This document shows, one piece after another, positions 1 through 64,000 of a stretch of DNA of 64,000 bases. Made by a program: the position numbers and the translations under genes. The notes beneath the pieces are model-generated. The model worked only from the letters and a program-made list of their open reading frames with translations. It did not search any database and was not told where the DNA came from. The DNA comes from an uncultured Desulfovibrionaceae bacterium. Lineage in GTDB: Bacteria; Desulfobacterota; Desulfovibrionia; Desulfovibrionales; Desulfovibrionaceae. Within the stretch, counting starts at the first letter, position 1. Every line of letters begins with the position of its first letter. The stretch lies in assembly GCA_944324045.1 (NCBI GenBank), contig CALUUT010000006.1:1-64000 (forward strand), in the 5' to 3' direction.

Positions 1-43
1 ATGCGCGCCGGGGACGCTGGGTCAAAGCATGCGAACCGTATTT

Positions 44-1516
44 TTAGAAGTCGTAAATGAAGTACAGGCCGAGCTTGTAGGCGTTCTTTTCAAAGAAGTC
101 TTCGCCTGTGCCGGCATTTCTGTAGTAGTCGCCGCTGTTCTTGCAGTCCACGTACATATAGCCGAGCTCAAGGGCCATGCTGAGGTTTTCCATGATCTGG
201 TAGATGGTGTCCACGTTGACTTCAAGCGCCCAGTCCTTGTCGGTCAGGTAGAGGCTGTTGCCGGGCATGAGAGAGCCGTCAAGCCCCGCGAGGGCGTGGC
301 CGCCGTAGTTTACGCCTTCCTTATATTCGTTCGTGCCCTGGTAGTACATGAAGCGCACATGGTGGGTCAGATTTTCCACGAAACTGATATCTTCGGCGAG
401 AAGCCCGACGCCCCAGGTCCCTTCAGGCGACAAGCCCACGTTGCAGGAACGTTCGCTCAGAGAGTAGCTGCCATCAAAACCAAAGCTTGTGGCCTGGAAG
501 GACGGTTCAATGGTGTTCAGGCGGCGCAGTTTGCGCTTGCCGTTTTCAATTTCGTCGCCTGAGCCGTACCAGGCGATGATGCCCGGCGTGAAATGGTCCA
601 TCTTGTATTGCAGCTTGGCCGCGATCAACCAGCCGCGGGAGTCAAAATCGCTGTCCGCGAACTGGCTGTTCCATGCGGCGCGGTTAAAACCGTCGGCCCA
701 GTCGCCGTCGCCCTTGGCGCCGCTGTATATGGCGTCCATGGTAAAGACAAAGGGGTCGAACATGGTGAGTTCAAAGGCGACGCCGACCCACCAGGGCTTG
801 ATTTTCTGACCGGCGGCGCCAAGGTCCTGCCAGCTTCCGGGCGTGAAGAATGTGTCGGTTTCAGTCGCGTTGCGGCCCATCTGGGAATAGACGCCCCAAG
901 GCGTGACGGATACTCCCTCAAAGGTCAGAGGCAGCACCAGGCCGAACATGTCCCACTTTGAGAACCTGGGCGAGCCGGGGCCGTCGCCGCCGTTGCTTGG
1001 GCGGTACCAGAAGGCGCTTAACGCGACATTGTCGTTGAACGTGTAGCTTGCGGTGATGCCGGCCACGCGGGTGTCCATAACCGGGCTGCCTGAAACGGCG
1101 CCGGGCAGGGCGATTTCCTGAAGACCCATCTGCACGGAGGAATTGGCCGTGGGTTTCCAGTCAAGATACGCCTCGCGGGTGCCGATGTTTACGCCCTGGG
1201 TTCCGATGCCGCCGCCGGAATCCGCGCCGATGCCGTCTCCCTGATAGCCCCAGAAGTTGGGGTCGCCGGCGCGGGCGACAAACACGCCGCGCAGATTTTC
1301 ATTGGCAATGGCTTCAAACTTGATGGTCAGACGCTGCAGCGCGCTGAATCCGTCTTCGGAAGAGCCCTGCTTGCCCCAGTCGACATTGTACATGTTCCGC
1401 GCGTATTCAAAGCCGAATTCAAACTGTCCCGACACTTTGAAGTCAACCGCGCGGGCGTTGCCGGCAACGCCAAACATAATCCCGGCCGCGGCAAGGAGGG
1501 AAAAAATACGTTTCAT
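44..1516 (-). CDS. Outer-membrane porin, 490 aa
   Basis: Probable homotrimeric beta-barrel porin of the outer membrane, allowing diffusion of small solutes. Residues 1-23 form a signal peptide (MKRIF, a hydrophobic stretch, then GNARA before VDFKVSG), and the chain ends in YFIYDF; a terminal Phe is the usual outer-membrane assembly signal. The body is rich in alternating aromatic/hydrophobic strands and Gly/Asp/Asn turns. The reading frame stays open upstream to 1639, but the start at 1516 is preferred because it begins the signal peptide and has AAGGAC seven bases before it. The family (large porins of Desulfovibrio-type bacteria) is recognised by architecture and general resemblance; substrate specificity is not visible. 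It stands alone, divergent from uvrC, with a promoter and a palindrome in its leader. Confidence 0.85.
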   Translation of the reverse strand: MKRIFSLLAAAGIMFGVAGNARAVDFKVSGQFEFGFEYARNMYNVDWGKQGSSEDGFSALQRLTIKFEAIANENLRGVFVARAGDPNFWGYQGDGIGADSGGGIGTQGVNIGTREAYLDWKPTANSSVQMGLQEIALPGAVSGSPVMDTRVAGITASYTFNDNVALSAFWYRPSNGGDGPGSPRFSKWDMFGLVLPLTFEGVSVTPWGVYSQMGRNATETDTFFTPGSWQDLGAAGQKIKPWWVGVAFELTMFDPFVFTMDAIYSGAKGDGDWADGFNRAAWNSQFADSDFDSRGWLIAAKLQYKMDHFTPGIIAWYGSGDEIENGKRKLRRLNTIEPSFQATSFGFDGSYSLSERSCNVGLSPEGTWGVGLLAEDISFVENLTHHVRFMYYQGTNEYKEGVNYGGHALAGLDGSLMPGNSLYLTDKDWALEVNVDTIYQIMENLSMALELGYMYVDCKNSGDYYRNAGTGEDFFEKNAYKLGLYFIYDF

Positions 1517-1573
1517 TGAAAAGTCCTTATGCTGCATAGTGGTTAATGTGGATGCCTCATCTGAAATGACGCC

Positions 1574-1585
1574 CCTGAGCTCAGG
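1574..1585. promoter_or_regulatory. 12-bp perfect palindrome at the start of the porin leader
   Basis: CCTGAGCTCAGG is perfectly self-complementary and lies just inside the predicted transcription start of the porin (about position 1586 on the minus strand). It could be an operator half-site pair or a 5'-terminal stem stabilising a highly expressed porin mRNA. The palindrome is seen; its role is inference. Confidence 0.4.
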
Positions 1586-1592
1586 CAAAATT

Positions 1593-1621
1593 TTTATACG
1601 CGCATTGATTATGAAAAGCAA
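1593..1621 (-). promoter_or_regulatory. Predicted promoter of the porin gene
   Basis: On the minus strand TTGCTT (1621-1616), a 17-base spacer and TATAAA (1598-1593) fit a sigma-70 promoter. The transcript would start near 1586, giving a leader of about 70 bases. The -10 is strong and the -35 is partial. Confidence 0.5.
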
Positions 1622-1787
1622 TATGAATTTCAATTTCATTTTAATATCCTAAAATGATTGATGAAAAATACAAAAGAACATGTGTCTGGAATGAAAAAAA
1701 TTGAATCACAACGAAAAAAACACTATGATTTCAATATAATGAGAGAAATGCGCCTCGTGAGGATTATTTCAGGCGCTCCGCAATTTT

Positions 1788-1816
1788 TTGACCTTGCCGC
1801 CTGCGCTCTGTATACT
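1788..1816 (+). promoter_or_regulatory. Predicted uvrC promoter abutting the start codon
   Basis: TTGACC (1788-1793), 17 bases, TATACT (1811-1816): five of six matches in each box. The expected transcription start (1822-1824) coincides with the uvrC ATG at 1823, so the message would have no leader. The 306-base gap between the porin and uvrC otherwise holds only the porin leader, the porin promoter and AT-rich sequence. Confidence 0.6.
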
Positions 1817-1822
1817 GGCGGC

Positions 1823-3745
1823 ATGGACATTTCGTTAAGCAGCATTCCGGCCACGCCCGGCGTGTATTTATTCAAAGATGAAGCAGGGCGCATCATCTAC
1901 GTGGGCAAGGCCAAGCATCTGCGGCGCCGGGTCGCGTCGTATTTTCGCCGCCCAGGCGATCTTACGCCCAAGACCAGGGCCATGATGAGTCATGCCGCAA
2001 GTGTGGACACTATTTCAACCATCACGGAAAAAGAGGCGTTTCTGCTTGAGGCCAGCCTGATAAAAAAACACCGGCCGCATTACAATATCGTGCTGCGGGA
2101 CGACAAACAGTATGTACTGTTTTGTCTGGACAGAAACGTTCCCTTCCCCCGTCTTGTCATCACCCGTCCGAAAACGGCGCGTAGCGGGCGTCCTGTTCAC
2201 TCTTCGCATGAAGAAACGCTCTCCCGGAAGGAGAGCCTTCCGTCGGGCCGCAGGCGGAACATGCTTTTTTTCGGCCCCTTTGTCTCGTCCGGGGCCGCGC
2301 GTGAGACATGGCGGGCCATTCATCATCTTTTTCCGTTGCGCCGTTGTTCCGAGCGCGCTTTCGCGCATAGAACGAGGCCGTGTCTTTATCATCATCTTGG
2401 ACAATGTCTGGCGCCGTGCGTCTGCGCTGTTGATCCGGCTGAATACAGGCGCATGATAGATCGGGTGGAACTGTTTCTTGCAGGCCGCTCCTCAGAGGTG
2501 CTTGATCAGTTGCAAACCGAAATGGAGCAGGCTTCAGAAAGTCTGGAATTTGAGCGCGCCGCGCAATTGCGCGACCAGATCAGAGCCATCAGGCAGACAG
2601 TGGAACGTCAGGCGGCCGTGCTTCCGGGCGCTGTGGATATCGACGTGGTGGGCATTGCGGAAAGCGGGGAAGGATTGGGACTGGGCATTTTATTTGTCCG
2701 CCAGGGCAAGGTTTTGGACGGCAAGACGTTTTTCTGGCCCGGGATTGGTCTTGCCGAAGCGCCGGAAGTCATAGCCAGCTTCCTTGCTCAGTTCTACGGG
2801 CCAGCGTCCATTATTCCGCCGCGCATTCTTATTCCGTGGGATTTTCCGGTGGAGTCCGGCCAGACGGAGGAAGACAATCCGCGCGCTCTTCTTGAAGAGA
2901 TGTTGTCCGATGCGCGTCAGGGGTCGGTAAGTATTCTGCCGCCGCGCAACGCCATGGAGAATCAGCTTGTGTCCATGGCCGGGGCGAATGCGCGGGAATC
3001 GGCGCGAACCGCTCAGGAATCCATAACGGAGTTGCTGGCAAAAAGGCTTGGCCTTGCGCGGCCGCCTGTGCGCATTGAGTGCGTTGACGTTTCGCATACC
3101 GGCGGCCAGGAAACGCGCGTGGGGCTTGTGGTTTTTGAAGACGGCAAGGCCTGCAAAGACGCATATCGGGCATACGCCATTCCCACGGAAATCGCGCATG
3201 GAGACGATTATGCGGCGCTTGCCGCCTGGACGGCGCGGCGTATTGAGAGCGGGCCGCCCTGGCCGGATATGCTGCTTATCGACGGCGGGCGGGCCCAGCT
3301 TGCGACCATAGAGCGGGCTCTTGCGGATAACGGCCGGCCGGATTTGTTTCCTCTTGCGGCCATAGCCAAGGCGCGCTCCGCGGATGGGCGCGCCGACCGG
3401 CGCGCCGGAAATATCGCGGATCGGATATTCCTTCCAGGGCGCAGCAATCCGCTTCCGCTTCGGGAAGGGGCGCCGGAGTTGCTGTTTTTGCAGATGGTGC
3501 GTGATACGGCGCATGATTTCGTCATCGGCCGGCATCGCAAGGCGCGCAATGCCGCAATGTTGTCCAGCGAACTGATGCGCCTTCCGGGCGTTGGTCCAAA
3601 AACCGCAAAACTTTTATGGCGGCATTTCGATTCGCTGCCGGACATGGCCAAAGCAGATGAGGCGGCGCTTGCGGCCATACCCGGAATAGGCCCGGCAAAG
3701 GCGAAAAAGTTGAGGGCGCTTCTCAAAGGGTTTGCCGTAAAATAA
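1823..3745 (+). CDS. uvrC: UvrABC excinuclease subunit C, 640 aa
   Basis: Makes both incisions around bulky DNA lesions in nucleotide excision repair after UvrAB loading. In order: GIY-YIG nuclease domain (GVYLFKDEAGRIIYVGKAK, about residues 13-31), a Cys-containing segment (CSERAF...CLYHHLGQCLAPC), the UVR motif that meets UvrB (about 230-265), the RNase H-like nuclease (DVSHTGG, later DGGRAQL) and two C-terminal helix-hairpin-helix units (LPGVGPKTAK, IPGIGPAKAK). The family is usually about 600-620 residues; the excess is mostly an insertion at about 116-146 just before FFGPF. The frame is open back to 1658, but the GIY-YIG domain starts at once after M-1823 and the promoter lies over the upstream part, so 1823 is chosen although there is no Shine-Dalgarno sequence. 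Confidence 0.93.
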   Translation: MDISLSSIPATPGVYLFKDEAGRIIYVGKAKHLRRRVASYFRRPGDLTPKTRAMMSHAASVDTISTITEKEAFLLEASLIKKHRPHYNIVLRDDKQYVLFCLDRNVPFPRLVITRPKTARSGRPVHSSHEETLSRKESLPSGRRRNMLFFGPFVSSGAARETWRAIHHLFPLRRCSERAFAHRTRPCLYHHLGQCLAPCVCAVDPAEYRRMIDRVELFLAGRSSEVLDQLQTEMEQASESLEFERAAQLRDQIRAIRQTVERQAAVLPGAVDIDVVGIAESGEGLGLGILFVRQGKVLDGKTFFWPGIGLAEAPEVIASFLAQFYGPASIIPPRILIPWDFPVESGQTEEDNPRALLEEMLSDARQGSVSILPPRNAMENQLVSMAGANARESARTAQESITELLAKRLGLARPPVRIECVDVSHTGGQETRVGLVVFEDGKACKDAYRAYAIPTEIAHGDDYAALAAWTARRIESGPPWPDMLLIDGGRAQLATIERALADNGRPDLFPLAAIAKARSADGRADRRAGNIADRIFLPGRSNPLPLREGAPELLFLQMVRDTAHDFVIGRHRKARNAAMLSSELMRLPGVGPKTAKLLWRHFDSLPDMAKADEAALAAIPGIGPAKAKKLRALLKGFAVK

Positions 3746-3822
3746 CGGATGCAGGGATGCAGAACGCAGGCGGACGGCGCATTTTCCGGGAGAGCCTTTT
3801 CGCGCTTTGGTCATGAGCGCGC

Positions 3823-3864
3823 AAGGCGCGCATGGGCAGGCTTTTGCCGCAGGCCGCGCGCCTT
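3823..3864. terminator. GC-rich hairpin after uvrC, possible weak terminator
   Basis: Nine-base arms AAGGCGCGC (3823-3831) and GCGCGCCTT (3856-3864) enclose a 24-base loop. There is only a short T run after it, so intrinsic termination is uncertain. It lies between the convergent ends of uvrC and ridA. Confidence 0.3.
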
Positions 3865-3966
3865 TCCGGTTGAATCATGGTTACGGCCGTTTTCCGGCGT
3901 TTTGTTCGCGCTCAGGTTGGGTATGTTTTGTATCCGCCGCTTTTTTTTGTTTATGGAAAGTCCAGC

Positions 3967-4341
3967 CTAGATCATGGCCACGGCTTCAATTTCCACCAGC
4001 GCGTCCTTGGGCAGACGCGCCACCTGCACGCAGGAACGCGCCGGAAACGTGCCGGTGAAAAATTGTTCGTATACGGCGTTCACGGCGGCAAAATCCTTCA
4101 TGTCCGCAAGAAACACCACAGTCTTGAAAACCCTGTCCATGCCGGAGCCCGCGGCTTCAAGAATGGCCTGGATGTTTTGCAGGCTGTTGCGCGCCTGATC
4201 TTCCACGGCCGGGGGCATGATTCCGGTTTCAGGGTCGATGCCCAACTGACCGGAAGTGAAGATCAGGTTGCCGGCCTTGACTCCCTGGGAATACGGTCCA
4301 ATGGCGGCCGGGGCCTTCTTGGTGCTGATTGCGATGCTCAT
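3967..4341 (-). CDS. ridA: RidA family enamine/imine deaminase, 124 aa
   Basis: RidA (YjgF/UK114) proteins form trimers that hydrolyse reactive 2-aminoacrylate and other enamines released by PLP enzymes, protecting the cell from damage. The N-terminal APAAIGPYSQG motif, the central TSGQLG, and PARSCVQVARLPKDALVEIE near the end (Arg102 corresponds to the substrate carboxylate-binding Arg) are all present; length is typical. Start at 4341 is preceded by AGGAG at good spacing; an upstream in-frame Met (4371) would add ten unrelated residues. It is last in the minus-strand group RNase J - FAH hydrolase - RidA with gaps of 44 and 48 bases, so co-transcription is plausible. Confidence 0.92.
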   Translation of the reverse strand: MSIAISTKKAPAAIGPYSQGVKAGNLIFTSGQLGIDPETGIMPPAVEDQARNSLQNIQAILEAAGSGMDRVFKTVVFLADMKDFAAVNAVYEQFFTGTFPARSCVQVARLPKDALVEIEAVAMI

Positions 4342-4389
4342 ACCATGTTTCTCCTTTATGTAATGCGGCATACGGCGTATGCCGGCGTT

Positions 4390-5151
4390 TCACTGGACCG
4401 CGCCCGTGGGATGGATTACGGTATTGGAAAGTTGCCCGATGCCTTCAATTTCAACGGTGACCGTATCTCCGTCGTGCATGGGCCCCACGCCCGCGGGCGT
4501 GCCTGTGAGAATCACGTCGCCCGGGATGAGGGTCATGACGGAAGAAAGGTATTCCACAATCTGATATGGGTTTAAAATCATGTCGGCCGTATTTCCTTTC
4601 TGGCGCGTTTCGCCATTGATCAGGGTGACGACATTCAGATTGTTCAGGTTGGGCAGCTCGGTTTCAATCCATGGGCCGATGGGGCAGAATGTGTCGTAAT
4701 TTTTGCACCGGCCGCCCACGTCGGAAGCTGTTTGCAGGTTGCGGGCCGTAACGTCGTTGGCGCATGTGAATCCGAATATGTGTTTGGGAACGTCTTCCAG
4801 AGCGATATTTCGGGCTGTTTTGCCGATGACGACGGCCAGCTCGCCTTCATAGTCAAGCCTGGTCGCGCCGGCCGGGCAAATAATGTTTTGTCCCGGACAT
4901 ATCAGCGTCGTCGGCGCCTTCAGGAAAAAAATGGGAAGCGCAGGCTGTTTGAAGCGCAATTCTTCCGCGTGGGTCCGGTAGTTCATGCCCATGCAGATGA
5001 TTTTTGAAGGCGCGACCGCGGGAAGCAGACGAAGTTGGTTCAGGGCTATGGGCTCGGAAAATCCAAGTTCCTTGTTCAAACATGTCGCATGTTCGGCATG
5101 AAGAAGGGCAAAAAAAATTTTTCCCTGATATTCGGCGCGGATGATACGCAT
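4390..5151 (-). CDS. Fumarylacetoacetate hydrolase (FAH) family protein, 253 aa
   Basis: FAH-fold hydrolases/decarboxylases act on acyl pyruvates and related 2-oxo acids with a divalent metal. The conserved core is seen: KIICMGMNYRTHAEE (residues 50-64), FLKAPTTL, then YEGELAVVIG (101-110) with the metal-binding Glu102 and Glu104, and ANDVTARNLQ with Asp133. Length matches the short one-domain members (acylpyruvase/oxaloacetate decarboxylase type). The substrate cannot be read from sequence; bacterial members next to RidA would suit clean-up of oxo acid or enamine by-products, but that is inference. Start 5151 follows AAAGG. Located between RNase J and ridA on the same strand. Confidence 0.85.
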   Translation of the reverse strand: MRIIRAEYQGKIFFALLHAEHATCLNKELGFSEPIALNQLRLLPAVAPSKIICMGMNYRTHAEELRFKQPALPIFFLKAPTTLICPGQNIICPAGATRLDYEGELAVVIGKTARNIALEDVPKHIFGFTCANDVTARNLQTASDVGGRCKNYDTFCPIGPWIETELPNLNNLNVVTLINGETRQKGNTADMILNPYQIVEYLSSVMTLIPGDVILTGTPAGVGPMHDGDTVTVEIEGIGQLSNTVIHPTGAVQ

Positions 5152-5195
5152 GGCGGCTACCTTTGGTTGAAAAATGACGGAATGTTCGCAGCGCC

Positions 5196-6854
5196 TTAGA
5201 TAGTGGCGACAAGCGGCACGACGACCGGGTCCCGGCCCAGGGCGGAGCGGAAAAAGCGGCGCAAGGCGGTTCTGATGCGTTCAGTCAGCTTGGGCGTATC
5301 GCCGGGCGGCATCTCCTCAAGGATATCCAGCACCAGCGTTTTCGCATCTTCCAGAATATGGCTGTAGTGTTGCTCAAAGACAAATCCCTTGGAAAGAAGT
5401 TCCGGGCCGTGGAGAACAGCCCAGGTTTTTTCATCCACAACCAGCATGACGACCACAAACCCTTCATCGCCCAGGATATGCCGCTCGCGCAGCAGAAAAT
5501 GTCCGACATCCCCCACGCCCTTGCCGTCAACCAGGATGGAATCGACCGGGACCGGCTCTTCAAACCTGATGCCATGCGGCCAGAATGTGACGGGCATGCC
5601 GTTTGTCAGGATGAGAATATTGTCCTTTTCCACCCCGCACTCTTCAGCCAGCCGCGCGTGTTTGACAAGATGGCGGTATTCTCCGTGAATGGGAACGAAA
5701 TATTTGGGGCGCACGGCCTTTAGCATGGCCCGCAATTCATCCTGATGGGCATGACCCGAAGCGTGTATTTCCTCAAGCGCGTCATATAGCACCTCGGCGC
5801 CCAGTTTATACAGATTATTGATAAGTTTACTTATGGCCCGCGAGTTTCCGGGAATGATGCGCGACGACATGACCACGGTATCGCCGTTTGTGATCTGGAG
5901 TTTCTTGTATTCGTTTGCGGCGATGCGCGACAGCACGGACAGCGGTTCGCCCTGGGAGCCTGTCACCAGAAGAACCTGTTCGTTTTCCGGAAGCATGGGC
6001 ATGGCTGAAACGTCACGATAAACGCCTGGCGGAATGCGCAGTAAGCCGATGTTTCGCGCCATTTCGATGTTATTTATGAGACTGCGGCCATCCACCGCCA
6101 CTTTTCGGCCGAATTTCTCGGCAAGGGCGAATATGGTCTGGATGCGGCGGATATTGCTGGCAAAAAGGGTGATGATGATGCGTCCCGGCGCATCGCTGAA
6201 TATGTGCCTGAAACGTTCGTGCACTGTGGCTTCAGAGAGCGAGTGCCCTTTGTTTTCCACATTCGTGGAATCTGAAAACAGAGCAAGCACGCCGTCTTCG
6301 CCCGCGAATTCGCGTATGGCGGCGATATCCGTGTTCCAGCCCGGATCGCCGTTTTTGTCGATTTTAAAGTCGCCCGTATAGAACATGCGTCCGGCCGGGG
6401 TTTCCAGGCCCAAAGCGTATCCCTGCACAATGGAGTGGGAAACCGGGAAGAAACGTACCCCGATTCCCGCAAGTTCAAGCTGTTGAGCCGGGGATACCGG
6501 GATCAGAACGGCCTGTTCAAGAAGTCCGTGTTCGCGCAGCCGGTGCTCGACAAGGGCGAGAGTGAAGGGCGAGCCGTATAAAGTAGTCGGCATGAGGGGA
6601 AGAAACCAGGGCAGAGCGCCTATATGGTCTTCATGTCCATGGGTAAGAACGATGCCTTTCAGGCGTTCCTTGTTCTGTACGATATGGTCGAAACGGGGAA
6701 TGACCACGTCAACCCCAAGGTGGTGGTCTTCTGGAAACATGAGTCCGCAATCAATAAGCAGCATCCCTTTGTCCGTGGACAGCAGGGTGCAGTTCAGGCC
6801 AATTTCCCCAAGGCCCCCAAAAGAGGTGAATGTCAATGAATCGGGATCGGCCAT
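5196..6854 (-). CDS. rnj: Ribonuclease J (beta-CASP metallo-beta-lactamase), 552 aa
   Basis: RNase J is a zinc-dependent 5'-3' exo- and endonuclease for mRNA turnover and rRNA maturation in organisms that often lack RNase E. The metallo-beta-lactamase signature THGHEDHIGALPW (His72, His74, Asp76, His77) is intact, followed by SHSI, the FYTGDFKID region, the beta-CASP insert (LFASNIRRIQ, VDGRSLINN, VTGSQGEP) and PIHGEYRHL; a short C-terminal domain completes the usual length. Translation from 6854 is chosen because MADPDSLTFTSFGGLGEIG aligns with the family N-terminus and GGGAGA lies before it; the open frame to 6944 adds unrelated residues. First gene of the likely rnj-FAH-ridA unit. Confidence 0.92.
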   Translation of the reverse strand: MADPDSLTFTSFGGLGEIGLNCTLLSTDKGMLLIDCGLMFPEDHHLGVDVVIPRFDHIVQNKERLKGIVLTHGHEDHIGALPWFLPLMPTTLYGSPFTLALVEHRLREHGLLEQAVLIPVSPAQQLELAGIGVRFFPVSHSIVQGYALGLETPAGRMFYTGDFKIDKNGDPGWNTDIAAIREFAGEDGVLALFSDSTNVENKGHSLSEATVHERFRHIFSDAPGRIIITLFASNIRRIQTIFALAEKFGRKVAVDGRSLINNIEMARNIGLLRIPPGVYRDVSAMPMLPENEQVLLVTGSQGEPLSVLSRIAANEYKKLQITNGDTVVMSSRIIPGNSRAISKLINNLYKLGAEVLYDALEEIHASGHAHQDELRAMLKAVRPKYFVPIHGEYRHLVKHARLAEECGVEKDNILILTNGMPVTFWPHGIRFEEPVPVDSILVDGKGVGDVGHFLLRERHILGDEGFVVVMLVVDEKTWAVLHGPELLSKGFVFEQHYSHILEDAKTLVLDILEEMPPGDTPKLTERIRTALRRFFRSALGRDPVVVPLVATI

Positions 6855-7081
6855 GCATGTTCTCCCATAAAAGTTTATCCATGCTACAGGAAAACGGCAT
6901 GATGTACAACTCCTTACCGTCAGTTTTATAAATGGGAAAAGCATACGGCGCGCAGATCAGGCGGCGCGTATTCACACGAATATGCAGTCATGAAGAGACA
7001 TGCGGCATGCATGAATGCCTGAAAATGCGCGCTTTGGGGCGGTGGCGGATGCGGTTCGATAAAAAGAAAATCGTTGCGGCG

Positions 7082-7933
7082 CTACAGTTCGACAAAGGCG
7101 GTTCCTTTGGCGGTTATGCTGACCGGCCCGCTGATGACCGCATTTTTGGCGTCCGCATTCATGCCGGCGGTGAAAAGCGCGCCGCTTGGCTGGCGTATGG
7201 CGGCCAGGGATTCATTTTTTTCCTTTTCTGATTGGCGCGGGCTTTGCCGCATATATAACGCCAGCGCCAGCGTGCCGGAGCCGCAGGCGCTTTCAAGATG
7301 CACCGAATTGGTATTTTTCACCCAGACTACCGGCGTGATGCGAAATATTTCCTGACCGGCGCGGCAATCCGCGGCATACCAGACGACCCCCGCCGCTTCC
7401 CGGTTTTCGAGCATATACCGCTTTCGGAGAATGGATGCGGACCACGCCAGATCCATAGTCTGGGGATGGAGCCGCTCGTCCAGCAAAAGGTGGCTGATTC
7501 CCGGCATATCCACCAAGCGCATGGCGTTTTCAAGTTCGGTTATCCGGAACTGGTCCGGTGAAAGCGGGAATTCGATGCGGGAGAGCAACATGCCGGATTC
7601 ATGGCGGCTTATTTCGTAGGAGATGGGCGACTCCATTCCGGAACATGAAAACGAGCCTGCCGCCGGCGCGTTTTCATGGAGATGGAGGACGGCGGCCAGC
7701 GCGCGGCAGGCGTTTCCGCAAAATTCGCCGCCCATCATGGTCAGGCTCCAGGATTTTTCCGCGGACGGGGCGACGAAGCCAACCTGTTCAGCGCCGACCT
7801 GCTCAGGCCGCATGAGCTTCGCTGCGATGTGCGGATATTGATGCTCGCTGACTCCTGTTCCGGCTGTAAACACGAGCAGCGTAGGGTTGCCGCCTGGACT
7901 GACTTTGTAGAAAGGAAGGGAAAATGCCGGCAT
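7082..7933 (-). CDS. DapF-superfamily amino-acid racemase/epimerase, 283 aa
   Basis: Two-Cys, cofactor-free epimerase of the DapF fold. Both catalytic positions are present: GGEFCGNACR (Cys72) and ESACGSGTLAL (Cys217). The rest departs from diaminopimelate epimerase: the N-terminus reads KVSPGGNPTLLVF instead of a HGLGNDF-like motif, and GGEFCGNA replaces EMCGNGARC. These features resemble, from memory, the CntK/HisR histidine racemases, so the substrate may be histidine or another amino acid; dapF itself remains possible because the cell needs meso-DAP for MurE and no other dapF is in this window. No opine synthase or nicotianamine synthase-like gene lies nearby. Start 7933 has GGAG before it. 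Confidence 0.75.
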   Translation of the reverse strand: MPAFSLPFYKVSPGGNPTLLVFTAGTGVSEHQYPHIAAKLMRPEQVGAEQVGFVAPSAEKSWSLTMMGGEFCGNACRALAAVLHLHENAPAAGSFSCSGMESPISYEISRHESGMLLSRIEFPLSPDQFRITELENAMRLVDMPGISHLLLDERLHPQTMDLAWSASILRKRYMLENREAAGVVWYAADCRAGQEIFRITPVVWVKNTNSVHLESACGSGTLALALYMRQSPRQSEKEKNESLAAIRQPSGALFTAGMNADAKNAVISGPVSITAKGTAFVEL

Positions 7934-8096
7934 GAAAACTCCAGATCTTTATCAAAATACTAAAACCGCATATTTCAGAAAACCGGGGGCGGCGGAAACA
8001 TTTCCGGGCGACACGGCTGCCGGCAAAAACGTTTCGCTCTCGCGTCATATCCGGGCCGTCTTTGCAAAATGCAGTGAACATGCGCCCAGGGCATAA

Positions 8097-8125
8097 ATAA
8101 TAAACGAATTATGTGCGGATTGCAA
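8097..8125 (-). promoter_or_regulatory. Predicted promoter of the DapF-fold gene
   Basis: On the minus strand TTGCAA (8125-8120), 17 bases, TATTAT (8102-8097). The transcript would begin near 8090 and carry a leader of about 155 bases that includes a CGGAAA-CA-TTTCCG hairpin. Together with the ftsH promoter this accounts for the 389-base divergent gap 7934-8322. Confidence 0.5.
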
Positions 8126-8247
8126 AATATATGTCCCGCCAAAGCGCGAAATACAGGTGAATATGCTAAAAAGCATAATTCATTCAGGCTGTTTTGAACA
8201 TTTTTTTCGATACGGCTATGCCGGCCTTATTTTGTGGTTTGCGCGCA

Positions 8248-8276
8248 TTGTCAAATGCACGGGAAATCTTTACAAT
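8248..8276 (+). promoter_or_regulatory. Predicted ftsH promoter
   Basis: TTGTCA (8248-8253), 17 bases, TACAAT (8271-8276): five of six matches in both boxes, placing the start near 8283 and giving a leader of about 40 bases that carries the GGAGG before the TTG start. Confidence 0.65.
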
Positions 8277-8322
8277 AGTTCCGCCTTGTTTTGTTTTGAT
8301 ATAGTTTTCGTGGAGGAAAACG

Positions 8323-10347
8323 TTGAATCAAGTCACCCGCAATCTTATTATCTGGGCGGTCATTTCCGCACTCCTGGTGGTGCTTTTCACCACATTTACC
8401 CAGCCGTCGTCGCCTCAGGGGCGTCTTTCTTACAGTGAACTTATCGCCAAAGTGGATGAAGGCAATATAAAAAGCGTCGTCATCCAGGGACAGAAGATAA
8501 CCGGCGAAACCGTCAATTCCGAACAGTTTCAAACCTACGCGCCGGCCAATGATCCCGCGTTGCTGCAACGTTTGATCGATAAAAACGTCATGGTCAGGGT
8601 GGAGCCGCCTGAGGAAAGTCCATGGTATGTGACGGTTCTGGTTTCATGGCTGCCCATGATCCTTTTGATAGGCATATGGATATTTTTCATGCGCCAGATG
8701 CAGGGCGGCGGAGGCAAGGCCATGTCGTTCGGGCGTTCCCGCGCGCGCATGATCACGCCTGAAAACGCCCGGGTGACGTTTGCCGATGTGGCTGGCGTGG
8801 ATGAGGCGAAAGAGGAGCTCCAGGAAGTTGTGGATTTTCTTTCGGATCCCAAAAAGTTCACCCGTCTTGGCGGCCGCATTCCCAAAGGCGTGCTTTTGGT
8901 CGGGCCGCCGGGCACAGGCAAAACGCTTCTTGCGCGGGCTGTGGCCGGCGAGGCCGGGGTTCCCTTTTTTTCCATTTCCGGTTCCGATTTTGTGGAAATG
9001 TTTGTGGGCGTAGGCGCGTCCCGCGTGCGCGATCTTTTTGTTCAAGGGAAAAAAAATGCGCCGTGCCTTATCTTTATTGATGAAATCGACGCAGTGGGCC
9101 GCCACCGCGGCGCGGGCATGGGCGGCGGTCACGACGAGCGCGAGCAGACCCTGAACCAGCTTTTGGTGGAGATGGACGGTTTTGAGTCTAATGAAGGCGT
9201 CATTCTTATTGCGGCGACCAACCGGCCTGACGTGCTTGATCCTGCTTTGATGCGGCCTGGACGTTTCGACCGCCAGGTTACGGTTCCGACGCCGGACGTC
9301 AAGGGGCGCAAGCGTATTTTGGAAGTGCACAGCCGCAAGACGCCTTTGGCGAAAAATGTGAATCTGGATATCATTGCCCGCGGCACGCCCGGATTTTCCG
9401 GCGCCGATCTGGAAAACCTTGTAAACGAGGCGGCCCTTCAGGCGGCCAAGGAAAACAAGGACGCTTTGTCCATGCAGGATTTTGAATTCGCAAAAGATAA
9501 GCTGCTTATGGGCAAGGAACGCCGCAGCATGGTCATGAAGGATTCCGAACGATACAGCACGGCTATTCATGAGGCCGGGCACGCGCTGGTGGCCAAGTTG
9601 CTGCCCGGAAGCGACCCTGTTCATAAAATAAGCATTATTCCGCGAGGCCGGGCGCTGGGGGTTACGCTCTCTTTGCCTGATGAAGACCGTCTGTCCTACT
9701 CCAAAACGTTTCTTGAGGGGCGATTGGCCATGATGCTTGGCGGCCGGGCCGCTGAATATGTGGTCTTTGGAGAGCTCACGTCCGGGGCGCGCGATGATAT
9801 CGATAAGGCGACGAAAACCGCCCGATCCATGGTGTGCGAATTGGGAATGAGCGAGGTGATTGGTCCTATGGCCGTGGGCGAAGGCAATCATGAAGTTTTC
9901 CTTGGCCGGGAGTGGAGTTCTCAGGGCCGAAACTATAGTGAGGAAACGGCGCGCCAGGTGGACGCCGAAATCAAGGCTACCCTGGAAAGGGCCTGGGCAA
10001 AAGCCGTCAGCGTGATTGAAGCCAACCGGGAAGCGCTCCAACTTATTACGGAAAGCCTGCTTGAACATGAAACCATCACGGGCCATGAGGTTGACGAGAT
10101 TCTCAAATCATTGAATATTGAACCTGCGGTGATAACGCCTAATTATATGGACGGAGGCCCCGCGCGCGAGGCTCGGGAAGCTGAAAAAACGTCTGGGGTT
10201 TCACGGACGAAGCCGGGGAATAAGTCAGGGGCGGAGGAAAGCTTCCATCTTGAGCCGGCTGACGACCAGCCGCCGGGAAGTCAGGGACGCGGCCGCTTGG
10301 ACGGCAAAACCAGCGCCGCGTCTGAGAATCGGGACGCCCCTGAATAG
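8323..10347 (+). CDS. ftsH: ATP-dependent zinc metalloprotease FtsH, 674 aa
   Basis: Membrane-anchored AAA+ protease that extracts and degrades misfolded membrane proteins and regulators. Two transmembrane segments (about 7-24 and 101-123) flank a periplasmic loop; then GPPGTGKT (194-201, Walker A), [10 protein letters not shown] (Walker B), the second region of homology ending RPGRFDR, and the zinc site HEAGH (416-420) with a downstream conserved Asp region. The last ~55 residues are hydrophilic and low complexity, as is common. The start is TTG at 8323, supported by GGAGG seven bases upstream and by the family N-terminus. First gene of the block ftsH-folP-cdaA-cdaR-glmM-galU, although 293 bases separate it from folP. 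Confidence 0.96.
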
Positions 10348-10640
10348 ATGTTCCGCGCAATCGGGCGTTATGGAAGCTGGAAAGAACGCGGCGTTTTGGA
10401 TATCGCTGGAACGATATTCGGAAGTCCGCGTATTGGGGGCGGCTTTCCGGCTTTGAACAAAGCGTTTTCAAGGTGGCGCGGCGCTATGTTTTGAGGATGC
10501 GGCTGCCGTTTTCCAGCGCTGGCGGCGACCTGCGGCGTCATTTGCCTTTGCCGCGGCCGGAAAGGTTTGCATGCCGGAAAGATGAAAAGGCGCATGCCGG
10601 TGTTCATGTGCAGGAGCGTCGGGTGAAAAGCCGGAGCCAT
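10348..10640 (+). other. ftsH-folP gap (293 bases), no gene supported
   Basis: No terminator with a T run is visible. A 48-codon frame starts at once after the ftsH stop (10348-10494) but lacks a ribosome binding site and any recognisable similarity. Two copies of GCATGCCGG lie at about 10569 and 10592. Read-through from ftsH into folP is possible. Confidence 0.4.
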
Positions 10641-11573
10641 ATGAATACAAACTGGACAATCAGAGGGAGCAGACAGTTTGAGGCTGCTCCTTTTTTGCTT
10701 TTCGGTATTGTCAATGCGACCCCCGATTCGTTTTACGACGGCGGGGAGCATTATTCCGAAACCGGCGGCAAAGCGGTGAAGCATGCCCTGGCCTTGCGCG
10801 ACCAGGGCGCGGCGGTGCTTGACATAGGCGGCGAATCGACGCGGCCCGGAGCGTTGCCGGTGCCATTGGCGGAAGAGTGTTCCCGCGTGCTGCCTGTGAT
10901 TGAGGGGCTGCGCCGGGCGCTTGCGGAAGAAGCGTCGTCTTTTGTGGATTCGCGCGCAACGGAAGCAGGCGGAAATTGCGCAATGCGCAAAGCGTCAGTT
11001 TCGCTGACGGCCATATCCGTGGACACCTACAAGGCGGAAACCGCAGCCCGCGCGCTGGAATGCGGCGCGGATATCGTGAATGATATTTCCGCATGCGCGT
11101 TTGATCCGGCTCTGATTGACGTCCTTGTGCAGTATCAACCGGGCTATGTGCTGATGCATGGCAAGGGCGCGCCTGAAACCATGCAGAACGCGCCGCGTTA
11201 TGAGGATGTGACGGCGGAAGTGGAGGCTTTTTTCGAGGAAAAGCTGAATATGCTGGTCCGGGCCGGTTTGCGGGAAGAGCGGATTATGCTTGATCCCGGA
11301 ATAGGATTTGGAAAAAATCTGGAGCATAATTTACGGTTGCTTGGCGATCTTCCACGTTTTGCAAAGTTCGGGCGGCCGCTTCTCATGGCGTTGTCCAACA
11401 AATCCATGTTTGGCCATCTACTGGGGCAAAGCGTTTCAGAACGCGGTTGCGCGACGGCTGTCGCGACCGCGCTGGCCTTCAACGCGGGGGTTTGGGCGCA
11501 TCGCGTGCATGACGCGCGAGCCGCTTATGACGCCCTGTCCCTGGCGCAAGCCATAAGGGCTCATGCATCATGA
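10641..11573 (+). CDS. folP: Dihydropteroate synthase, 310 aa
   Basis: Condenses p-aminobenzoate with dihydropterin pyrophosphate in folate synthesis; target of sulfonamides. Signatures: GIVNATPDSFYDGG (residues 22-35), DIGGESTRPGA (61-71), SVDTYKAE (126-133), NDISA, and the C-terminal LSNKSMFG. Length is above the usual ~270-285 because of an insertion at about 96-121 in the variable segment before SVDTYK; its DNA holds two adjacent hairpins. Start 10641 is preceded by CCGGAG; an open frame continues upstream to 10473 with no similarity. The stop overlaps the cdaA start by four bases (ATGA), so the two are translationally coupled. Confidence 0.93.
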   Translation: MNTNWTIRGSRQFEAAPFLLFGIVNATPDSFYDGGEHYSETGGKAVKHALALRDQGAAVLDIGGESTRPGALPVPLAEECSRVLPVIEGLRRALAEEASSFVDSRATEAGGNCAMRKASVSLTAISVDTYKAETAARALECGADIVNDISACAFDPALIDVLVQYQPGYVLMHGKGAPETMQNAPRYEDVTAEVEAFFEEKLNMLVRAGLREERIMLDPGIGFGKNLEHNLRLLGDLPRFAKFGRPLLMALSNKSMFGHLLGQSVSERGCATAVATALAFNAGVWAHRVHDARAAYDALSLAQAIRAHAS

Positions 11574-12319
11574 ATATTTTTGCAGACATAAGCCTGACCT
11601 GGCGCGATGCGGTCGATATCGTTCTTCTTACCGCGCTTTTTTATCAGATCATCATGATGATACGCGGCACGCGCGCCGTATCCGCGATTTTTGGGCTCTT
11701 TTTTCTTATAGTGGCCTATTATATTTCCGGGCGCCTTGGCATCTATACCTTGCATTGGTTGTTGCAGAACTTTCTTGGCTCTTTGTTCCTGATTGTCATA
11801 GTTTTGTTTCAACGGGACATTCGTCAGGGACTCAGCGCCATGGGGGCCAAAAATTTCCGCCTGCTGCGTCATAGAAAGGGCGGCGCGGAGAACTCGCTTG
11901 ATGATATCGTCGGCGCGGCCATGTATATGTCCCAGGCGCGCATAGGGGCCTTAATCGTTTTTGAGCGCAGCATGCGGCTGGGCGACACCATGGAACGAGG
12001 CGTGATTTTGCACGCGCGCATCTCGCGCGAACTGCTTATCGCGCTTTTTTATCCGAAAAGCCCCATGCACGACGGCGCGGTCATTATCAGAGACAATGAA
12101 ATTCTTGCGGCGGGCTGCATTCTCCCGCTTGCGCCGGGAGACGGAAACCGCAACTATGGAACCCGCCACCGCGCCGCTTTGGGGATTTCGGAAGAAAGCG
12201 ATTCCGTGGTGTTGGTTGTTTCGGAAGAACGGGGAACGGTCAGCATCGCGGTGGGCGGCTCCTTGACGGAATGCTATGACGCCGCTCAGTTGCGGCGGCT
12301 TCTCATGCAGGAGCTTTGA
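11570..12319 (+). CDS. cdaA: Diadenylate cyclase CdaA, 249 aa
   Basis: Makes cyclic di-AMP from two ATP. Three hydrophobic helices at the N-terminus (about 16-30, 36-54, 62-80) anchor it in the inner membrane; a DAC domain follows with the catalytic HDGAVIIR (Asp168-Gly-Ala170) and the GTRHRAALG motif (197-205). Length and layout match CdaA/DacA (formerly YbbP). It overlaps folP by four bases and is followed after 40 bases by its usual partner, the YbbR-domain protein, then glmM: the classic cdaA-cdaR-glmM order, otherwise best known from Firmicutes. In those bacteria GlmM binds and restrains CdaA; the same is inferred here. Confidence 0.95.
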   Translation: MNIFADISLTWRDAVDIVLLTALFYQIIMMIRGTRAVSAIFGLFFLIVAYYISGRLGIYTLHWLLQNFLGSLFLIVIVLFQRDIRQGLSAMGAKNFRLLRHRKGGAENSLDDIVGAAMYMSQARIGALIVFERSMRLGDTMERGVILHARISRELLIALFYPKSPMHDGAVIIRDNEILAAGCILPLAPGDGNRNYGTRHRAALGISEESDSVVLVVSEERGTVSIAVGGSLTECYDAAQLRRLLMQEL

Positions 12320-12359
12320 GGCCGAAGTCGCGTCAAAGGGGCGATTCAGAGGATTCGCA

Positions 12360-13265
12360 ATGATAAAAAGCTGGAAAGGACTGTTACTTGCATTTTTGCT
12401 TGCGATTTTTGCCTGGTACTCCGTGACCGGACAGGAACGGGTCGAAACCTGGGTGGATGTGCGCATTGAATTGCGGGGGTTGCCGCCGGGCATGGTCGTG
12501 CTCGCCGGGCTTCCCAGCAAACTGGCTGTCCGGGTGCGCGGGCCCCAGGGGCTGATTCGCAGCCTTGCCAGCAGCGACTTGTCCTATACGCTTAATTTGC
12601 CGGATTTGACCAAGGGAACGCATATTGTGCGCATTTCTCCCGACCAGTTGCCGTTTGAAGGGCCGTTTGACGTAGTGGAAATCACTCCCCCCATGCTGAC
12701 GCTGGAAGTGGAGAACGTGGTCGCCAAGGAAGTTCCGCTCCAGTACGCTTTTTCAGCGGAATTGCCGCCGGATATCAAAGTCGAAAGCATACAGCTTAAT
12801 CCGGAAAAGGTCGTCCTTAAAGGACCTGAGACGCTGTTCAAGTATGTTAAGAACGTCAAGGCGTACATTCCGATTAATGAATCGTTCCAGCCGCCGGAAG
12901 TGCTGGTGCAGGCCATGGTGCAGGCTCCGCCCGGAACAAGCGCCGAAGTGAAGATGGTCAATGCCCTGGTCAAATTGACCTTGCGCACGCGCACTCTTTC
13001 CATAGAACGCGACGTGCAGGTTTTGCAGCGTTCCGGGGCCCTGGCCGAGCCCTCTATAAAAACCAAGCCGCAGGTCGTGAAGGTGCAGTTGGAGGTGCCC
13101 GCCTCATGGAACGAAAATTCTCTGGAGCTTGGGGACGTCGCGGCGAAAGTCATGCTTCCTGCTGATTACGCGCTTGGCTCTCAGTTGCCGGTGGAAATTA
13201 CCGTGCCGCGCAATGTGAAGGTCCGCAAGACGACGCCGGCCAAGGTGGCGATTACCCGTTCATGA
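12360..13265 (+). CDS. cdaR: YbbR-domain regulator of diadenylate cyclase, 301 aa
   Basis: One N-terminal transmembrane anchor (MIKSWKGLLLAFLLAIFAW, about 1-19) is followed by an extracytoplasmic chain with repeated YbbR-type modules, each with the Leu/Val-rich beta pattern ending in P-x-x-V-x-V/L (for example near 35-110, 115-195 and 205-300). YbbR proteins bind CdaA in the membrane and tune its activity. The start at 12360 is preceded by AGAGGA and begins the anchor; the frame is open back to 12276 inside cdaA. Located 40 bases after cdaA and 165 bases before glmM; a CAGGGA/TCCCTG hairpin (13267-13285) lies right after its stop. Confidence 0.88.
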   Translation: MIKSWKGLLLAFLLAIFAWYSVTGQERVETWVDVRIELRGLPPGMVVLAGLPSKLAVRVRGPQGLIRSLASSDLSYTLNLPDLTKGTHIVRISPDQLPFEGPFDVVEITPPMLTLEVENVVAKEVPLQYAFSAELPPDIKVESIQLNPEKVVLKGPETLFKYVKNVKAYIPINESFQPPEVLVQAMVQAPPGTSAEVKMVNALVKLTLRTRTLSIERDVQVLQRSGALAEPSIKTKPQVVKVQLEVPASWNENSLELGDVAAKVMLPADYALGSQLPVEITVPRNVKVRKTTPAKVAITRS

Positions 13266-13266
13266 G

Positions 13267-13285
13267 CAGGGAGTCATATTCCCTG
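13267..13285 (+). other. Short hairpin between cdaR and glmM
   Basis: CAGGGA (13267-13272) and TCCCTG (13280-13285) enclose a 7-base loop directly after the cdaR stop. No T run follows, so it is more likely a transcript processing or stabilising element than a terminator. Confidence 0.3.
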
Positions 13286-13430
13286 GGAAATTTCGATATG
13301 GCGTTTAAGGGCGTATGGGATGGTCTGTCTGTCCGGTTCGCCGTCCTTCTTTAGAGATCACAGGGTTGCCTGAAACATGCAGGGCGGCGATTTTTCAAAG
13401 CATATGCCGTGCGACAGGAGACAATGTCAT

Positions 13431-14807
13431 ATGGGGAAAAAGCTTTTTGGAACGGACGGAGTTCGCGGCCGGGTAAATACTTACCCGATGACGGCTGACC
13501 TGGTATTGCGGTTGGGGCTGGCTGCCGGCGCGTTTTTTCGTAAAAAAAACAAACATACGCACAGAGTCGTCATTGGGAAGGACACCCGGCTTTCCGGGTA
13601 TATTTTTGAAACGGCGCTGACCGCGGGGCTGTGCGCTTCAGGCATGGACGTGTTTCAGGTGGGCGTTTTGCCCACGCCGGCCGTGGCCTTTTTGGCGAAC
13701 AACATGCGCGCTGATTTCGGCATCGTGATTTCAGCGTCCCATAATCCCTTTTATGACAACGGCATCAAGTTTTTCAGCGCGGACGGATATAAACTGCCGG
13801 ATGCGGTGGAAGAAGCCATTGAAGCCAAAGTTCTTGAGCCGGAATACAAGTTTGACCTTCCGGCGCCGGAACGGGTGGGCCGGGCTTTTCGCATCAAGGA
13901 CAGTCCCGGACGGTACATAGTTCATCTGAAGAATACATTTCCGCATGATATTCAACTGGAAGGCATCCGGATTGTGCTTGATTGCGCAAATGGCGCAAGT
14001 TATGCGGTCGGACCATTGACCTTTGAAGAATTGGGAGCGGATGTCGTTAAAATCGCCAATACGCCCAATGGGTTAAACATCAATGAGGGATGCGGGGCCT
14101 TGCATCCGGCTTTGGCGGCGGACAAGGTGCGCGAAACGCGCGCCGATATCGGGGTCGCGCTGGACGGGGATGCGGACCGGCTCATAGTGGTGGACGAAAA
14201 GGGGCAAATTCTGGACGGCGACCAGATTATGGCCATATGCGCTCTGGATGCCATGGAAAAGGGATTATTGCCGGGGAATTTGCTTGTGGGCACGGTCATG
14301 AGCAATATGGCCCTTGAAGTGTTTATGCGCGAAAGAGGCGGGCGGCTTTTGCGCACGCCGGTAGGGGACAGGCATGTCGTGGAGGCCATGCGGGCGAACG
14401 GCGCCCTTATGGGCGGCGAGCAATCCGGGCATTTGGTTTTTATGAAGCATGGGACCACAGGCGACGGGCTTATGGCGGCGCTGCAATTGCTTAAGATTAT
14501 GAAGGAACGGCAAAAGCCCCTGTCTGAGCTTGCGGGACTGCTCCAGATTTATCCGCAGGAACTTATCAATGTGCCTGTGAAGCAGAAGATTCCGTTTGAA
14601 GAGGTTGAAAGCATCATGGAGGCGGTCAGAGCCGCTGAAAAAGAATTGGGAACACGCGGCCGCGTTCTTTTGCGTTATTCAGGAACCGAATCCAAAGCAA
14701 GAGTCATGGTTGAGGGCGAGAATCCGCAACAGGTCAAACGATTGGCGGAAGATTTGGCTATTGCCGTTGAAACCGGTCTTAAAACCTATGTGGGAGGATG
14801 CGCATGA
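13431..14807 (+). CDS. glmM: Phosphoglucosamine mutase GlmM, 458 aa
   Basis: Converts glucosamine-6-phosphate to glucosamine-1-phosphate on the way to UDP-GlcNAc. The GTDGVRG motif (7-13), the phosphoserine loop [14 protein letters not shown] (Ser103), the Mg loop LDGDADRL and the C-terminal [13 protein letters not shown] phosphate loop are all present; length is typical. Start 13431 has ACAGGAG before it; the open frame to 13377 adds no conserved sequence. The stop overlaps the galU start by four bases. Its place after cdaA-cdaR links wall precursor supply with c-di-AMP signalling. Confidence 0.96.
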
Positions 14808-15682
14808 GTATTCGCAAAGTGGTGATACCCGTCGCCGGGTGGGGCACACGCTCCTTGCCCGCATCCAAGAATGTGCCCAAGGAGATGCTGCCTATTTATA
14901 ACAAACCGGCGATTCAGTACATCGTCGAGGAAGCCATGGGCGCGGGGCTCACAGACGTCGTTTTGGTGACGAATCGGGAAAAACGCATCATTGAGGACCA
15001 CTTTGATTACAATCTTCAGTTGGAGAGCGTACTTGAGCGCGCCAACAAAACGGAAATGCTGCATCAGGTCCGGGCCGTCGCCGAAATGGTCAATACCATT
15101 TCCATTCGGCAAAAACGCCAGCTTGGACTTGGGCACGCTGTCCGTTGCGCCCGGGAGGTCGTCAAGGATGCGCCGTTTGGCGTTATGCTGGGCGATGATC
15201 TGATTTTCGGCGCCGACGCGGGAATCGGGCAGCTTGTCGAGGCCATGAAGCGCTTTGGTCTCCCGGCTGTGGGCGTGTGCGAGGTGCCGCGCGACAAAGT
15301 CAACCGTTACGGCATTGTTGATGGAGAAGAGATTGCCCCGGGCATTTTCCGGGTGCGCAGATTGGTGGAAAAACCCAGTGTGGAGGAAGCGCCGTCGAAC
15401 CGCGCCATTGTGGGGCGCTATTTGCTCACTCCTGATATTTTTTCGCATCTGGATGCCGTACAACCAGGAAAAGACGGTGAAATTCAATTGACAGACGCCC
15501 TGCAAAGCCTTGCGGCTTCTCGGGGCCTGCTTGCGGTCTCCATGCATGGGCAACGCTACGACGCCGGCGACTGGGTTGAGTATCTTACGGCCAATATTCA
15601 TCTTGCGCTTGAAGATAAAACCCTGCATGACGATTTACTGGAGAAACTTTCCGCCTTGTTGAAGTCCGCCGGTCGAAAATAG
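14804..15682 (+). CDS. galU: UTP-glucose-1-phosphate uridylyltransferase, 292 aa
   Basis: Forms UDP-glucose from UTP and glucose-1-phosphate for glycan and lipopolysaccharide synthesis. The nucleotide loop [19 protein letters not shown] (a GTR-x-LP-A-T/S-K type motif), [11 protein letters not shown], the LGHAV segment, MLGDDLIF and [26 protein letters not shown] identify GalU. An ATG six bases earlier (14798) sits too close to GGGAGG; 14804 has proper spacing and forms the ATGA overlap with glmM. Weak inverted repeats in the 228-base gap to priA may mark the end of the transcript. Confidence 0.95.
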
Positions 15683-15815
15683 AAAAACAGACGGCCGCAT
15701 TTCTTTTATTTAATGCGTCAAAGGCAGGGCCGCATGCGTCTGCCATGCTGTTAAAGAACGTTTCGTCATGCTGAAAACAGGCGCGCGCTTCATATGCCCA
15801 TGGTCTTTATCGACT

Positions 15816-15858
15816 CCGGTCCGGTTCAGGGCGCAAACACCGCTTTGAACCGGACCGG
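15816..15858 (+). other. Long hairpin in the priA leader
   Basis: CCGGTCCGGTTCA (15816-15828) and its exact reverse complement (15846-15858) form a 13-bp stem. Two G-U pairs and three more G-C pairs extend it inward to 18 bp around a 7-base loop (15834-15840). No T run follows, so it does not look like an ordinary terminator; it ends 52 bases before the priA start and could act as an attenuator, an RNase barrier or a protein site. Confidence 0.55.
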
Positions 15859-15910
15859 TTGCGATGTCGCTTTCCACTCCACATACGTTCATTGCCAAGG
15901 TTGCATCTCC

Positions 15911-18286
15911 ATGCCCCGTTGCTGTCTTGTCGCTTTGCTGAGTCCGCCTTATGCGAATCTGACGTACATGCTTCCGGATTGGCTCCCGGACGGCGCGGTA
16001 TGTGAAGGGATGCGCGTCGCGGTTCCACTCGGCAACGGCATCAGAAGCGGGGTGGTCGTCGGCGTGGATGCGCCTTCCGGCATTTCTGCGGACCTCTTGA
16101 AACCGTTGTGGTGGCCTCTTGAGCGGACGCCTTTGCTTTCTTCCTCCTATATGGACATGATGCGGCAGCTTTCCATACGGCAAATGGAGCCGGTCGGCCG
16201 CATCTTGGGTTCTGTTCTTCCGGCCGGATTGCGCAAGATGCCGGGACGGTTGCGCATAGGCGGCGAAGGGCAAACGCGCATAGTCATGCTGAAGGATTTG
16301 CGCGCCATGCCGTCCCGGGAACTGGCTTGTCTGGCTGAGAATTTTTTTCAGGGACGGGTTGAGTGCCTGGAGCGCGACGCGGATGCCGCGGAGCGGGAGA
16401 TGTGTTTTGTCGCCGCTGACCCGCCCTGGCCCGTCAGACCAGGCGCCGCGCGGCAGACGGCGATTTTGGAGTATCTTTGGGAAAAAGGCGGCGTCTCGCG
16501 AAAAAAGCTGATGGGCGATTTGGGGGCCGGCATCCTGCCCGCATTGCGGACCCTTGTTGCGCGCGGCCTGGTTCGCATGGATGCGGGGGATGACGGCTTT
16601 AAGCAGGCGTGCGCGTGCGAAGAACCGGGTGAAGGCGGCGCAATGCCGGATATCCGGTTGACGGAAGCGCAGGAAGCGGCGCTAAACGGGTTATGTACGG
16701 CCATGTCCTCTGACAGAGGAGAAACCGCTCTGGTTTTCGGCGTGACCGGAAGCGGCAAGACCGTGGTGTATCTGGAGCTGGCCCGACGTTGCCTTGAAGC
16801 GGGGAAATCCGCCATTTTGCTTGCGCCTGAAGTGGCTTTGGCCATAAAATTGCGTAATGACGCGCGGCGTTTTTTCCCGGATGCCCCTTTGTATTTCTCG
16901 CACGGCTATCAACCGCCGAAAATACGGGAGAGAGTTTTCCGCGAACTGGCGGCCCTGTCCGGGAAAAACGGCAAACCCTGTGTGATTGTGGGAACCCGCT
17001 CCGCTTTGTTTTTGCCTGTTCCGCGCCTGGGGGCGATTATTTTGGATGAGGAACATGATTCCTCATTTAAACAGGACGAGGGGCTGACATACCAGGCCAA
17101 GGAAATCGCGCATTACAGAATTGCGCAGGAGCGCGGCGTGCTGGTGCTGGGTTCGGCCACGCCGGATATCAGAACATTTTATGCGGTCAGGCAAAAAAAC
17201 ATTCCCGCGTATGCTTTGGAACGCAGAGTGGGGGGCGGGGAGCTGCCGGAATTGCGTCTTGTGGATATTCGCGGCAGAGGGCTGCAGGACGGCCTTCTTG
17301 CTCCGGAATCCACGCGCGCATTGCAGTCGGTCATAGAGCGCGGGGAGCAGGCCGTCATCCTTTTGAACCGACGGGGGTATGCGCCGCTTATGTACTGCCT
17401 GGACTGCGGCGCGACCGCAAAATGTCCGCACTGCGAGATTGGTCTGACCTACCATAAGGGGCGGGAGCGACTTATCTGTCACTACTGCGGGTACTCCGCG
17501 CCGTTTCCATCCCCGTGCGCATATTGCAGGAGTTTGAATTATCTGCCCATGGGGGAAGGCACGGAAAAGCTGGAAGAGACGCTGAACACGCTGTTGCCGC
17601 CGGGAACCGGGGTGTTGCGGCTTGATAGGGACACCAGCAGACGTCCCGGCAGCATGGAAGAAATTCTGGACGCCTTTGCGCAGGGCAAGGCTCAGGTACT
17701 TGTCGGCACACAGATGCTTTCCAAGGGGCATCATTTCCCGGATGTAACGCTGGTCATCGTGGCTGATGCCGATTTGGGGCTGAATCTTCCGGATTACCGG
17801 GCCGCGGAGCGGACGTTTCAACTGTTGCTGCAATCCGCGGGGCGGGCCGGCCGGGGCCGAAAACCGGGGCGCGTGCTGGTGCAGACGCGGGATATACATC
17901 ACTTTTGCTGGGAATTTGTGAAGAATGGGGATTACGTCGGATTCTACGAGCAGGAAATCGCGCTGCGGCAGAAACGGGTATATCCTCCGTTCGTCAAGCT
18001 CGCCCTGGTGCGTTTCAGTTTCCCTTTGCAATCAGAACAGGGGCCTGCGATTTTGGGGGCGCTCGCCCGACTGTTGCGGGAAAAGGGGAAGGACGCGGGC
18101 GTCAGGGTGCTTGGTCCCGCCCCTGCGCCCATAGCCTTGCTGCGTGGCCGCAAACGATATCAATGTCTGCTCAAAGCGGGCGACTGGACTGCTTTGCGCC
18201 GAGCGTACGCCGATGTGTTGGCTGAACTGCCTTCCGGAAGCGACGTGCGCGTCAGTCTGGATATGGATCCTGTGAACATGATGTGA
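15911..18286 (+). CDS. priA: Primosomal replication restart helicase PriA, 791 aa
   Basis: Recognises stalled forks and reloads the replicative helicase. N-terminal DNA-binding region (VALLSPPYANLTYMLPDWL onward), then superfamily 2 helicase: GVTGSGKTVVY (Walker A), LDEEHDSSFKQDEG (DEEH box), the zinc-binding Cys cluster (CLDCGATAKCPHC ... CHYCG ... CAYC) and GTQMLSKGHHFPDVTL. Length is slightly over the usual ~730. Start 15911 gives MPRCCLVALLSPPY, which fits the family; the ribosome binding site is weak (AAGG at 15897), and the frame stays open to 15794 across the leader hairpin, which makes the upstream starts unlikely. Confidence 0.94.
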   Translation: MPRCCLVALLSPPYANLTYMLPDWLPDGAVCEGMRVAVPLGNGIRSGVVVGVDAPSGISADLLKPLWWPLERTPLLSSSYMDMMRQLSIRQMEPVGRILGSVLPAGLRKMPGRLRIGGEGQTRIVMLKDLRAMPSRELACLAENFFQGRVECLERDADAAEREMCFVAADPPWPVRPGAARQTAILEYLWEKGGVSRKKLMGDLGAGILPALRTLVARGLVRMDAGDDGFKQACACEEPGEGGAMPDIRLTEAQEAALNGLCTAMSSDRGETALVFGVTGSGKTVVYLELARRCLEAGKSAILLAPEVALAIKLRNDARRFFPDAPLYFSHGYQPPKIRERVFRELAALSGKNGKPCVIVGTRSALFLPVPRLGAIILDEEHDSSFKQDEGLTYQAKEIAHYRIAQERGVLVLGSATPDIRTFYAVRQKNIPAYALERRVGGGELPELRLVDIRGRGLQDGLLAPESTRALQSVIERGEQAVILLNRRGYAPLMYCLDCGATAKCPHCEIGLTYHKGRERLICHYCGYSAPFPSPCAYCRSLNYLPMGEGTEKLEETLNTLLPPGTGVLRLDRDTSRRPGSMEEILDAFAQGKAQVLVGTQMLSKGHHFPDVTLVIVADADLGLNLPDYRAAERTFQLLLQSAGRAGRGRKPGRVLVQTRDIHHFCWEFVKNGDYVGFYEQEIALRQKRVYPPFVKLALVRFSFPLQSEQGPAILGALARLLREKGKDAGVRVLGPAPAPIALLRGRKRYQCLLKAGDWTALRRAYADVLAELPSGSDVRVSLDMDPVNMM

Positions 18287-18315
18287 TTTTTTGAGAAAAT
18301 CTGCCGGGCGCGGTT

Positions 18316-18654
18316 TTATTTTTTGCATAGTGAATCAGGTTGCATATTTTTACGTTTTTTTTGTCCGGCGTCCGTTTGGGCGACGCGCGTCTTTTCAAGG
18401 CGCGTGTTGCGAAAATACAGAGCAAGGTCAATGGAAACCATGATAAGGTTAAGAGCGTAAAAGCCGATAAGGATATCCCGCGAATATAAAACCTTGTGCG
18501 TGATGCCCGCAAGATATCCGATGATGAGCGCAATGAGAAAAACCGGGCTTTTGCCGCCGGTCTGACGGGACGTCCATGACTTGTGGATTGCAAAAGGCCA
18601 GGAAAGGCCAAATGCCGCCAGCATGATCAATTCAAAAATGCTCATGGTTGCCAT
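18316..18654 (-). CDS. Small inner-membrane protein of unknown function, 112 aa
   Basis: Not recognised with certainty. Three hydrophobic segments (about 4-22, 37-56 and 61-82) are followed by a basic hydrophilic tail. The pattern FELIMLAAFGLSWPFAIHKS with a second SRQTGGKSPVFLIALIIGYLAGI resembles small PQ-loop-like or CBU_0592-type membrane proteins. The start at 18654 is favoured over 18645 because AGGAC lies seven bases before it. It is read towards priA and is 74 bases downstream of the VKOR-like gene on the same strand, so the two may be co-transcribed. Confidence 0.65.
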   Translation of the reverse strand: MATMSIFELIMLAAFGLSWPFAIHKSWTSRQTGGKSPVFLIALIIGYLAGITHKVLYSRDILIGFYALNLIMVSIDLALYFRNTRLEKTRVAQTDAGQKKRKNMQPDSLCKK

Positions 18655-18728
18655 GCGGATTGTCCTGAGAGGTTTGAGAGGCTGGTTTCAGTCGAGGTCC
18701 GTCTCCAGACAGTTCCTGGAATCATGTT

Positions 18729-19706
18729 TTACGGCGCGCCGCAGTCTTCCGCGCTGTTTTCGCCGCCGCAGTTTCGCAGTTCAGTGTTGAATATATCCAT
18801 GGGATTGACGGGCGGATTCATGTTCTGCATGCCCGGCAGGGGAGCATTTACATTTGCGTGGGGTTCCTGCTGGGGCAAAACCGGCAGGCCGTTATAGATG
18901 ATAAGCGGGATTTGTCCCCTGCCGAGGGAGAAGGTGACGGCTTTGTTTGCCCATAGCCGCCAGTACAGAGCAAGGTTCCGGAATCGGAAAGGCAGGGCTT
19001 CAATGGGCTGTGCGAGGGCGCCGGCAAGCGCCGTTTTCGGAGAAGCGCCGCGTTCCGCTTTCTGCCGCATGGTTTCAATAATCAGAATATCCTGATCATT
19101 TTCCGCAACAGGATACAGTGCGGCCGTTCCGGCCAGCACATCATTGTTGTACCGCGCCACAGCCTCGTTGCATGCCGGGCATGAAGGAGAAAAATATATT
19201 TTTATCGCTGCTTCAGATGTTCCGAACATGGGTTTTGGCGCGGCATATTCCTTGGCCGCCAGCACGAGATTCAGGACAAATAAGATGCCCCAGATTCCCA
19301 ACATAAGAGAATACTTCCCCCGGCGTCCCCGCTCGCTGTCCGCGCCGCCGGTTGCTATGAGCATGAGCGCGAAAAGCAGCCCCGCAATCAGACAGGGAAC
19401 GCAGGGCAGGGTCAATCCCATGAGCAGAAGAAAAAGACAGTCTCCCGCAAGATAGATGGCCGCCAGCGGCAGCGCGGTTTTTTTCCCCAAGGCCAACCCG
19501 CAGATCACGTAAAGGGCGAATGCGGCGGCCCCTATATGCCAGGCGGAAACGCCGGCAATGGAAAATCCTTTGTTCAGGGCGCATCCGGCCGTCACGCAGA
19601 GGCTCTTGCCGCCGTCGCTTGATGCGTATAGACAAAAAAGAATGCCGATGAGCGCGATGATGATTCCTGTCCAGGGAATATTTTTAGGCTGACGGTGTGC
19701 AGGCAT
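18729..19706 (-). CDS. VKOR/DsbB-like membrane thiol oxidoreductase with CxxC tail, 325 aa
   Basis: Probable disulfide-bond formation protein of the inner membrane. Four to five transmembrane helices (about 12-29, 54-73, 80-100, 104-120, 132-150) carry a loop pair Cys37/Cys42 (LCVTAGCALNKG) and a membrane-edge CVPC (102-105), the arrangement of VKOR-type quinone-linked oxidases. A soluble domain follows with YFSPSCPACNEAV, a thioredoxin-like CPAC (176-179), and a Pro/Asn-rich tail. A natural VKOR-thioredoxin fusion would take electrons from substrate proteins through CPAC to the quinone pool. The match is by cysteine layout, not overall similarity. Translation starts at 19706; the ribosome binding site is weak. 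Confidence 0.7.
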   Translation of the reverse strand: MPAHRQPKNIPWTGIIIALIGILFCLYASSDGGKSLCVTAGCALNKGFSIAGVSAWHIGAAAFALYVICGLALGKKTALPLAAIYLAGDCLFLLLMGLTLPCVPCLIAGLLFALMLIATGGADSERGRRGKYSLMLGIWGILFVLNLVLAAKEYAAPKPMFGTSEAAIKIYFSPSCPACNEAVARYNNDVLAGTAALYPVAENDQDILIIETMRQKAERGASPKTALAGALAQPIEALPFRFRNLALYWRLWANKAVTFSLGRGQIPLIIYNGLPVLPQQEPHANVNAPLPGMQNMNPPVNPMDIFNTELRNCGGENSAEDCGAP

Positions 19707-19857
19707 GAAAAAAAACCTGTTGATTGCGTTAGGGTGATAGCCCCATCATGAAGCGTTCATACGGGAAAACGGCGGCGCTTCCGGGAGAGCGTGGGCTGCA
19801 ACGTGGGCAATTTTTCCGCGATATTATGAGTTTCTTGCGTTGAGGTAAAGATCATAA

Positions 19858-20661
19858 ATGAAATTGTTTTCCGGCGAAGTGTGGTTTACTGGGCCGGACA
19901 GACCATTTTTTCAGGGCTGTCCGCCGTTTCGGGTAAAAGTGAGCCCGCGTTCCGCTTCCGTGCGTTTGTGTATTTCTCCAAGCAGGGGCATGGTGGTCAC
20001 TGTCCCGCGCGGCTATGATTTGACGCGGCTTTCGGAGCTGATTGTCCTGCGCCGGGAGTGGATTTGCCGCCACTGGAAGAAACTGTGCGCCGGCGAGCGC
20101 TTGAATATGGAAGAACCCGCCGCATCATCCGGACGCCCCGAACGCGAAAGAATGCGGGCCGCATGGCCGGGGTGCGTGGATTTTGCCTTTACAGGAGAGC
20201 ACTTCGGCATTCGTTACGAGCCGGGAAATGGGCCATGTTCGGCCAGAGAGAGTTTGGGCATTATCAGGGTCCGGCATCCGGAAAAGGATTGGCCGGGCGC
20301 GCGGGACGCTCTGGAATCGTTCCTGAAGCGATATGCCAAAAAAGTATTTGAGCCTGTATTGCATCGCCTGGCAAGCGATAAGGGACTTCCGCCGGCCTCA
20401 AGACTGTGCGTGCGTTTTCAAAGGACGCGCTGGGGAAGCTGTTCCAGCGCCGGAAACGTCAATCTTAATGTTTGTCTGCTGTTTTTGCCGCGTGAACAGG
20501 CGGAATATGTTTTTCTTCATGAATTATGCCACCGGGAGCATATGAATCATTCCGCGCAATTCTGGAGTCTGCTTGAGACTGTGCTGCCTGGGGCTCGCCG
20601 CCTGGATGAAAAACTTGAACAGGCCTGGTCTTGCGTTCCCCGCTGGCTGCTCTATGGTTAA
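19858..20661 (+). CDS. YgjP-type (DUF45) zinc metallopeptidase-like protein, 267 aa
   Basis: Belongs to the YgjP/DUF45 family, whose zinc site is HELCHREHMNHSAQFW here (His221, Glu222, His225, and His231 further on), preceded by the diagnostic TRWGSCSSAGNVNLN (190-204) and FLPREQAEYVFLHEL. The family is predicted to be proteases (relatives of M48), with UTP pyrophosphatase activity also reported for a homologue; the biological role is open. A TGAGGT lies 11 bases before the ATG at 19858. It is divergent from the VKOR-like gene and convergent with the ABC importer genes. Confidence 0.85.
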   Translation: MKLFSGEVWFTGPDRPFFQGCPPFRVKVSPRSASVRLCISPSRGMVVTVPRGYDLTRLSELIVLRREWICRHWKKLCAGERLNMEEPAASSGRPERERMRAAWPGCVDFAFTGEHFGIRYEPGNGPCSARESLGIIRVRHPEKDWPGARDALESFLKRYAKKVFEPVLHRLASDKGLPPASRLCVRFQRTRWGSCSSAGNVNLNVCLLFLPREQAEYVFLHELCHREHMNHSAQFWSLLETVLPGARRLDEKLEQAWSCVPRWLLYG

Positions 20662-20695
20662 AGCGTGAACGGAAGCGCTGCCGGCGGCGTCTTGT

Positions 20696-21442
20696 TTATG
20701 GCGCACGCCATGGACAAAACAGGCGTTCAGCCAGACAGCACAGTCCATACAGGGCAAGACCCAGGGCGCTTATGCCGAGGATGCCTACAAACATGTCCGT
20801 TGCGTCTCCCCGGCCCCATGCATCCATGATGCGAAACCCCAGTCCTGAGCGGGTGGCGAAGGATTCCGCAAGAAAGAGCACGGCCACGGCCGTGCCGCAG
20901 GCTACCTTGAGCGCGGTCAAAAGGCCGGGCAAGGCTGCGGGTATATAGACGTGCCGGAGCGCTTGAAGCGGCGTGCCCCCCATGGAGCGGAAAGAGACCC
21001 GGTAACTTGGCGCCAGTTCCAGGGCCGTTCCGCGCACGATGACCAAAATCTGGTAGCCCGTGGCCAAGGCCAGCAAGAATATGCGGGGAGCGTCCCCCAA
21101 TCCGAGAAAAGTGAAAAATACAGGCAGCAGAACGACCTTGGGCAGGGGATAAGTAAGAAACACCAAAGGAGCCGCTATGGCGTCCGCCTTGCGGCAGTGT
21201 CCAAGAAGCAGCCCCGCGGGAAAGGCGACGCCTGTGGCCAGCGCCAATCCCAGGCAGAGCCGCCATGCGCTCATGCCCATGTCTTTCCAGAATGCGGCTG
21301 ACCCCAACGCCTGTAGAAACAGGGCGAAGGTTTCGCCCGGAGAGGGCAGCACATCCCGCGTCAGGCTCAATGAGCCGGCTTGCCAGGCAAGACACAGCGC
21401 GACAAAAGCCAGCATATATCGTATGGGCGCTTTGTATTTCAT
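20696..21442 (-). CDS. ABC importer permease, SsuC/ThiX/TauC type, 248 aa
   Basis: Inner-membrane subunit of an ABC importer for small organic solutes. Hydrophobic helices fill most of the chain, and the coupling (EAA) loop is seen in SMGGTPLQALRHVYIPAALPGL; LPSPGETFALF and FLTYPLPKVVLLPVFF are typical of sulfonate/nitrate/taurine/thiamine-precursor permeases. Start 21442 forms an ATGA overlap with the ATPase gene stop and begins MKYKAPIR; the open frame to 21592 lies inside the ATPase gene. Third gene of the SBP - ATPase - permease operon. Substrate unknown. Confidence 0.9.
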   Translation of the reverse strand: MKYKAPIRYMLAFVALCLAWQAGSLSLTRDVLPSPGETFALFLQALGSAAFWKDMGMSAWRLCLGLALATGVAFPAGLLLGHCRKADAIAAPLVFLTYPLPKVVLLPVFFTFLGLGDAPRIFLLALATGYQILVIVRGTALELAPSYRVSFRSMGGTPLQALRHVYIPAALPGLLTALKVACGTAVAVLFLAESFATRSGLGFRIMDAWGRGDATDMFVGILGISALGLALYGLCCLAERLFCPWRAP

Positions 21443-22254
21443 ATCGCGGCGTCCGCGGGCGTCCTGTCTTTTCCGTTCGTGTTTTGAAGTGCGGCTGCAT
21501 TGCGCAGTGCGGCATGAACCTGACGGCTCATGCGGAAAAAGGCCGCATGCTCGCGCCAGCCCGGCGCGCCGGACAGAGGGTTTTCCAGCCATGCCGCGGC
21601 CCTGGCCGGACGGCCGCCCAAGACAAGAATGCGTTCGCCAAGAAAAACAGCTTCCCCGATATCATGGGTGACCAGCACCATGGTGCAGAGGCGGCGTTCC
21701 AGGAGAACCAGCAAAAATTCCTGAAGCCGTTCCCTGGTCAGAGCGTCAAGCGCGGAAAACGGTTCATCCAGAAAGAGAACATCCGGCTCTGCGATAAGCG
21801 CCCGTCCAAGCGCCAGGCGTTGCCTTTGTCCGCCGGACAGACTCGCCGGCCATCGCGCATCCATGCCCGTCAGGCCCAGTTCATCCAGCATGGCCCGCGC
21901 TTTCGCCTCCCGTTCCCGTTTCCCCAGACCGGCCAGCTCCAGCGGCAGAGTCAGGTTGGCGAGGACGTTTTTCCATGGGAACAGTCCAAGATTCTGCCAT
22001 ACAAAAGCGGACCGCGGCCGCGAATCCCGTTTAACTGGGGATGCGGCGTTTTTGTCTGAACGCCGGGCCGTCACCGCGCCCCGGCTTGGTTTTTCCATGC
22101 CGGAAAGCAGCCGTAAAAGCGTGCTTTTGCCGCAGCCGGATTCTCCGATTACAGCCAGACGCTCCCCTGCGGCAAGGGTAAAAGACAAAGGATCCAGCAC
22201 AGGGCCGAAGCCGTAATCCTTGGAAAGGTCTTTGACGACAAATTCAAAATTCAT
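21439..22254 (-). CDS. ABC importer ATPase, SsuB/TauB type, 271 aa
   Basis: Cytoplasmic motor of the importer. Walker A GESGCGKST, Q-loop in AFVWQNLGLFPWKNV, signature LSGGQRQRLALGRAL, Walker B DVLFLDEPFSALD and the switch His in LVTHDIGEAVFLG are all intact; FPWKNV is typical of the nitrate/sulfonate/taurine class. The stretch between the first helix and the Q-loop (ARRSDKNAASPVKRDSRPRS) is a little longer than usual. Start 22254 has AAGGAC nine bases upstream; the gene begins 27 bases after the binding-protein gene. Confidence 0.93.
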   Translation of the reverse strand: MNFEFVVKDLSKDYGFGPVLDPLSFTLAAGERLAVIGESGCGKSTLLRLLSGMEKPSRGAVTARRSDKNAASPVKRDSRPRSAFVWQNLGLFPWKNVLANLTLPLELAGLGKREREAKARAMLDELGLTGMDARWPASLSGGQRQRLALGRALIAEPDVLFLDEPFSALDALTRERLQEFLLVLLERRLCTMVLVTHDIGEAVFLGERILVLGGRPARAAAWLENPLSGAPGWREHAAFFRMSRQVHAALRNAAALQNTNGKDRTPADAAI

Positions 22255-22281
22255 GAAGGCGCGTCCTTAATCAGGGGCCGC

Positions 22282-23217
22282 TTATGGAAAGACCACATCG
22301 GCGTAGGCGGGAGCGGTTTTTATCAGACCGCGGGACAGCATCCAGGTTTCCACGCGCGCCATCTCCTCCCGCGAGGGCAAGGGCGGCATGCCGTCAGGGG
22401 CGCCGAAAAGGTCAAAGCGTATCATTGTGTAGTCTGCGGCGGCTTTGGGCAGCAGTCCTTTTTCCACCATGAGCGCGCGGTATTGTTCCGGGGCGGCTTC
22501 AATGCGCCGGGCCGCTTTGCGCAGCGCCCTGCGAAACGGCTCCGCCACGTCCTGTCTCAGGTATCGCGCGCTTAAGGCGATTACGGCCAAAGGCTCATTA
22601 AGCCCCGTATCGTCCCATACGCTGCGGGCGCCTTTGCTTTCCACCATGGTGGCGAGAGGCTCAGGCAGCAACGCGGAATCCGTCATGCCGCCAAGCAGCA
22701 TCTGGAGCCGGACCGGGATTTGCCGCACTTCCTGCATGGTCAGCCAGTCTTCGGGCAATTTTTTTTGTTCAAGCATACGCCATAAAAGATATTCGATAAT
22801 GGTCGCGCCGGACATGGCGGTTTGCGCGCCTTTCATTTCCATTAAACTTTTCAGTTCCCCGGCTTTTTCCGGACTCACGGCCAGGGCAAAGCAACGTTGA
22901 ACAGGCGAGGAGCGCGTTGTGACGGCAATGACCGCCTGTCGCGCTCCACGTTCATTTTGCATGAGCACATTGAGCAGATCGCCGAAATGCCCGGCAAGCT
23001 CTCCTGCGCGCATGGCGGCCCCCAGTTCCAGGGCGCTTTGGAATGGAATAATTTCCACGTCCAGCCCCTGTTCCGCGAAAAGCCCTTCGTCAGCGGCGAC
23101 ATGCAGGATAATGGAGTCCGCGGCGGGCAGAGAGCCGATTTTCAGGGTTTCGGCGTTGACGCCCGCAGTTCCCAGCAACAGGAAAAACGCGGCGAATACT
23201 ATGGAGAAACGGCGCAT
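22282..23217 (-). CDS. Periplasmic binding protein of the ABC importer (NMT1/SsuA-like), 311 aa
   Basis: Captures the substrate in the periplasm. A signal peptide (MRRFSIVFAAFFLLLGTAGVNA, cut as two parts here only for reading: hydrophobic 6-17, cleavage after Ala22) is followed by ETLKIGSLPAADSIILHVA, AADEGLFAEQGLDVEIIPF and ELGAAMRAGELAGHFGD, typical of the NMT1/THI5-like and SsuA/TauA binding proteins. There is no lipobox. Start 23217 has AGGAGG before it. Candidates for substrate include aliphatic sulfonates, taurine and hydroxymethylpyrimidine; no biosynthetic neighbour decides between them. First gene of the operon. Confidence 0.88.
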   Translation of the reverse strand: MRRFSIVFAAFFLLLGTAGVNAETLKIGSLPAADSIILHVAADEGLFAEQGLDVEIIPFQSALELGAAMRAGELAGHFGDLLNVLMQNERGARQAVIAVTTRSSPVQRCFALAVSPEKAGELKSLMEMKGAQTAMSGATIIEYLLWRMLEQKKLPEDWLTMQEVRQIPVRLQMLLGGMTDSALLPEPLATMVESKGARSVWDDTGLNEPLAVIALSARYLRQDVAEPFRRALRKAARRIEAAPEQYRALMVEKGLLPKAAADYTMIRFDLFGAPDGMPPLPSREEMARVETWMLSRGLIKTAPAYADVVFP

Positions 23218-23664
23218 GGTGCCTCCTGAACGCAAAATGAAAATAAAAAGATGCGCGGAAAGAGTAGCCTCAAACACGCTCACCGTAAAGAGGGGAACAG
23301 CCCTGGAAGATGGGCACGCCGCCGACCGGCCCCCTGGAGAAAGAAAACAGCGGGGCCAAGGCGGGATGCAACAAAAACGGCACAAGAAAAAATAAAAAAT
23401 ATTGCTTGAGCTCCCGGAAGAAATACGATAGGGAAAAGCGGTTCAGGCAGACCCAGTGTGTTGCAGCGCGGGCGTTGCCGGAAAAACAAGCGTCAGGGCG
23501 CGCGGATGTTCCAGCGCGCTTTCAAACCGAAGTCGGGCGAGAATGCTGCTGGCCGGACCGGCGGTTGTGTCATGCCTTGCGGCTTGACATGCCCGCGGGC
23601 ATACGCTACAGGCCCCTGACTTTGGTTGTTTTATTTTTGATTCACCTCTGGAGGAATAAGGAAA
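23218..23664. other. 447-base divergent gap between the importer operon and rpsL
   Basis: No gene is supported here. The importer promoter is not clear. The half near rpsL holds a consensus -35 with a 14-base palindrome (separate entry) and a leader of about 50 bases with GGAGGA before rpsL. Confidence 0.5.
23584..23612 (+). promoter_or_regulatory. Predicted promoter of the rpsL-rpsG-fusA operon
   Basis: A perfect TTGACA (23584-23589) is followed by a 17-base spacer and TACAGG (23607-23612), a weak -10. The spacer is occupied by the perfect palindrome ATGCCCGCGGGCAT (23589-23602), which could be an operator. The -35 is convincing; the -10 is not. Confidence 0.45.
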
Positions 23665-24036
23665 ATGCCTACAATCAATCAGCTTATCCGCAAGGAACGC
23701 AAGGCGGTGCTGAAGCGCAAAAAGACGCCGGCGCTCCAGGCATGTCCGCAGCGTCGCGGCGTGTGCACGCGCGTGTACACCACCACACCGAAAAAGCCCA
23801 ACTCCGCTATGCGTAAGGTCGCGCGCGTGCGTTTGACCAACGGTCTTGAAGTGACCGCGTACATTCCCGGCGAAGGGCATAATCTGCAGGAACACTCCGT
23901 GGTCATGATCCGCGGCGGCCGCGTAAAAGACCTTCCCGGCGTGCGGTATCATATCGTCCGCGGCACTCTGGACACGTCCGGCGTCGCCGATCGTCGTCAG
24001 GGTCGTTCCAAATATGGCGCAAAGCGTCCCAAGTAG
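23665..24036 (+). CDS. rpsL: 30S ribosomal protein S12, 123 aa
   Basis: Small-subunit protein of the decoding centre; substitutions in it give streptomycin resistance. The conserved [36 protein letters not shown] and [17 protein letters not shown] segments are intact and the length is standard. The lysine in TPKKPNS corresponds to the Lys often changed in resistant mutants and is the sensitive form. GGAGGA precedes the ATG. First gene of the str operon. Confidence 0.98.
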
Positions 24037-24054
24037 TAAGGAGAGGGTACGAAT

Positions 24055-24525
24055 ATGCCTCGCAAAGGACCTGTTCCCAGACGCGAAATTTTGGCTGATC
24101 CGGTATATAACAGCCGCCTTGCCGCCCGTTTTATTAATCGCTTGATGGAAGACGGCAAAAAGGCCGTGGCTGAAAAGGTTTTTTACAGCGCTGTGGATGC
24201 GCTTGCCGAACGCACGAATGAAGAACCCATGCGCGCCTTTGAAAAGGCGCTGGAAAACATCAAGCCGCACCTTGAAATCAAGTCCCGCCGCGTTGGCGGC
24301 GCCACGTATCAGGTGCCCATGGAAGTGCGCCCCGACCGTCAGGTTTCGCTGTCCATCCGCTGGCTTATAACCTATGCGCGCTCCCGCGGCGAAAAGGGCA
24401 TGGTCGCCAAGCTTTCCGCTGAACTGCTGGATGCGTATAACAACCGCGGCGGCGCTGTGAAAAAGAAAGAAGATACTCACCGCATGGCTGAAGCCAATCG
24501 CGCTTTTGCCCATTATCGTTGGTAG
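24055..24525 (+). CDS. rpsG: 30S ribosomal protein S7, 156 aa
   Basis: Primary 16S rRNA-binding protein that nucleates assembly of the 30S head and contacts E-site t[57 protein letters not shown] and [15 protein letters not shown] are typical; length standard. AAGGAGAGG lies before the start, 18 bases after the rpsL stop. In other bacteria S7 represses its own operon by binding the rpsL-rpsG junction; the short junction here leaves that open. Confidence 0.98.
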
Positions 24526-24544
24526 ACAAGGGAGTCTTAAGACC

Positions 24545-26617
24545 GTGTCGCGAACTCATCCCATTAAAAAAGAGCGCAATATCGGCATCATGGCCCATAT
24601 TGACGCCGGCAAGACGACAACTACGGAACGAATTCTGTTTTATACGGGCGTTACCCACAAGATCGGAGAAACGCACGACGGCGCCGCCACCATGGACTGG
24701 ATGGAACAGGAGCAGGAACGGGGCATTACCATTACCTCGGCGGCTACAACCTGTTTCTGGAAGGATTTCCGCATCAATATTATTGATACGCCGGGACATG
24801 TGGATTTTACCATTGAAGTGGAACGCAGTCTCCGCGTCCTTGACGGCGCGGTGTGCGTGTTCGATGCCGTGGCGGGCGTAGAGCCCCAGTCTGAAACGGT
24901 ATGGCGTCAAGCCGACCGCTATGGCGTTCCCCGTATCTGTTTCGTGAACAAAATGGACCGCATCGGTGCAAATTTCGACCGTTGCGTGGATATGATTCGC
25001 GATAGGCTCAAGGCGAAGCCTGTGCCTCTTCAGTTGCCCATAGGCTCTGAGGACAAGCTGGAAGGTGTTGTGGATCTCATTCTTGGAAAGGCGTTGCGTT
25101 TTCCCAAGGTGGCTGAATCCGTGGACGTGGTGGAAATTGAAATCCCGGCCGAGCTTGCTGATTTGTATGCGCAAAAGCGCGCGGAGATGCTGGAAGCCGT
25201 CGCTGAAGAAGATGAAGCGCTTTTGGAAAAGTATCTTGGCGGCGAGGAACTTACCGAGGATGAAATCCGCTCCTGCGTGCGCAAGGCTACGATTAATCGC
25301 AATATCGTGCCTGTTCTTTGCGGCTCCGCTTTTAAGAACATCGGCGTGCAGCCGCTTCTTGACGCCGTAGTGAATTATCTGCCGTCGCCGGTCGATATTC
25401 CTCAGATGCAGGGAATTGATGTGAACACCGGCGAGGCGGTTACCTGCAATTGCGACGACAATGAGCCGCTTGCCGGTCTTGTGTTCAAGCTTTTTTCTGA
25501 CCCGTATATTGGCCATTTGTCGTTTTTCCGCATCTATTCCGGGACTCTTGAGTCCGGTCAGACCGTGGTGAACGCAAATACGGGCAAAAAAGAACGCATC
25601 GGCCGTTTGCTTAAAATGCACGCCAACAAGCGTGAGGAAGTCAAGTGGGCCGGCGCCGGGGATATTGTGGCGCTTGTGGGGTTGAAACAGGCCTCGACCG
25701 GGGACACGCTTTGTGATGAAAGACGGGTTGTAAAGCTTGAGTCCCTGAATATTCCTGAGCCCGTGATTGAGGTCGCCATTGAGCCTAAGACCAAAGCGGA
25801 CCGTGACGCTCTTTCGGCGGCCTTGAACAAGCTCTCCAAGGAAGACCCGTCTTTCCGCGTCAAGAGCGACGAGGAAACAAACCAGACCCTGATCGCCGGA
25901 ATGGGCGAGCTGCATCTGGAAATCATTGTCGACCGTCTGACCAGGGAGTTCGGCGTGGGAGCGAATGTCGGCAAACCCCAGGTCGCATACCGTGAAACCA
26001 TTACAATTCCGGCCAAGGCCGACACCAAGCATGTCAAGCAGTCGGGCGGTCGTGGTCAGTACGGTCATGCGGTTATTGAGGTGGAGCCGAATCCTGGAAA
26101 GGGATACGAGTTTGAAAATGCCATCACTGGCGGCGTGATTCCCAAAGAATATATTCCGGCTATCGACAAAGGCATTCAGGATGCCATGAAAAGCGGCGTG
26201 GTGGCCGGTTTCCCGGTTGTCGATGTAAAAGTCAAACTGGTTTTTGGTTCCTACCATGAAGTGGACTCTTCTGAACAGGCCTTTTATGTAACGGGCTCCA
26301 TGGCGATTAAAGATGCGATGCGCAGTGCGGCGCCTGTACTGCTTGAGCCTATTATGGACGTTGAGGTCGTGACCCCGGATGATTATCTGGGCGAAGTTAT
26401 GGGAGACCTGAACGGCCGTCGCGGACGGGTTCAGGGGATGGAACATCGCGGCGGCTCCCAGGCTGTGCGTTGTCAGGTTCCGCTGTCCGCCATGTTCGGG
26501 TATGCGACGGACCTGCGTTCCAAGACCCAGGGCCGCGCTTCCTTTACCATGCAGTTTGATCATTACGAACAGGTGCCCAAGGCTATTGCCGAAGAGATCA
26601 TTAAAAAGCGTTCTTAG
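24545..26617 (+). CDS. fusA: Elongation factor G, 690 aa
   Basis: GTPase that drives translocation of tRNA and mRNA. G1 [11 protein letters not shown]2 region [12 protein letters not shown]3 DTPGHVDF and G4 NKMDR are present, followed by domains II-V ([14 protein letters not shown] in [20 protein letters not shown] near the end). The start is GTG at 24545, 19 bases after rpsG, with AAGGGAG upstream; frames further upstream lie within rpsG. The transcript ends at the hairpin 30 bases after the stop, so tuf is not part of this operon. Confidence 0.97.
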
Positions 26618-26646
26618 TTTGCATTGCATGGATTTCATCAGAGGTG

Positions 26647-26677
26647 AAAAGCCCGGCTTTCACAGCCGGGCTTTTTT
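26647..26677 (+). terminator. Terminator after fusA
   Basis: AAAAGCCCGGCT (26647-26658), a 5-base loop, AGCCGGGCTTTTTT: an eight-pair GC-rich stem flanked by A/T tracts, 30 bases after the fusA stop. The following 26680-26910 is lower in GC and holds no supported gene; partial promoter-like boxes (TTGACC at 26705) are too weak to call. Confidence 0.92.
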
Positions 26678-26918
26678 GTTGCAAGGATGTTGGAAGGGCT
26701 TTGCTTGACCGTTCAGCATATTAGGAGTACACAGGCTCAATCTTGTGGACCGGATACGCCCTATGTTACGCCTGATTTGACGGTTCCTATATTTTAGGCG
26801 ACGATGTTTTCATAGGTTTTGCTTATATGCGGCAGAAAAAAGTCGGCTCTGGTTTGACAAAGGCAATATATGGCGCAGCAAAAGCCCGTTTTTTTCGGGG
26901 AGCCATATTTATGCGTGA

Positions 26919-27443
26919 ATGGCTCAATCGCCTCGCGCTATGGGAACAATTTGTTCAAGCGGCATGTATCTGGCGCAGACCATGGCTGCAAGGGTAGGGC
27001 ATGACAAAAACGGCTTAATCATTGAACCTGGAGCCGGGACAGGCTGTGTGACCGGGGCGTTGCTTAAAGCCGGCGTTGCGCCGGAACGGCTCTTGATTAT
27101 TGAGCGTTCCAGGTCCATGGTTGCCTTGTTGCGTGAAAAATTTCCAGATATAGCCATTGTGCATGGCGATGCGGCCCGGCTTTCCGCTTATTTTCCTCAG
27201 GGAAAACACGTAGACTGCATAGTGTCGTCTTTGCCGTTTGCGTCCCTTGACGCCAAGACAAAGGGCAAAATCATTGCAGAGATGAAAAAACATGTGACAG
27301 ATGGCAAAATATTGCAATTCACTTATATGCCTGGCAGCGAACATATTCTTGCCCGGTCGGGGTTCACCTGCGTGTCGGCGACCACGGTGTGGAAAAACGT
27401 GCCGCCGGCCAGGGTGATGGAATTTGCCGCGCGCCAGGAATGA
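26919..27443 (+). CDS. PmtA-like SAM-dependent methyltransferase, 174 aa
   Basis: Class I methyltransferase resembling phospholipid N-methyltransferases of the PmtA type and KsgA-like enzymes. SPRAMGTICSS (4-14) matches the family SPRAVGAIAPSS, followed by the SAM loop LIIEPGAGTGCVTGALL (33-49), LIIERS, VSSLPFAS and the C-terminal VWKNVPPARVMEF. It may methylate phosphatidylethanolamine or act on another lipid or small molecule; substrate not readable. The start is awkward: a stop precedes ATG-26919 and its GGGGAG is 16 bases away, while an ATG at 26911 with ideal spacing opens another frame (see findings). Followed after 35 bases by the DUF4037 gene. Confidence 0.75.
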   Translation: MAQSPRAMGTICSSGMYLAQTMAARVGHDKNGLIIEPGAGTGCVTGALLKAGVAPERLLIIERSRSMVALLREKFPDIAIVHGDAARLSAYFPQGKHVDCIVSSLPFASLDAKTKGKIIAEMKKHVTDGKILQFTYMPGSEHILARSGFTCVSATTVWKNVPPARVMEFAARQE

Positions 27444-27478
27444 TGCGCGCCGCAGGGCGCGACAAGAAAGGAGCGACA

Positions 27479-28426
27479 ATGGAAAATGGCATGGCTTTGT
27501 CCCGGGCCTTTTATTACGAGTGCGCCGAACCTCTTTTTAAGCGTGAATGTCCGGACCTGCTTGACCGCGCGGCGGTCGGGCTGGTTGGTGAAGGGTCGGA
27601 ATGTCTGGGATTTGATGACGCGATTTCGCGCGATCATGATTGGGGTCCGGGTTTTTGTCTCTGGCTGCCGCATGCCGAGGTAAAAGAGTGGGAAGCCGCG
27701 GTTGAGCGCGTGTTTCGGCTGCTTCCGGAAACCTATCAGGGCGTGTCGGCCAGAATGACGCCTGAGCGTCGCATGGGTCGGGTCGGGCTTTTTGGCATTG
27801 AAGATTTTTATCGCCGGTTTATCGGCATGCCGCGTCCGCCGAAAACCATTGGCGAATGGCGCGCCGTTCCGGAACATTTTTTTGCCGTATGCACGAATGG
27901 CGAAGTTTTTGCCGATACGCTCGGGCAGTTTACAGAATTCAGAAATGCGTTGCTCGCATTTTATCCGGAAGATTTGCGCCTGAAAAAGATAGCGGCGCGC
28001 TGCATGAACATGGCTCAGACAGGTCAGTACAACCTGTTGCGGTCCTTGCGCCGGGGCGAAACCGTTGCGGCGATGCTGGCCGCCGCCCGATTTACGGAAC
28101 AGGCCCTTTCCATGACCTATCTGCTTAACAGACGGTATATGCCGTTTTATAAATGGGCCTGGCGCGGAGTCGGCAAGCTGCCTGTGCTTGGCGCGCTGAC
28201 GCAGCATCAGCTTGCGCTTCTGGCCGGCTTGAATTTCGCGGAAGGGCCTGGCCTTGAAGCGCGGGCCAGCGAAGTGGTTGAGACTCTTTGCGCCACGGTC
28301 GCCAGGGTCTTGCGGGAAGAAGGGCTTTCCGACGCCAAAGGCGCATGGCTGCTTGAACATGGTCCCAGCGTTCAGGCAAGAATCAAAACCCCGGAACTGC
28401 GCGCCATGCCTGTTATGGCGGAATAA
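27479..28426 (+). CDS. DUF4037 nucleotidyltransferase-like protein, 315 aa
   Basis: Contains the DUF4037 region with an N-terminal pattern GEGSECLGFDDAISRDHDWG (38-57): Gly-Ser followed by spaced acidic residues, as in nucleotidyltransferase folds of the antibiotic-modifying type. The function of the family is not established. The C-terminal half is helical (QYNLLRSLRRGE, AARFTEQALSMTYLLN). Start 27479 follows AAAGGAG; the frame is open to 27389 within the methyltransferase gene. It is probably in one transcript with that gene and ends before a strong bidirectional terminator. Confidence 0.78.
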   Translation: MENGMALSRAFYYECAEPLFKRECPDLLDRAAVGLVGEGSECLGFDDAISRDHDWGPGFCLWLPHAEVKEWEAAVERVFRLLPETYQGVSARMTPERRMGRVGLFGIEDFYRRFIGMPRPPKTIGEWRAVPEHFFAVCTNGEVFADTLGQFTEFRNALLAFYPEDLRLKKIAARCMNMAQTGQYNLLRSLRRGETVAAMLAAARFTEQALSMTYLLNRRYMPFYKWAWRGVGKLPVLGALTQHQLALLAGLNFAEGPGLEARASEVVETLCATVARVLREEGLSDAKGAWLLEHGPSVQARIKTPELRAMPVMAE

Positions 28427-28459
28427 ACGCCGCGGATCAGTTGCCCTTGTAAACAAGAA

Positions 28460-28494
28460 AAAGGGCCCATCCCACAGAGGATGGGCCCTTTTTG
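28460..28494. terminator. Bidirectional terminator between DUF4037 gene and carB
   Basis: GGGCCCATCC (28463-28472) pairs with GGATGGGCCC (28479-28488) around a 6-base loop, with A and T tracts on both sides. It serves the plus-strand gene ending at 28426 and carB ending at 28517. Confidence 0.92.
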
Positions 28495-28516
28495 CGTTCT
28501 TCAGCGTCCGCGCCTT

Positions 28517-31500
28517 TTAATAGTAATCCTGCAACGCCGCAACATACGGTTTTTGCGTGCATTGGGCCTCAAGGCCCTCAACCGCGGCGTTGAGCGCCGC
28601 TACAGTGGTCACAAGCGCTATTTTGCGCGAAAGCGTGGTGGCGCGAATGGGCAGGGCGTCGCGCGCCGCGTCAAGTCCGGCGACAATATTGATCATGATC
28701 TGAATTTGTCCGTTGATCATGATATCAATCAGGTTCGGGCGTCCTTCGCCGATTTTTTGCGCCAGCTCCGCTTGAATGCCATGTTTTTCCAGAAGCGCGC
28801 GCGTGCCGCTGGTCGCATACAGTTTGAAGCCAAGGGCCGCAAGACGCCGGGACGGCTCCACGATGGCGTCTTTGTCGCGGTCGCATACGGAAATCAGCAC
28901 GCCGCCCTTGTCCGGTATGACGTCGCCCGCGCCGGTCTGGGCCTTGAGATAGGCAAGACCGAAACTGTTGTCTATGCCCATGGATTCGCCGGTGGAGCGC
29001 ATTTCCGGACCAAGGGTGATCACGGCCCCCGGAAAGCGTTCAAAAGGCAATACCGCTTCTTTTACAGCAAAATGACTGACTTTGGGTTCTTCGGTAAAAC
29101 CCAGGTCCGGGAGCGAATAGCCCAGCATGACCTTGGTTGCGATTCTGGCTACAGGGACTCCAGTGGCTTTGGACACAAAGGGCACGGTGCGCGAAGCGCG
29201 CGGATTGGCTTCGATAATATACACTTTTCCTTTTTGCACCGCGAACTGAATGTTCAAAAGGCCCCGTGTATTAAGCGCCAGGCCGATTTTGCGCGTATAA
29301 TCGCGGATGGTCTCAAGGGTCGCTTCAGAAAGCGTATGCGTGGGAATGGAACATGCCGAATCCCCCGAATGAATGCCCGCCTGCTCAATATGTTCCATTA
29401 TGGCGGCTATCGTGACATGTTCTTTGTCCACGACCGCATCGACATCCATTTCAATCGCATCCTCAAGGAAACGGTCCACAAGTATTTGCTGGTCTGCGCT
29501 GACGCTGAGGGCTTCCTGCAGATAGCGGCGCAGTTGCGTTTCATCATGCACGATTTGCATGGCGCGCCCGCCAAGCACGAATGAAGGACGGACCATGACC
29601 GGATACCCAATCTGGGCCGCGATGCGGCACGCATTTTCATCATTGCAGGCCGTGCCGTTTTCCGGCTGGGGAATGTTCAGTTTTTCAAGAAGCGCGCTGA
29701 ACATTTCCCTGTCTTCGGCGCGGGCGATATCTGCGGGCGAAGTCCCAATGATGGGCACTCCCGCCTCGGCAAGCGTGCGCGCAAGGTTTAATGGCGTTTG
29801 TCCGCCAAATTGCACAATGACGCCGTCCGGTTTTTCATGGTCGCAAATGGCCAGAATATCTTCGGCCGTCAAAGGTTCAAAGTACAACTTGCTCGCCGTA
29901 TCGTAATCCGTGGACACGGTTTCCGGGTTCGAGTTCACCATGATTGCTTCATATCCAAGCTCCTTGAGGGCAAAGGCCGCCTGTACGCAACAATAGTCGA
30001 ACTCGATTCCCTGGCCGATTCTGTTGGGACCGCCGCCAAGAATGATGATTTTGGGCTTGCCGCTGACCGTGGATTCCTGTTCGGGAAGACGCATGTCCCG
30101 CAGGTGTCCGGTGCCGGCTGTGCCGTTATACGTCGAGTAGAAATAGGGAGTGACCGCTCTGAATTCTCCGGCGCACGTATCGACGGACTTGAAACAGGGC
30201 CGGATATCCGCGCGCAGCCGCAAAGACCGGATATCCTGTTCCGTGAACGCCTTGTCGCGCTGGTGGCGCGTGGCGATTGCCGCAAGCTGCCGGTCGCTGA
30301 ACCCATTGCATTTGGCGTCGCGCAACAGCGAGGCAAGGGGTGCAGGCACTTGCGCGTCGGCATGTTTCAATGCGTCGGTCAGCAGGGAAGGGAGTTCCTG
30401 TTCAAGCAGGGTTTCCATTTGCGCAAGTTCCGCAAAGTGATTGATAAACCAGGGATCAATGCCGGTGGCTTCATAGATGCTTTCCGGGGAGAGTCCGGCG
30501 TCCAGCGCGGCCCTGAGCGTGAAGATGCGCTCCGCGCCCGGTATGCGGATACGCTTGCGCAGTTCCGCCTGACGTTCCCTTGAACGCAGAGGCAATGCCT
30601 CGCGGCGGTCGCCGCCAAATCCGATGCGCCCGATTTCAAGACCACGCAGAGCTTTTTGCAGGGCTTCCCTGAAGGTGCGGCCTATGGACATGGTTTCGCC
30701 CACGGATTTCATCTGCAATCCCAGGGTCGGGTCCGCGCCGGGGAATTTTTCAAACGTGAAGCGGGGCACTTTGATGACGCAATAGTCGACTGTAGGTTCA
30801 AAACAGGCTGAAGTATTGCCCGTTATATCATTGGTGAGTTCGTCAAGTCTGTATCCCACCGCAAGTTTGGCCGCAATGCGCGCAATCGGATAACCGGTCG
30901 CCTTGGAGGCCAACGCTGAAGAGCGTGAGACGCGCGGATTCATTTCAATGACCAGTCTGCGTCCGGTCGCAGGGTCCACGGCGAACTGGATGTTGCATCC
31001 GCCCGTATCCACGCCGACAGCCCGGATGATTTCCAGCGCGTCGGTTCGCATTGCCTGATATTCCGTATCCGAAAGCGTTTGAATAGGCGCGACCGTAATG
31101 GAGTCGCCCGTATGGATGCCTACAGGGTCCACATTTTCGATGCCGCAGATGATGATTGCGTTGTCCGCCGCGTCACGGATGACCTCAAGCTCATATTCCT
31201 TCCATCCAAGAATGGATTCTTCCACCATGATGGTATGAATAGGCGAGGCGTTCAGACCGCGCGCCGCGACTTCGCGAAATTCGTCCATGTTGTAGGCCAC
31301 TCCGCCGCCTGTGCCGCCAAGCGTGTAGGAAGGACGGACAATAGCGGGAAATTGCACATGGGATATGATGGCAAGCGCTTCTTCCAGAGAATGCGCTTCG
31401 CCGCTTCGCGGCATGGACAGATGAATCGAATCCATAAGTTCCCGGAAGACTTCTCTGTTTTCAGCTTTTTCTATGGCTTCCGGTTTGGCCCCGATCATTT

Positions 31501-31840
31501 CGACCCCGTATTCGGCAAGCACGCCGCTTCTATGCAGGTCCATGGCCAGGTTCAGGGCCGTCTGGCCGCCCAGGGTGGGCAACAGCGCCTGGGGGCGTTC
31601 CCTGCGGATAATTTCGGCGACGCTGTCAGGCGTAAGAGGTTCTATGTAAGTTCTGTCGCTGAAATCAGGGTCTGTCATGACCGTGGCCGGGTTGGAGTTG
31701 ACCAGGACGATTTCATATCCTTCTTCTTTCAGCGCCTTGCAGCCCTGAGTCCCGGAATAGTCGAACTCGCAGGCCTGGCCGATGACAATGGGACCTGAAC
31801 CGAGAATCAGTATTTTTTGGATATCTGTGCGTTTGGGCAT
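28517..31840 (-). CDS. carB: Carbamoyl-phosphate synthase large subunit, 1107 aa
   Basis: Makes carbamoyl phosphate from glutamine-derived ammonia, bicarbonate and two ATP for arginine and pyrimidine synthesis. Two homologous ATP-grasp halves are seen: [22 protein letters not shown] and later [20 protein letters not shown], each with [17 protein letters not shown] and the [24 protein letters not shown] motifs; an allosteric MGS-like domain (ISVCDRDKD onward, KIGEGRPN) ends the chain. The length exceeds the usual ~1075 mainly through a longer linker (about 405-480) between the halves. Start 31840 has AAGGAAG before it. carA lies upstream with 120 bases between. Confidence 0.97.
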
Positions 31841-31960
31841 CCGAAACTTCCTTGCAATCTTCGTGAAACATGTGCGGTACAATATTTCCCGGTTACAAAA
31901 GCAAAAACTCTTTTTCGTATCTCAGGCGTGGAGACGGATAGGCGGGCTTTTCCGCGCGGT

Positions 31961-33076
31961 TCATCCTTGTTTTGCATGCCACTGTTCGATAAGTTGACGG
32001 AATTCCGCGAACCGGTTCAGCTCGTCATGGGGACCGGGCGCGGCTTCCGGATGGTGCTGAACTGAAAACGCGGGAACGTGCGTGCAGCGCAAACCTTCAA
32101 CAGTGCCGTCATTGAGATTCCAGTGGCTGACTTTGACTTTTTCCGGATCAAGGCTTGCGGGGTCCACGCAAAAACCATGATTCTGGCTGGTTACGGATAC
32201 GCGGCCGCTTTCCACGTCGCGTACAGGATGGTTTGCTCCCCTGTGCCCGAATTTGAGCTTGTATGTTTTTCCGCCGAGCGCAAGACCGAGAAGCTGATGC
32301 CCAAGGCATATGCCGAAGATGGGAATAACGCCCAGCAACTCCTGAACAGCTCTGACCGCGTAATCGCATGGCTCAGGGTCTCCCGGACCATTGGACAAAA
32401 ACACGCCGTGGGGGTTGCTCGCCATGACGACGGACGCCGGGGTTTGGGCCGGCCATACAGTGACCTCCATCCCTTCGCGGGCCAGATATTCAAGTATGGA
32501 GCGTTTGACTCCATAGTCGTACACAGCGACGCGCAGGCCGCATGACTTCCAGTTTCCACGCGGTTTGTAGGCGTAGGGCTCCTTGCAGCTTACAACCTTC
32601 GCAAGGTCCAGCCCCGCCATGAGGGGCAGATTGTTCGCTTTTTCCAGAAGCGATTCAAGATTGCCGTCCCGCGCGCTGATTATGCCGTTTATTGAGCCAT
32701 GTTCGCGAAGATGCAGGGTCAGCGCTCTGGTGTCGATTCCGCCGATGCCCGTGACTCCTGACGCGCGCAGCCAGTCGTCAAGCGGAATTTCGGCGCGCCA
32801 ATGGCCGGTGAATGGGGACATTTCATGCATGATTGTCCCGGCGACCGTGGGCGAGGGGGATTCGTCGTCCAGCGGCGTAACGCCATAGTTTCCAATGTGC
32901 GGGGACGTAAAGGTGATCATCTGTCCATAATAGGAAGGGTCGGTCAGGATTTCCTGATATCCGCACATGGACGTGTTAAAGACGACTTCCCCGCCGGTTT
33001 CCTGAGCTGCGCCCAGGGCGACCCCTTTAAACCATATGCCGTTGGCCAGCATCAGGATGGCCGGTTTTCTCTGCAT
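31961..33076 (-). CDS. carA: Carbamoyl-phosphate synthase small subunit, 371 aa
   Basis: Glutamine amidotransferase subunit. N-terminal CarA domain (LANGIWFKGVALGA, CGYQEILTDPSYYGQ, GIGGIDTRALT) and a class I glutaminase domain with VFLSNGPGDPEPC, the nucleophile in FGICLGHQLLGLALGG, and SQNHGFCVD and QHHPEAAPGP completing the triad. AGGAGGCGAG precedes the ATG at 33076. The 235-base gap to the phosphohexomutase gene holds a minus-strand TTGACA (33227-33222) but no convincing -10. Confidence 0.97.
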   Translation of the reverse strand: MQRKPAILMLANGIWFKGVALGAAQETGGEVVFNTSMCGYQEILTDPSYYGQMITFTSPHIGNYGVTPLDDESPSPTVAGTIMHEMSPFTGHWRAEIPLDDWLRASGVTGIGGIDTRALTLHLREHGSINGIISARDGNLESLLEKANNLPLMAGLDLAKVVSCKEPYAYKPRGNWKSCGLRVAVYDYGVKRSILEYLAREGMEVTVWPAQTPASVVMASNPHGVFLSNGPGDPEPCDYAVRAVQELLGVIPIFGICLGHQLLGLALGGKTYKLKFGHRGANHPVRDVESGRVSVTSQNHGFCVDPASLDPEKVKVSHWNLNDGTVEGLRCTHVPAFSVQHHPEAAPGPHDELNRFAEFRQLIEQWHAKQG

Positions 33077-33311
33077 TGCGCTCGCCTCCTTGCCTGAATG
33101 GAAACAGATGAATGAGTCAAAAATATGTACAAAGTATGCCGCGTCGCCGGATATGCGATTATGGCGGTTTATAATTATGTCTATTTCATGGCCAGAAGGT
33201 TTTTCCCGAATGAATATGAAATGTCAAGCTGCTTGGGGTTGACCGGGCTTTTCCCTTTTGACGCTCTTTTACATGAGAATCTGCAAATGCCCATAACGCT
33301 GAAAAACCGCA

Positions 33312-34685
33312 TCAGCGGATATCTTTTGCATCCTGCGTTTCAAACGGCGCCAGGAGTTTCAGAATCGCTTCCGTTCGGGCGCGCATGAGCGCCGCGTCGC
33401 CTCTGGACTCCACATTCAGACGCAACAAAGGTTCGGTATTGGAAGAGCGCAGATTGAAGCGCCAGTCCGCAAATTCCATGGAGAGACCGTCAAGAGCGTC
33501 TTCTTTTGGCGAAAGCGGCCGAAAATGTTCGCGAACGGCGGCTACCGCTTCTTTTGGAGAGGAAACGTGCCGGTTGATCTCTCCACTGCATGGGAACGCA
33601 TGGAGCCGGTCTTCAACAAGCGCGGAAAGCGGACGTCCCGTCCGGCTTATCAACGCCGCAACCAGAAGCCAGGGGATCATGCCGCTGTCGCAGTAGGCGA
33701 AATCCCGGAAATAGTGATGAGCGCTCATCTCGCCGCCGTATACCGCATTTTCCAGACGCATGCGTTCTTTCATGAACGCATGGCCCGTTTTGCTTTCCAC
33801 AGGGACGCCGCCGTGGCGCAGGACTATGTCGCGCGTGTTCCAGACAAGACGCGGGTCATGGATGACGGCGCTTTTGGGGTTTCGTTCGAGCATGGCCTGA
33901 GCCAGAAGGCCGACAAGGTAGTAACCTTCAACGAAGTTGCCCCTGGAGTCAAAGAAAAAGCAACGGTCAAAATCGCCATCCCAGGCGATGCCCATGTCCG
34001 CATTGTGCGCGCGAACAGCGCGGGCCGTGGCCTGACGGTTTTCCGGAAGAAGCGGATTGGGAACGCCGTTGGGGAAGTTTCCGTCAGGGGTCTCATTGAT
34101 GAATATCATGGTAAAGGGAAGATATCGGGAAAGTTCCCGCACAATGGGGCCCGCGCAGCCGTTCCCCGGATCGGCGACAATGGTCAGGCGCGACAGGGGC
34201 TGATTTTCGACATAGGAAAGAAGGTGTTGAATATATTCGTTGCGGTATTCGGCCGTCCGATATTGTCCGCGCTTTGTGGCGACGGTCAGCGGGGCCGCGT
34301 CGAGCGCCCGGTCGCGTATGGAAAAAAGACCGGTGTCGCCGCTGACAGGGGCGGCGTTGGCGCGTACGAACTTCATGCCGTTGTATTCAGCCGGATTATG
34401 GCTGGCGGTGATCATGATGCCGCCGTCGAATCCCTGGGAAAAGACGGCATGATATATTTCTTCCGTGCCGCACACGCCGATATCCGTCACATCGGCTCCG
34501 GCATCCCGTAAACCGTCGGCTGCGGCTGCCGCAAGCATGGGGCCGGACAGCCGTATGTCGCGGCCGATGACGACCTTTTTGGCGTCAAGTTCCAGCGCGA
34601 ACGCGTGCCCGATGCGCATGGCAAGGTCTTTGTTCAGCTCCGCGGGAACCCGTCCGCGTATGTCGTAAGCTTTAAAGCAGGACAT
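33312..34685 (-). CDS. Phosphomannomutase/phosphoglucomutase, 457 aa
   Basis: Alpha-D-phosphohexomutase of the ManB/AlgC type, interconverting hexose 6- and 1-phosphates for lipopolysaccharide and exopolysaccharide precursors. AYDIRGRVP (6-14), the phosphoserine loop MITASHNPAEYNGMKF (Ser95), the metal loop IAWDGDFDRCFFFD, the sugar loop GGEMSAHHYFRDF and the phosphate loop LRSSNTEPLLRLNVE are all there. GEMSAHHYF is the version found in PMM/PGM rather than GlmM. AAGGAG lies before the ATG. It supplies glucose-1-phosphate to GalU encoded elsewhere in the window. Confidence 0.94.
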   Translation of the reverse strand: MSCFKAYDIRGRVPAELNKDLAMRIGHAFALELDAKKVVIGRDIRLSGPMLAAAAADGLRDAGADVTDIGVCGTEEIYHAVFSQGFDGGIMITASHNPAEYNGMKFVRANAAPVSGDTGLFSIRDRALDAAPLTVATKRGQYRTAEYRNEYIQHLLSYVENQPLSRLTIVADPGNGCAGPIVRELSRYLPFTMIFINETPDGNFPNGVPNPLLPENRQATARAVRAHNADMGIAWDGDFDRCFFFDSRGNFVEGYYLVGLLAQAMLERNPKSAVIHDPRLVWNTRDIVLRHGGVPVESKTGHAFMKERMRLENAVYGGEMSAHHYFRDFAYCDSGMIPWLLVAALISRTGRPLSALVEDRLHAFPCSGEINRHVSSPKEAVAAVREHFRPLSPKEDALDGLSMEFADWRFNLRSSNTEPLLRLNVESRGDAALMRARTEAILKLLAPFETQDAKDIR

Positions 34686-35061
34686 GTGTACTCCTTAAAA
34701 TGCGCTGTCTGCATTGTGGCGGTTCACGATTACGATATTGTCCGGTGTGGTTTTTGTAACGGGATATCGCGCCGCATTCCAGTTGGAACGTTTTTGCTGT
34801 TTGTCTATGTGAAATCCGGACATGCGTGGATGTTTCCGGCCGGCAAGCGGGAAGAGCGAAAAGGCACGGGAAGGGAGCCCGTGCCTTTTTATTCCGTCGC
34901 GCCGAATAATCCCTTCGCTAAACCGGTTTGCCGCATTGCCGGCGATATCGTTCCAATTCCATATAGCTGCCAGAGGCTGGGCAGATGCGAACATCGCTTT
35001 CAGTCCCGTAGAGAGCGTCAGCGTTGCAGATACAATGAACGGGTTACACATGGAAGTTTTT
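34686..35061. other. 376-base gap between the phosphohexomutase gene and aroK
   Basis: Contains the terminator at 34859-34890 and the upstream sequence of the phosphohexomutase gene. A minus-strand open frame (35051-34695) fills the gap but runs through the terminator and has no ribosome binding site, so it is not called. Confidence 0.5.
34859..34890. terminator. Terminator downstream of aroK
   Basis: AAAAGGCACGGG (34859-34870), a 7-base loop, CCCGTGCCTTTT (34878-34889): a 12-pair stem flanked by A and T tracts on both strands. Reading leftwards it would end the aroK transcript about 170 bases after its stop. Confidence 0.85.
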
Positions 35062-35613
35062 TCAGATATAGGCGGCGTCTTTGAGCAGGCGCGCAAGTCT
35101 TTGCGCATTGACATGCACGCCGTATCCTTCCGGTTCAAAAATCAGATCCGCCGCATTTTCATAGAGAGGCGCCCGCTCATGGAAAAGATCTTCTATTGTT
35201 TCGCCGGGCGCAATGGCGATTCCCCGGTCAGGAGCCTTGGCGATGCGTTCAAGAATGACGGGCAGGCTTACCCGAAGATAGATCACCGGACCAAGCGCAT
35301 GCAGCCGTTGTATCGCATTTTGCCTGTATACCACGCTGCCGCCTGTGGAAATGACGGTATTGGCCGCAAGCACGGATTCAATGATGGATGCTTCCACATC
35401 AAGGAATGTTTCCTTGTTCATACTGTCCGTGATGGTTTGCAGACGGGTTCCATAATGAGCTTCAATAAGAGCGTCCGTATCCATGTGCGCCATGCCCAGC
35501 TCCAAAGCCAGCGCGCGGCCAAGAGCCGTTTTTCCGGCGCCGGCCATTCCGATGAGGCAGATGCAGTTTCCAGGAGGCGGCGGAGCCGGCGGGAGAGCTG
35601 TCCAGTCGCTCAT
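35062..35613 (-). CDS. aroK: Shikimate kinase-like protein, 183 aa
   Basis: Phosphorylates shikimate in aromatic amino acid synthesis, if the family assignment holds. CLIGMAGAGKTALGRALA gives Walker A at 22-29, DTDALI (45-50) the substrate Asp pair, STGGSVVY the glycine loop (GGS instead of the usual GGG), and LFHERAPLYENAAD the R-x-PLY-x-x-AD motif near the lid. The segment DRGIAIAPGETIEDL replaces the common RPLL lid motif, so a related small-molecule kinase cannot be excluded. The start at 35613 is preceded by AGGAGA. Confidence 0.75.
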   Translation of the reverse strand: MSDWTALPPAPPPPGNCICLIGMAGAGKTALGRALALELGMAHMDTDALIEAHYGTRLQTITDSMNKETFLDVEASIIESVLAANTVISTGGSVVYRQNAIQRLHALGPVIYLRVSLPVILERIAKAPDRGIAIAPGETIEDLFHERAPLYENAADLIFEPEGYGVHVNAQRLARLLKDAAYI

Positions 35614-35828
35614 AGCGTGTTTTTCTCCTCATTAAACGCGGGATTCAAGAATGTTGCGGCAAGCTTCATAAACTCTTCTCATGCTCCAGCAAAACCGTCA
35701 AGGCTTGCTTGATCATGGGAAACAGGAAATGGCCAAGCGGCGGGCGATACGGAAAAGTTTGGGAAACCATTTTTTCGTTTGAGGAAACCAAAAAGGCAAA
35801 ATACTATAGCGACCGGTTTATACACCAA

Positions 35829-35857
35829 AAGGCAGGCCTGTTGCACAGGCCTGCCTT
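35829..35857 (-). terminator. Terminator after rpsI
   Basis: GGCAGGCCTG (35831-35840), 5-base loop, CAGGCCTGCC (35846-35855), followed on the minus strand by TTTT; it begins about 22 bases after the rpsI stop. Confidence 0.88.
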
Positions 35858-35879
35858 ACGGCTCACAGTAAAGAGAATA

Positions 35880-36272
35880 TTAACGCTTGGAGTACTGGTA
35901 CCGGGCGCGGGCAGCGCGCAAGCCGTACTTTTTGCGTTCTTTGGCGCGGGCGTCGCGAGTCAGGAACCCGGCGCGCTTCAATACGCCGCGCAAATTAACG
36001 TCAAAGGCAAGTAAAGCGCGGGAAATGCCGTGTCGCACAGCTTCCGCCTGACCGGAAACGCCGCCGCCGGAAACCCTCACCTTGACATCGATTTTGTCCA
36101 GCGTCTTGGTCATGACCAGGGGCTGACGCACAATCATCTGCAATGATTTGCGCGGAAAATAAGTATCAATAGAACGGTTGTTCACGGTAATCTGCCCGCT
36201 TCCCGTATAAAGGCGAGTACGGGCCGTGGCATTTTTCCGTCTGCCGGTTCCGTAATGAAAATTCTGAGACAT
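35880..36272 (-). CDS. rpsI: 30S ribosomal protein S9, 130 aa
   Basis: Small-subunit protein whose C-terminal tail reaches the P-site t[43 protein letters not shown] and the terminal [17 protein letters not shown] are typical, including the final SKR tail. Length is standard. It follows rplM by 15 bases, the conserved rplM-rpsI pair, and ends before a clear terminator. Confidence 0.98.
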
Positions 36273-36287
36273 GCTGCTTCTCCGCCC

Positions 36288-36725
36288 TTAGTTATTTTGA
36301 AGTTCCAGAGTTTTGGGGGTCTGGGCCGCGTGGGGATGCTCCGAACCTTTGTAAATTTTCAGTTTCTTGAGCATAGCCCGGCCAAGCCGGTTTTTGGGCA
36401 GCATGCCCTGCACGGCTTTGCGCAGCACCATTTCCGGTTTGGCGGCGAGCATCTTTTCCAGAGACGTTTCCGTAAGACCGCCCACATACCCGGAATATTT
36501 GTAGTATTTTTTGTCAGCAAGCTTATTGCCGGTAACTTTGACCTTTTCGCAATTCACCACGACGATGAAATCGCCGTTATCCATATGATAGGCGAACTCA
36601 GGCTTATGCTTGCCGCGAAGCCGGTTGGCTATTTGTGTGGCAAGGCGCCCCAGTATCTTATCTGTGGCGTCAACCAGATACCATTCGCGATTAATATCGG
36701 CAGGCGTTGGACTAAACGTTTTCAT
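36288..36725 (-). CDS. rplM: 50S ribosomal protein L13, 145 aa
   Basis: Early-assembling large-subunit protein. [62 protein letters not shown] and [26 protein letters not shown] are typical; length is standard. AAGGAGA precedes the ATG. First gene of rplM-rpsI, with a well-formed promoter 32 bases upstream. Confidence 0.98.
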
Positions 36726-36763
36726 GCAGGATTCTCCTTCACTGCGAAACTCGAAAGAGCGAC

Positions 36764-36792
36764 TTTGTACCTATAGAGCAGGGTATTGTCAA
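36764..36792 (-). promoter_or_regulatory. Predicted rplM-rpsI promoter
   Basis: On the minus strand TTGACA (36792-36787), 17 bases, TACAAA (36769-36764), with a start expected near 36757 and a leader of about 32 bases. Confidence 0.65.
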
Positions 36793-36986
36793 CCCGTTTT
36801 TTTCCATATTTATAGGGCCGCGTTTTGAGCCGCATTTTTATCTTTCGCGGGCAACATAGCGGTTTCCTGTGCTAAAAGCCTCAAGCCTCTTTCCCAAAGA
36901 ACAGGGAAACGCTGCGTTTGCCGGGCGCGCCGTTTAAAACTTTGGGAAGAATTTTGGACGAACTTTTTTGGGAAGCCGCGCAAGAC

Positions 36987-37015
36987 TTGTGCTTTACCCT
37001 ATCCCGGCATACATT
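36987..37015 (+). promoter_or_regulatory. Possible promoter of the HD-domain gene
   Basis: TTGTGC (36987-36992), 17 bases, TACATT (37010-37015). Matches are partial. With the rplM promoter this accounts for the 350-base divergent gap 36726-37075; nothing else is seen in it. Confidence 0.35.
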
Positions 37016-37075
37016 GCCAGTAAATAAAGGACGTTTTTTTTAAGCGGAGTAATTCAAAAGCGCGTGGGTGTTGCA

Positions 37076-38338
37076 ATGTCCAGTATTCGCAAGAGCTTGC
37101 TTCAATTTGTTTTTTCAGGCGCGTCTATGCGCAGGTGGAATGATAAACTGCGTCCCATGGAGCTGTACGAAGTGGATAAGCAGGCGCACAAGATGATTAT
37201 AGCCTGGCTGCTTTTTCTTCTAAACAGCAGGGACATGCCTTTGGAGCGGCGGCTTGCGCTTGGCCGCGATATTGTGGAAGGCGGCTTGTTTGACTATTTT
37301 TACCGTCTTGTCATCACGGATATCAAACCGCCTGTCTATTACAGAATCAAACAGAACCCGGAAGACTTCCGGACTCTTTCCAGGTGGGCGCTTGGCGAGA
37401 TGGAGCTGGCCGTGAGGCCTTTGGATGAGGAAATGTGGGCGCGTCTGCATGCCTGGGTCGAGCGCAGTTGTTCGCCGGAACGGGAAACGTCCCTGGCTGA
37501 CGGCATTTTGCGTGCGGCCCATACATTTGCCAGCAGTTGGGAATTTGCCCTCATAAAGCCGCTTAATGCTTTTGATCCCGAAATTTCCGCTATCGACGCT
37601 TCTTTTCGCGATATACTAAGCGGTCTGTCCGGAAAGGTCATGGGCGTTTCAGAACTTCTGGAAGAGCGGGAACATTCGGCCCTGCGCAGTTTCGCCGACC
37701 TGTGCGGGCGTTTGCGTTTTCAGATACGCTGGTCTCAGACCCCGCGCATTCCGGAAACATCCGTGCTTGGGCATATGTTCATGGTGGCCTGCTATGCGTA
37801 TTTTTTCAGCATCACGCAAAAGGTATGCGCGGCTCGCGCACAGAACAATTTTTTTGCCGGACTGCTGCATGATCTGCCGGAGGCGCTGACCAGAGACATT
37901 ATTTCTCCTGTCAAAAAGTCTGTAAAAGGCATCAGCTCGCTGATACGCCAGTATGAGGAAGAGGAAATGCGCGAACGTGTGCTTGAGCCCTTGCGCCGTG
38001 AAGGATACGCCGCCATTGCGGACAGGCTTGTGTATTTTCTCGGTCTTGACGCAAGCTCGGAATACTGCGAGATCGTTCGGATAGACGGCGCGTCAAAAGA
38101 AGTCGAAAGTTTCGAGATCATGCAGGCGGCGTATAATGAAGATGATTTTGATCCAAAGGACGGACGGCTTTTGAAAATATGCGATACGCTTGCTGCGTTC
38201 ATGGAAGCCTATTCAGCCGTGCGCAATGGCCAAAGCCCGGCGGTGTTGCAGGAAGCTTTGTGGAAAAAACGCCAGCAAAGCCGCGATGTGTCCATCGGGA
38301 ATATCCATTTGGGAGCGTTGCTTGAGGATTTCGACTGA
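37076..38338 (+). CDS. HD-domain phosphohydrolase (YfbR/HD_3-like), 420 aa
   Basis: Predicted metal-dependent phosphohydrolase, possibly on nucleotides. The HD core lies in the C-terminal half: TSVLGHMFMVACYAYFF with His233, FFAGLLHDLPEALTRD with His265-Asp266, and a downstream acidic region (ICDTLAAFMEAY) that supplies the last Asp. The N-terminal 200 residues are helical and not recognised. The start is uncertain: GTG at 37064 and ATG at 37076 are both possible and neither has a well-spaced ribosome binding site (CGGAG at 37043); ATG is used. It is convergent with the HD-GYP-like gene, 56 bases apart. Confidence 0.75.
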   Translation: MSSIRKSLLQFVFSGASMRRWNDKLRPMELYEVDKQAHKMIIAWLLFLLNSRDMPLERRLALGRDIVEGGLFDYFYRLVITDIKPPVYYRIKQNPEDFRTLSRWALGEMELAVRPLDEEMWARLHAWVERSCSPERETSLADGILRAAHTFASSWEFALIKPLNAFDPEISAIDASFRDILSGLSGKVMGVSELLEEREHSALRSFADLCGRLRFQIRWSQTPRIPETSVLGHMFMVACYAYFFSITQKVCAARAQNNFFAGLLHDLPEALTRDIISPVKKSVKGISSLIRQYEEEEMRERVLEPLRREGYAAIADRLVYFLGLDASSEYCEIVRIDGASKEVESFEIMQAAYNEDDFDPKDGRLLKICDTLAAFMEAYSAVRNGQSPAVLQEALWKKRQQSRDVSIGNIHLGALLEDFD

Positions 38339-38394
38339 AAACCGGCTGCTAAAAAAGCCTTCTTTTTTTGGTCAGAGATCCTGGTCTGCCTTTA

Positions 38395-39462
38395 TCAGGC
38401 TTTGAGCCGGCCAGGCTCGTCCTGCTGCGCATCAACTTCGGGAATGGTTCCAAATTCTTTTGCGACAATAGCGTTTCGCAGGACGACGGCAAGCCGGTTG
38501 TCGTAAAGATGCGGCGCGTTCACAAGCTCCATGGCCGCCTGCGCGGGCTCTTTCGCCGGCGCATACGGCCGCTCGGATATCATGGCGCAGAAACTGTCCG
38601 CAATCGCGGTCAGCCTTCCGACCTTGCTTATTTCCGCGCCGCGGATATGCCGGGGGTATCCGCTGCCGTCAAGGCGTTCATGGTGCTCCATGCTCGCCTG
38701 CACAAGCTCATCCCATCCCAATTCCATTTTTTGGGCTATTTTGGCGCCTATAAGAGTATGCGGCGGAATTTTTTCTTTTTCTTCCGGTTTGAGCGGGGTG
38801 CTTTTGGATAAGATGAACGCCGGAATTTTTGACATTCCAATGTCATGGAAAGCAAGGGCGGTGAGAATGCGATCGTATTCTTTCCGTTTGATCTGCGTGT
38901 CCTGGGACCAGCTTGCGGTTACAATCCAAAGACCGGCAATGAGGGTGTTTATGGAGTGGCTGATCAGGGTATGCCTGCGGTTGATGCGGCGCATAAAGGT
39001 TTTGAGCCGGTATTTGTCGCTCCAGATGTATTCGCCGAAGGTCATAAGATCCCTGTAAAGCAGTTCGAAAACCGGTTTGACCGGCTGCTCGATAAAGTCG
39101 CCCATGCGCATGCGCAGTGCCTGGATGCAGATGGAAGCGATTTCAGCGTCCTTGAGATTCCTGTCCACCAAGATAAGGTCAAGTTGTTTGCAAATGTGCT
39201 TTGAGTAGATTGGGTAATCCGCCCTGGAGACAAAGATGTCTCCTTCTTCACAAAGTTCGCGGATCAACTCCTGCTGTTCCGTGCTGATGCGCTCTTCTCT
39301 TTGCACTATGGGCAAAAGCTGCCCAACCTCTTCGCGATAGCGGAACAGGGGCAGCGGCAGCCGAAACCTTGGAAAACTTGCAAGAATTTCCGGACTGATT
39401 TGATAATATTCTTCTGAAATACGTTCCGGAGCCGCTTTTTTTTTCGTTGCACGTTGTTGCAT
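38395..39462 (-). CDS. HD-GYP-type phosphodiesterase-like protein, 355 aa
   Basis: The C-terminal part carries the HD-GYP hallmarks: LAFHDIGMSKIP (His206-Asp207), HTLIGAKI and HHERLDGSGYP (260-270). Canonical HD-GYP enzymes hydrolyse c-di-GMP. Two departures are seen: HDIGM replaces HDIGK, and DSFCAMISERPY replaces the usual DVFDALTSxRPY, so the last acidic ligand-region residue is Cys. Activity is therefore uncertain. The N-terminal ~150 residues have no receiver domain and are not recognised. Start 39462; no clear terminator between it and the pyk gene upstream, from which it is 198 bases away. Confidence 0.8.
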   Translation of the reverse strand: MQQRATKKKAAPERISEEYYQISPEILASFPRFRLPLPLFRYREEVGQLLPIVQREERISTEQQELIRELCEEGDIFVSRADYPIYSKHICKQLDLILVDRNLKDAEIASICIQALRMRMGDFIEQPVKPVFELLYRDLMTFGEYIWSDKYRLKTFMRRINRRHTLISHSINTLIAGLWIVTASWSQDTQIKRKEYDRILTALAFHDIGMSKIPAFILSKSTPLKPEEKEKIPPHTLIGAKIAQKMELGWDELVQASMEHHERLDGSGYPRHIRGAEISKVGRLTAIADSFCAMISERPYAPAKEPAQAAMELVNAPHLYDNRLAVVLRNAIVAKEFGTIPEVDAQQDEPGRLKA

Positions 39463-39660
39463 GGGCCTGTTCCGCCTTATTTCTGCATAGAAAATATACG
39501 TTTTTTTCCGCGCATGGTTTTTCGTTTGGGAAGATAGTGCGGCAAGCCCAAAGAACGGTTCATATTTTGATGCGCCGCCTGAAACGTCGCAGGAACGGGC
39601 CTTGCCGGGCGCTCCAAACCGTTTGCGTCATGTCCCGGAATCCATCCATGGAGCGTTTGC

Positions 39661-41079
39661 TTATTTGTTGAAAATCTTCACCAGGTTTGTGCCGCTGAAC
39701 CTCTGCCCTTGCCGCATTTGGCCGGCGGTTATGATGATGGTGTCGCCCGCGGCAAAGACGGGATTGGCATCTATGAAGGACTCCACCCTTTCCACGTGGG
39801 AATGAATGGTCTCGTCCCCATGCCATAGCCATGGTCTGACTCCCCATGAAAAATTCAGGGCTTTTACCACCTCGGGAACCGGCGTCAGCGCATGCACGAT
39901 TCTATGCGGCCTTTGGGCCGAAAGCAGTCGGGCGCTTTTGCCGCTCAAGGTATGGGCGATCATGGCCGCGGCCTGCGCCTTATGCGCCAAAAGGCAGGCG
40001 CAGTACGCCAGAAATTCCGAAGCGCTTCTGTTTTCCGGCGGAACCCCGTGCGGCTCCTCTTCGAAAAGAAGCTCTTCGGCTCTTGAGGCGATTTCACGCA
40101 TCATTTGCACGCTTTTGACCGGGTAGTTGCCCATGGCCGTTTCTTCTGAAAGCATCACGCAGTCCGCGCCGTCAAGAACGGCATTGGCTACGTCGGTCGT
40201 TTCCGCTCTGGTCGGAGACGGAGCGTTCACCATGGACAAAAGCATCTGCGTAGCCACGATTACAGGTTTTGCGGCCTTATTGCAGGCGCGGATAATGCGT
40301 TTTTGCATAGCGGGCAACAAAGACAAAGGGCATTCCACGCCAAGGTCTCCACGCGCCACCATAACCATGTCCGTCACAGGGAGTATGGCGTCAAGGCGTT
40401 CCACGCCGGCCTGACGCTCCAGTTTGACCACAACGGGAACGTCTTTTCCGCATTGGCGGATAAGCGCCTTTGCTTCAAGCACATCCTCAGGAGTCTGGAC
40501 GAAGGATATGGCCACAGCGTCGATGCCAAGCGCAAGTCCTTCGGCAAGGTCTTTTTTATCTTTTTCCGTAAGAGCCGGGAGCTTCAACATTTTTCCAGGA
40601 AGGGCAAGTCCTTTGCGCGAGGTTACGAACCCGGCGTTTTCAGCTTCCAGGATGAACAGGTCCGGCGCGGCGCGCTCTGCAATGGAGAATTGCAGGTTCC
40701 CGTCGGCAAGCACGACCTTGTCGCCCGGCTCCAGACTGTCCAGAACGTTCTGATTGTCAAAAGGAATGAACGGCAACGCGCCGTGTCCGTCTTTCCGCCG
40801 CTTGCCCAGGGCGACCCGGCTTCCGCGCACTACACTTATGGAGTCCTCGTCCAGAACGCCGATGCGGATTTTTGGGCCTGAAAGATCCTGAAGAATTGTT
40901 ACAGGCTCGCCGATTTTTTTTTCAAGCTCTCTGATCTGCATGATGAGCTCGCCGAAACTGCCTGCATCGCCATGCGAGAAATTCAGCCGGAAGATGCGGA
41001 CGCCGGCCTCCATAAGCTTGAAAAGAATTTCGGGAGATCGCGACGCCGGGCCGACGGTGGCAATAATTTTTGTATACAT
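39661..41079 (-). CDS. pyk: Pyruvate kinase, 472 aa
   Basis: Transfers phosphate from phosphoenolpyruvate to ADP at the end of glycolysis. TKIIATVGPASRSPEIL, VRIFRLNFSHG, LSGPKIRIG, AISFVQTPEDV, VVKLERQAG, MVARGDLGVECPL, VIVATQMLLSMVNAPSPTRAETTDVANAVLDGADCVMLSEETAMGNYPV-type active-site segments (each seen in order) and the C-terminal allosteric domain identify it. Length is standard. Start 41079 has GAGGT before it; further Met codons to 41160 lie in a leader of about 200 bases that contains a CATGAT/ATCATG hairpin (41146-41161). Confidence 0.95.
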   Translation of the reverse strand: MYTKIIATVGPASRSPEILFKLMEAGVRIFRLNFSHGDAGSFGELIMQIRELEKKIGEPVTILQDLSGPKIRIGVLDEDSISVVRGSRVALGKRRKDGHGALPFIPFDNQNVLDSLEPGDKVVLADGNLQFSIAERAAPDLFILEAENAGFVTSRKGLALPGKMLKLPALTEKDKKDLAEGLALGIDAVAISFVQTPEDVLEAKALIRQCGKDVPVVVKLERQAGVERLDAILPVTDMVMVARGDLGVECPLSLLPAMQKRIIRACNKAAKPVIVATQMLLSMVNAPSPTRAETTDVANAVLDGADCVMLSEETAMGNYPVKSVQMMREIASRAEELLFEEEPHGVPPENRSASEFLAYCACLLAHKAQAAAMIAHTLSGKSARLLSAQRPHRIVHALTPVPEVVKALNFSWGVRPWLWHGDETIHSHVERVESFIDANPVFAAGDTIIITAGQMRQGQRFSGTNLVKIFNK

Positions 41080-41284
41080 GGATACCTCTGCCTGGGCTGT
41101 TTTATATCTGAAAAACATCCGGTTCATGGTTTTCTGTCCGGAACCCATGATACGAATCATGATGCGCGCGAATGCCCGTGTTTTCAGGCGTTGCGGCAGT
41201 CGTTAAAGGCAAAAGACGCATCTTGCGGCGAAACATATCGGCAGTTTATATTTTTACTTTACTTTTCATGGCAGTATAGAGAAA

Positions 41285-41312
41285 ATTATATACTTGCGCC
41301 ACGCATTTTCCA
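41285..41312 (-). promoter_or_regulatory. Predicted pyk promoter
   Basis: On the minus strand TGGAAA (41312-41307), 16 bases, a perfect TATAAT (41290-41285). Transcription would start near 41278. The -10 overlaps the stop of the small basic ORF read in the same direction. Confidence 0.5.
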
Positions 41313-41468
41313 TGGTTTGATTTTTAGTATGAGTCTTTTGCCGCTCATTCGCAATGCTGAACCATTTATCCCAGTATACCATTTGCCTGCTTCGGCCACA
41401 AGCCCTTGGTTTTTGGATTGCCGGGTCTTTTTTATGGGCATGCGGCGCGCAGATCTTTTTATGAACAT
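41286..41468 (-). CDS. Candidate small basic protein, 60 aa
   Basis: Not recognised. The chain (MFIKRSARRMPIKKTRQSK ... KIKPWKMRGASI) has about a quarter Lys and Arg and no acidic run. Support is limited to a strong GGAGG four bases before the ATG and a complete short frame in an otherwise gene-free 599-base gap (41080-41678). It could bind nucleic acid, or be a chance frame. Confidence 0.3.
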   Translation of the reverse strand: MFIKRSARRMPIKKTRQSKNQGLVAEAGKWYTGINGSALRMSGKRLILKIKPWKMRGASI

Positions 41469-41489
41469 CGAACCTCCATAGGAGAGTGC

Positions 41490-41528
41490 ATGCGCGAAGA
41501 GGCATCAACAAAAATTGAACGTCCATGA
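41490..41528 (+). CDS. Candidate 12-codon leader ORF before mraZ
   Basis: ATG at 41490 with AGGAG five bases upstream encodes MREEASTKIERP and stops at 41528. It diverges from the small basic ORF, their ribosome binding sites lying in one CTCC-ATA-GGAG inverted repeat (41474-41484). No regulatory codon bias is obvious. Confidence 0.25.
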   Translation: MREEASTKIERP

Positions 41529-41640
41529 AAAAAATTTGAAAGTTTTTGATAATTCTAATGATTATTTCAGTAACATGCCAGATTATAAATCCTTTCAAAA
41601 TAAAATATCTATCTTGCGCCATAAATGTTGCACCAAATAG

Positions 41641-41672
41641 GAGTGGTAAAAAGTGGTAAAAAGTGGTAAAAA
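41641..41672 (+). promoter_or_regulatory. MraZ operator: three exact 10-bp repeats
   Basis: GTGGTAAAAA begins at 41643, 41653 and 41663, three copies with exact 10-base spacing, ending seven bases before the mraZ ATG. MraZ of other bacteria binds direct GTGG-type repeats of this period before its own gene and represses the dcw cluster. The repeats take the place of a Shine-Dalgarno sequence. Confidence 0.85.
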
Positions 41673-41678
41673 TGCCAA

Positions 41679-42128
41679 ATGTATTTTAGAGGCCGAACTC
41701 TGCGCGCTTTGGATGCCAAATCACGCCTTATGCTGACGCCGGATTTTCGCGAGATTTTGCTTGCTGAAAATCCAACGGGAACGTTTGTGCTGACGACCAG
41801 GGACCATGGCCTTGTGGGATATCCCATGTCCATGTGGAGTGAACTGGAAAGCGCATTCGCCTCTTTAAAAAATCCCTCAAGAGAAGTGCGTGATTTTATG
41901 CGTCTTTTCATCGGGGGCGCGGAAGAAGTCACACCTGATGCGCAGGGCCGGATTCTTCTGTCGCGCGGGCACATTGCCTATGCGGGAATAGAACGAGAGG
42001 TCTGGCTTGTCGGCATGGTATCCAAATTTGAAATATGGAGCCCGGAGCGGCTTGAAAATCTTATATCTGCGGACTTTTCCGACATATCGGAACGACTGAT
42101 TGAGTGCGGCGTGGATATCGCCCTGTAA
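41679..42128 (+). CDS. mraZ: Transcriptional regulator MraZ, 149 aa
   Basis: Ring-forming DNA-binding protein of the AbrB-like fold that controls the division/cell-wall cluster. Two swapped-hairpin repeats are seen: MYFRGRTLRALDAKSRLMLTP (DAKSR in place of the usual D-x-KGR) and EEVTPDAQGRILLSRG (DAQGR). The second half reads IEREVWLVGMVSKFEIWSPERL. Length is typical. ATG-41679 has no ribosome binding site; the operator repeats lie right there. An earlier ATG (41672) gives only five codons. First gene of the cluster, 21 bases before rsmH. Confidence 0.93.
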   Translation: MYFRGRTLRALDAKSRLMLTPDFREILLAENPTGTFVLTTRDHGLVGYPMSMWSELESAFASLKNPSREVRDFMRLFIGGAEEVTPDAQGRILLSRGHIAYAGIEREVWLVGMVSKFEIWSPERLENLISADFSDISERLIECGVDIAL

Positions 42129-42149
42129 CTATCTGGAATTTATTAAATA

Positions 42150-43106
42150 ATGGCAGAAAGTCATAAGCAGGGAATGCATATTCCGGTTCTTCTTCCAAAA
42201 GTCGTGGAATTTCTTTCCCCAAGGGAAGGCGGCTGGTATCTTGACGGCACGCTGGGGCTTGGCGGTCACAGCGAGGCGATTCTTGAAGCTGTCGGAGGCA
42301 AGGCCCATCTTATGGGATTGGATCGCGACGCGAAAGCCCTTGCACTCGCCGCGAAACGTCTGGCCCGCTTTGGAAACGGCGTGCGCGTGGAGCATTCCAG
42401 ATACAGCGGGTTCGCTTCTGCGCTTGACGCGCATGGCTGGCCCCTTCTGGATGGGGCGCTTATTGATATAGGCGTCTCTTCCATGCAGATAGACACCCCT
42501 GAAAGGGGGTTCAGTTTTGCGCATGACGGACCGCTTGACATGCGCATGGACCCCGGGGGGGGAGAAGCGCCGGCCTCAGTCATTGTCAACCGCGGCTCTT
42601 TTGAAACGTTAAAACATATTATCGCTGAGTTTGGCGAAGAGCCGCTGGCGGGGAAAATTGCGCGCGCCATAATAGAGGCAAGAGCAAAAGCTCCAATTGA
42701 AACGACTCTGGAACTTGCGGCCGTTGTTGCGCATGCTTATCCCGCGAAATGGCGGGCCGCGGCGCGCAATCATCCGGCGACGCGCACGTTTCAGGCGTTG
42801 CGCATCGCTGTAAACAGGGAGCTTGAGGAACTGAAATATTTTCTTGGCGCAATTGCGGACCGTCTCAAGCCGGGCGCGCGAGTGGCGGTGATTACGTTTC
42901 ACTCTCTGGAGGACCGCATTGTAAAAAACGCGTTTCGTGAGGCGGCCGCCGCCTGCGTCTGTCCGCCCCATATTCCGGTGTGCGCGTGCGGGCACAAGCA
43001 GACGCTGAAGATTATAACCCGAAAACCAATTGCGCCGTCATTGGAAGAAATACGTGCAAACCCCCGCGCCGCTTCGGCAAAACTGCGCGTGGCGGAGCGC
43101 GTCTGA
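42150..43106 (+). CDS. rsmH: 16S rRNA C1402 N4-methyltransferase, 318 aa
   Basis: Methylates N4 of C1402 in the P site of 16S rRNA (formerly MraW). HIPVLLPKVVEFL, the SAM loop YLDGTLGLGGHSEAIL, LMGLDRDAKAL, LIDIGVSSMQIDTPERGFSF, PLDMRMDP and the C-terminal VAVITFHSLEDRIVKNAF are all typical. ATG at 42150 has only a weak ribosome binding site. Second gene of the dcw cluster, followed after 12 bases by ftsL. Confidence 0.96.
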   Translation: MAESHKQGMHIPVLLPKVVEFLSPREGGWYLDGTLGLGGHSEAILEAVGGKAHLMGLDRDAKALALAAKRLARFGNGVRVEHSRYSGFASALDAHGWPLLDGALIDIGVSSMQIDTPERGFSFAHDGPLDMRMDPGGGEAPASVIVNRGSFETLKHIIAEFGEEPLAGKIARAIIEARAKAPIETTLELAAVVAHAYPAKWRAAARNHPATRTFQALRIAVNRELEELKYFLGAIADRLKPGARVAVITFHSLEDRIVKNAFREAAAACVCPPHIPVCACGHKQTLKIITRKPIAPSLEEIRANPRAASAKLRVAERV

Positions 43107-43118
43107 CAGGAAATCGCT

Positions 43119-43433
43119 ATGGCTTTGCGATATGGTTCATCCTTGCCGGCGTCATCTGCAGGGCGTTCAGGCAGAGCATGCATCGTCGTGCTGGTGCTTT
43201 CCGTGCTTTGCAATATTGTGCTTGGGCTTGGACTTGTATGGAGCAATATTGAACAGGTCGATATCGCATACCGTTTGAAAAAGTTGCAGGACTCTCTGGC
43301 GGAGCGCCAGACGCATTTTCGGAAGCTGGGGCTTGAGCGCGACAATCTTTTGTCCCCATACCGTTTGAATAAAAAAGCGGAAGAGCTGGGAATGCGTCCC
43401 GCAAGCGCGGCCCAGATACGGCGGCTTGAATGA
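43119..43433 (+). CDS. ftsL: Cell division protein FtsL, 104 aa
   Basis: Assigned from position and shape: a short basic N-terminus, one transmembrane helix (about 21-43) and a periplasmic coiled-coil-like segment (residues 47-82, VDIAYRLKKLQDSLAERQ), followed by LNKKAEELGMRPASAAQIRRLE, the LxxxAxxLGM pattern of FtsL. FtsL is a bitopic protein that, with FtsB and FtsQ, recruits and activates FtsWI at the septum. Sequence conservation in this family is low. Starts 12 bases after rsmH with CAGGA upstream. Confidence 0.85.
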   Translation: MALRYGSSLPASSAGRSGRACIVVLVLSVLCNIVLGLGLVWSNIEQVDIAYRLKKLQDSLAERQTHFRKLGLERDNLLSPYRLNKKAEELGMRPASAAQIRRLE

Positions 43434-43526
43434 AACCGGGGAGCGGACGGCGAAGCGTTTGGTTTCTAAGCAATCCGGGAAACAGTTTTTTTAGATGTTT
43501 TGCTATGATGCTGTAAGGCGTGTGAG

Positions 43527-45593
43527 ATGCTTGAGCGTAAAAAAACGCGAAATACCCGCAACTACTCCAAAACCTCGCAGGGGAACTCCACAGATTGGAG
43601 CCGGGCGCGTCTTGTTTTTGTGGGGGCGCTGTTTGGATGCATCTGGCTGTTGCTCTGGGCAAGAGCCTGGTACATCCAGACCGTGCAATCCGACTGGCTG
43701 GCCGAGAATGCGGCAAGGCAGCAGCGGGCGACGGAGCTTCGCGTGGGGCGGCGTGGAGATATTTTGGACCGGAACGGTCAGGTTCTGGCGCGAAGCGTGG
43801 AGGTGCGTTCGCTTTTTGCGCGCCCGCTTGAAATAAAAGATCAGCCTGAAGCGGCAAAGGTATTGCATGCCGTTCTCGGCGGAAATGAGGGACAGTGGCG
43901 CCGGATTGTTTCTTCCAAGCGAAAATTCGTATGGCTTTCGCGCAAAATCAGCGATGCGCAGGCGCAGGCCATAAAAGAAGCCATAGCTGAAAAGAAGATC
44001 AGAGGACTGTATCTCACCAAGGAATACAACAGGGTTTATCCGTTCAAGCAGCTTGCGGGGCAGTTGCTGGGCTTTGTCGGCCTGGACGACAAAGGGCTTG
44101 AGGGGCTTGAAAAGGCTTTTGACGACTATATGACCGGCTCAAGCGGCAAGGCGCTGATTCAGCGCGACGCCGCGGGGCGCAGACTGTACCTTGAAGGAAT
44201 TCCCGACGCCGATCTTGAAGGCCGTGACCTGCATCTGACCATTGACGCCAACATTCAGTATTTTGCGGAAGAATCGCTTGCAAAGGCCATATCGCAATAT
44301 GGCGCCAAATGGGGCGGTTGTCTGGTTGTGGATGTGCCCACAGGGGATATTCTTGCATGGGCGGAAGTGCCGTTTTTCAATCCCAATGCATACCGGGAGT
44401 ATAAGCCTGCGGCATGGCGCAGCCGTCTGGCTCTTGACGCCATGGAGCAGGGCTCGACCATAAAGCCGTTTGTGGTGGCGGCGGCTTTGACGGAAGGCCG
44501 GGCCAAGCCCGACAGTCTGTATTACTGCGAGAAAGGCAAATGGAAATTTAAAGATGTGATTATCCGGGATACCTCCCCCTACGAATGGCTGACCGTCAAC
44601 AAGATCATCAGGTATTCAAGCAACATTGGCGCGGCCAAAATCGGGCTTGATCTGGGAGTGTCCAAACTGCACAGCTATCTGACGCGTTTGGGGTTCGGGG
44701 CGCGCACGTCGCTTCCGTTGCTTGGGGAAAGCAAAGGCATTCTGCGCGAGCCGGGTCAGTGGACCGAGGTGGACCTTGCGGCGGCTTCATTCGGGCAGAG
44801 TTTCGCGGCGACAGGCGTACAGATGGCGCAGGCCTATCTGGCGCTTGCGTCAGGCGGGGTCATGCGTCCTCTCAGGCTTGTGCGCGACGCTGATGCGCAA
44901 TTTGTAGACCATCAGGAGCGCGAATCCGGCGGATTTGGGCCGCAAATCGCGCAGGCGGCCGAAGCGCCGCGTATTTTTCCCGAAGAAGTGGCGCATCAGA
45001 TAGCGCTCATGATGAGCGAGGTTGTGACCGATGGTTCCGGCAAGCGCGCCCGCATTGCTGGAGTGAGCGTATCCGGCAAGACCGGGACGGCGCAGAAGGC
45101 TGAGGGGGCAAGCTATGGAGAGGGCCGTATGGCGTCATTCGCCGGATTCATTCCAGCTGAAAATCCGCGTTACCTTATCCTGGTGTTAATTGATGAGCCG
45201 ACGAAAAGCGTCTACGGGGGCGTGGTGGCCGCGCCAGTGTTCCGGTATGTGGGAACACGGATTATGGCCTATCGCAACGAATTGCCCGCCCTTGGCTCAG
45301 AAATGTCCGGACAACCGGCCTCTGCTTCGGGCCTGAATGCGGCTTCATCAGGGGCTTTGCCTGTTGCGAAAAACAGCGCGCCGGCTGCCGGCGACGTGAT
45401 TCCCGATGTCTGCGGGAAATCGGTGCGCAGCGCCATGGAGCTGTTTACTCAAAAAGGCGTTGTGCCGCAGGTGCGGGGCAATGGCCAGATTGTAGTGCGT
45501 CAAGAGCCGAAAGCAGGGACGCCGTGGAACGTGGCCGCGGGCAGCGATGGGAAAAATGCAGAGTTCACTTTGTGGCTTGGGGAGCAGTCCTGA
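43527..45593 (+). CDS. ftsI: Septal transpeptidase FtsI (PBP3) with PASTA domain, 688 aa
   Basis: Class B penicillin-binding protein that cross-links septal peptidoglycan. One transmembrane helix (about 29-46), a pedestal domain (RGDILDRNGQVLARS), and the transpeptidase with S310-T-I-K (SxxK), S364-S-N (SxN) and K518-T-G (KTG). A single PASTA domain (about 622-688, VIPDVCGKSVRSAMEL onward) ends the chain; the E. coli protein has none. ATG at 43527 with AAGG upstream, 93 bases after ftsL. Its stop overlaps the murE start by one base. Confidence 0.95.
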   Translation: MLERKKTRNTRNYSKTSQGNSTDWSRARLVFVGALFGCIWLLLWARAWYIQTVQSDWLAENAARQQRATELRVGRRGDILDRNGQVLARSVEVRSLFARPLEIKDQPEAAKVLHAVLGGNEGQWRRIVSSKRKFVWLSRKISDAQAQAIKEAIAEKKIRGLYLTKEYNRVYPFKQLAGQLLGFVGLDDKGLEGLEKAFDDYMTGSSGKALIQRDAAGRRLYLEGIPDADLEGRDLHLTIDANIQYFAEESLAKAISQYGAKWGGCLVVDVPTGDILAWAEVPFFNPNAYREYKPAAWRSRLALDAMEQGSTIKPFVVAAALTEGRAKPDSLYYCEKGKWKFKDVIIRDTSPYEWLTVNKIIRYSSNIGAAKIGLDLGVSKLHSYLTRLGFGARTSLPLLGESKGILREPGQWTEVDLAAASFGQSFAATGVQMAQAYLALASGGVMRPLRLVRDADAQFVDHQERESGGFGPQIAQAAEAPRIFPEEVAHQIALMMSEVVTDGSGKRARIAGVSVSGKTGTAQKAEGASYGEGRMASFAGFIPAENPRYLILVLIDEPTKSVYGGVVAAPVFRYVGTRIMAYRNELPALGSEMSGQPASASGLNAASSGALPVAKNSAPAAGDVIPDVCGKSVRSAMELFTQKGVVPQVRGNGQIVVRQEPKAGTPWNVAAGSDGKNAEFTLWLGEQS

Positions 45594-47104
45594 TGAATTC
45601 CATAGCGATGTTGAAAGAAGAAGCGCGGGAAAAACGCGCGCGGGTATGCACACACTCCGGCAAAGTTGCGCCGGGAGATATTTTTGTTTCCATCCCTTCA
45701 GCCCGGAAAGAGACTTTTGACGAAGAAAGCGTCCGATATTGTCTGGATGCCCTGGAAAAAGGCGCTGGCTGGATTGTATGCGCGCCTTCAATTGCGGCAA
45801 GGCCGGAACTGCGCTCCGCGCTTTTGAAAAAAGGCGGGCGTTCCGCAGTGGCGGCCGTCGATTCGCCGGCAATTGCTCTTGGCGAATTGTGCTCCGCGCA
45901 GTTTGGAACGCAGACGTTGCCGTTTCCCCTGGTCGCCGTAACCGGAACCAACGGCAAGACGACGATAACCTATCTTCTTGAATATTTCTGGCGGGAACAG
46001 GGACTGCGTACCGGTGTGATGGGAACGATAAGTTATCGGTGGCCTGGCCATTGCGAGGATGCGCCGCTTACCACCCCGGACTGTCTTTGGCTGCATGAAA
46101 TGCTAAGCCGGATGCGCGAGGCGCGGGTTGACGCGGCGGTTATGGAATGTTCATCGCATGCCCTGGACCAGAATCGCGTGGCGGGCATTCCTTTTTCCGC
46201 GGCTTTGTTCACTAATCTGACGCAGGACCATCTTGATTACCACGGCGCCATGGAGGCGTATTACGCGGCCAAGGCAAAGCTCTTTTTCGAGCAGCCCCGA
46301 AAAGACAAAATTGCGGTGATCAATGCGGATGATCCATATGGACGCAAGCTTCTTGCGGCCATGGCAAACAAAGGAGAATGTCCTGTCGGGTATGGGCTTG
46401 ATCCTGCGAATGCGGTTCCCGGAACCCGGCATCTTTATGGAACTGTTCTTTCATGCTCAACCAGGGGGCTGCATCTTGAAATGCGCTATGAAGGACGGAC
46501 CTGGCAGATAGGTTCCCCGCTGGTGGGCGGCTTTAATGCCTTGAATCTCCTTGCTGTGCAGGCATATCTGCTGCAAAGCGGATTTACGTCGGAGCATATG
46601 GCGAGCCTTGAAGGCTTCCATGGCGTGCCCGGGCGTCTTGAGCGCGTGCGCAACGACAAGGGACTGGATGTCTTTGTGGATTATGCGCATACGCCGGACG
46701 CTTTGACAAAGACGCTGGCCGCTCTGCACGATGTGGGATTTTCGCGGGTTATCACGGTATTTGGCTGCGGCGGAAACCGGGACAGGACCAAACGTCCGAA
46801 AATGGCTCGAGCCGCGGCTGCATTGTCCGCGGTGGTCGTATTGACTTCGGACAATCCGCGAAAAGAAGACCCCTTGGCCATTATGGCGGATGCGCTGCCG
46901 GGGTTTGAGGATGCGCCTTCGGGAGTGGATATCCTGCAAGAGGCGGATCGCAAAAAGGCCATAGCGCTTGGCGTTTCGCTTATGCGTCCGGGGGATGCGT
47001 TGGTCGTTGCGGGAAAGGGGCATGAATCCTATCAGATTATCGGGGAAACAAAGTATCCGTTCAGTGATCAGGATACTCTGCGGGAGATTTTGTCGTGCCG
47101 ATGA
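45593..47104 (+). CDS. murE: UDP-MurNAc-tripeptide synthetase MurE, 503 aa
   Basis: Adds the third residue of the stem peptide. Mur ligase fold with VTGTNGKTTITYLLEYF (ATP loop), the carbamylated-Lys region YYAAKAKLF, and VDYAHTPDAL in the C-terminal domain. DNPR (420-423) is the motif that selects meso-diaminopimelate, so the wall is of the DAP type. Start at 45593 overlaps the ftsI stop (TGATG) with GGGGAG upstream; the frame is open earlier inside ftsI. Confidence 0.95.
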   Translation: MNSIAMLKEEAREKRARVCTHSGKVAPGDIFVSIPSARKETFDEESVRYCLDALEKGAGWIVCAPSIAARPELRSALLKKGGRSAVAAVDSPAIALGELCSAQFGTQTLPFPLVAVTGTNGKTTITYLLEYFWREQGLRTGVMGTISYRWPGHCEDAPLTTPDCLWLHEMLSRMREARVDAAVMECSSHALDQNRVAGIPFSAALFTNLTQDHLDYHGAMEAYYAAKAKLFFEQPRKDKIAVINADDPYGRKLLAAMANKGECPVGYGLDPANAVPGTRHLYGTVLSCSTRGLHLEMRYEGRTWQIGSPLVGGFNALNLLAVQAYLLQSGFTSEHMASLEGFHGVPGRLERVRNDKGLDVFVDYAHTPDALTKTLAALHDVGFSRVITVFGCGGNRDRTKRPKMARAAAALSAVVVLTSDNPRKEDPLAIMADALPGFEDAPSGVDILQEADRKKAIALGVSLMRPGDALVVAGKGHESYQIIGETKYPFSDQDTLREILSCR

Positions 47105-48540
47105 ACCTTATAGATGCGGCGGAGCTTATGCGGGCGCGGATCATACCGGAGGGCGTGGGAAACAGACTTGCCGTCAATGAGGTATGCATAGATTCGCGCA
47201 AGGTTCGCCCTGGATGTTTGTTTTTCTGCCTTGTAGGCGAGCGGGCCGACGGGCATGATTTTGCGCGCAGCGCCGCTTGCGCGGGCGCTTTAGCCATTGT
47301 GGCCCAGAGGGAGCTTTCAGAGGTTGCGCGGCCGGATGGGGTCAAGGTTCCTGTGCTTTTGGTCAAAGACACGGGCAAGGCGCTGGGAGCGTTGGCTCGC
47401 GGCTATCGCGACAGGACAAAAGCAAAGGTTGTGGGCGTCACCGGCACGGCCGGTAAAACAACGGTCAAGGAATGTCTGGCTCAGGTTTTGTCTAAAGTCG
47501 GGCCTACGTCCAAAAATTATCTGAATCACAATAATCAGATAGGGCTTCCCCTGTCCATACTGGCCGCTTCGGAGGATGATGCGTTCTGGGTCATGGAAGC
47601 CGGCATCAGCAAGCCCCACGATATGGATGAGCTGGGAGAAATTTTGCATCCGGATTTGGGCCTCATCCTTAATACAGGCCCTGGGCATACGGTCGGATTG
47701 GGCGACCTTGGAGTCGCGCATTACAAATCGCTGCTTCTTGCGCATCTGGCGGAAGGCGGCATCGGGCTCGTCAATGCCGATTATCCGGAACTGGTGCGCA
47801 ATGCCCGCAAGCATGGCTCCAACATCGTCATGTTTTCGGGAAAGGGCCGGGATGCGACGTATCGCGGCGGATATATCGGCGGCGTCGAAGTCAAGAGTTC
47901 TTCCAGCGGGGTCAGAGTGTCGGTGCGCAGTCGGTACCGGTTGTGGCTGGACGGGGAGCATCTGGAGGTCGAAGCGCCGTTGCACGGCGCGGCCGGGACG
48001 GAAAACGTCACGGCAATCGCCGCGGCCGCGCATATCCTTGGGCTTAGCAAGGCTCAGATAGCTGAAGGGCTTGCCAATGTCGTTTTGCCGCCGCAGCGTT
48101 TTGCGTGCAGCGTGCATGGGCCATGGACCATCATTGACGACAGTTACAACGCCAACCCCCTTTCATGCGGACGCACGCTTGAGGCGGCAAGAGGGGTTGC
48201 CGCCGGCCGGCCTTTGGCCCTGGTCATGGGTGAGATGGGCGAACTGGGCGAGGATGCCGAGAAAGCCCATCGCGCCTTGGGAGAATGCATGGCCGAGAGC
48301 CGCGCGGGGGTCATTTTCTGGAAGGGCGGATATGTGGAAGCGGTGCGCGAAGGCTTGAAAATCTCGAATTGGAAAGGCGTCCTATACCCTGTGGGGTCTG
48401 CTGAGGAGTTTCTGGCGTTTTTCCGGGAAAGCGGTTTGACGAGCGGAGTCATCCTGTTCAAGGGGTCGCGTTTCAACCATATGGAGGATATGGTCAGGGC
48501 TTTTTCTTCTCAGATGGATGGAGCGACGGATGCTCTATAA
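47095..48540 (+). CDS. murF: UDP-MurNAc-pentapeptide synthetase MurF, 481 aa
   Basis: Adds D-Ala-D-Ala to the stem peptide. Contains an N-terminal substrate domain ([24 protein letters not shown]), [18 protein letters not shown], the long central domain with [13 protein letters not shown], and [12 protein letters not shown] in the third domain. GTG at 47095 is preferred because GGGAG sits eight bases before it; an ATG two codons later is the alternative. It overlaps murE by ten bases. Confidence 0.95.
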
Positions 48541-49606
48541 CCTGTTGTATCCGCTCAGTTCGGAATACACCGTATTCAATGTGTTCCGGTACATTACGTT
48601 TCGTTCTGTGTGGGCATTGCTTACGGCGCTTACCGTGTCCATTGTGGTCGGCCCCTATTTTATCACCTGGCTTAAGCGCATCAAGTTTGGCCAGTACATA
48701 CTTGAGGATGTGAAATGCCATCAGAAAAAAGCCGGAACGCCCACGATGGGCGGTCTTCTGATCGCCTTTTCACTGACGCTCAGCGTCCTTTTGTGGGCGG
48801 ATTTGCGCAGTCCCGCGTTGTGGATTACTCTTTTTGTTTTTCTTGGTTTTGGACTGGTGGGATTTTTAGATGATTATCTGAAGGTCAAACGGCACAACAA
48901 CAAGGGGCTCACTCCTCGCGCGAAATTTTTTGGTCAGGTGTTGGTTGCGGTTGCGGCGATGCTGCTGCTTATGCGTTTGCCCGCGTATTCAACATATTTG
49001 GCTTTGCCCTTTTTGAAGACGACGGGGCCTGATTTGGGATGGTTTTACATTCCATTGGCCATTATTGTTATGGTCGGCTCTTCTAATGGAGTCAATTTGA
49101 CGGACGGACTTGACGGACTGGCTATTGGTCCGACCGTAGTCGCAGGGATTTGTTTTGCGATTTTCATTTATGTCGCGGGAAACGTGCGGATAGCCGCCTA
49201 CCTGCAAATTCCTCATGTCCCCGGCATAGGCGAGGTCGCTGTGTTTTGCGGCGCGTTTGTCGGCGCGGGCCTTGGCTTTTTGTGGTACAACGCCTATCCG
49301 GCCCAGATGTTTATGGGCGATGTCGGCTCGTTGTCTCTGGGCGGAACGCTTGGGTTTCTCGCGGTGCTTTGCAAGCAGGAACTGATTCTTTTGATTGTGG
49401 GTGGGCTGTTTGTCGTGGAAACCCTTTCTGTGGTTTTGCAAGTGGGGTATTTCCGTTTTACAGGCGGCAAGCGCATTTTTCGTATGGCGCCGCTGCACCA
49501 TCATTTTGAATTGAAAGGCGTTCCGGAATCAAAGATTATTATTCGTTTTTGGATCATGTCCGTATTGCTTGGCCTGGCGGCGCTGTCCGTGCTGAAATTG
49601 CGCTGA
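48530..49606 (+). CDS. mraY: Phospho-MurNAc-pentapeptide transferase MraY, 358 aa
   Basis: Inner-membrane enzyme forming lipid I from UDP-MurNAc-pentapeptide and undecaprenyl phosphate. About ten hydrophobic helices; the catalytic loops [22 protein letters not shown] (Asp pair), [10 protein letters not shown] and [10 protein letters not shown] are all intact. Start 48530 is preceded by TGGAG and lies inside the end of murF; an ATG four codons earlier is possible. A 106-base gap with a tiny ORF separates it from murD. Confidence 0.96.
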
Positions 49607-49647
49607 CGGCAAAAAGACGTCTTTGGGGCCGGATATGGAGACAGACG

Positions 49648-49716
49648 GTGTTTGAATTGGCGAGGAGCGTTTTTAAAGCGAAACGCTTTGCAGACAAGGA
49701 CGGGGTAAGGGTATGA
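49648..49716 (+). CDS. Candidate 22-codon ORF coupled to murD
   Basis: GTG at 49648, seven bases after GGAG, opens a 22-codon frame (VFELARSVFKAKRFADKDG...) whose TGA overlaps the murD ATG. It is out of frame with murD, so it may serve to carry ribosomes to the weak murD start. A hairpin AAAGCG-AAA-CGCTTT (49675-49689) lies within it. No homologue is recognised. Confidence 0.25.
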   Translation: MFELARSVFKAKRFADKDGVRV

Positions 49717-51029
49717 CAAGTAAGGATGCGCCTCATTTTGGGCCGAAAGACGCCGTCGTCGTTGTCGGCGCGGGGCGTTCGGGCCGCGCCGCCGCGCGTT
49801 TGCTGTCGCGGTGCGGGGCGAGCGTGCGGCTTGTCGACCAGCGCGAGCCGGAGGCGCGCGTGCGCGATGCCGTCATACAGGAAGCCGGGAAATATGGTTG
49901 GACGCTTTTTTGGGGAGAGCACAAGCAGGAGCATTTTGACGGCGCAAGCGGCGTGGTCGTCAGTCCGGGAGTGCCGCTGAAGCGGATTGAGCAATATGCG
50001 TCTGCGGCGCGGGCGTTTGTAACCGGAGAACTGGAGCTTGCCGCGGCCTGGGTCGCCGAGCCGATTCTTGCCGTTACCGGAACCAGTGGAAAGACGACTA
50101 CTGTCAGCGTGGCGGCGGCCATGCTTGAAGCTGCGGGAAAGAGGGTTTTTCTTGGCGGAAATATAGGGACGCCGCTTTCGGAATATGTGCTTGCCCGGGA
50201 TGCGGGAGAATGTTCTCCGGCGGATGTGATTGTTTTGGAAACCTCCAGTTTTCAGCTGCAGACATGCCTTGCGTTTCACCCTCAGGTGGCCATGCTGCTT
50301 AATTTGTCGCCCAATCATCTTGATCACCATGAAAATATGGAAGAATACACGGCCGCCAAGTTTCGCATATTCGCCCGTCAAACTTCCGGCGACATTGCTG
50401 TTTTTCCCGAATGTCTGCGGGAAGAGGCGCAAAAGCGCGGCGTGAAAAGCGCGTTGCGGTTTTATGCGGACAGAGGGCGGTTTACGGATTTGAAACTTTT
50501 GGGGCGACACAACCGGCTGAATGTCGAGGCCGCATGGCAGGCCGTTGAGCCGTTTGGGGTCACGCTGGAGCAGGCGCGCAAGGCGGCCGCCTCGTTCGAG
50601 CCTTTGCCCAACAGGCTGGAACGGGTCGCGGAAAAAAAAGGCGTTCTTTTTGTTAATGATTCCAAATGCACCACGGTTGAAGCGTTGCGTGTCGCATTGG
50701 AGAGTCTGATAGACGCGGGGCGTCCCATACTTTTGCTGGCCGGCGGCAAATTCAAGGGCGGCGATTTGTCCGTCTTGCGGCCCCTGCTCGTCAAAGGGAC
50801 ACGCGCGGTCGCGCTGTACGGGGGATGCCGCGAGGCGTTTGAGAAGGGATTTGCCGAAACTGTGCCGGTCTCCTGGGATGTGGACATGGATGCCGCTTTG
50901 CGACGGGCCTTGAATATGGCGCATCCTGGGGATGTGGTTCTTTTGGCGCCGGCGGCGGCGAGTTTTGATCAGTATAAAAATTATGAAGAACGCGGCGAAC
51001 ATTTTCGCGATCTTGTGAGGCGGCTTTGA
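49713..51029 (+). CDS. murD: UDP-MurNAc-alanine D-glutamate ligase MurD, 438 aa
   Basis: Adds D-Glu to UDP-MurNAc-L-Ala. An N-terminal Rossmann-like domain (VVVVGAGRSGRAAARLLSR), VTGTSGKTTTVSVAAAML (ATP loop), LETSSFQLQTC, LNLSPNHLDHHENMEEYTAAKFRIF and the C-terminal VNDSKCTTVEALRVAL and LAGGKFKGGD identify it. The start has only AAGG at close range. The stop overlaps the ftsW start. Confidence 0.96.
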   Translation: MTSKDAPHFGPKDAVVVVGAGRSGRAAARLLSRCGASVRLVDQREPEARVRDAVIQEAGKYGWTLFWGEHKQEHFDGASGVVVSPGVPLKRIEQYASAARAFVTGELELAAAWVAEPILAVTGTSGKTTTVSVAAAMLEAAGKRVFLGGNIGTPLSEYVLARDAGECSPADVIVLETSSFQLQTCLAFHPQVAMLLNLSPNHLDHHENMEEYTAAKFRIFARQTSGDIAVFPECLREEAQKRGVKSALRFYADRGRFTDLKLLGRHNRLNVEAAWQAVEPFGVTLEQARKAAASFEPLPNRLERVAEKKGVLFVNDSKCTTVEALRVALESLIDAGRPILLLAGGKFKGGDLSVLRPLLVKGTRAVALYGGCREAFEKGFAETVPVSWDVDMDAALRRALNMAHPGDVVLLAPAAASFDQYKNYEERGEHFRDLVRRL

Positions 51030-52168
51030 TGATTGCGGCGCATGAAAAGAAAACAGCGTCGGCCGCGGGGCCGCGATATGACTGGTGGCTGCTTGGCCTT
51101 GCGCTGCTTTTGGTGGCCTTTGGCTTGATCATGGTCCTTTCGGCCAGCGGCGTTATGGCTGAACGGTTTAATGGAGACAAGTACTTTTTTTTGAAAAAGC
51201 AGTTGGCGTTCGCCGTACTGGGCATGATCGCCATGGGCATTTCGGCGATACTTCCCCGGCATTTTGTGGATAAACTTCCATATCCGCTTTTGCTTTTGAC
51301 GTTTGCGCTTTTGCTTTTGACGTTGTTGATAGGGCCGAACATAAACGGGGCGCGGCGGTGGATTAATCTCGGCGTTATTTCGTTGCAGCCTATGGAATTG
51401 GCGAAGCTCTCCCTGGTGCTGTATCTCGCCTACTTCATGGCCACCAAACAGGCCATTATCAAGACCTTTGACCGCGGCGTCATTCCGCCTTTCATGGTGA
51501 CCGGAATACTGGTCGTGCTTTTGTTGCTTCAGCCGGACTTTGGCGGGGCCGCTGTTTTGTGCATGCTGCTGTTTTTTATGTGCCTGGTCGGCGGCACGCG
51601 ATTTTTGTACCTGTTTTTTTCCGCGCTTATCGCCAGCGGCGCGGCGTATCTTCTGGTCGTGCGGTCGCCCTATCGCTTCAAGCGTCTGACGGCGTTTCTT
51701 GACCCGTTTAAGGATGCGCAGGATACGGGATATCAGCTTGTGCAGTCTTTGTATGCAATGGGTTCCGGAAAAATCACGGGGCTTGGCCTTGGAGCCGGAA
51801 GGCAGAAACTTTTTTACCTTCCTGAAGCGCACAACGATTTTATCATGGCCGTTGTGGGCGAAGAGCTGGGATTTATCGGAATGTCCTTCTTTTTCCTGGT
51901 CATGGGGCTCTTTCTCTGGCGCGCGTTCGTCATTGCCTTTAAACAGGAGTCGCTAAGGGACAGACTGACTGTTTTTGGACTCGCGTTGGTCATAGGCATG
52001 GGCGCGGTGCTCAATCTGGCGGTGGTCATGGGCGTCGCTCCGCCCAAAGGCGTCGCCATGCCGTTTATGAGTTACGGCGGTTCCAGTCTGCTTTGCACCA
52101 TGGTTTGCGTGGGACTTATCCTGAATTATTCCCGCTCGGTTGTTTCAAGCCGGAGGAAGAACGGATAA
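51029..52168 (+). CDS. ftsW: Septal peptidoglycan polymerase FtsW, 379 aa
   Basis: SEDS-family glycosyltransferase that polymerises lipid II at the septum with FtsI. About ten transmembrane helices; GLIMVLSASGVMAERFNGDKYFF, WINLGVISLQPMELAKL (the SEDS core with conserved Glu), LLLQPDFGGA (Asp), and MPFMSYGGSSL are typical. Start 51029 overlaps the murD stop by one base with TGAGG eight bases upstream; a TTG immediately before it is the alternative. The stop overlaps the murG start by one base. Confidence 0.95.
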   Translation: MIAAHEKKTASAAGPRYDWWLLGLALLLVAFGLIMVLSASGVMAERFNGDKYFFLKKQLAFAVLGMIAMGISAILPRHFVDKLPYPLLLLTFALLLLTLLIGPNINGARRWINLGVISLQPMELAKLSLVLYLAYFMATKQAIIKTFDRGVIPPFMVTGILVVLLLLQPDFGGAAVLCMLLFFMCLVGGTRFLYLFFSALIASGAAYLLVVRSPYRFKRLTAFLDPFKDAQDTGYQLVQSLYAMGSGKITGLGLGAGRQKLFYLPEAHNDFIMAVVGEELGFIGMSFFFLVMGLFLWRAFVIAFKQESLRDRLTVFGLALVIGMGAVLNLAVVMGVAPPKGVAMPFMSYGGSSLLCTMVCVGLILNYSRSVVSSRRKNG

Positions 52169-53265
52169 TGCGGGTCATTTTGACTACCGGCGGCACAGGC
52201 GGGCATGTTTTTCCGGCATTGGCCGTGGCTGAGGCGCTGAAGCGGCGTTTTCCCAAAGGGGAGATCATATTTGTCGGCGGGTGTTACGGACGGGAGCGCG
52301 AATGGGCTTCTTCCGCCGGACTTGAATTCAGGGGGCTTCCGGTGCGCGGCGTCATGGGACGGGGTTTTCGCGCTGTGGCGGCTCTTGGGGGCCTCGTGAA
52401 AGCGGTAGGCATGGCGCGGGGCATTATTCGGGATTTTAGGCCGGATGTGGTGGCTGGATTTGGCGGGTATGCCGCGTTCCCTTCCGTGGCGGCCGCCCGT
52501 ATGGCTGGAATACCTGTGGCCGTGCATGAACAGAACGCTGTTCCCGGACTTGCGAATCGCATTTTGGGGCGTATGGCTTGCAAAATCTGTCTGTCGATGC
52601 CTCATGCCGCGCGGGGATTTGATGTTCGAAAGACGGTTTTGACAGGAAATCCCGTGCGGAGCGCCATTGCGGCATTGGGGAGCATGGAGTGGAAAAAGAC
52701 ATTTTCGAAAAGACGGCTTCTTGTGCTGGGCGGAAGTCTGGGAGCGCGAAAGCTCAATAATGCGGTGGTCGCCATGCTGCCTGCTTTGGCGGAAGCGAAT
52801 GTGTCCATATGGCATCAGACCGGTCCTGCGGATTTTGAAAGAGTGCGCGCGGAATATGCCGGTGCGGGCATGCCTGGGGAACAGGTCAGGGTCGAGCCTT
52901 TCATCAGCGACATGGCGCGCGCGTATGCCTGGGCGGATTTGGCCTTATGCCGCGCCGGAGCGACGACCATCGCCGAATTGACGCTCGCGGGAGTGCCGGC
53001 GTTTTTTGTCCCGTTTCCCTTTGCCACGCACAACCATCAGGTGTTTAATGCGCGTGAGCTTGTGGATAAGGGCGCGGCGTTCATGATTGAGGAACGCGAG
53101 CTTGACGGAATGAAGCCGGATGAATTTGCGCAAAAACTGTTTGCGCTTTTGGATAATCCGGCCATGCTTGCGCACATGGCCTGCGCCAGCCGCGCCTTGG
53201 CGAAACCCGCGGCCGCGGACGACATGGTTTCGGTGCTTGTTTCCTTATGCAGGGGTGTTTTTTGA
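52168..53265 (+). CDS. murG: Lipid II synthase MurG, 365 aa
   Basis: Membrane-associated GlcNAc transferase converting lipid I to lipid II. The glycine-rich loop VILTTGGTGGHVFPALAVAE, VVAGFGGYAAFPSVAAARM, HEQNAVPGLANR, LVLGGSLGARKLN, and CRAGATTIAELTLAGVPAFFVPFPFATHNHQ-like acceptor/donor motifs are all present (each seen separately). GGAGGA precedes the ATG, which overlaps the ftsW stop by one base. Confidence 0.96.
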   Translation: MRVILTTGGTGGHVFPALAVAEALKRRFPKGEIIFVGGCYGREREWASSAGLEFRGLPVRGVMGRGFRAVAALGGLVKAVGMARGIIRDFRPDVVAGFGGYAAFPSVAAARMAGIPVAVHEQNAVPGLANRILGRMACKICLSMPHAARGFDVRKTVLTGNPVRSAIAALGSMEWKKTFSKRRLLVLGGSLGARKLNNAVVAMLPALAEANVSIWHQTGPADFERVRAEYAGAGMPGEQVRVEPFISDMARAYAWADLALCRAGATTIAELTLAGVPAFFVPFPFATHNHQVFNARELVDKGAAFMIEERELDGMKPDEFAQKLFALLDNPAMLAHMACASRALAKPAAADDMVSVLVSLCRGVF

Positions 53266-54633
53266 ATGCGTGACAAGGTGAAAAGAATACATATGGTCGG
53301 CATCGGCGGCTCCGGCATGTGCGGAATCGCTGAAGTGCTTCTTAACCTGCATTATACGGTCAGCGGCTCGGATATTTCCGATTCTCCGACTGTGCGGCGT
53401 CTGCGCGGACTGGGCGCGGAAATCCATATTGGCCACAGCGCGGAAAATTTGCAGGATGCGCAGGTTTTGGTCAAATCGTCGGCGGTGAGGGATGACAACC
53501 CTGAAATCGCGGCCGCCGCGTTGCGGAATATCCCCATTATCCCGCGCGCGGAAATGCTGGCGGAATTGATGCGCTTGAAAACAGGCATCGCCGTGGCCGG
53601 CACGCATGGCAAAACAACCACGACCTCGTTGACCGCAACTATTTTTGATGAGGCCGGTCTTGATCCGACAGTCATCATCGGCGGCCGTCTAAACGCCTAT
53701 GGCGCCAACGCCCGTATGGGTGCGGGCAATTACCTTGTGGCGGAAGCCGATGAATCCGACGGGTCGTTCCTGTGCCTTTTTTCCATTATAAATGTGGTGA
53801 CCAATGTGGATATGGATCATCTGGATCATTATCCGGACCGCGAATCCATAGAAAATGCCTTTGCCGCCTTTATGAATAAGGTTCCGTTTTACGGGTGCAA
53901 TATTGTTTGCGGCGATGATCCCGGCGTGCGGCGCGTGTTGCCGCGCGTGAACCGTCCGGTCGTGACGTACGGCTTTGGCGAGAACAACGTCATTCGCGCG
54001 GTCAATGTGCAATGTACTGAAGAGAGCCGTTTTGATGTGGAAGTGCGCGGCAAGAGAATCGGCCGGGTCGCGCTTGGGCAGCCGGGCAGGCATAATGTTT
54101 TAAATGCGCTTGCCGCCATGGGAGTTGCCCTGCAGACCGGGATTGCGCCGGAGCGGTGCATCGCGGGACTTTCGCATTTTAATGGCGTGGGAAGAAGGTT
54201 CGAGCGTAAGGGCGAGCGCGATGGAGTGCTTGTGGTGGATGATTACGGGCATCATCCGGCCGAAATCGCCGCAACCATAGCCACGGCAAGGCAATGTTAT
54301 CCGGACAGACGTCTTGTGGTCGCCTTTCAGCCGCATCGTTTTTCCCGAACCAAAGCTTTGTTTGGAGATTTTTGTCTGGCGTTCAAGGATGTGGACAAAC
54401 TTTTGCTCACAGAGATTTATCCGGCCTGCGAAGCGCCGATTCCGGGGGTTTCCGGACAAAGCCTGGCTCAGGGGATACGGCAGGTCACAAGCACCGACGT
54501 CACCTATTGTCCGACGTTTGACGATATTGTCGCGCTTCTTCCTGAAACGCTCAAGCCCGGCGATTTGTTCATCACCATGGGCGCCGGCACGATTTATACA
54601 GTGGGCGTCCGGTTTCTGGAGGGCGGGCAGTGA
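53266..54633 (+). CDS. murC: UDP-MurNAc-L-alanine ligase MurC, 455 aa
   Basis: Adds the first amino acid, L-Ala, to UDP-MurNAc. [58 protein letters not shown] (ATP loop and following helix), [22 protein letters not shown] and [14 protein letters not shown] are typical. It starts directly after the murG stop. Its stop overlaps the murB start by three bases. Confidence 0.96.
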
Positions 54634-55556
54634 TCAGACCAGGGCCGCTGTTGCGCGAACGCACGACCATAGGGCTTGGCGGAAAAGCGCGCGCGGAGAT
54701 TACGCCCGAAAGAGAAGCCGATCTGGAGAAGATTCCGGGGATGCTGGCGGAACTGGGCGGCTCTGCATTGGTTTTGGGCGGCGGGAGCAATTATATTTTT
54801 GCGGACGGAGAATTGCCTTTGGTCGTCATTTCCCTTGGCCGGCAGGCTTTTGGATATAAGCCGCGTTATATGGGGACCGTACATTCTTCTGACGGCGAAA
54901 AGGTTTTGGTTCGTGTCGGCGGAGCGGCCAGAATGCCTGGAGTTTTGCGTGAGCTTGCGCGGATGAAGCTTTCCGGACTGGAGGGGCTTGCAGGCATACC
55001 GGGCACAGTGGGCGGGGCGTTGGCCATGAACGCGGGGTCATTTGGCTGCGAAACCCTGCAATGCGTGCACAGCGTCCGGATATTTTCGCCGGAACACGGT
55101 ATTGTGGATGTGGAGCGAAGCGCGTGCGAGCCGGTTTACAGACACTGTGAATTTATTGTCAAAGGGCGGAAAATGCCGTCATGGTTTCTGATTTTGGATG
55201 CGGTTCTGGCGCTTTCGCCTAATGCCGCGACCCCGGAAAAAACAATGCGCAGCGTGTTGGCGCGTAAAAACGCGACGCAGCCAGTGGCCGCTCAAAGCGC
55301 GGGATGCGTTTTTAAAAACCCCGCGCCTGGAGTAAGCGCCGGCAAATTGCTGGATGAGGCCGGATTTAAGGGAAAATCGCGCGGCGGGATATTTTTTTCC
55401 GAAAAACATGCTAATTTCCTTATTAACAGCGGCTGCGGCCGCAGTGAAGACGCCGTCCATTTGTTGATTGAAGCGCGGCGCGCGGTTGCGGCAAGAACAG
55501 GGCATGTTTTACAGCTTGAGGCGCGGTTGTGGCCGCCGGTAGCGGAACTTGAGTAA
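54630..55556 (+). CDS. murB: UDP-N-acetylenolpyruvoylglucosamine reductase MurB, 308 aa
   Basis: FAD- and NADPH-dependent reductase making UDP-MurNAc. [48 protein letters not shown] (FAD-binding) and the C-terminal [26 protein letters not shown] and [11 protein letters not shown] identify it. In SAGCVFKNP a Cys stands where E. coli MurB has the proton-donating Ser; several other bacteria share this. The start is GTG at 54630, overlapping murC, with GGAGGG upstream. Confidence 0.94.
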
Positions 55557-55591
55557 ACGCGGCGCGGCTTTCCCGCGTCGGGCACGGGATC

Positions 55592-56437
55592 ATGGTTCAA
55601 GACAGATTTGCCAGAAATACGCGTCGGACGACGCGCGCATCCAATGCATACAACAGGCAGACGCGAAGAAGCGGAAATCGGGGAAGGTTTTTTGGCGCGC
55701 TTATCGTGCTGTTTTTAAAACTCATACTTGCGGCGGCGTTATTTGCGGGGGTTGGATATGGCCTTGTGTATTTGTATCGCATGGCCACTACATCGAATTA
55801 TTTTGTTATCAAGGATGTTGAAATATCGGGAAATGAGCGCCTTGAATATCATGACGTCATCAAGGAGGCCGGACTTGAGCCCGGATTAAACAGTCTGTCC
55901 GTATCCATTGACGATATTGAGATGCGCTTGAAAAAAAATCCCTGGATTAAAAAGGTGTCGGTCACGCGCAAGCTTCCGGATAGGGTGCAGATAGATATTG
56001 AGGAATATACGCCGAAACTTTGGGTGCTTGCTGATGGAAAAATGCAGTACGCCGATATCAATGGAAAGGTTATTGCGCCGGTTGAGCCTGTGCGATTTGT
56101 GTCCTTGCCTATTTTGGAGGTGGAAAAGGGAGTTGCCGGACCTGATGAGCCGATAGCGGACATTTTGCAGAAATTGAATGCCGCGGGGCTGCCGGTGCAA
56201 CTGGATGCCGCATCATGGATACATGTGGGCAAGACAAATGGAATTGAGATTTATTTTGAAAATACGAGATTACGACTGGGCGTCGGACTTGATGAATTGT
56301 CCGTTAATCTTGAACGACTGGCAAGAGTATTGCAGGATCTGAACAGACGAGGAGAGCTGGGGCTTGCGAGGGAGGCCGGAGCCTACGGACCGAATGTCTG
56401 GGTGCTGCTTAAAGAGCCGCTTTCAAACGACTCGTGA
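55592..56437 (+). CDS. ftsQ: Cell division protein FtsQ, 281 aa
   Basis: Bitopic divisome protein. A very basic cytoplasmic N-terminus (about 1-32), a transmembrane helix (about 34-57), then the POTRA domain (FVIKDVEISGNERLEYHDVIKEAGL, about 70-140) and a beta domain with NPWIKKVSVTRKLPDRVQIDIEEYTP-type segments (read in parts). Length is typical. It follows murB by 35 bases and precedes ftsA by 20. No ddl gene lies between murB and ftsQ. Confidence 0.93.
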   Translation: MVQDRFARNTRRTTRASNAYNRQTRRSGNRGRFFGALIVLFLKLILAAALFAGVGYGLVYLYRMATTSNYFVIKDVEISGNERLEYHDVIKEAGLEPGLNSLSVSIDDIEMRLKKNPWIKKVSVTRKLPDRVQIDIEEYTPKLWVLADGKMQYADINGKVIAPVEPVRFVSLPILEVEKGVAGPDEPIADILQKLNAAGLPVQLDAASWIHVGKTNGIEIYFENTRLRLGVGLDELSVNLERLARVLQDLNRRGELGLAREAGAYGPNVWVLLKEPLSNDS

Positions 56438-56457
56438 CAGGACGCAGGGGAAGCATC

Positions 56458-57684
56458 ATGGCGAAATCGGAATTTATTGTGGGTCTGGATATTGGCACGA
56501 CGAAAATTTGCGCTGTCGTGGGCGAAGCGACGCCCGACGGCGTGGATGTGGTCGGTATAGGCAACAGTCCGTCAACCGGGCTGAGAAAAGGCGTTGTGGT
56601 CAATATTGAGCACACTGTCCAATCCATCAAGAAGGCGCTTGAAGAGGCCGAACTTATGGCCGGCTGCGAGATACGTTCTGTGTATGCGGGCATTGCGGGA
56701 AGCCATATAAAAGGCTTCAACAGCCATGGCGTGATTGCGGTCAAAGGCGGAGAGGTCGGCCAGAAGGATGTGGAAAGAGCGCTGGATGCGGCAAAGGCGG
56801 TCGCCATACCGCTTGACCGGGAAGTTATTCATATTCTGCCCCAGGAATACATAGTGGATGCTCAGCGCGGCATTGTGGACCCGCTGGGCATGGCCGGAGT
56901 TCGCCTTGAGGTCAAGGTGCATATCGTTACCGGCGCGGTGACGAGCGCTCAGAATATCGTGCGCTCCTGCCACCGAAGCGGGCTTGATGTTTCAGATATC
57001 GTTCTTGAGTCGCTGGCCTCAGCCAAGGCCGTTTTGACGGAGGAAGAACGGGAGATCGGCGTGGCGCTTGTGGACCTTGGCGGCGGCACCACGGATATCG
57101 CCGTGTTTGCCAATGGCTCCATAAAACATACGGGCGTTTTGGCCCTTGGCGGTCAGAATTTGACCAACGATATTGCCTTCGGCTTGCGTACGCCCATGAT
57201 AAGCGCGGAAAAGATTAAAATTAAATATGGTTGCGCCATGCCCGATATGGTAGATCATAATGAGGTGATAGAAGTGCCAAGCGTGGGTGGTCGCGAGGGA
57301 CGGTGCCTGTCGCGACAGGTTCTCGCTGAAATTTGCGGACCGCGTATGGAAGAAATTCTTTCGCTTGTGGATCAGGAGCTTGTGCGGGCCGGGTGTAAAA
57401 ACTCAATTGGCGCAGGCGTGGTGCTCACTGGAGGAACCGCGCTTATGCAGGGAACCCAGGAGATGGGAGAGCAAATTTTCAACCTTCCCACGCGAATCGG
57501 CTATCCCCGCAATATCGGCGGACTGCGTGACGTTGTAAATAGTCCAAAATTTGCTACTGCAGTGGGACTGCTTTGCTATGGCGCGGAAATGGAAGGTGTC
57601 AACAGGACGATACGCATTCGCGATGAAAATATGTTTGGGAAGATACTTTCCCGTATGAAAAGATGGTTTTCAGATATTTCCTAA
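56458..57684 (+). CDS. ftsA: Cell division ATPase FtsA, 408 aa
   Basis: Actin-like protein that anchors FtsZ to the membrane. FIVGLDIGTTKICAVVGE (phosphate 1), EYIVDAQRGIVDPLGMAGVRLE (1C region), VALVDLGGGTTDIAVF (phosphate 2), GAGVVLTGGTALMQG (adenosine loop) and a C-terminal amphipathic segment FGKILSRMKRWFSDIS for membrane attachment are seen. AGGGGAA lies before the ATG. ftsZ follows after 49 bases. Confidence 0.97.
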   Translation: MAKSEFIVGLDIGTTKICAVVGEATPDGVDVVGIGNSPSTGLRKGVVVNIEHTVQSIKKALEEAELMAGCEIRSVYAGIAGSHIKGFNSHGVIAVKGGEVGQKDVERALDAAKAVAIPLDREVIHILPQEYIVDAQRGIVDPLGMAGVRLEVKVHIVTGAVTSAQNIVRSCHRSGLDVSDIVLESLASAKAVLTEEEREIGVALVDLGGGTTDIAVFANGSIKHTGVLALGGQNLTNDIAFGLRTPMISAEKIKIKYGCAMPDMVDHNEVIEVPSVGGREGRCLSRQVLAEICGPRMEEILSLVDQELVRAGCKNSIGAGVVLTGGTALMQGTQEMGEQIFNLPTRIGYPRNIGGLRDVVNSPKFATAVGLLCYGAEMEGVNRTIRIRDENMFGKILSRMKRWFSDIS

Positions 57685-57733
57685 TCGAAAGAATTAGGAT
57701 AGGATGCGTGAAGGCACTGACAAGGAGTGGGAT

Positions 57734-59014
57734 ATGGATTTTGAAGAACTGGGATATCCCGGCGTTACTAAGATAAAAGTTATCGGCGTGGGCGGCGGCG
57801 GCGGCAACGCTGTAAACAATATGATCGAGTCCGGCTTGCAGGGGGTGACGTTTATCGTCGCCAATACGGATAAACAGGCTCTTGGCCTGTCAAAAGCGGA
57901 GCGGAAAATTCAGCTTGGCGAAAAGCTTACCCGCGGGCTTGGCGCGGGAGCGAATCCGGAGCGGGGACGCGACGCCGCGCTTGAAAGCCAGGAAGCCATT
58001 CGGGAAGCCATTGGCGAAAATACGGATATGGTCTTTGTGGCGGCCGGCATGGGCGGCGGAACAGGAACTGGAGCCGCTCCCATCATAGCCAAGACGGCAA
58101 AGGAGCTTGGAGCGCTTACTGTCGGCGTTGTGACCAAGCCGTTTTACTTTGAAGGCCGGCGGCGGCAGGAAAGCGCGGAACGCGGAATTGAAGAATTCCG
58201 GCAGCAGGTTGACAGTCTTATCACGATTCCCAATGACCGGCTTTTGACTCTGGCGCCTAAAAAGGCGACCATGATCGAAATGCTGAAAAAAGCTGATGAG
58301 GTTTTGTATCAGGCGGTACGCGGCATTTCCGACCTTATCATGGTTCCGGGGCTGATCAACCTGGATTTTGCCGATGTGAAGGCCGTTATGGGCGAAGCTG
58401 GGCTCGCCATGATGGGTTCAGGAGTGGCAAGCGGGGATTCCCGCGCCAAGGAAGCCGCCGAACGCGCCATTTCAAGCCCGCTGCTTGAAGATATTTCCAT
58501 TAATGGCGCAAGCGGCGTGATTATGAACGTAACCGCTTCGCACGATGCGACCATGGCTGAAGTCGCCGACGCCATGACCATTATTCAGGAAGCGGCGCAT
58601 GAAAACGCCAATGTGTTTATGGGCGTGGTGTTTGACGACAGCATCGGCGATGAAATGCGCATCACCGTCATTGCCACGGGCATTGAGCCCAGGCCGGCCA
58701 TGGCGCCGGGCATGGGCGGCGCAAAGGTCGCCGCGCTTGGCGGCGCGCGTTCCCCTGTCCCGGCGGCGGCGCGTCCCGCTTCACCCGGTTTTACCCGTGG
58801 GAGCATGCCGCAAAATATGGGCAATGAGAATGTTCAGGGCGGCAAAAGCGCTGTTTTGCATACAAGTCTGCCGTCGGAGCTGCGCAGGCCTGTGCAGACG
58901 TCCATGGAACCCAAACGTTCGGCCATGCATACGCCGGGCGAAGACACATTTGTATTTGACGTTAACGACGATGAAATGGAAATTCCGGCTTTTATTCGCA
59001 GACAGGCGGACTAG
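57734..59014 (+). CDS. ftsZ: Cell division GTPase FtsZ, 426 aa
   Basis: Tubulin-like GTPase forming the Z-ring. [25 protein letters not shown], the GTP loop [15 protein letters not shown], and the T7 loop region [11 protein letters not shown] are intact. A variable linker (about 330-410, rich in Pro/Ala) leads to the conserved C-terminal peptide [13 protein letters not shown] that binds FtsA. AAGGAG lies seven bases before ATG-57734; an ATG ten codons earlier (57704) is less well placed. Last gene of the cluster, before a strong terminator. Confidence 0.97.
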
Positions 59015-59129
59015 ATGCGGAGTTTTTTGAAAGGTTTGCATATCCGGCCGCTTTTGGCCGAAAGGAAAAAATGCGCGGTTTTTGTTTGAAATAGCAAATA
59101 TGGCTGGCGGTTGCGTTGGCAAAAATATG

Positions 59130-59170
59130 CTGAAAAAAGTCCCACAGGTCTCCTGTGGGACTTTTTTCAG
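59130..59170. terminator. Bidirectional terminator between ftsZ and htpX
   Basis: A perfect 19-base inverted repeat (59130-59148 and 59152-59170, containing AGTCCCACAGG / CCTGTGGGACT) with a 3-base loop and A/T tracts at both ends serves ftsZ and htpX. Confidence 0.93.
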
Positions 59171-59190
59171 CTCTCTATATCTTTTTATAG

Positions 59191-60051
59191 TCAGTGTCCG
59201 ATATGCGCGGCCTGTTCTTTAAGTCTTTGAATGCGCTCCTGTATGGGCGGATGGGTTGAAAAAAGGGAACTCAGCCCGCCGACCAGTGGATTGACGATAA
59301 ACATATGCGCTGTGGCCTGTGTTGCATGCATGGGAGGCAACTGCTTGGAATAGGCGTCCAGCTTTGCCAGCGCGCCGGCAAGATAGAGAGGGTTGCCCGC
59401 AAGTTCGGCGCCGGTGTCGTCCGCGAGATATTCTCTGGAGCGGGAAATGGCCAGTTGAATCAACGTGGCCGCAATGGGGGCGATAATGGCGAGCCCTATG
59501 GCGGCCAAAGGGTTGCCGCCGCCGTTTTCATCGTCCCTGTTTCCGCCGCCGAAGATCGCGGCGAACTTGAGAAAGCTTGCAAGCGACATGATGACGGTCG
59601 CCATAACGGCCGCGATGGTCTGTATGAGGATATCCCGGTTTTTGATATGTCCAATTTCGTGCGCCAGAACGCCTTTGACTTCTTCCGGAGTCAAAAGCTG
59701 CATTAAACCGCTGGTCACGGCGACGACGCCATGTTCGGGGTTGCGGCCCGTGGCAAAAGCGTTTGGCGCGTTTTCGTTGATGATGCAGATGCGCGGCATC
59801 GGGATATGCGCCCTGGCCGCCAGTTCTTCTACCATTTTATATAATGCGGGAGCGTCTTCCCGCGAAAGCTCTTTGGCGCCGTACAGCGAAAGCACAATTT
59901 TGTCGGAATACCAGTAACTGCCGACATTCATGATGACGGCAAGCGCAAAGGCGAACATGATTCCTGTTTTTCCGCCGATTGCTCCGCCGATGAGTATGAT
60001 AAGCGCGGACAATGCCGCTAAAAATATTAACGTCTTAATCTGACTTGTCAT
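59191..60051 (-). CDS. htpX: Membrane zinc metalloprotease HtpX, 286 aa
   Basis: M48-family protease of the inner membrane that cleaves damaged membrane proteins alongside FtsH. Two hydrophobic segments at the N-terminus (about 6-25 and 30-46), AHIPMPRICIINENAPNAFATGR, the zinc site VLAHEIGHIKNRD (HEIGH 131-135), then two more hydrophobic segments (around 147-165 and 183-200) and SREYLADDTGAELAGNP supplying the third ligand. Length is typical. AAGGAC precedes the ATG; the 250-base gap upstream (60052-60303) shows no clear promoter. Confidence 0.95.
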   Translation of the reverse strand: MTSQIKTLIFLAALSALIILIGGAIGGKTGIMFAFALAVIMNVGSYWYSDKIVLSLYGAKELSREDAPALYKMVEELAARAHIPMPRICIINENAPNAFATGRNPEHGVVAVTSGLMQLLTPEEVKGVLAHEIGHIKNRDILIQTIAAVMATVIMSLASFLKFAAIFGGGNRDDENGGGNPLAAIGLAIIAPIAATLIQLAISRSREYLADDTGAELAGNPLYLAGALAKLDAYSKQLPPMHATQATAHMFIVNPLVGGLSSLFSTHPPIQERIQRLKEQAAHIGH

Positions 60052-60303
60052 GGATTGTCCTTATGAAATTTGCTGTGGCAAATGGGTCATGGTTTCAGGT
60101 TGGATAACGGATAACATGGCGCGCCATATTCATTGGACGGGCATGGCTTTTTGAAGCAGTCATCGCGTAAACAGAAAGGGCCCGGTTTCGCACGCTTCCC
60201 CTTAAGCGGAAGCCAACTTGAAAGGCGCCGCACCGCACCATGCATAGTGATTATAAATCCGCTTTGACAAAAGGCAAGCCTCATGAGGAAAAACACATGA
60301 ATG

Positions 60304-61041
60304 TCACATGCAGCATCCATATCCTGCGCGCACACGCGATACAAAACGCCGTACAAGCTCTTTATCTTTGCGGCCGTCGGGACCTTCCAAGCGTGTATGG
60401 GCGTCTACGCCGTCCGGATGCACGCAACGGACGCCTTGAGTGACGTTATGCGGGCCCAATCCGCCCGCAAGAATGACCGGTTTGGATACTTTGCGGACAA
60501 TCAGGGAACTGACCGCCCAGTTATGCGCTTTTCCGGTAGCGCCGTCGGCATTTGAAATGGGGTCGTGAGTGTCGGTTATAAAGGCGTCCACATATGGTTC
60601 CAGCGTTTGGGCAAGGCTTGACAATTCGCGGCGATTGTCGCGCTTTTCATTTCCTTCGGTCCATTCCCGCACGACGAGACTTTTTATGATGAAAAGATGC
60701 GGAGCCATGCCGCGAAGTTCCAAGAGCTCATCGGCCGGAATATTCCCATGCAACTGTATAACGCTCATCCCCAGAAAGCGGCAGAGTTTCTGAATTTCAG
60801 CGGCCTTATCAAGATAGACGATGCAGACCGGCACAACGCCGGACGGAAGAGCGGCGGCAATGCGCGCCGCCGCGGATTCATCAATGTCAGGCGTATTTAC
60901 GGGCAATTTCAGGGGAAAACCTATGCCGTGCACGCCGCGTTCGGCCAACATAAGGGCTTCTTCTTCATCATGCACGCCGGATACCTGGATGTATCCGCCG
61001 TATTTTAATCTTTCGGCAATTTGCTGAATATGCTGGTTCAT
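60304..61041 (-). CDS. TrpF-like (beta/alpha)8-barrel protein lacking the catalytic Cys, 245 aa
   Basis: Resembles phosphoribosylanthranilate isomerase. IQLHG (95-99), the catalytic-type Asp157 in FITDTHD, GATGKAHNWA, LAGGLGPHNV (191-200) and VDAHTRLEGPDGRKD match the TrpF pattern. The general-base Cys is replaced: the N-terminal strand reads YIQVSGVHDEEEA with Ser21 where TrpF has K-I-C-G, and GFPLKLPVN replaces the usual GF-x-F-x-x-x-SPR loop. A standalone paralogue group with a similar motif appears to exist, but its reaction is unknown to me. It overlaps the double ABC gene by four bases. A 245-residue length is slightly above TrpF. Confidence 0.78.
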   Translation of the reverse strand: MNQHIQQIAERLKYGGYIQVSGVHDEEEALMLAERGVHGIGFPLKLPVNTPDIDESAAARIAAALPSGVVPVCIVYLDKAAEIQKLCRFLGMSVIQLHGNIPADELLELRGMAPHLFIIKSLVVREWTEGNEKRDNRRELSSLAQTLEPYVDAFITDTHDPISNADGATGKAHNWAVSSLIVRKVSKPVILAGGLGPHNVTQGVRCVHPDGVDAHTRLEGPDGRKDKELVRRFVSRVRAGYGCCM

Positions 61042-62579
61042 GCGTCTTTCACCTGGCCGCAGTAAAGGATGCGGCCTTCATGCAATTGTAATGTATGTGT
61101 AATACAGCGGAGTTGTTCCTGCGGCCTGTGGGTGATATAGACAAGCTGCGTTCCGGTCTCAGCGAGGGAATCCAGGGTCTCCAGGAATGCCGCGCGCGAG
61201 TCGCAATCAAGTCCGGAACAGGGCTCGTCAAGCAAAAGCAATTTTGGCTCGTGAACAATACTGCGGCAAAGAAGAAACCGCCTGAGCCTTCCATACGACA
61301 TATGTCTGGCCGGCTGCATGGCATACTGGGCTATGCCCAGACGCTTCATGCATATGCCGGCTCTTTCGCGCATTTCTTCCGTCGGCGTGTCATAGAGTCC
61401 CACGCTGCCGAAAAAACCGGACAACACAATGTCTTCACCACATAAATTCGGGTGATACATGGCCTGGAGTCGGTCGGAGACCAGGCCAAGACGCCGCCGC
61501 AGATCGGGCATGAAAAACGGCCCGCTCCTGCCGAACCAGCGCAGCGTTCCGCCCCAGGCGTGGTGATCTTCTCCCCAAAGCATGCGCAGAAGGCTGGTTT
61601 TCCCGGCGCCGTTTTCGCCGGTTACGGTCCAATGCTCTCCTTCTCTCACAGTCCAATTGATATCCGTGAGCACCTGAACTCCATCCAGAAACAGATCGAT
61701 GTGTTCAAGCTCCAGGATGGGCGCTCCAGGCGCGACGGTGTGCGGCATCTGTTTTGTTGCTGGGGCAGGCGGCGTTTTTTTCTTCTCATGATGGTCGTGC
61801 GCGAGAATGCTAAGCGGAAGCACTTCCCGCAGAGGGCCTGAAGCGGAAACCCGGCCGTCGCGCAGAGCCAGAGCATGAGTGACGCATGGCGGAAGATCGT
61901 CAAGACGATGGGCGGCGATGATCAGGGTTGTCGTCTGCGCTATACGGTCTAAAAGGTCATGCAGGTCTTTGCTTGACGCCGCATCCAGCCCATCGGAAAA
62001 TTCATCCAGAACCAGAAAGCGCGGTTTGGCCGCCATGGCTCTTGCCAAGAGCATCCGGCGTAATTGCCCCTGAGACATTGATGAGACGGGAATATGAAGC
62101 AGAGGTTCGATATTGAGGCTTTTGGAGAGCGCATGCGCCAGCTGTTTCGTAGCGCGTTTTTCCTCTTCCGATGGCTCGCCATACAGGAGTTGTGTTCCGG
62201 AAAAACCGGTCAGGAGAAGCTCTTCGCCGGTTATATTCCAACCTTGGCGCATATACTCCGTCTGCAATTCCGGCGAGACGACAGCCATATGGGGTTTGGC
62301 CGCAATAGGGGACGTTTCCGGCCTGCCGTCAATAAACCAGGTGATTCCCGTGTGTCCATCCGGCCATTGATTTCCAAGCACGACCCGCAGAAGCGTCGAT
62401 TTTCCCGCGCCGTTATGGCCGAATACAGCCCAATGTTCGCCGCTGCGCACGGTCCAGTCGATTTTATCCAGCGCTTTGCATTCCGTTTCTCCTGCGCTGT
62501 TTTTATATGTCACAGAGACGGAATCCAGAATAAAGAGAGGCATGCTGGCCCTGTCGGGAAAAGAAATATGTTCAGGCAT
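61038..62579 (-). CDS. Double ABC ATPase without permease (ModF/PhrA-like), 513 aa
   Basis: Two complete nucleotide-binding domains in one chain. The first has GHNGAGKST (54-62), signature SMSQGQLRRMLLARAM and LDEFSDGLD; the second GENGAGKTS, signature MSYGRLRRFLLCRSI and LDEPCSGLD. His switches are seen in AAHRLDD and ITHRPQE. There is no membrane segment and no permease gene nearby. The closest architecture is ModF/PhrA, linked by name to molybdate transport and by report to photorepair; the true role of that family is unclear. Start 62579 has AGGA before it; an internal Met (62543) is the alternative. It sits between the PHP phosphatase and the TrpF-like gene. Confidence 0.85.
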   Translation of the reverse strand: MPEHISFPDRASMPLFILDSVSVTYKNSAGETECKALDKIDWTVRSGEHWAVFGHNGAGKSTLLRVVLGNQWPDGHTGITWFIDGRPETSPIAAKPHMAVVSPELQTEYMRQGWNITGEELLLTGFSGTQLLYGEPSEEEKRATKQLAHALSKSLNIEPLLHIPVSSMSQGQLRRMLLARAMAAKPRFLVLDEFSDGLDAASSKDLHDLLDRIAQTTTLIIAAHRLDDLPPCVTHALALRDGRVSASGPLREVLPLSILAHDHHEKKKTPPAPATKQMPHTVAPGAPILELEHIDLFLDGVQVLTDINWTVREGEHWTVTGENGAGKTSLLRMLWGEDHHAWGGTLRWFGRSGPFFMPDLRRRLGLVSDRLQAMYHPNLCGEDIVLSGFFGSVGLYDTPTEEMRERAGICMKRLGIAQYAMQPARHMSYGRLRRFLLCRSIVHEPKLLLLDEPCSGLDCDSRAAFLETLDSLAETGTQLVYITHRPQEQLRCITHTLQLHEGRILYCGQVKDA

Positions 62580-62656
62580 GGGGCATCCTGCATGTGCGGT
62601 ATTTGCTTATGCTGCGCCGCATGTGCGCGCGGTTTTTGAGGGCGTTTTATTGCCGG

Positions 62657-63478
62657 TCAGAATGTTCGTTCGTGCATCACGCCGTTCTGGAAAAAAACGC
62701 TGCTGGCATACCCGTATTTCCGGGCGTAATCAGCCAGTTCGTCGAATCCCCAGGCCACAGTATCCGCACTGTGCGCATCAGAGCCAAAGGTAATGGGGAT
62801 TCCGATCTCCGCGGCGATGCTCATAATTTCCGGACCGGGATAGATTTCTTCGCATGGCTTGCGCAGGCCGGCGGAAGAGATTTCCATGGCCAGTCCATTT
62901 CGTTTCACGGCGTTAAGCGCCATGCGCACCAGTTCAAGCGAGCTGCTTTGTTTGAGCCAGGTATGAAACCGATTGACGCTGAATATTTTTATAATATCCG
63001 GATGAGCCAAAATATTGGCCATGCCGGATTCGGCAAGGGAATGCACGACATGAAAATAATGCTCATAATGCGCGAAGCTTTCTTGCAGTGAAAGCGCGCT
63101 CCAGTCGCTGCTTTTGGCGTCGAAACCCCATTTGTCAAGGAAATGGATCCCGCCGATGATATAGTCAAACGGCCATGCCGCTCTCGCCTCGTTCATGAAT
63201 TCTTTTTCTTTGGGCAGATAGTCCAGTTCCAGGCCAAGAAGCACTGTGACGCCCGCGTCATTCTTTTTCAGGGCCTGTACGGAATGGATGTATTCCTTAA
63301 AGGTAGCAGCCAGATGGTCTCTGTATTCATGAGCATACGCATAGGCGAGCGGTCGGGGAGAGTGTTCGGAATATCCCAAAACTTCAAGTTTTTTTTCTTT
63401 GGCTTGGGCGAACATGGCCGTTACGGAATCATTTCCGTGAGAATGATTGGTATGAGTGTGCAAGTCGATGCGAATCAT
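62657..63478 (-). CDS. PHP-domain phosphatase, histidinol-phosphatase (HisK) type, 273 aa
   Basis: Metal-dependent phosphoesterase. The PHP motifs are seen in order: RIDLHTHTNHSHGND (residues 3-17), LGYSEHSPRPL, LLGLELDYLP, IIGGIHFLDKWGFD, ILAHPDIIK and ITFGSDAHSADTV. This order matches HisK/YtvP histidinol-phosphate phosphatases, though PHP proteins also act on other phosphate esters. The next gene (double ABC) starts 77 bases on, and the TrpF-like gene follows; co-transcription is likely. Confidence 0.85.
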   Translation of the reverse strand: MIRIDLHTHTNHSHGNDSVTAMFAQAKEKKLEVLGYSEHSPRPLAYAYAHEYRDHLAATFKEYIHSVQALKKNDAGVTVLLGLELDYLPKEKEFMNEARAAWPFDYIIGGIHFLDKWGFDAKSSDWSALSLQESFAHYEHYFHVVHSLAESGMANILAHPDIIKIFSVNRFHTWLKQSSSLELVRMALNAVKRNGLAMEISSAGLRKPCEEIYPGPEIMSIAAEIGIPITFGSDAHSADTVAWGFDELADYARKYGYASSVFFQNGVMHERTF

Positions 63479-63626
63479 GGCTGTGTGTGTTTTGTTTATG
63501 CGCTGGCCGTGCCCTTATTTTGGCCTGCAGAACATTTTGATGCGCACGTGGGAGAGCGCGGTCCAGTCTTTTGGGGAAAATGTCGCTTTTTTGGCATTTG
63601 GGCGCGCGATGCGCGGCTTGCGGCAT

Positions 63627-64000
63627 TTAGGTCGTCTTGCCAAGGAGTTTCAGCGCGATGCTTCGCGCGGCCCGCCGTCCCGCGCCCATGGCCTCGATGA
63701 CTGTGGCCGCGCCGGCTACGATATCGCCGCCGGCATACACTCCCGGAATGGATGTTTCCCCCGTCTTTTCGTCAATTTTGATATATCCATTGTCGTCCAG
63801 GGTCAAGCCGGGAGTATTGCCAAGAAGCACCGGATTCGGCCTAGTGCCTACGGCGATAATGGCAAGATCGGTCATAAGGTCGGTATATGCTCCTTCAATG
63901 GGGATGGGGCGGCTGCGTCCTGACGCGTCAGGCTCGCCCATGCGCATGCGCTGAAGTCGAACGGAGCGGAGCTTGCCCGTGGAATCGGCTGTGAACGCAA
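63627..64000 (-). CDS. GltD-like NAD(P)H/FAD oxidoreductase, C-terminal part (cut by the window edge)
   Basis: The last 124 codons of a gene entering from the right edge. TDLAIIAVGTRPNPVL, GLTLDDNGYIKID and IPGVYAGGDIVAGAATVIEAMGAGRRAARSI are the typical end of the FAD/NAD(P)H domain of glutamate synthase small subunit and its relatives (GltA/GltD, NfnB-like). GGDIVAGAATVI is the FAD-contacting GGD motif. The start lies outside the window, so the exact member cannot be named. It is 148 bases upstream of the PHP gene. Confidence 0.82.
   Translation of the reverse strand, partial: AFTADSTGKLRSVRLQRMRMGEPDASGRSRPIPIEGAYTDLMTDLAIIAVGTRPNPVLLGNTPGLTLDDNGYIKIDEKTGETSIPGVYAGGDIVAGAATVIEAMGAGRRAARSIALKLLGKTT

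Follow-up and report, generated by a model that had tools for sequence, protein, structure and literature searches.

A TrpF-like barrel without the catalytic cysteine, recurrently linked to a ModF-like ATPase in Desulfovibrionaceae, and a possible role with phosphoribosyl compounds

The right edge of the window (the whole 64,000-nucleotide stretch analysed here, part of an 86,758-base contig, C6, that extends beyond it) carries open reading frames on the minus strand at 63627-63998, 62657-63478, 61038-62579 and 60304-61041, the first of them truncated by the window edge. These coordinates bear out the four minus-strand genes with gaps of 148, 77 and -4 bases described in the first-pass annotation. 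The family names given there also agree with the models, namely a Pyr_redox_2/GltD-type flavoenzyme, a PHP phosphatase of the HisJ family, a tandem ABC_tran ATPase with ModF as the best model and a PRAI/TrpF protein, referred to below as TL. The gene that comes after TL on the same strand (59191..60051, minus strand) matches the Peptidase_M48 and HtpX models of a membrane protease. Some relatives conserve it as a member of this gene block; it is a syntenic neighbour in some genera and probably not a component of the system.

The flavoenzyme, of which the window holds the 3′ end (63627..64000, minus strand), continues past the edge to a full length of 473 aa (4628-6049 of locus L002), and its gene is overlapped by a 285-aa partner gene (6033-6890 of the same locus). 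The full gene scores 542.6 bits with TIGR01316 (cut-off 471.75) and the adjoining partner subunit 390.4 with NF004862 (cut-off 220), as expected of an NfnAB / GltA-type pair. The earlier label "GltD-like" is right as to the Pyr_redox_2/GltD type, and NfnB-type with an upstream partner is the more exact description. The two subunits form an ordinary flavoenzyme, probably outside the system; in other relatives the same cassette comes after Pst-type transporter genes instead (transporter types judged by eye).

The PHP phosphatase (62657..63478, minus strand, 273 aa) exceeds the cut-off of the HisJ model TIGR01856 (137.5 bits vs 90.2) and just misses that of NF005596 (199.8 vs 202). It is the sole HisJ-family gene in the genome, where a HisN-family gene is also found below its cut-off (164.7 vs 275.15). 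It may be a histidinol-phosphatase of ordinary histidine synthesis. With a flavoenzyme that has its own upstream partner and a phosphatase that possibly serves histidine synthesis, the idea that all four genes form a single system is not supported. In relatives the PHP gene is often found upstream of ModF, and it adjoins ModF also at loci without TL; the parts therefore combine in different ways.

The ModF-like protein (61038..62579, minus strand, 513 aa) is a soluble tandem ABC ATPase whose reading frame shares 4 bases with that of TL. It has two ABC_tran stretches and a pair each of Walker A and Walker B motifs. Its best NCBIfam match is ModF (NF008186); this name would give the ATPase and TL a part in handling molybdate or tungstate. 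Consistent with such a role, several loci have ThiS- and ThiF-type genes upstream of TL, and in L053 these come after an aldehyde ferredoxin oxidoreductase. The ModF score, however, is under the cut-off (270.3 vs 459), and the genes named in a section on a chlorate/tungsten fitness screen in Desulfovibrio vulgaris (PMC10102598) include neither a ModF nor a TrpF-like gene, although the strain may lack both. We consider a role in molybdate or tungstate handling highly unlikely. In one genus, represented by L186 and L190, an inositol-phosphatase-family (CysQ-like) gene adjoins ModF in the same orientation; a CysQ-like gene is also present beside the ModF of L200, which missed the stricter cut-off.

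TL (60304..61041, minus strand, 245 aa) is predicted with confidence to have the TrpF barrel fold. The AlphaFold model has a pLDDT of 96.4, its top Foldseek and VIA-align matches are TrpF structures, and it superposes on 4aaj with Z 25.5 (rmsd 1.9 over 198 residues) and on 1nsj with Z 24.6 (rmsd 2.3 over 204 residues). Alignment to TrpF chain 1lbm, combined with residue counts over TL rows (alignment A1 omits 1 of 39 TL rows, L041, whose reference contained a stop), points to a changed active site. Codon 21 (60979..60981, minus strand) encodes Ser at the position of Cys7, the catalytic cysteine of TrpF in the T. maritima enzyme; among the 85 TL rows readable in this column, Ala is found in 83, Ser in 1 (TL of the window) and Cys in 1. 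The Lys5 column holds Gln in 84/84 rows. At Arg36, the TrpF arginine that holds anthranilate, the window's TL has Pro and none of 90 rows has Arg, in a column that is less surely aligned. What is kept is Asp at the position of Asp126 (codon 157, 60571..60573, minus strand), the TrpF catalytic aspartate, in 90/90 rows including the window's TL. The His of the phosphate-loop motif DAHT (codon 215, 60397..60399, minus strand) is likewise found in 90/90.

Could TL nevertheless be a second ordinary phosphoribosylanthranilate isomerase, as it is publicly annotated? It has the TrpF fold, its PF00697 score of 56.2 bits is over the cut-off, and public records give its close relatives this very name. 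Against this, the cysteine is gone in 84 of 85 readable rows, and the protein falls far under every listed NCBIfam TrpF equivalog cut-off (best 94.3 vs 215). Moreover, all 48 genomes with TL among the 149 sampled from the family also have a separate ordinary TrpF (split between contigs in 2 of them), which in the window's genome is a TrpC-TrpF fusion located beside other trp genes. An ordinary isomerase is thus extremely improbable, and by sequence TL is best classed as a group separate from TrpF, a predicted phosphoribosylanthranilate isomerase paralogue that lacks the catalytic cysteine.

In the same sample ModF was found in 117/149 genomes. The two genes lie within 5 kb of each other in 25 of the 48 TL genomes, representing 13 of 19 genera, as compared to a chance expectation of ~0.3% per genome, and they are adjacent in 15/48 (7 genera). 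One locus, L035, carries an in-frame ModF-TL fusion of 847 aa. Apparent fusions at L037 and L104 were gene-caller artefacts, and the codon-usage gene caller missed TL in 6/39 loci, where it was recovered with tblastn. The model of the fusion gives no defined packing of the ATPase against the barrel (linker pLDDT < 50, pTM 0.62). The first-pass annotation had proposed gene-neighbour analysis of the ABC/TrpF-like pair and named rare adjacency elsewhere as one outcome that would speak against a system; since the pair recurs, that objection does not apply.

A rival explanation is that the neighbours are unrelated and share only gene order, with PHP acting as histidinol-phosphatase, the flavoenzyme as NfnB, and ModF and TL doing separate jobs. 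That PHP is the genome's only HisJ-family gene agrees with this, and some of the ModF-TL adjacency is plain shared gene order, within a syntenic block that includes HtpX (genera 1, 21 and 38). In addition, ModF lies far from TL in 15 of the 48 TL genomes and was not found in 8 (threshold E 1e-40). As ModF often occurs without TL and these 8 genomes have no ModF match, neither strictly needs the other. Yet linkage across 13 of the 19 TL genera, with the linked pairs in several different surroundings, and the fusion itself argue against mere shared order, and we regard this explanation as unlikely.

Outside Desulfovibrionales the contexts of TL are different. None of 50 TL loci showed the ModF link, and no ModF model match was seen at TL loci in other families of the phylum, where flanks covered only 1.5 kb. 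Contexts in other phyla vary widely. A uracil phosphoribosyltransferase gene adjoins TL in 14 of the 50 loci, a PsuG-like gene is near it in 11 and an RluA-type pseudouridine synthase gene adjoins it in 6. The loci outside the order are often within indigoidine/C-nucleoside-type clusters, and TL-upp-PsuG-NRPS clusters are found on named plasmids of Streptomyces lavendulae and Corynebacterium aurimucosum. PsuG (PF04227) was found in 0/149 family genomes, the window's genome included; the C-nucleotide lead therefore comes from distant relatives only.

Taken together, we infer, at about even confidence, that the substrate or ligand of TL is a phosphoribosyl compound distinct from the tryptophan intermediate, and that TL is partnered with the ModF-like ATPase in Desulfovibrionaceae-like bacteria. 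The earlier suggestion of a route handling phosphoribosyl intermediates fits the features that TL retains from TrpF. TL has lost the residues that isomerisation of phosphoribosylanthranilate needs, namely the cysteine that moves the proton, a lysine close to it and the arginine that holds anthranilate; it retains the barrel, an aspartate able to open a ribose ring and the phosphate loop in modified form. The ligand would be a 5-phosphoribosyl compound, with a pyrimidine C- or N-nucleotide (e.g., one resembling pseudouridylate) as the most plausible candidate, and TL might open, trap or pass on its sugar. In Desulfovibrionaceae-like bacteria the soluble double ATPase could spend ATP on delivering, releasing or sensing this ligand, and the PHP phosphatase, if present, may dephosphorylate the product.

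TL could instead be a catalytically dead phosphoribosyl-binding barrel, serving the ModF-like ATPase as its sensor or as a regulatory subunit. Loss of the catalytic Cys, Lys5 and Arg36 with retention of the phosphate loop and fold would suit such a subunit, as would the TL-ATPase fusion and the Walker motifs retained in both ABC domains. Pure binding does not, however, require an Asp126 kept in 90/90 rows, and TL occurs without ModF in other phyla (0/50 loci linked); a dead barrel seems to us unlikely.

Starting from the preferred reading of TL as a protein for a phosphoribosyl compound, a bolder version, which we would be rather surprised to see confirmed, makes it the prototype of a new class of enzymes that, without need of PsuG, would open or cleave C-nucleotides (pseudouridylate and related natural compounds). 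TL would then give self-protection in indigoidine/minimycin-type clusters and deal with pseudouridine where it adjoins RluA-type synthases; sulfate reducers without PsuG would use it together with the ModF-like ATPase and the PHP phosphatase.

The TL family extends over many phyla, and databases list it under the name of a tryptophan enzyme despite the missing catalytic cysteine; metabolic models that rely on the TrpF name probably misassign this gene. No description of the family was found in searches of the open-licence PubMed Central literature. The recurrent TL partner offers a direct handle on the role of ModF-like ATPases in these bacteria, and the uracil phosphoribosyltransferase and pseudouridine-enzyme genes linked to TL in other organisms point to a concrete ligand class.

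Comparison with known systems places these proteins as follows. Actinobacterial indigoidine or minimycin-type (C-nucleoside) clusters contain a TL of the same family beside uracil phosphoribosyltransferase, but they are without ModF and PHP; the window's genome, for its part, lacks PsuG-like genes, and its TL locus showed no cluster of this kind. The PHP gene upstream of ModF exceeds the cut-off for HisJ-family histidinol-phosphatase (TIGR01856); it differs in its recurrent position beside ModF and in lying outside any his operon here. With TrpF (PF00697), TL shares the barrel fold, the ring-opening aspartate, the glycine-rich phosphate loop and the overall length, but it differs in lacking the catalytic cysteine, in the change of Lys5 to Gln, in the loss of Arg36 (Pro here), in an invariant phosphate-loop His, in its location outside a trp operon and in being accompanied by a true TrpF in every one of the 48 sampled genomes. 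ModF (NF008186), a tandem ABC ATPase annotated for molybdate, is the best model for the ATPase and likewise combines two ABC ATPase domains in a single soluble protein; the window's ATPase, at 270 bits vs the cut-off of 459, is set apart by its recurrent TrpF-like partner.

The TrpF-like barrel gene (TL; 60304-61041, minus strand, 245 aa) encodes a distinct, cysteine-less paralogue of TrpF (phosphoribosylanthranilate isomerase) that is not TrpF and that coexists with it. The protein scored 56.2 bits against Pfam PRAI and 94.3 against the best TrpF equivalog model, below the cut-off of 215, and its AlphaFold model (pLDDT 96.4, pTM 0.93) had TrpF structures as top matches in both structure searches. 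By gene names assigned by eye, the ordinary TrpF of this genome is a TrpC-TrpF fusion on another contig, beside other trp genes. Using a profile of 38 rows from 39 relatives (one was left out due to a stop codon), TL was found in 48 of the 149 sampled Desulfovibrionaceae genomes at E 1e-45 or better; all 48 carry a further PF00697 gene, split between contigs in two assemblies. The profile also found TL across phyla, with at least 594 pattern matches, 556 of them encoding a relative, of which the best 80 were kept. The lowest TL score was 225.6 bits, versus 206.9 for the highest other PF00697 protein, and among the matches listed for a phylum sample of 297 genomes, seven reached the TL range with E-values under 1e-70, and the next came at 1.4e-45.

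Residues of 90 distinct TL proteins from the fetched loci were compared with those of 41 other PF00697 proteins. The catalytic-cysteine column holds Ala in 83 TL proteins, Ser in one (that of the window), Cys in one and a gap in five, versus Cys in 34, Tyr in six and a gap in one of the others. At Lys5 (TrpF numbering) all 84 TL rows having a letter carry Gln, and Arg is found in none of the 90 at Arg36, where the column alignment is less sure. Since Asp126 and the phosphate loop are kept, with Asp126 and the loop His present in 90 of 90 rows, the sequence points to a phosphoribosyl ligand class. One label change suffices for TL in the tree, in which support for the TL branch is weak (79/43; 78% of bootstrap trees) and the grouping of TL with a second cysteine-less PF00697 group is strong (99/96). 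In this second group (loci L161, L162, L163, L164, L166 and L148) the KICG motif reads QIYS or QIYG, and the phosphate loop reads VDSxT.

Within the family, TL is linked to the ModF-like soluble tandem ABC ATPase (61038-62579, minus strand). ModF-like genes occur in 117 of 149 genomes (E 1e-40). Measured from the best ModF match per genome, the two lie within 5 kb in 25 of the 48 TL genomes and 13 of 19 TL genera (chance expectation ~0.3% per genome), and they adjoin in 15 genomes from seven genera. ModF lies elsewhere in 15 of the 48, including G135, where a ModF end adjoins TL at a contig edge, and was not found in eight. Surroundings vary among genera: orders in relatives include ComFB-PHP-ModF-TL-HtpX, PHP-acyltransferase-ModF-TL and ModF-TPR protein-TL, and the pair also occurs close to small IF-1-like and cold-shock-like genes. 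At locus L035 ModF and TL form one reading frame of 847 aa with a linker, for which the predicted fold gave no fixed ATPase-barrel packing. In family genomes without TL, ModF can be followed, on its own strand, by a CysQ-like gene of the inositol-monophosphatase family (L186, L190). The available text of a Desulfovibrio vulgaris fitness study names no ModF or TrpF-like gene among its chlorate/tungsten genes (PMC10102598).

In 15 of 39 ModF rows (L154 and L098 being repeats of other rows), four of the 15 without TL, the HisJ-family PHP phosphatase gene (62657-63478, minus strand) is found no more than three genes upstream of ModF. The phosphatase may act as histidinol-phosphatase of the cell, as a partner, or in both roles. 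Neither trpF nor PHP is mentioned in the portion available of a paper on missing amino acid genes that covers D. vulgaris Miyazaki F (PMC5764234).

The first-pass annotation described four minus-strand genes with gaps of 148, 77 and -4 bases, and ORF calls bear this out. The contig totals 86,758 bases, the window covering its first 64,000, in a genome of 2.55 Mb. Past the window edge the flavoenzyme gene (63627-64000 within the window, minus strand) reaches a full length of 473 aa, and a partner gene of 285 aa overlaps it; both products exceed curated cut-offs, as a GltA-type subunit and a sulfide/dihydroorotate dehydrogenase-like subunit, and we take the pair to be NfnB and NfnA. Promoter-like sites lie upstream of the partner gene and before the HtpX-type protease gene (59191-60051, minus strand), and the site scan found no minus-strand terminator-like site in the 148-base gap between flavoenzyme and PHP, all such matches being weak evidence. 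Given the site upstream of the partner and the gap lacking a terminator-like site, a single transcript from flavoenzyme to TL is possible. The flavoenzyme is probably unrelated to TL and ModF. A ComFB-family gene (~96 aa) lies directly upstream of PHP in relatives, where the window has just the 148-base gap (63479-63626). Ahead of HtpX, 54630-59014 holds plus-strand ORFs named by eye as MurB-, FtsQ-, FtsA- and FtsZ-like; locus L037 opens with an FtsZ-like end, so the Fts-HtpX order may be common to both.

Neighbours were also counted at 50 TL loci outside Desulfovibrionales, with families assigned via example members. Neither ModF nor PHP was near TL at any of the 50. A uracil phosphoribosyltransferase gene (upp) adjoins TL on the same strand at 14, a PsuG-like gene is nearby at 11 and an NRPS-type gene at 10, and an RluA-type pseudouridine synthase gene adjoins TL at six. 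Those same six made pseudouridine synthase the top neighbour (6/127) when 127 of 136 neighbours were scanned at loci without the uracil phosphoribosyltransferase cluster. At L088 (5718-6683) TL carries a C-terminal Smr domain and directly follows an RluA-type gene; L094, L102, L103 and L105 also encode TL proteins of about this size (312-317 aa). Across the TL loci as a whole, genes of the ThiS and ThiF types are found upstream of TL in cases such as L053 (4217-7121), where they come directly after an aldehyde ferredoxin oxidoreductase gene, and L043 (5725-6857; assigned by cluster membership). In two loci from Syntrophobacteraceae, the gene immediately before TL (L107, 6738-7976; L114, 6686-7942) is cysteinyl-tRNA-synthetase-like but short, at 413 and 419 aa.

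These neighbours in distant relatives offer a lead that the TL substrate could be a pyrimidine or C-nucleotide; PsuG was found in none of the 149 family genomes. Three plasmids carry TL beside upp: TL-upp in A. vitis, TL-upp-EamA-tautomerase-PsuG-alkene reductase-PRPP synthetase-NRPS in S. lavendulae, and TL-upp-NRPS-tautomerase-PsuG-EamA in C. aurimucosum. According to the accessible part of a 2026 paper, a gene named trpF, which may or may not be a TL, was recruited close to the showdomycin cluster (PMC13055916). A phosphoribosylanthranilate isomerase homologue is already recorded, in the text available, for the C. aurimucosum plasmid pigment cluster (PMC2830990), and a review, as excerpted, has the uracil phosphoribosyltransferase MinD contributing to self-protection of the minimycin producer (PMC8724604).
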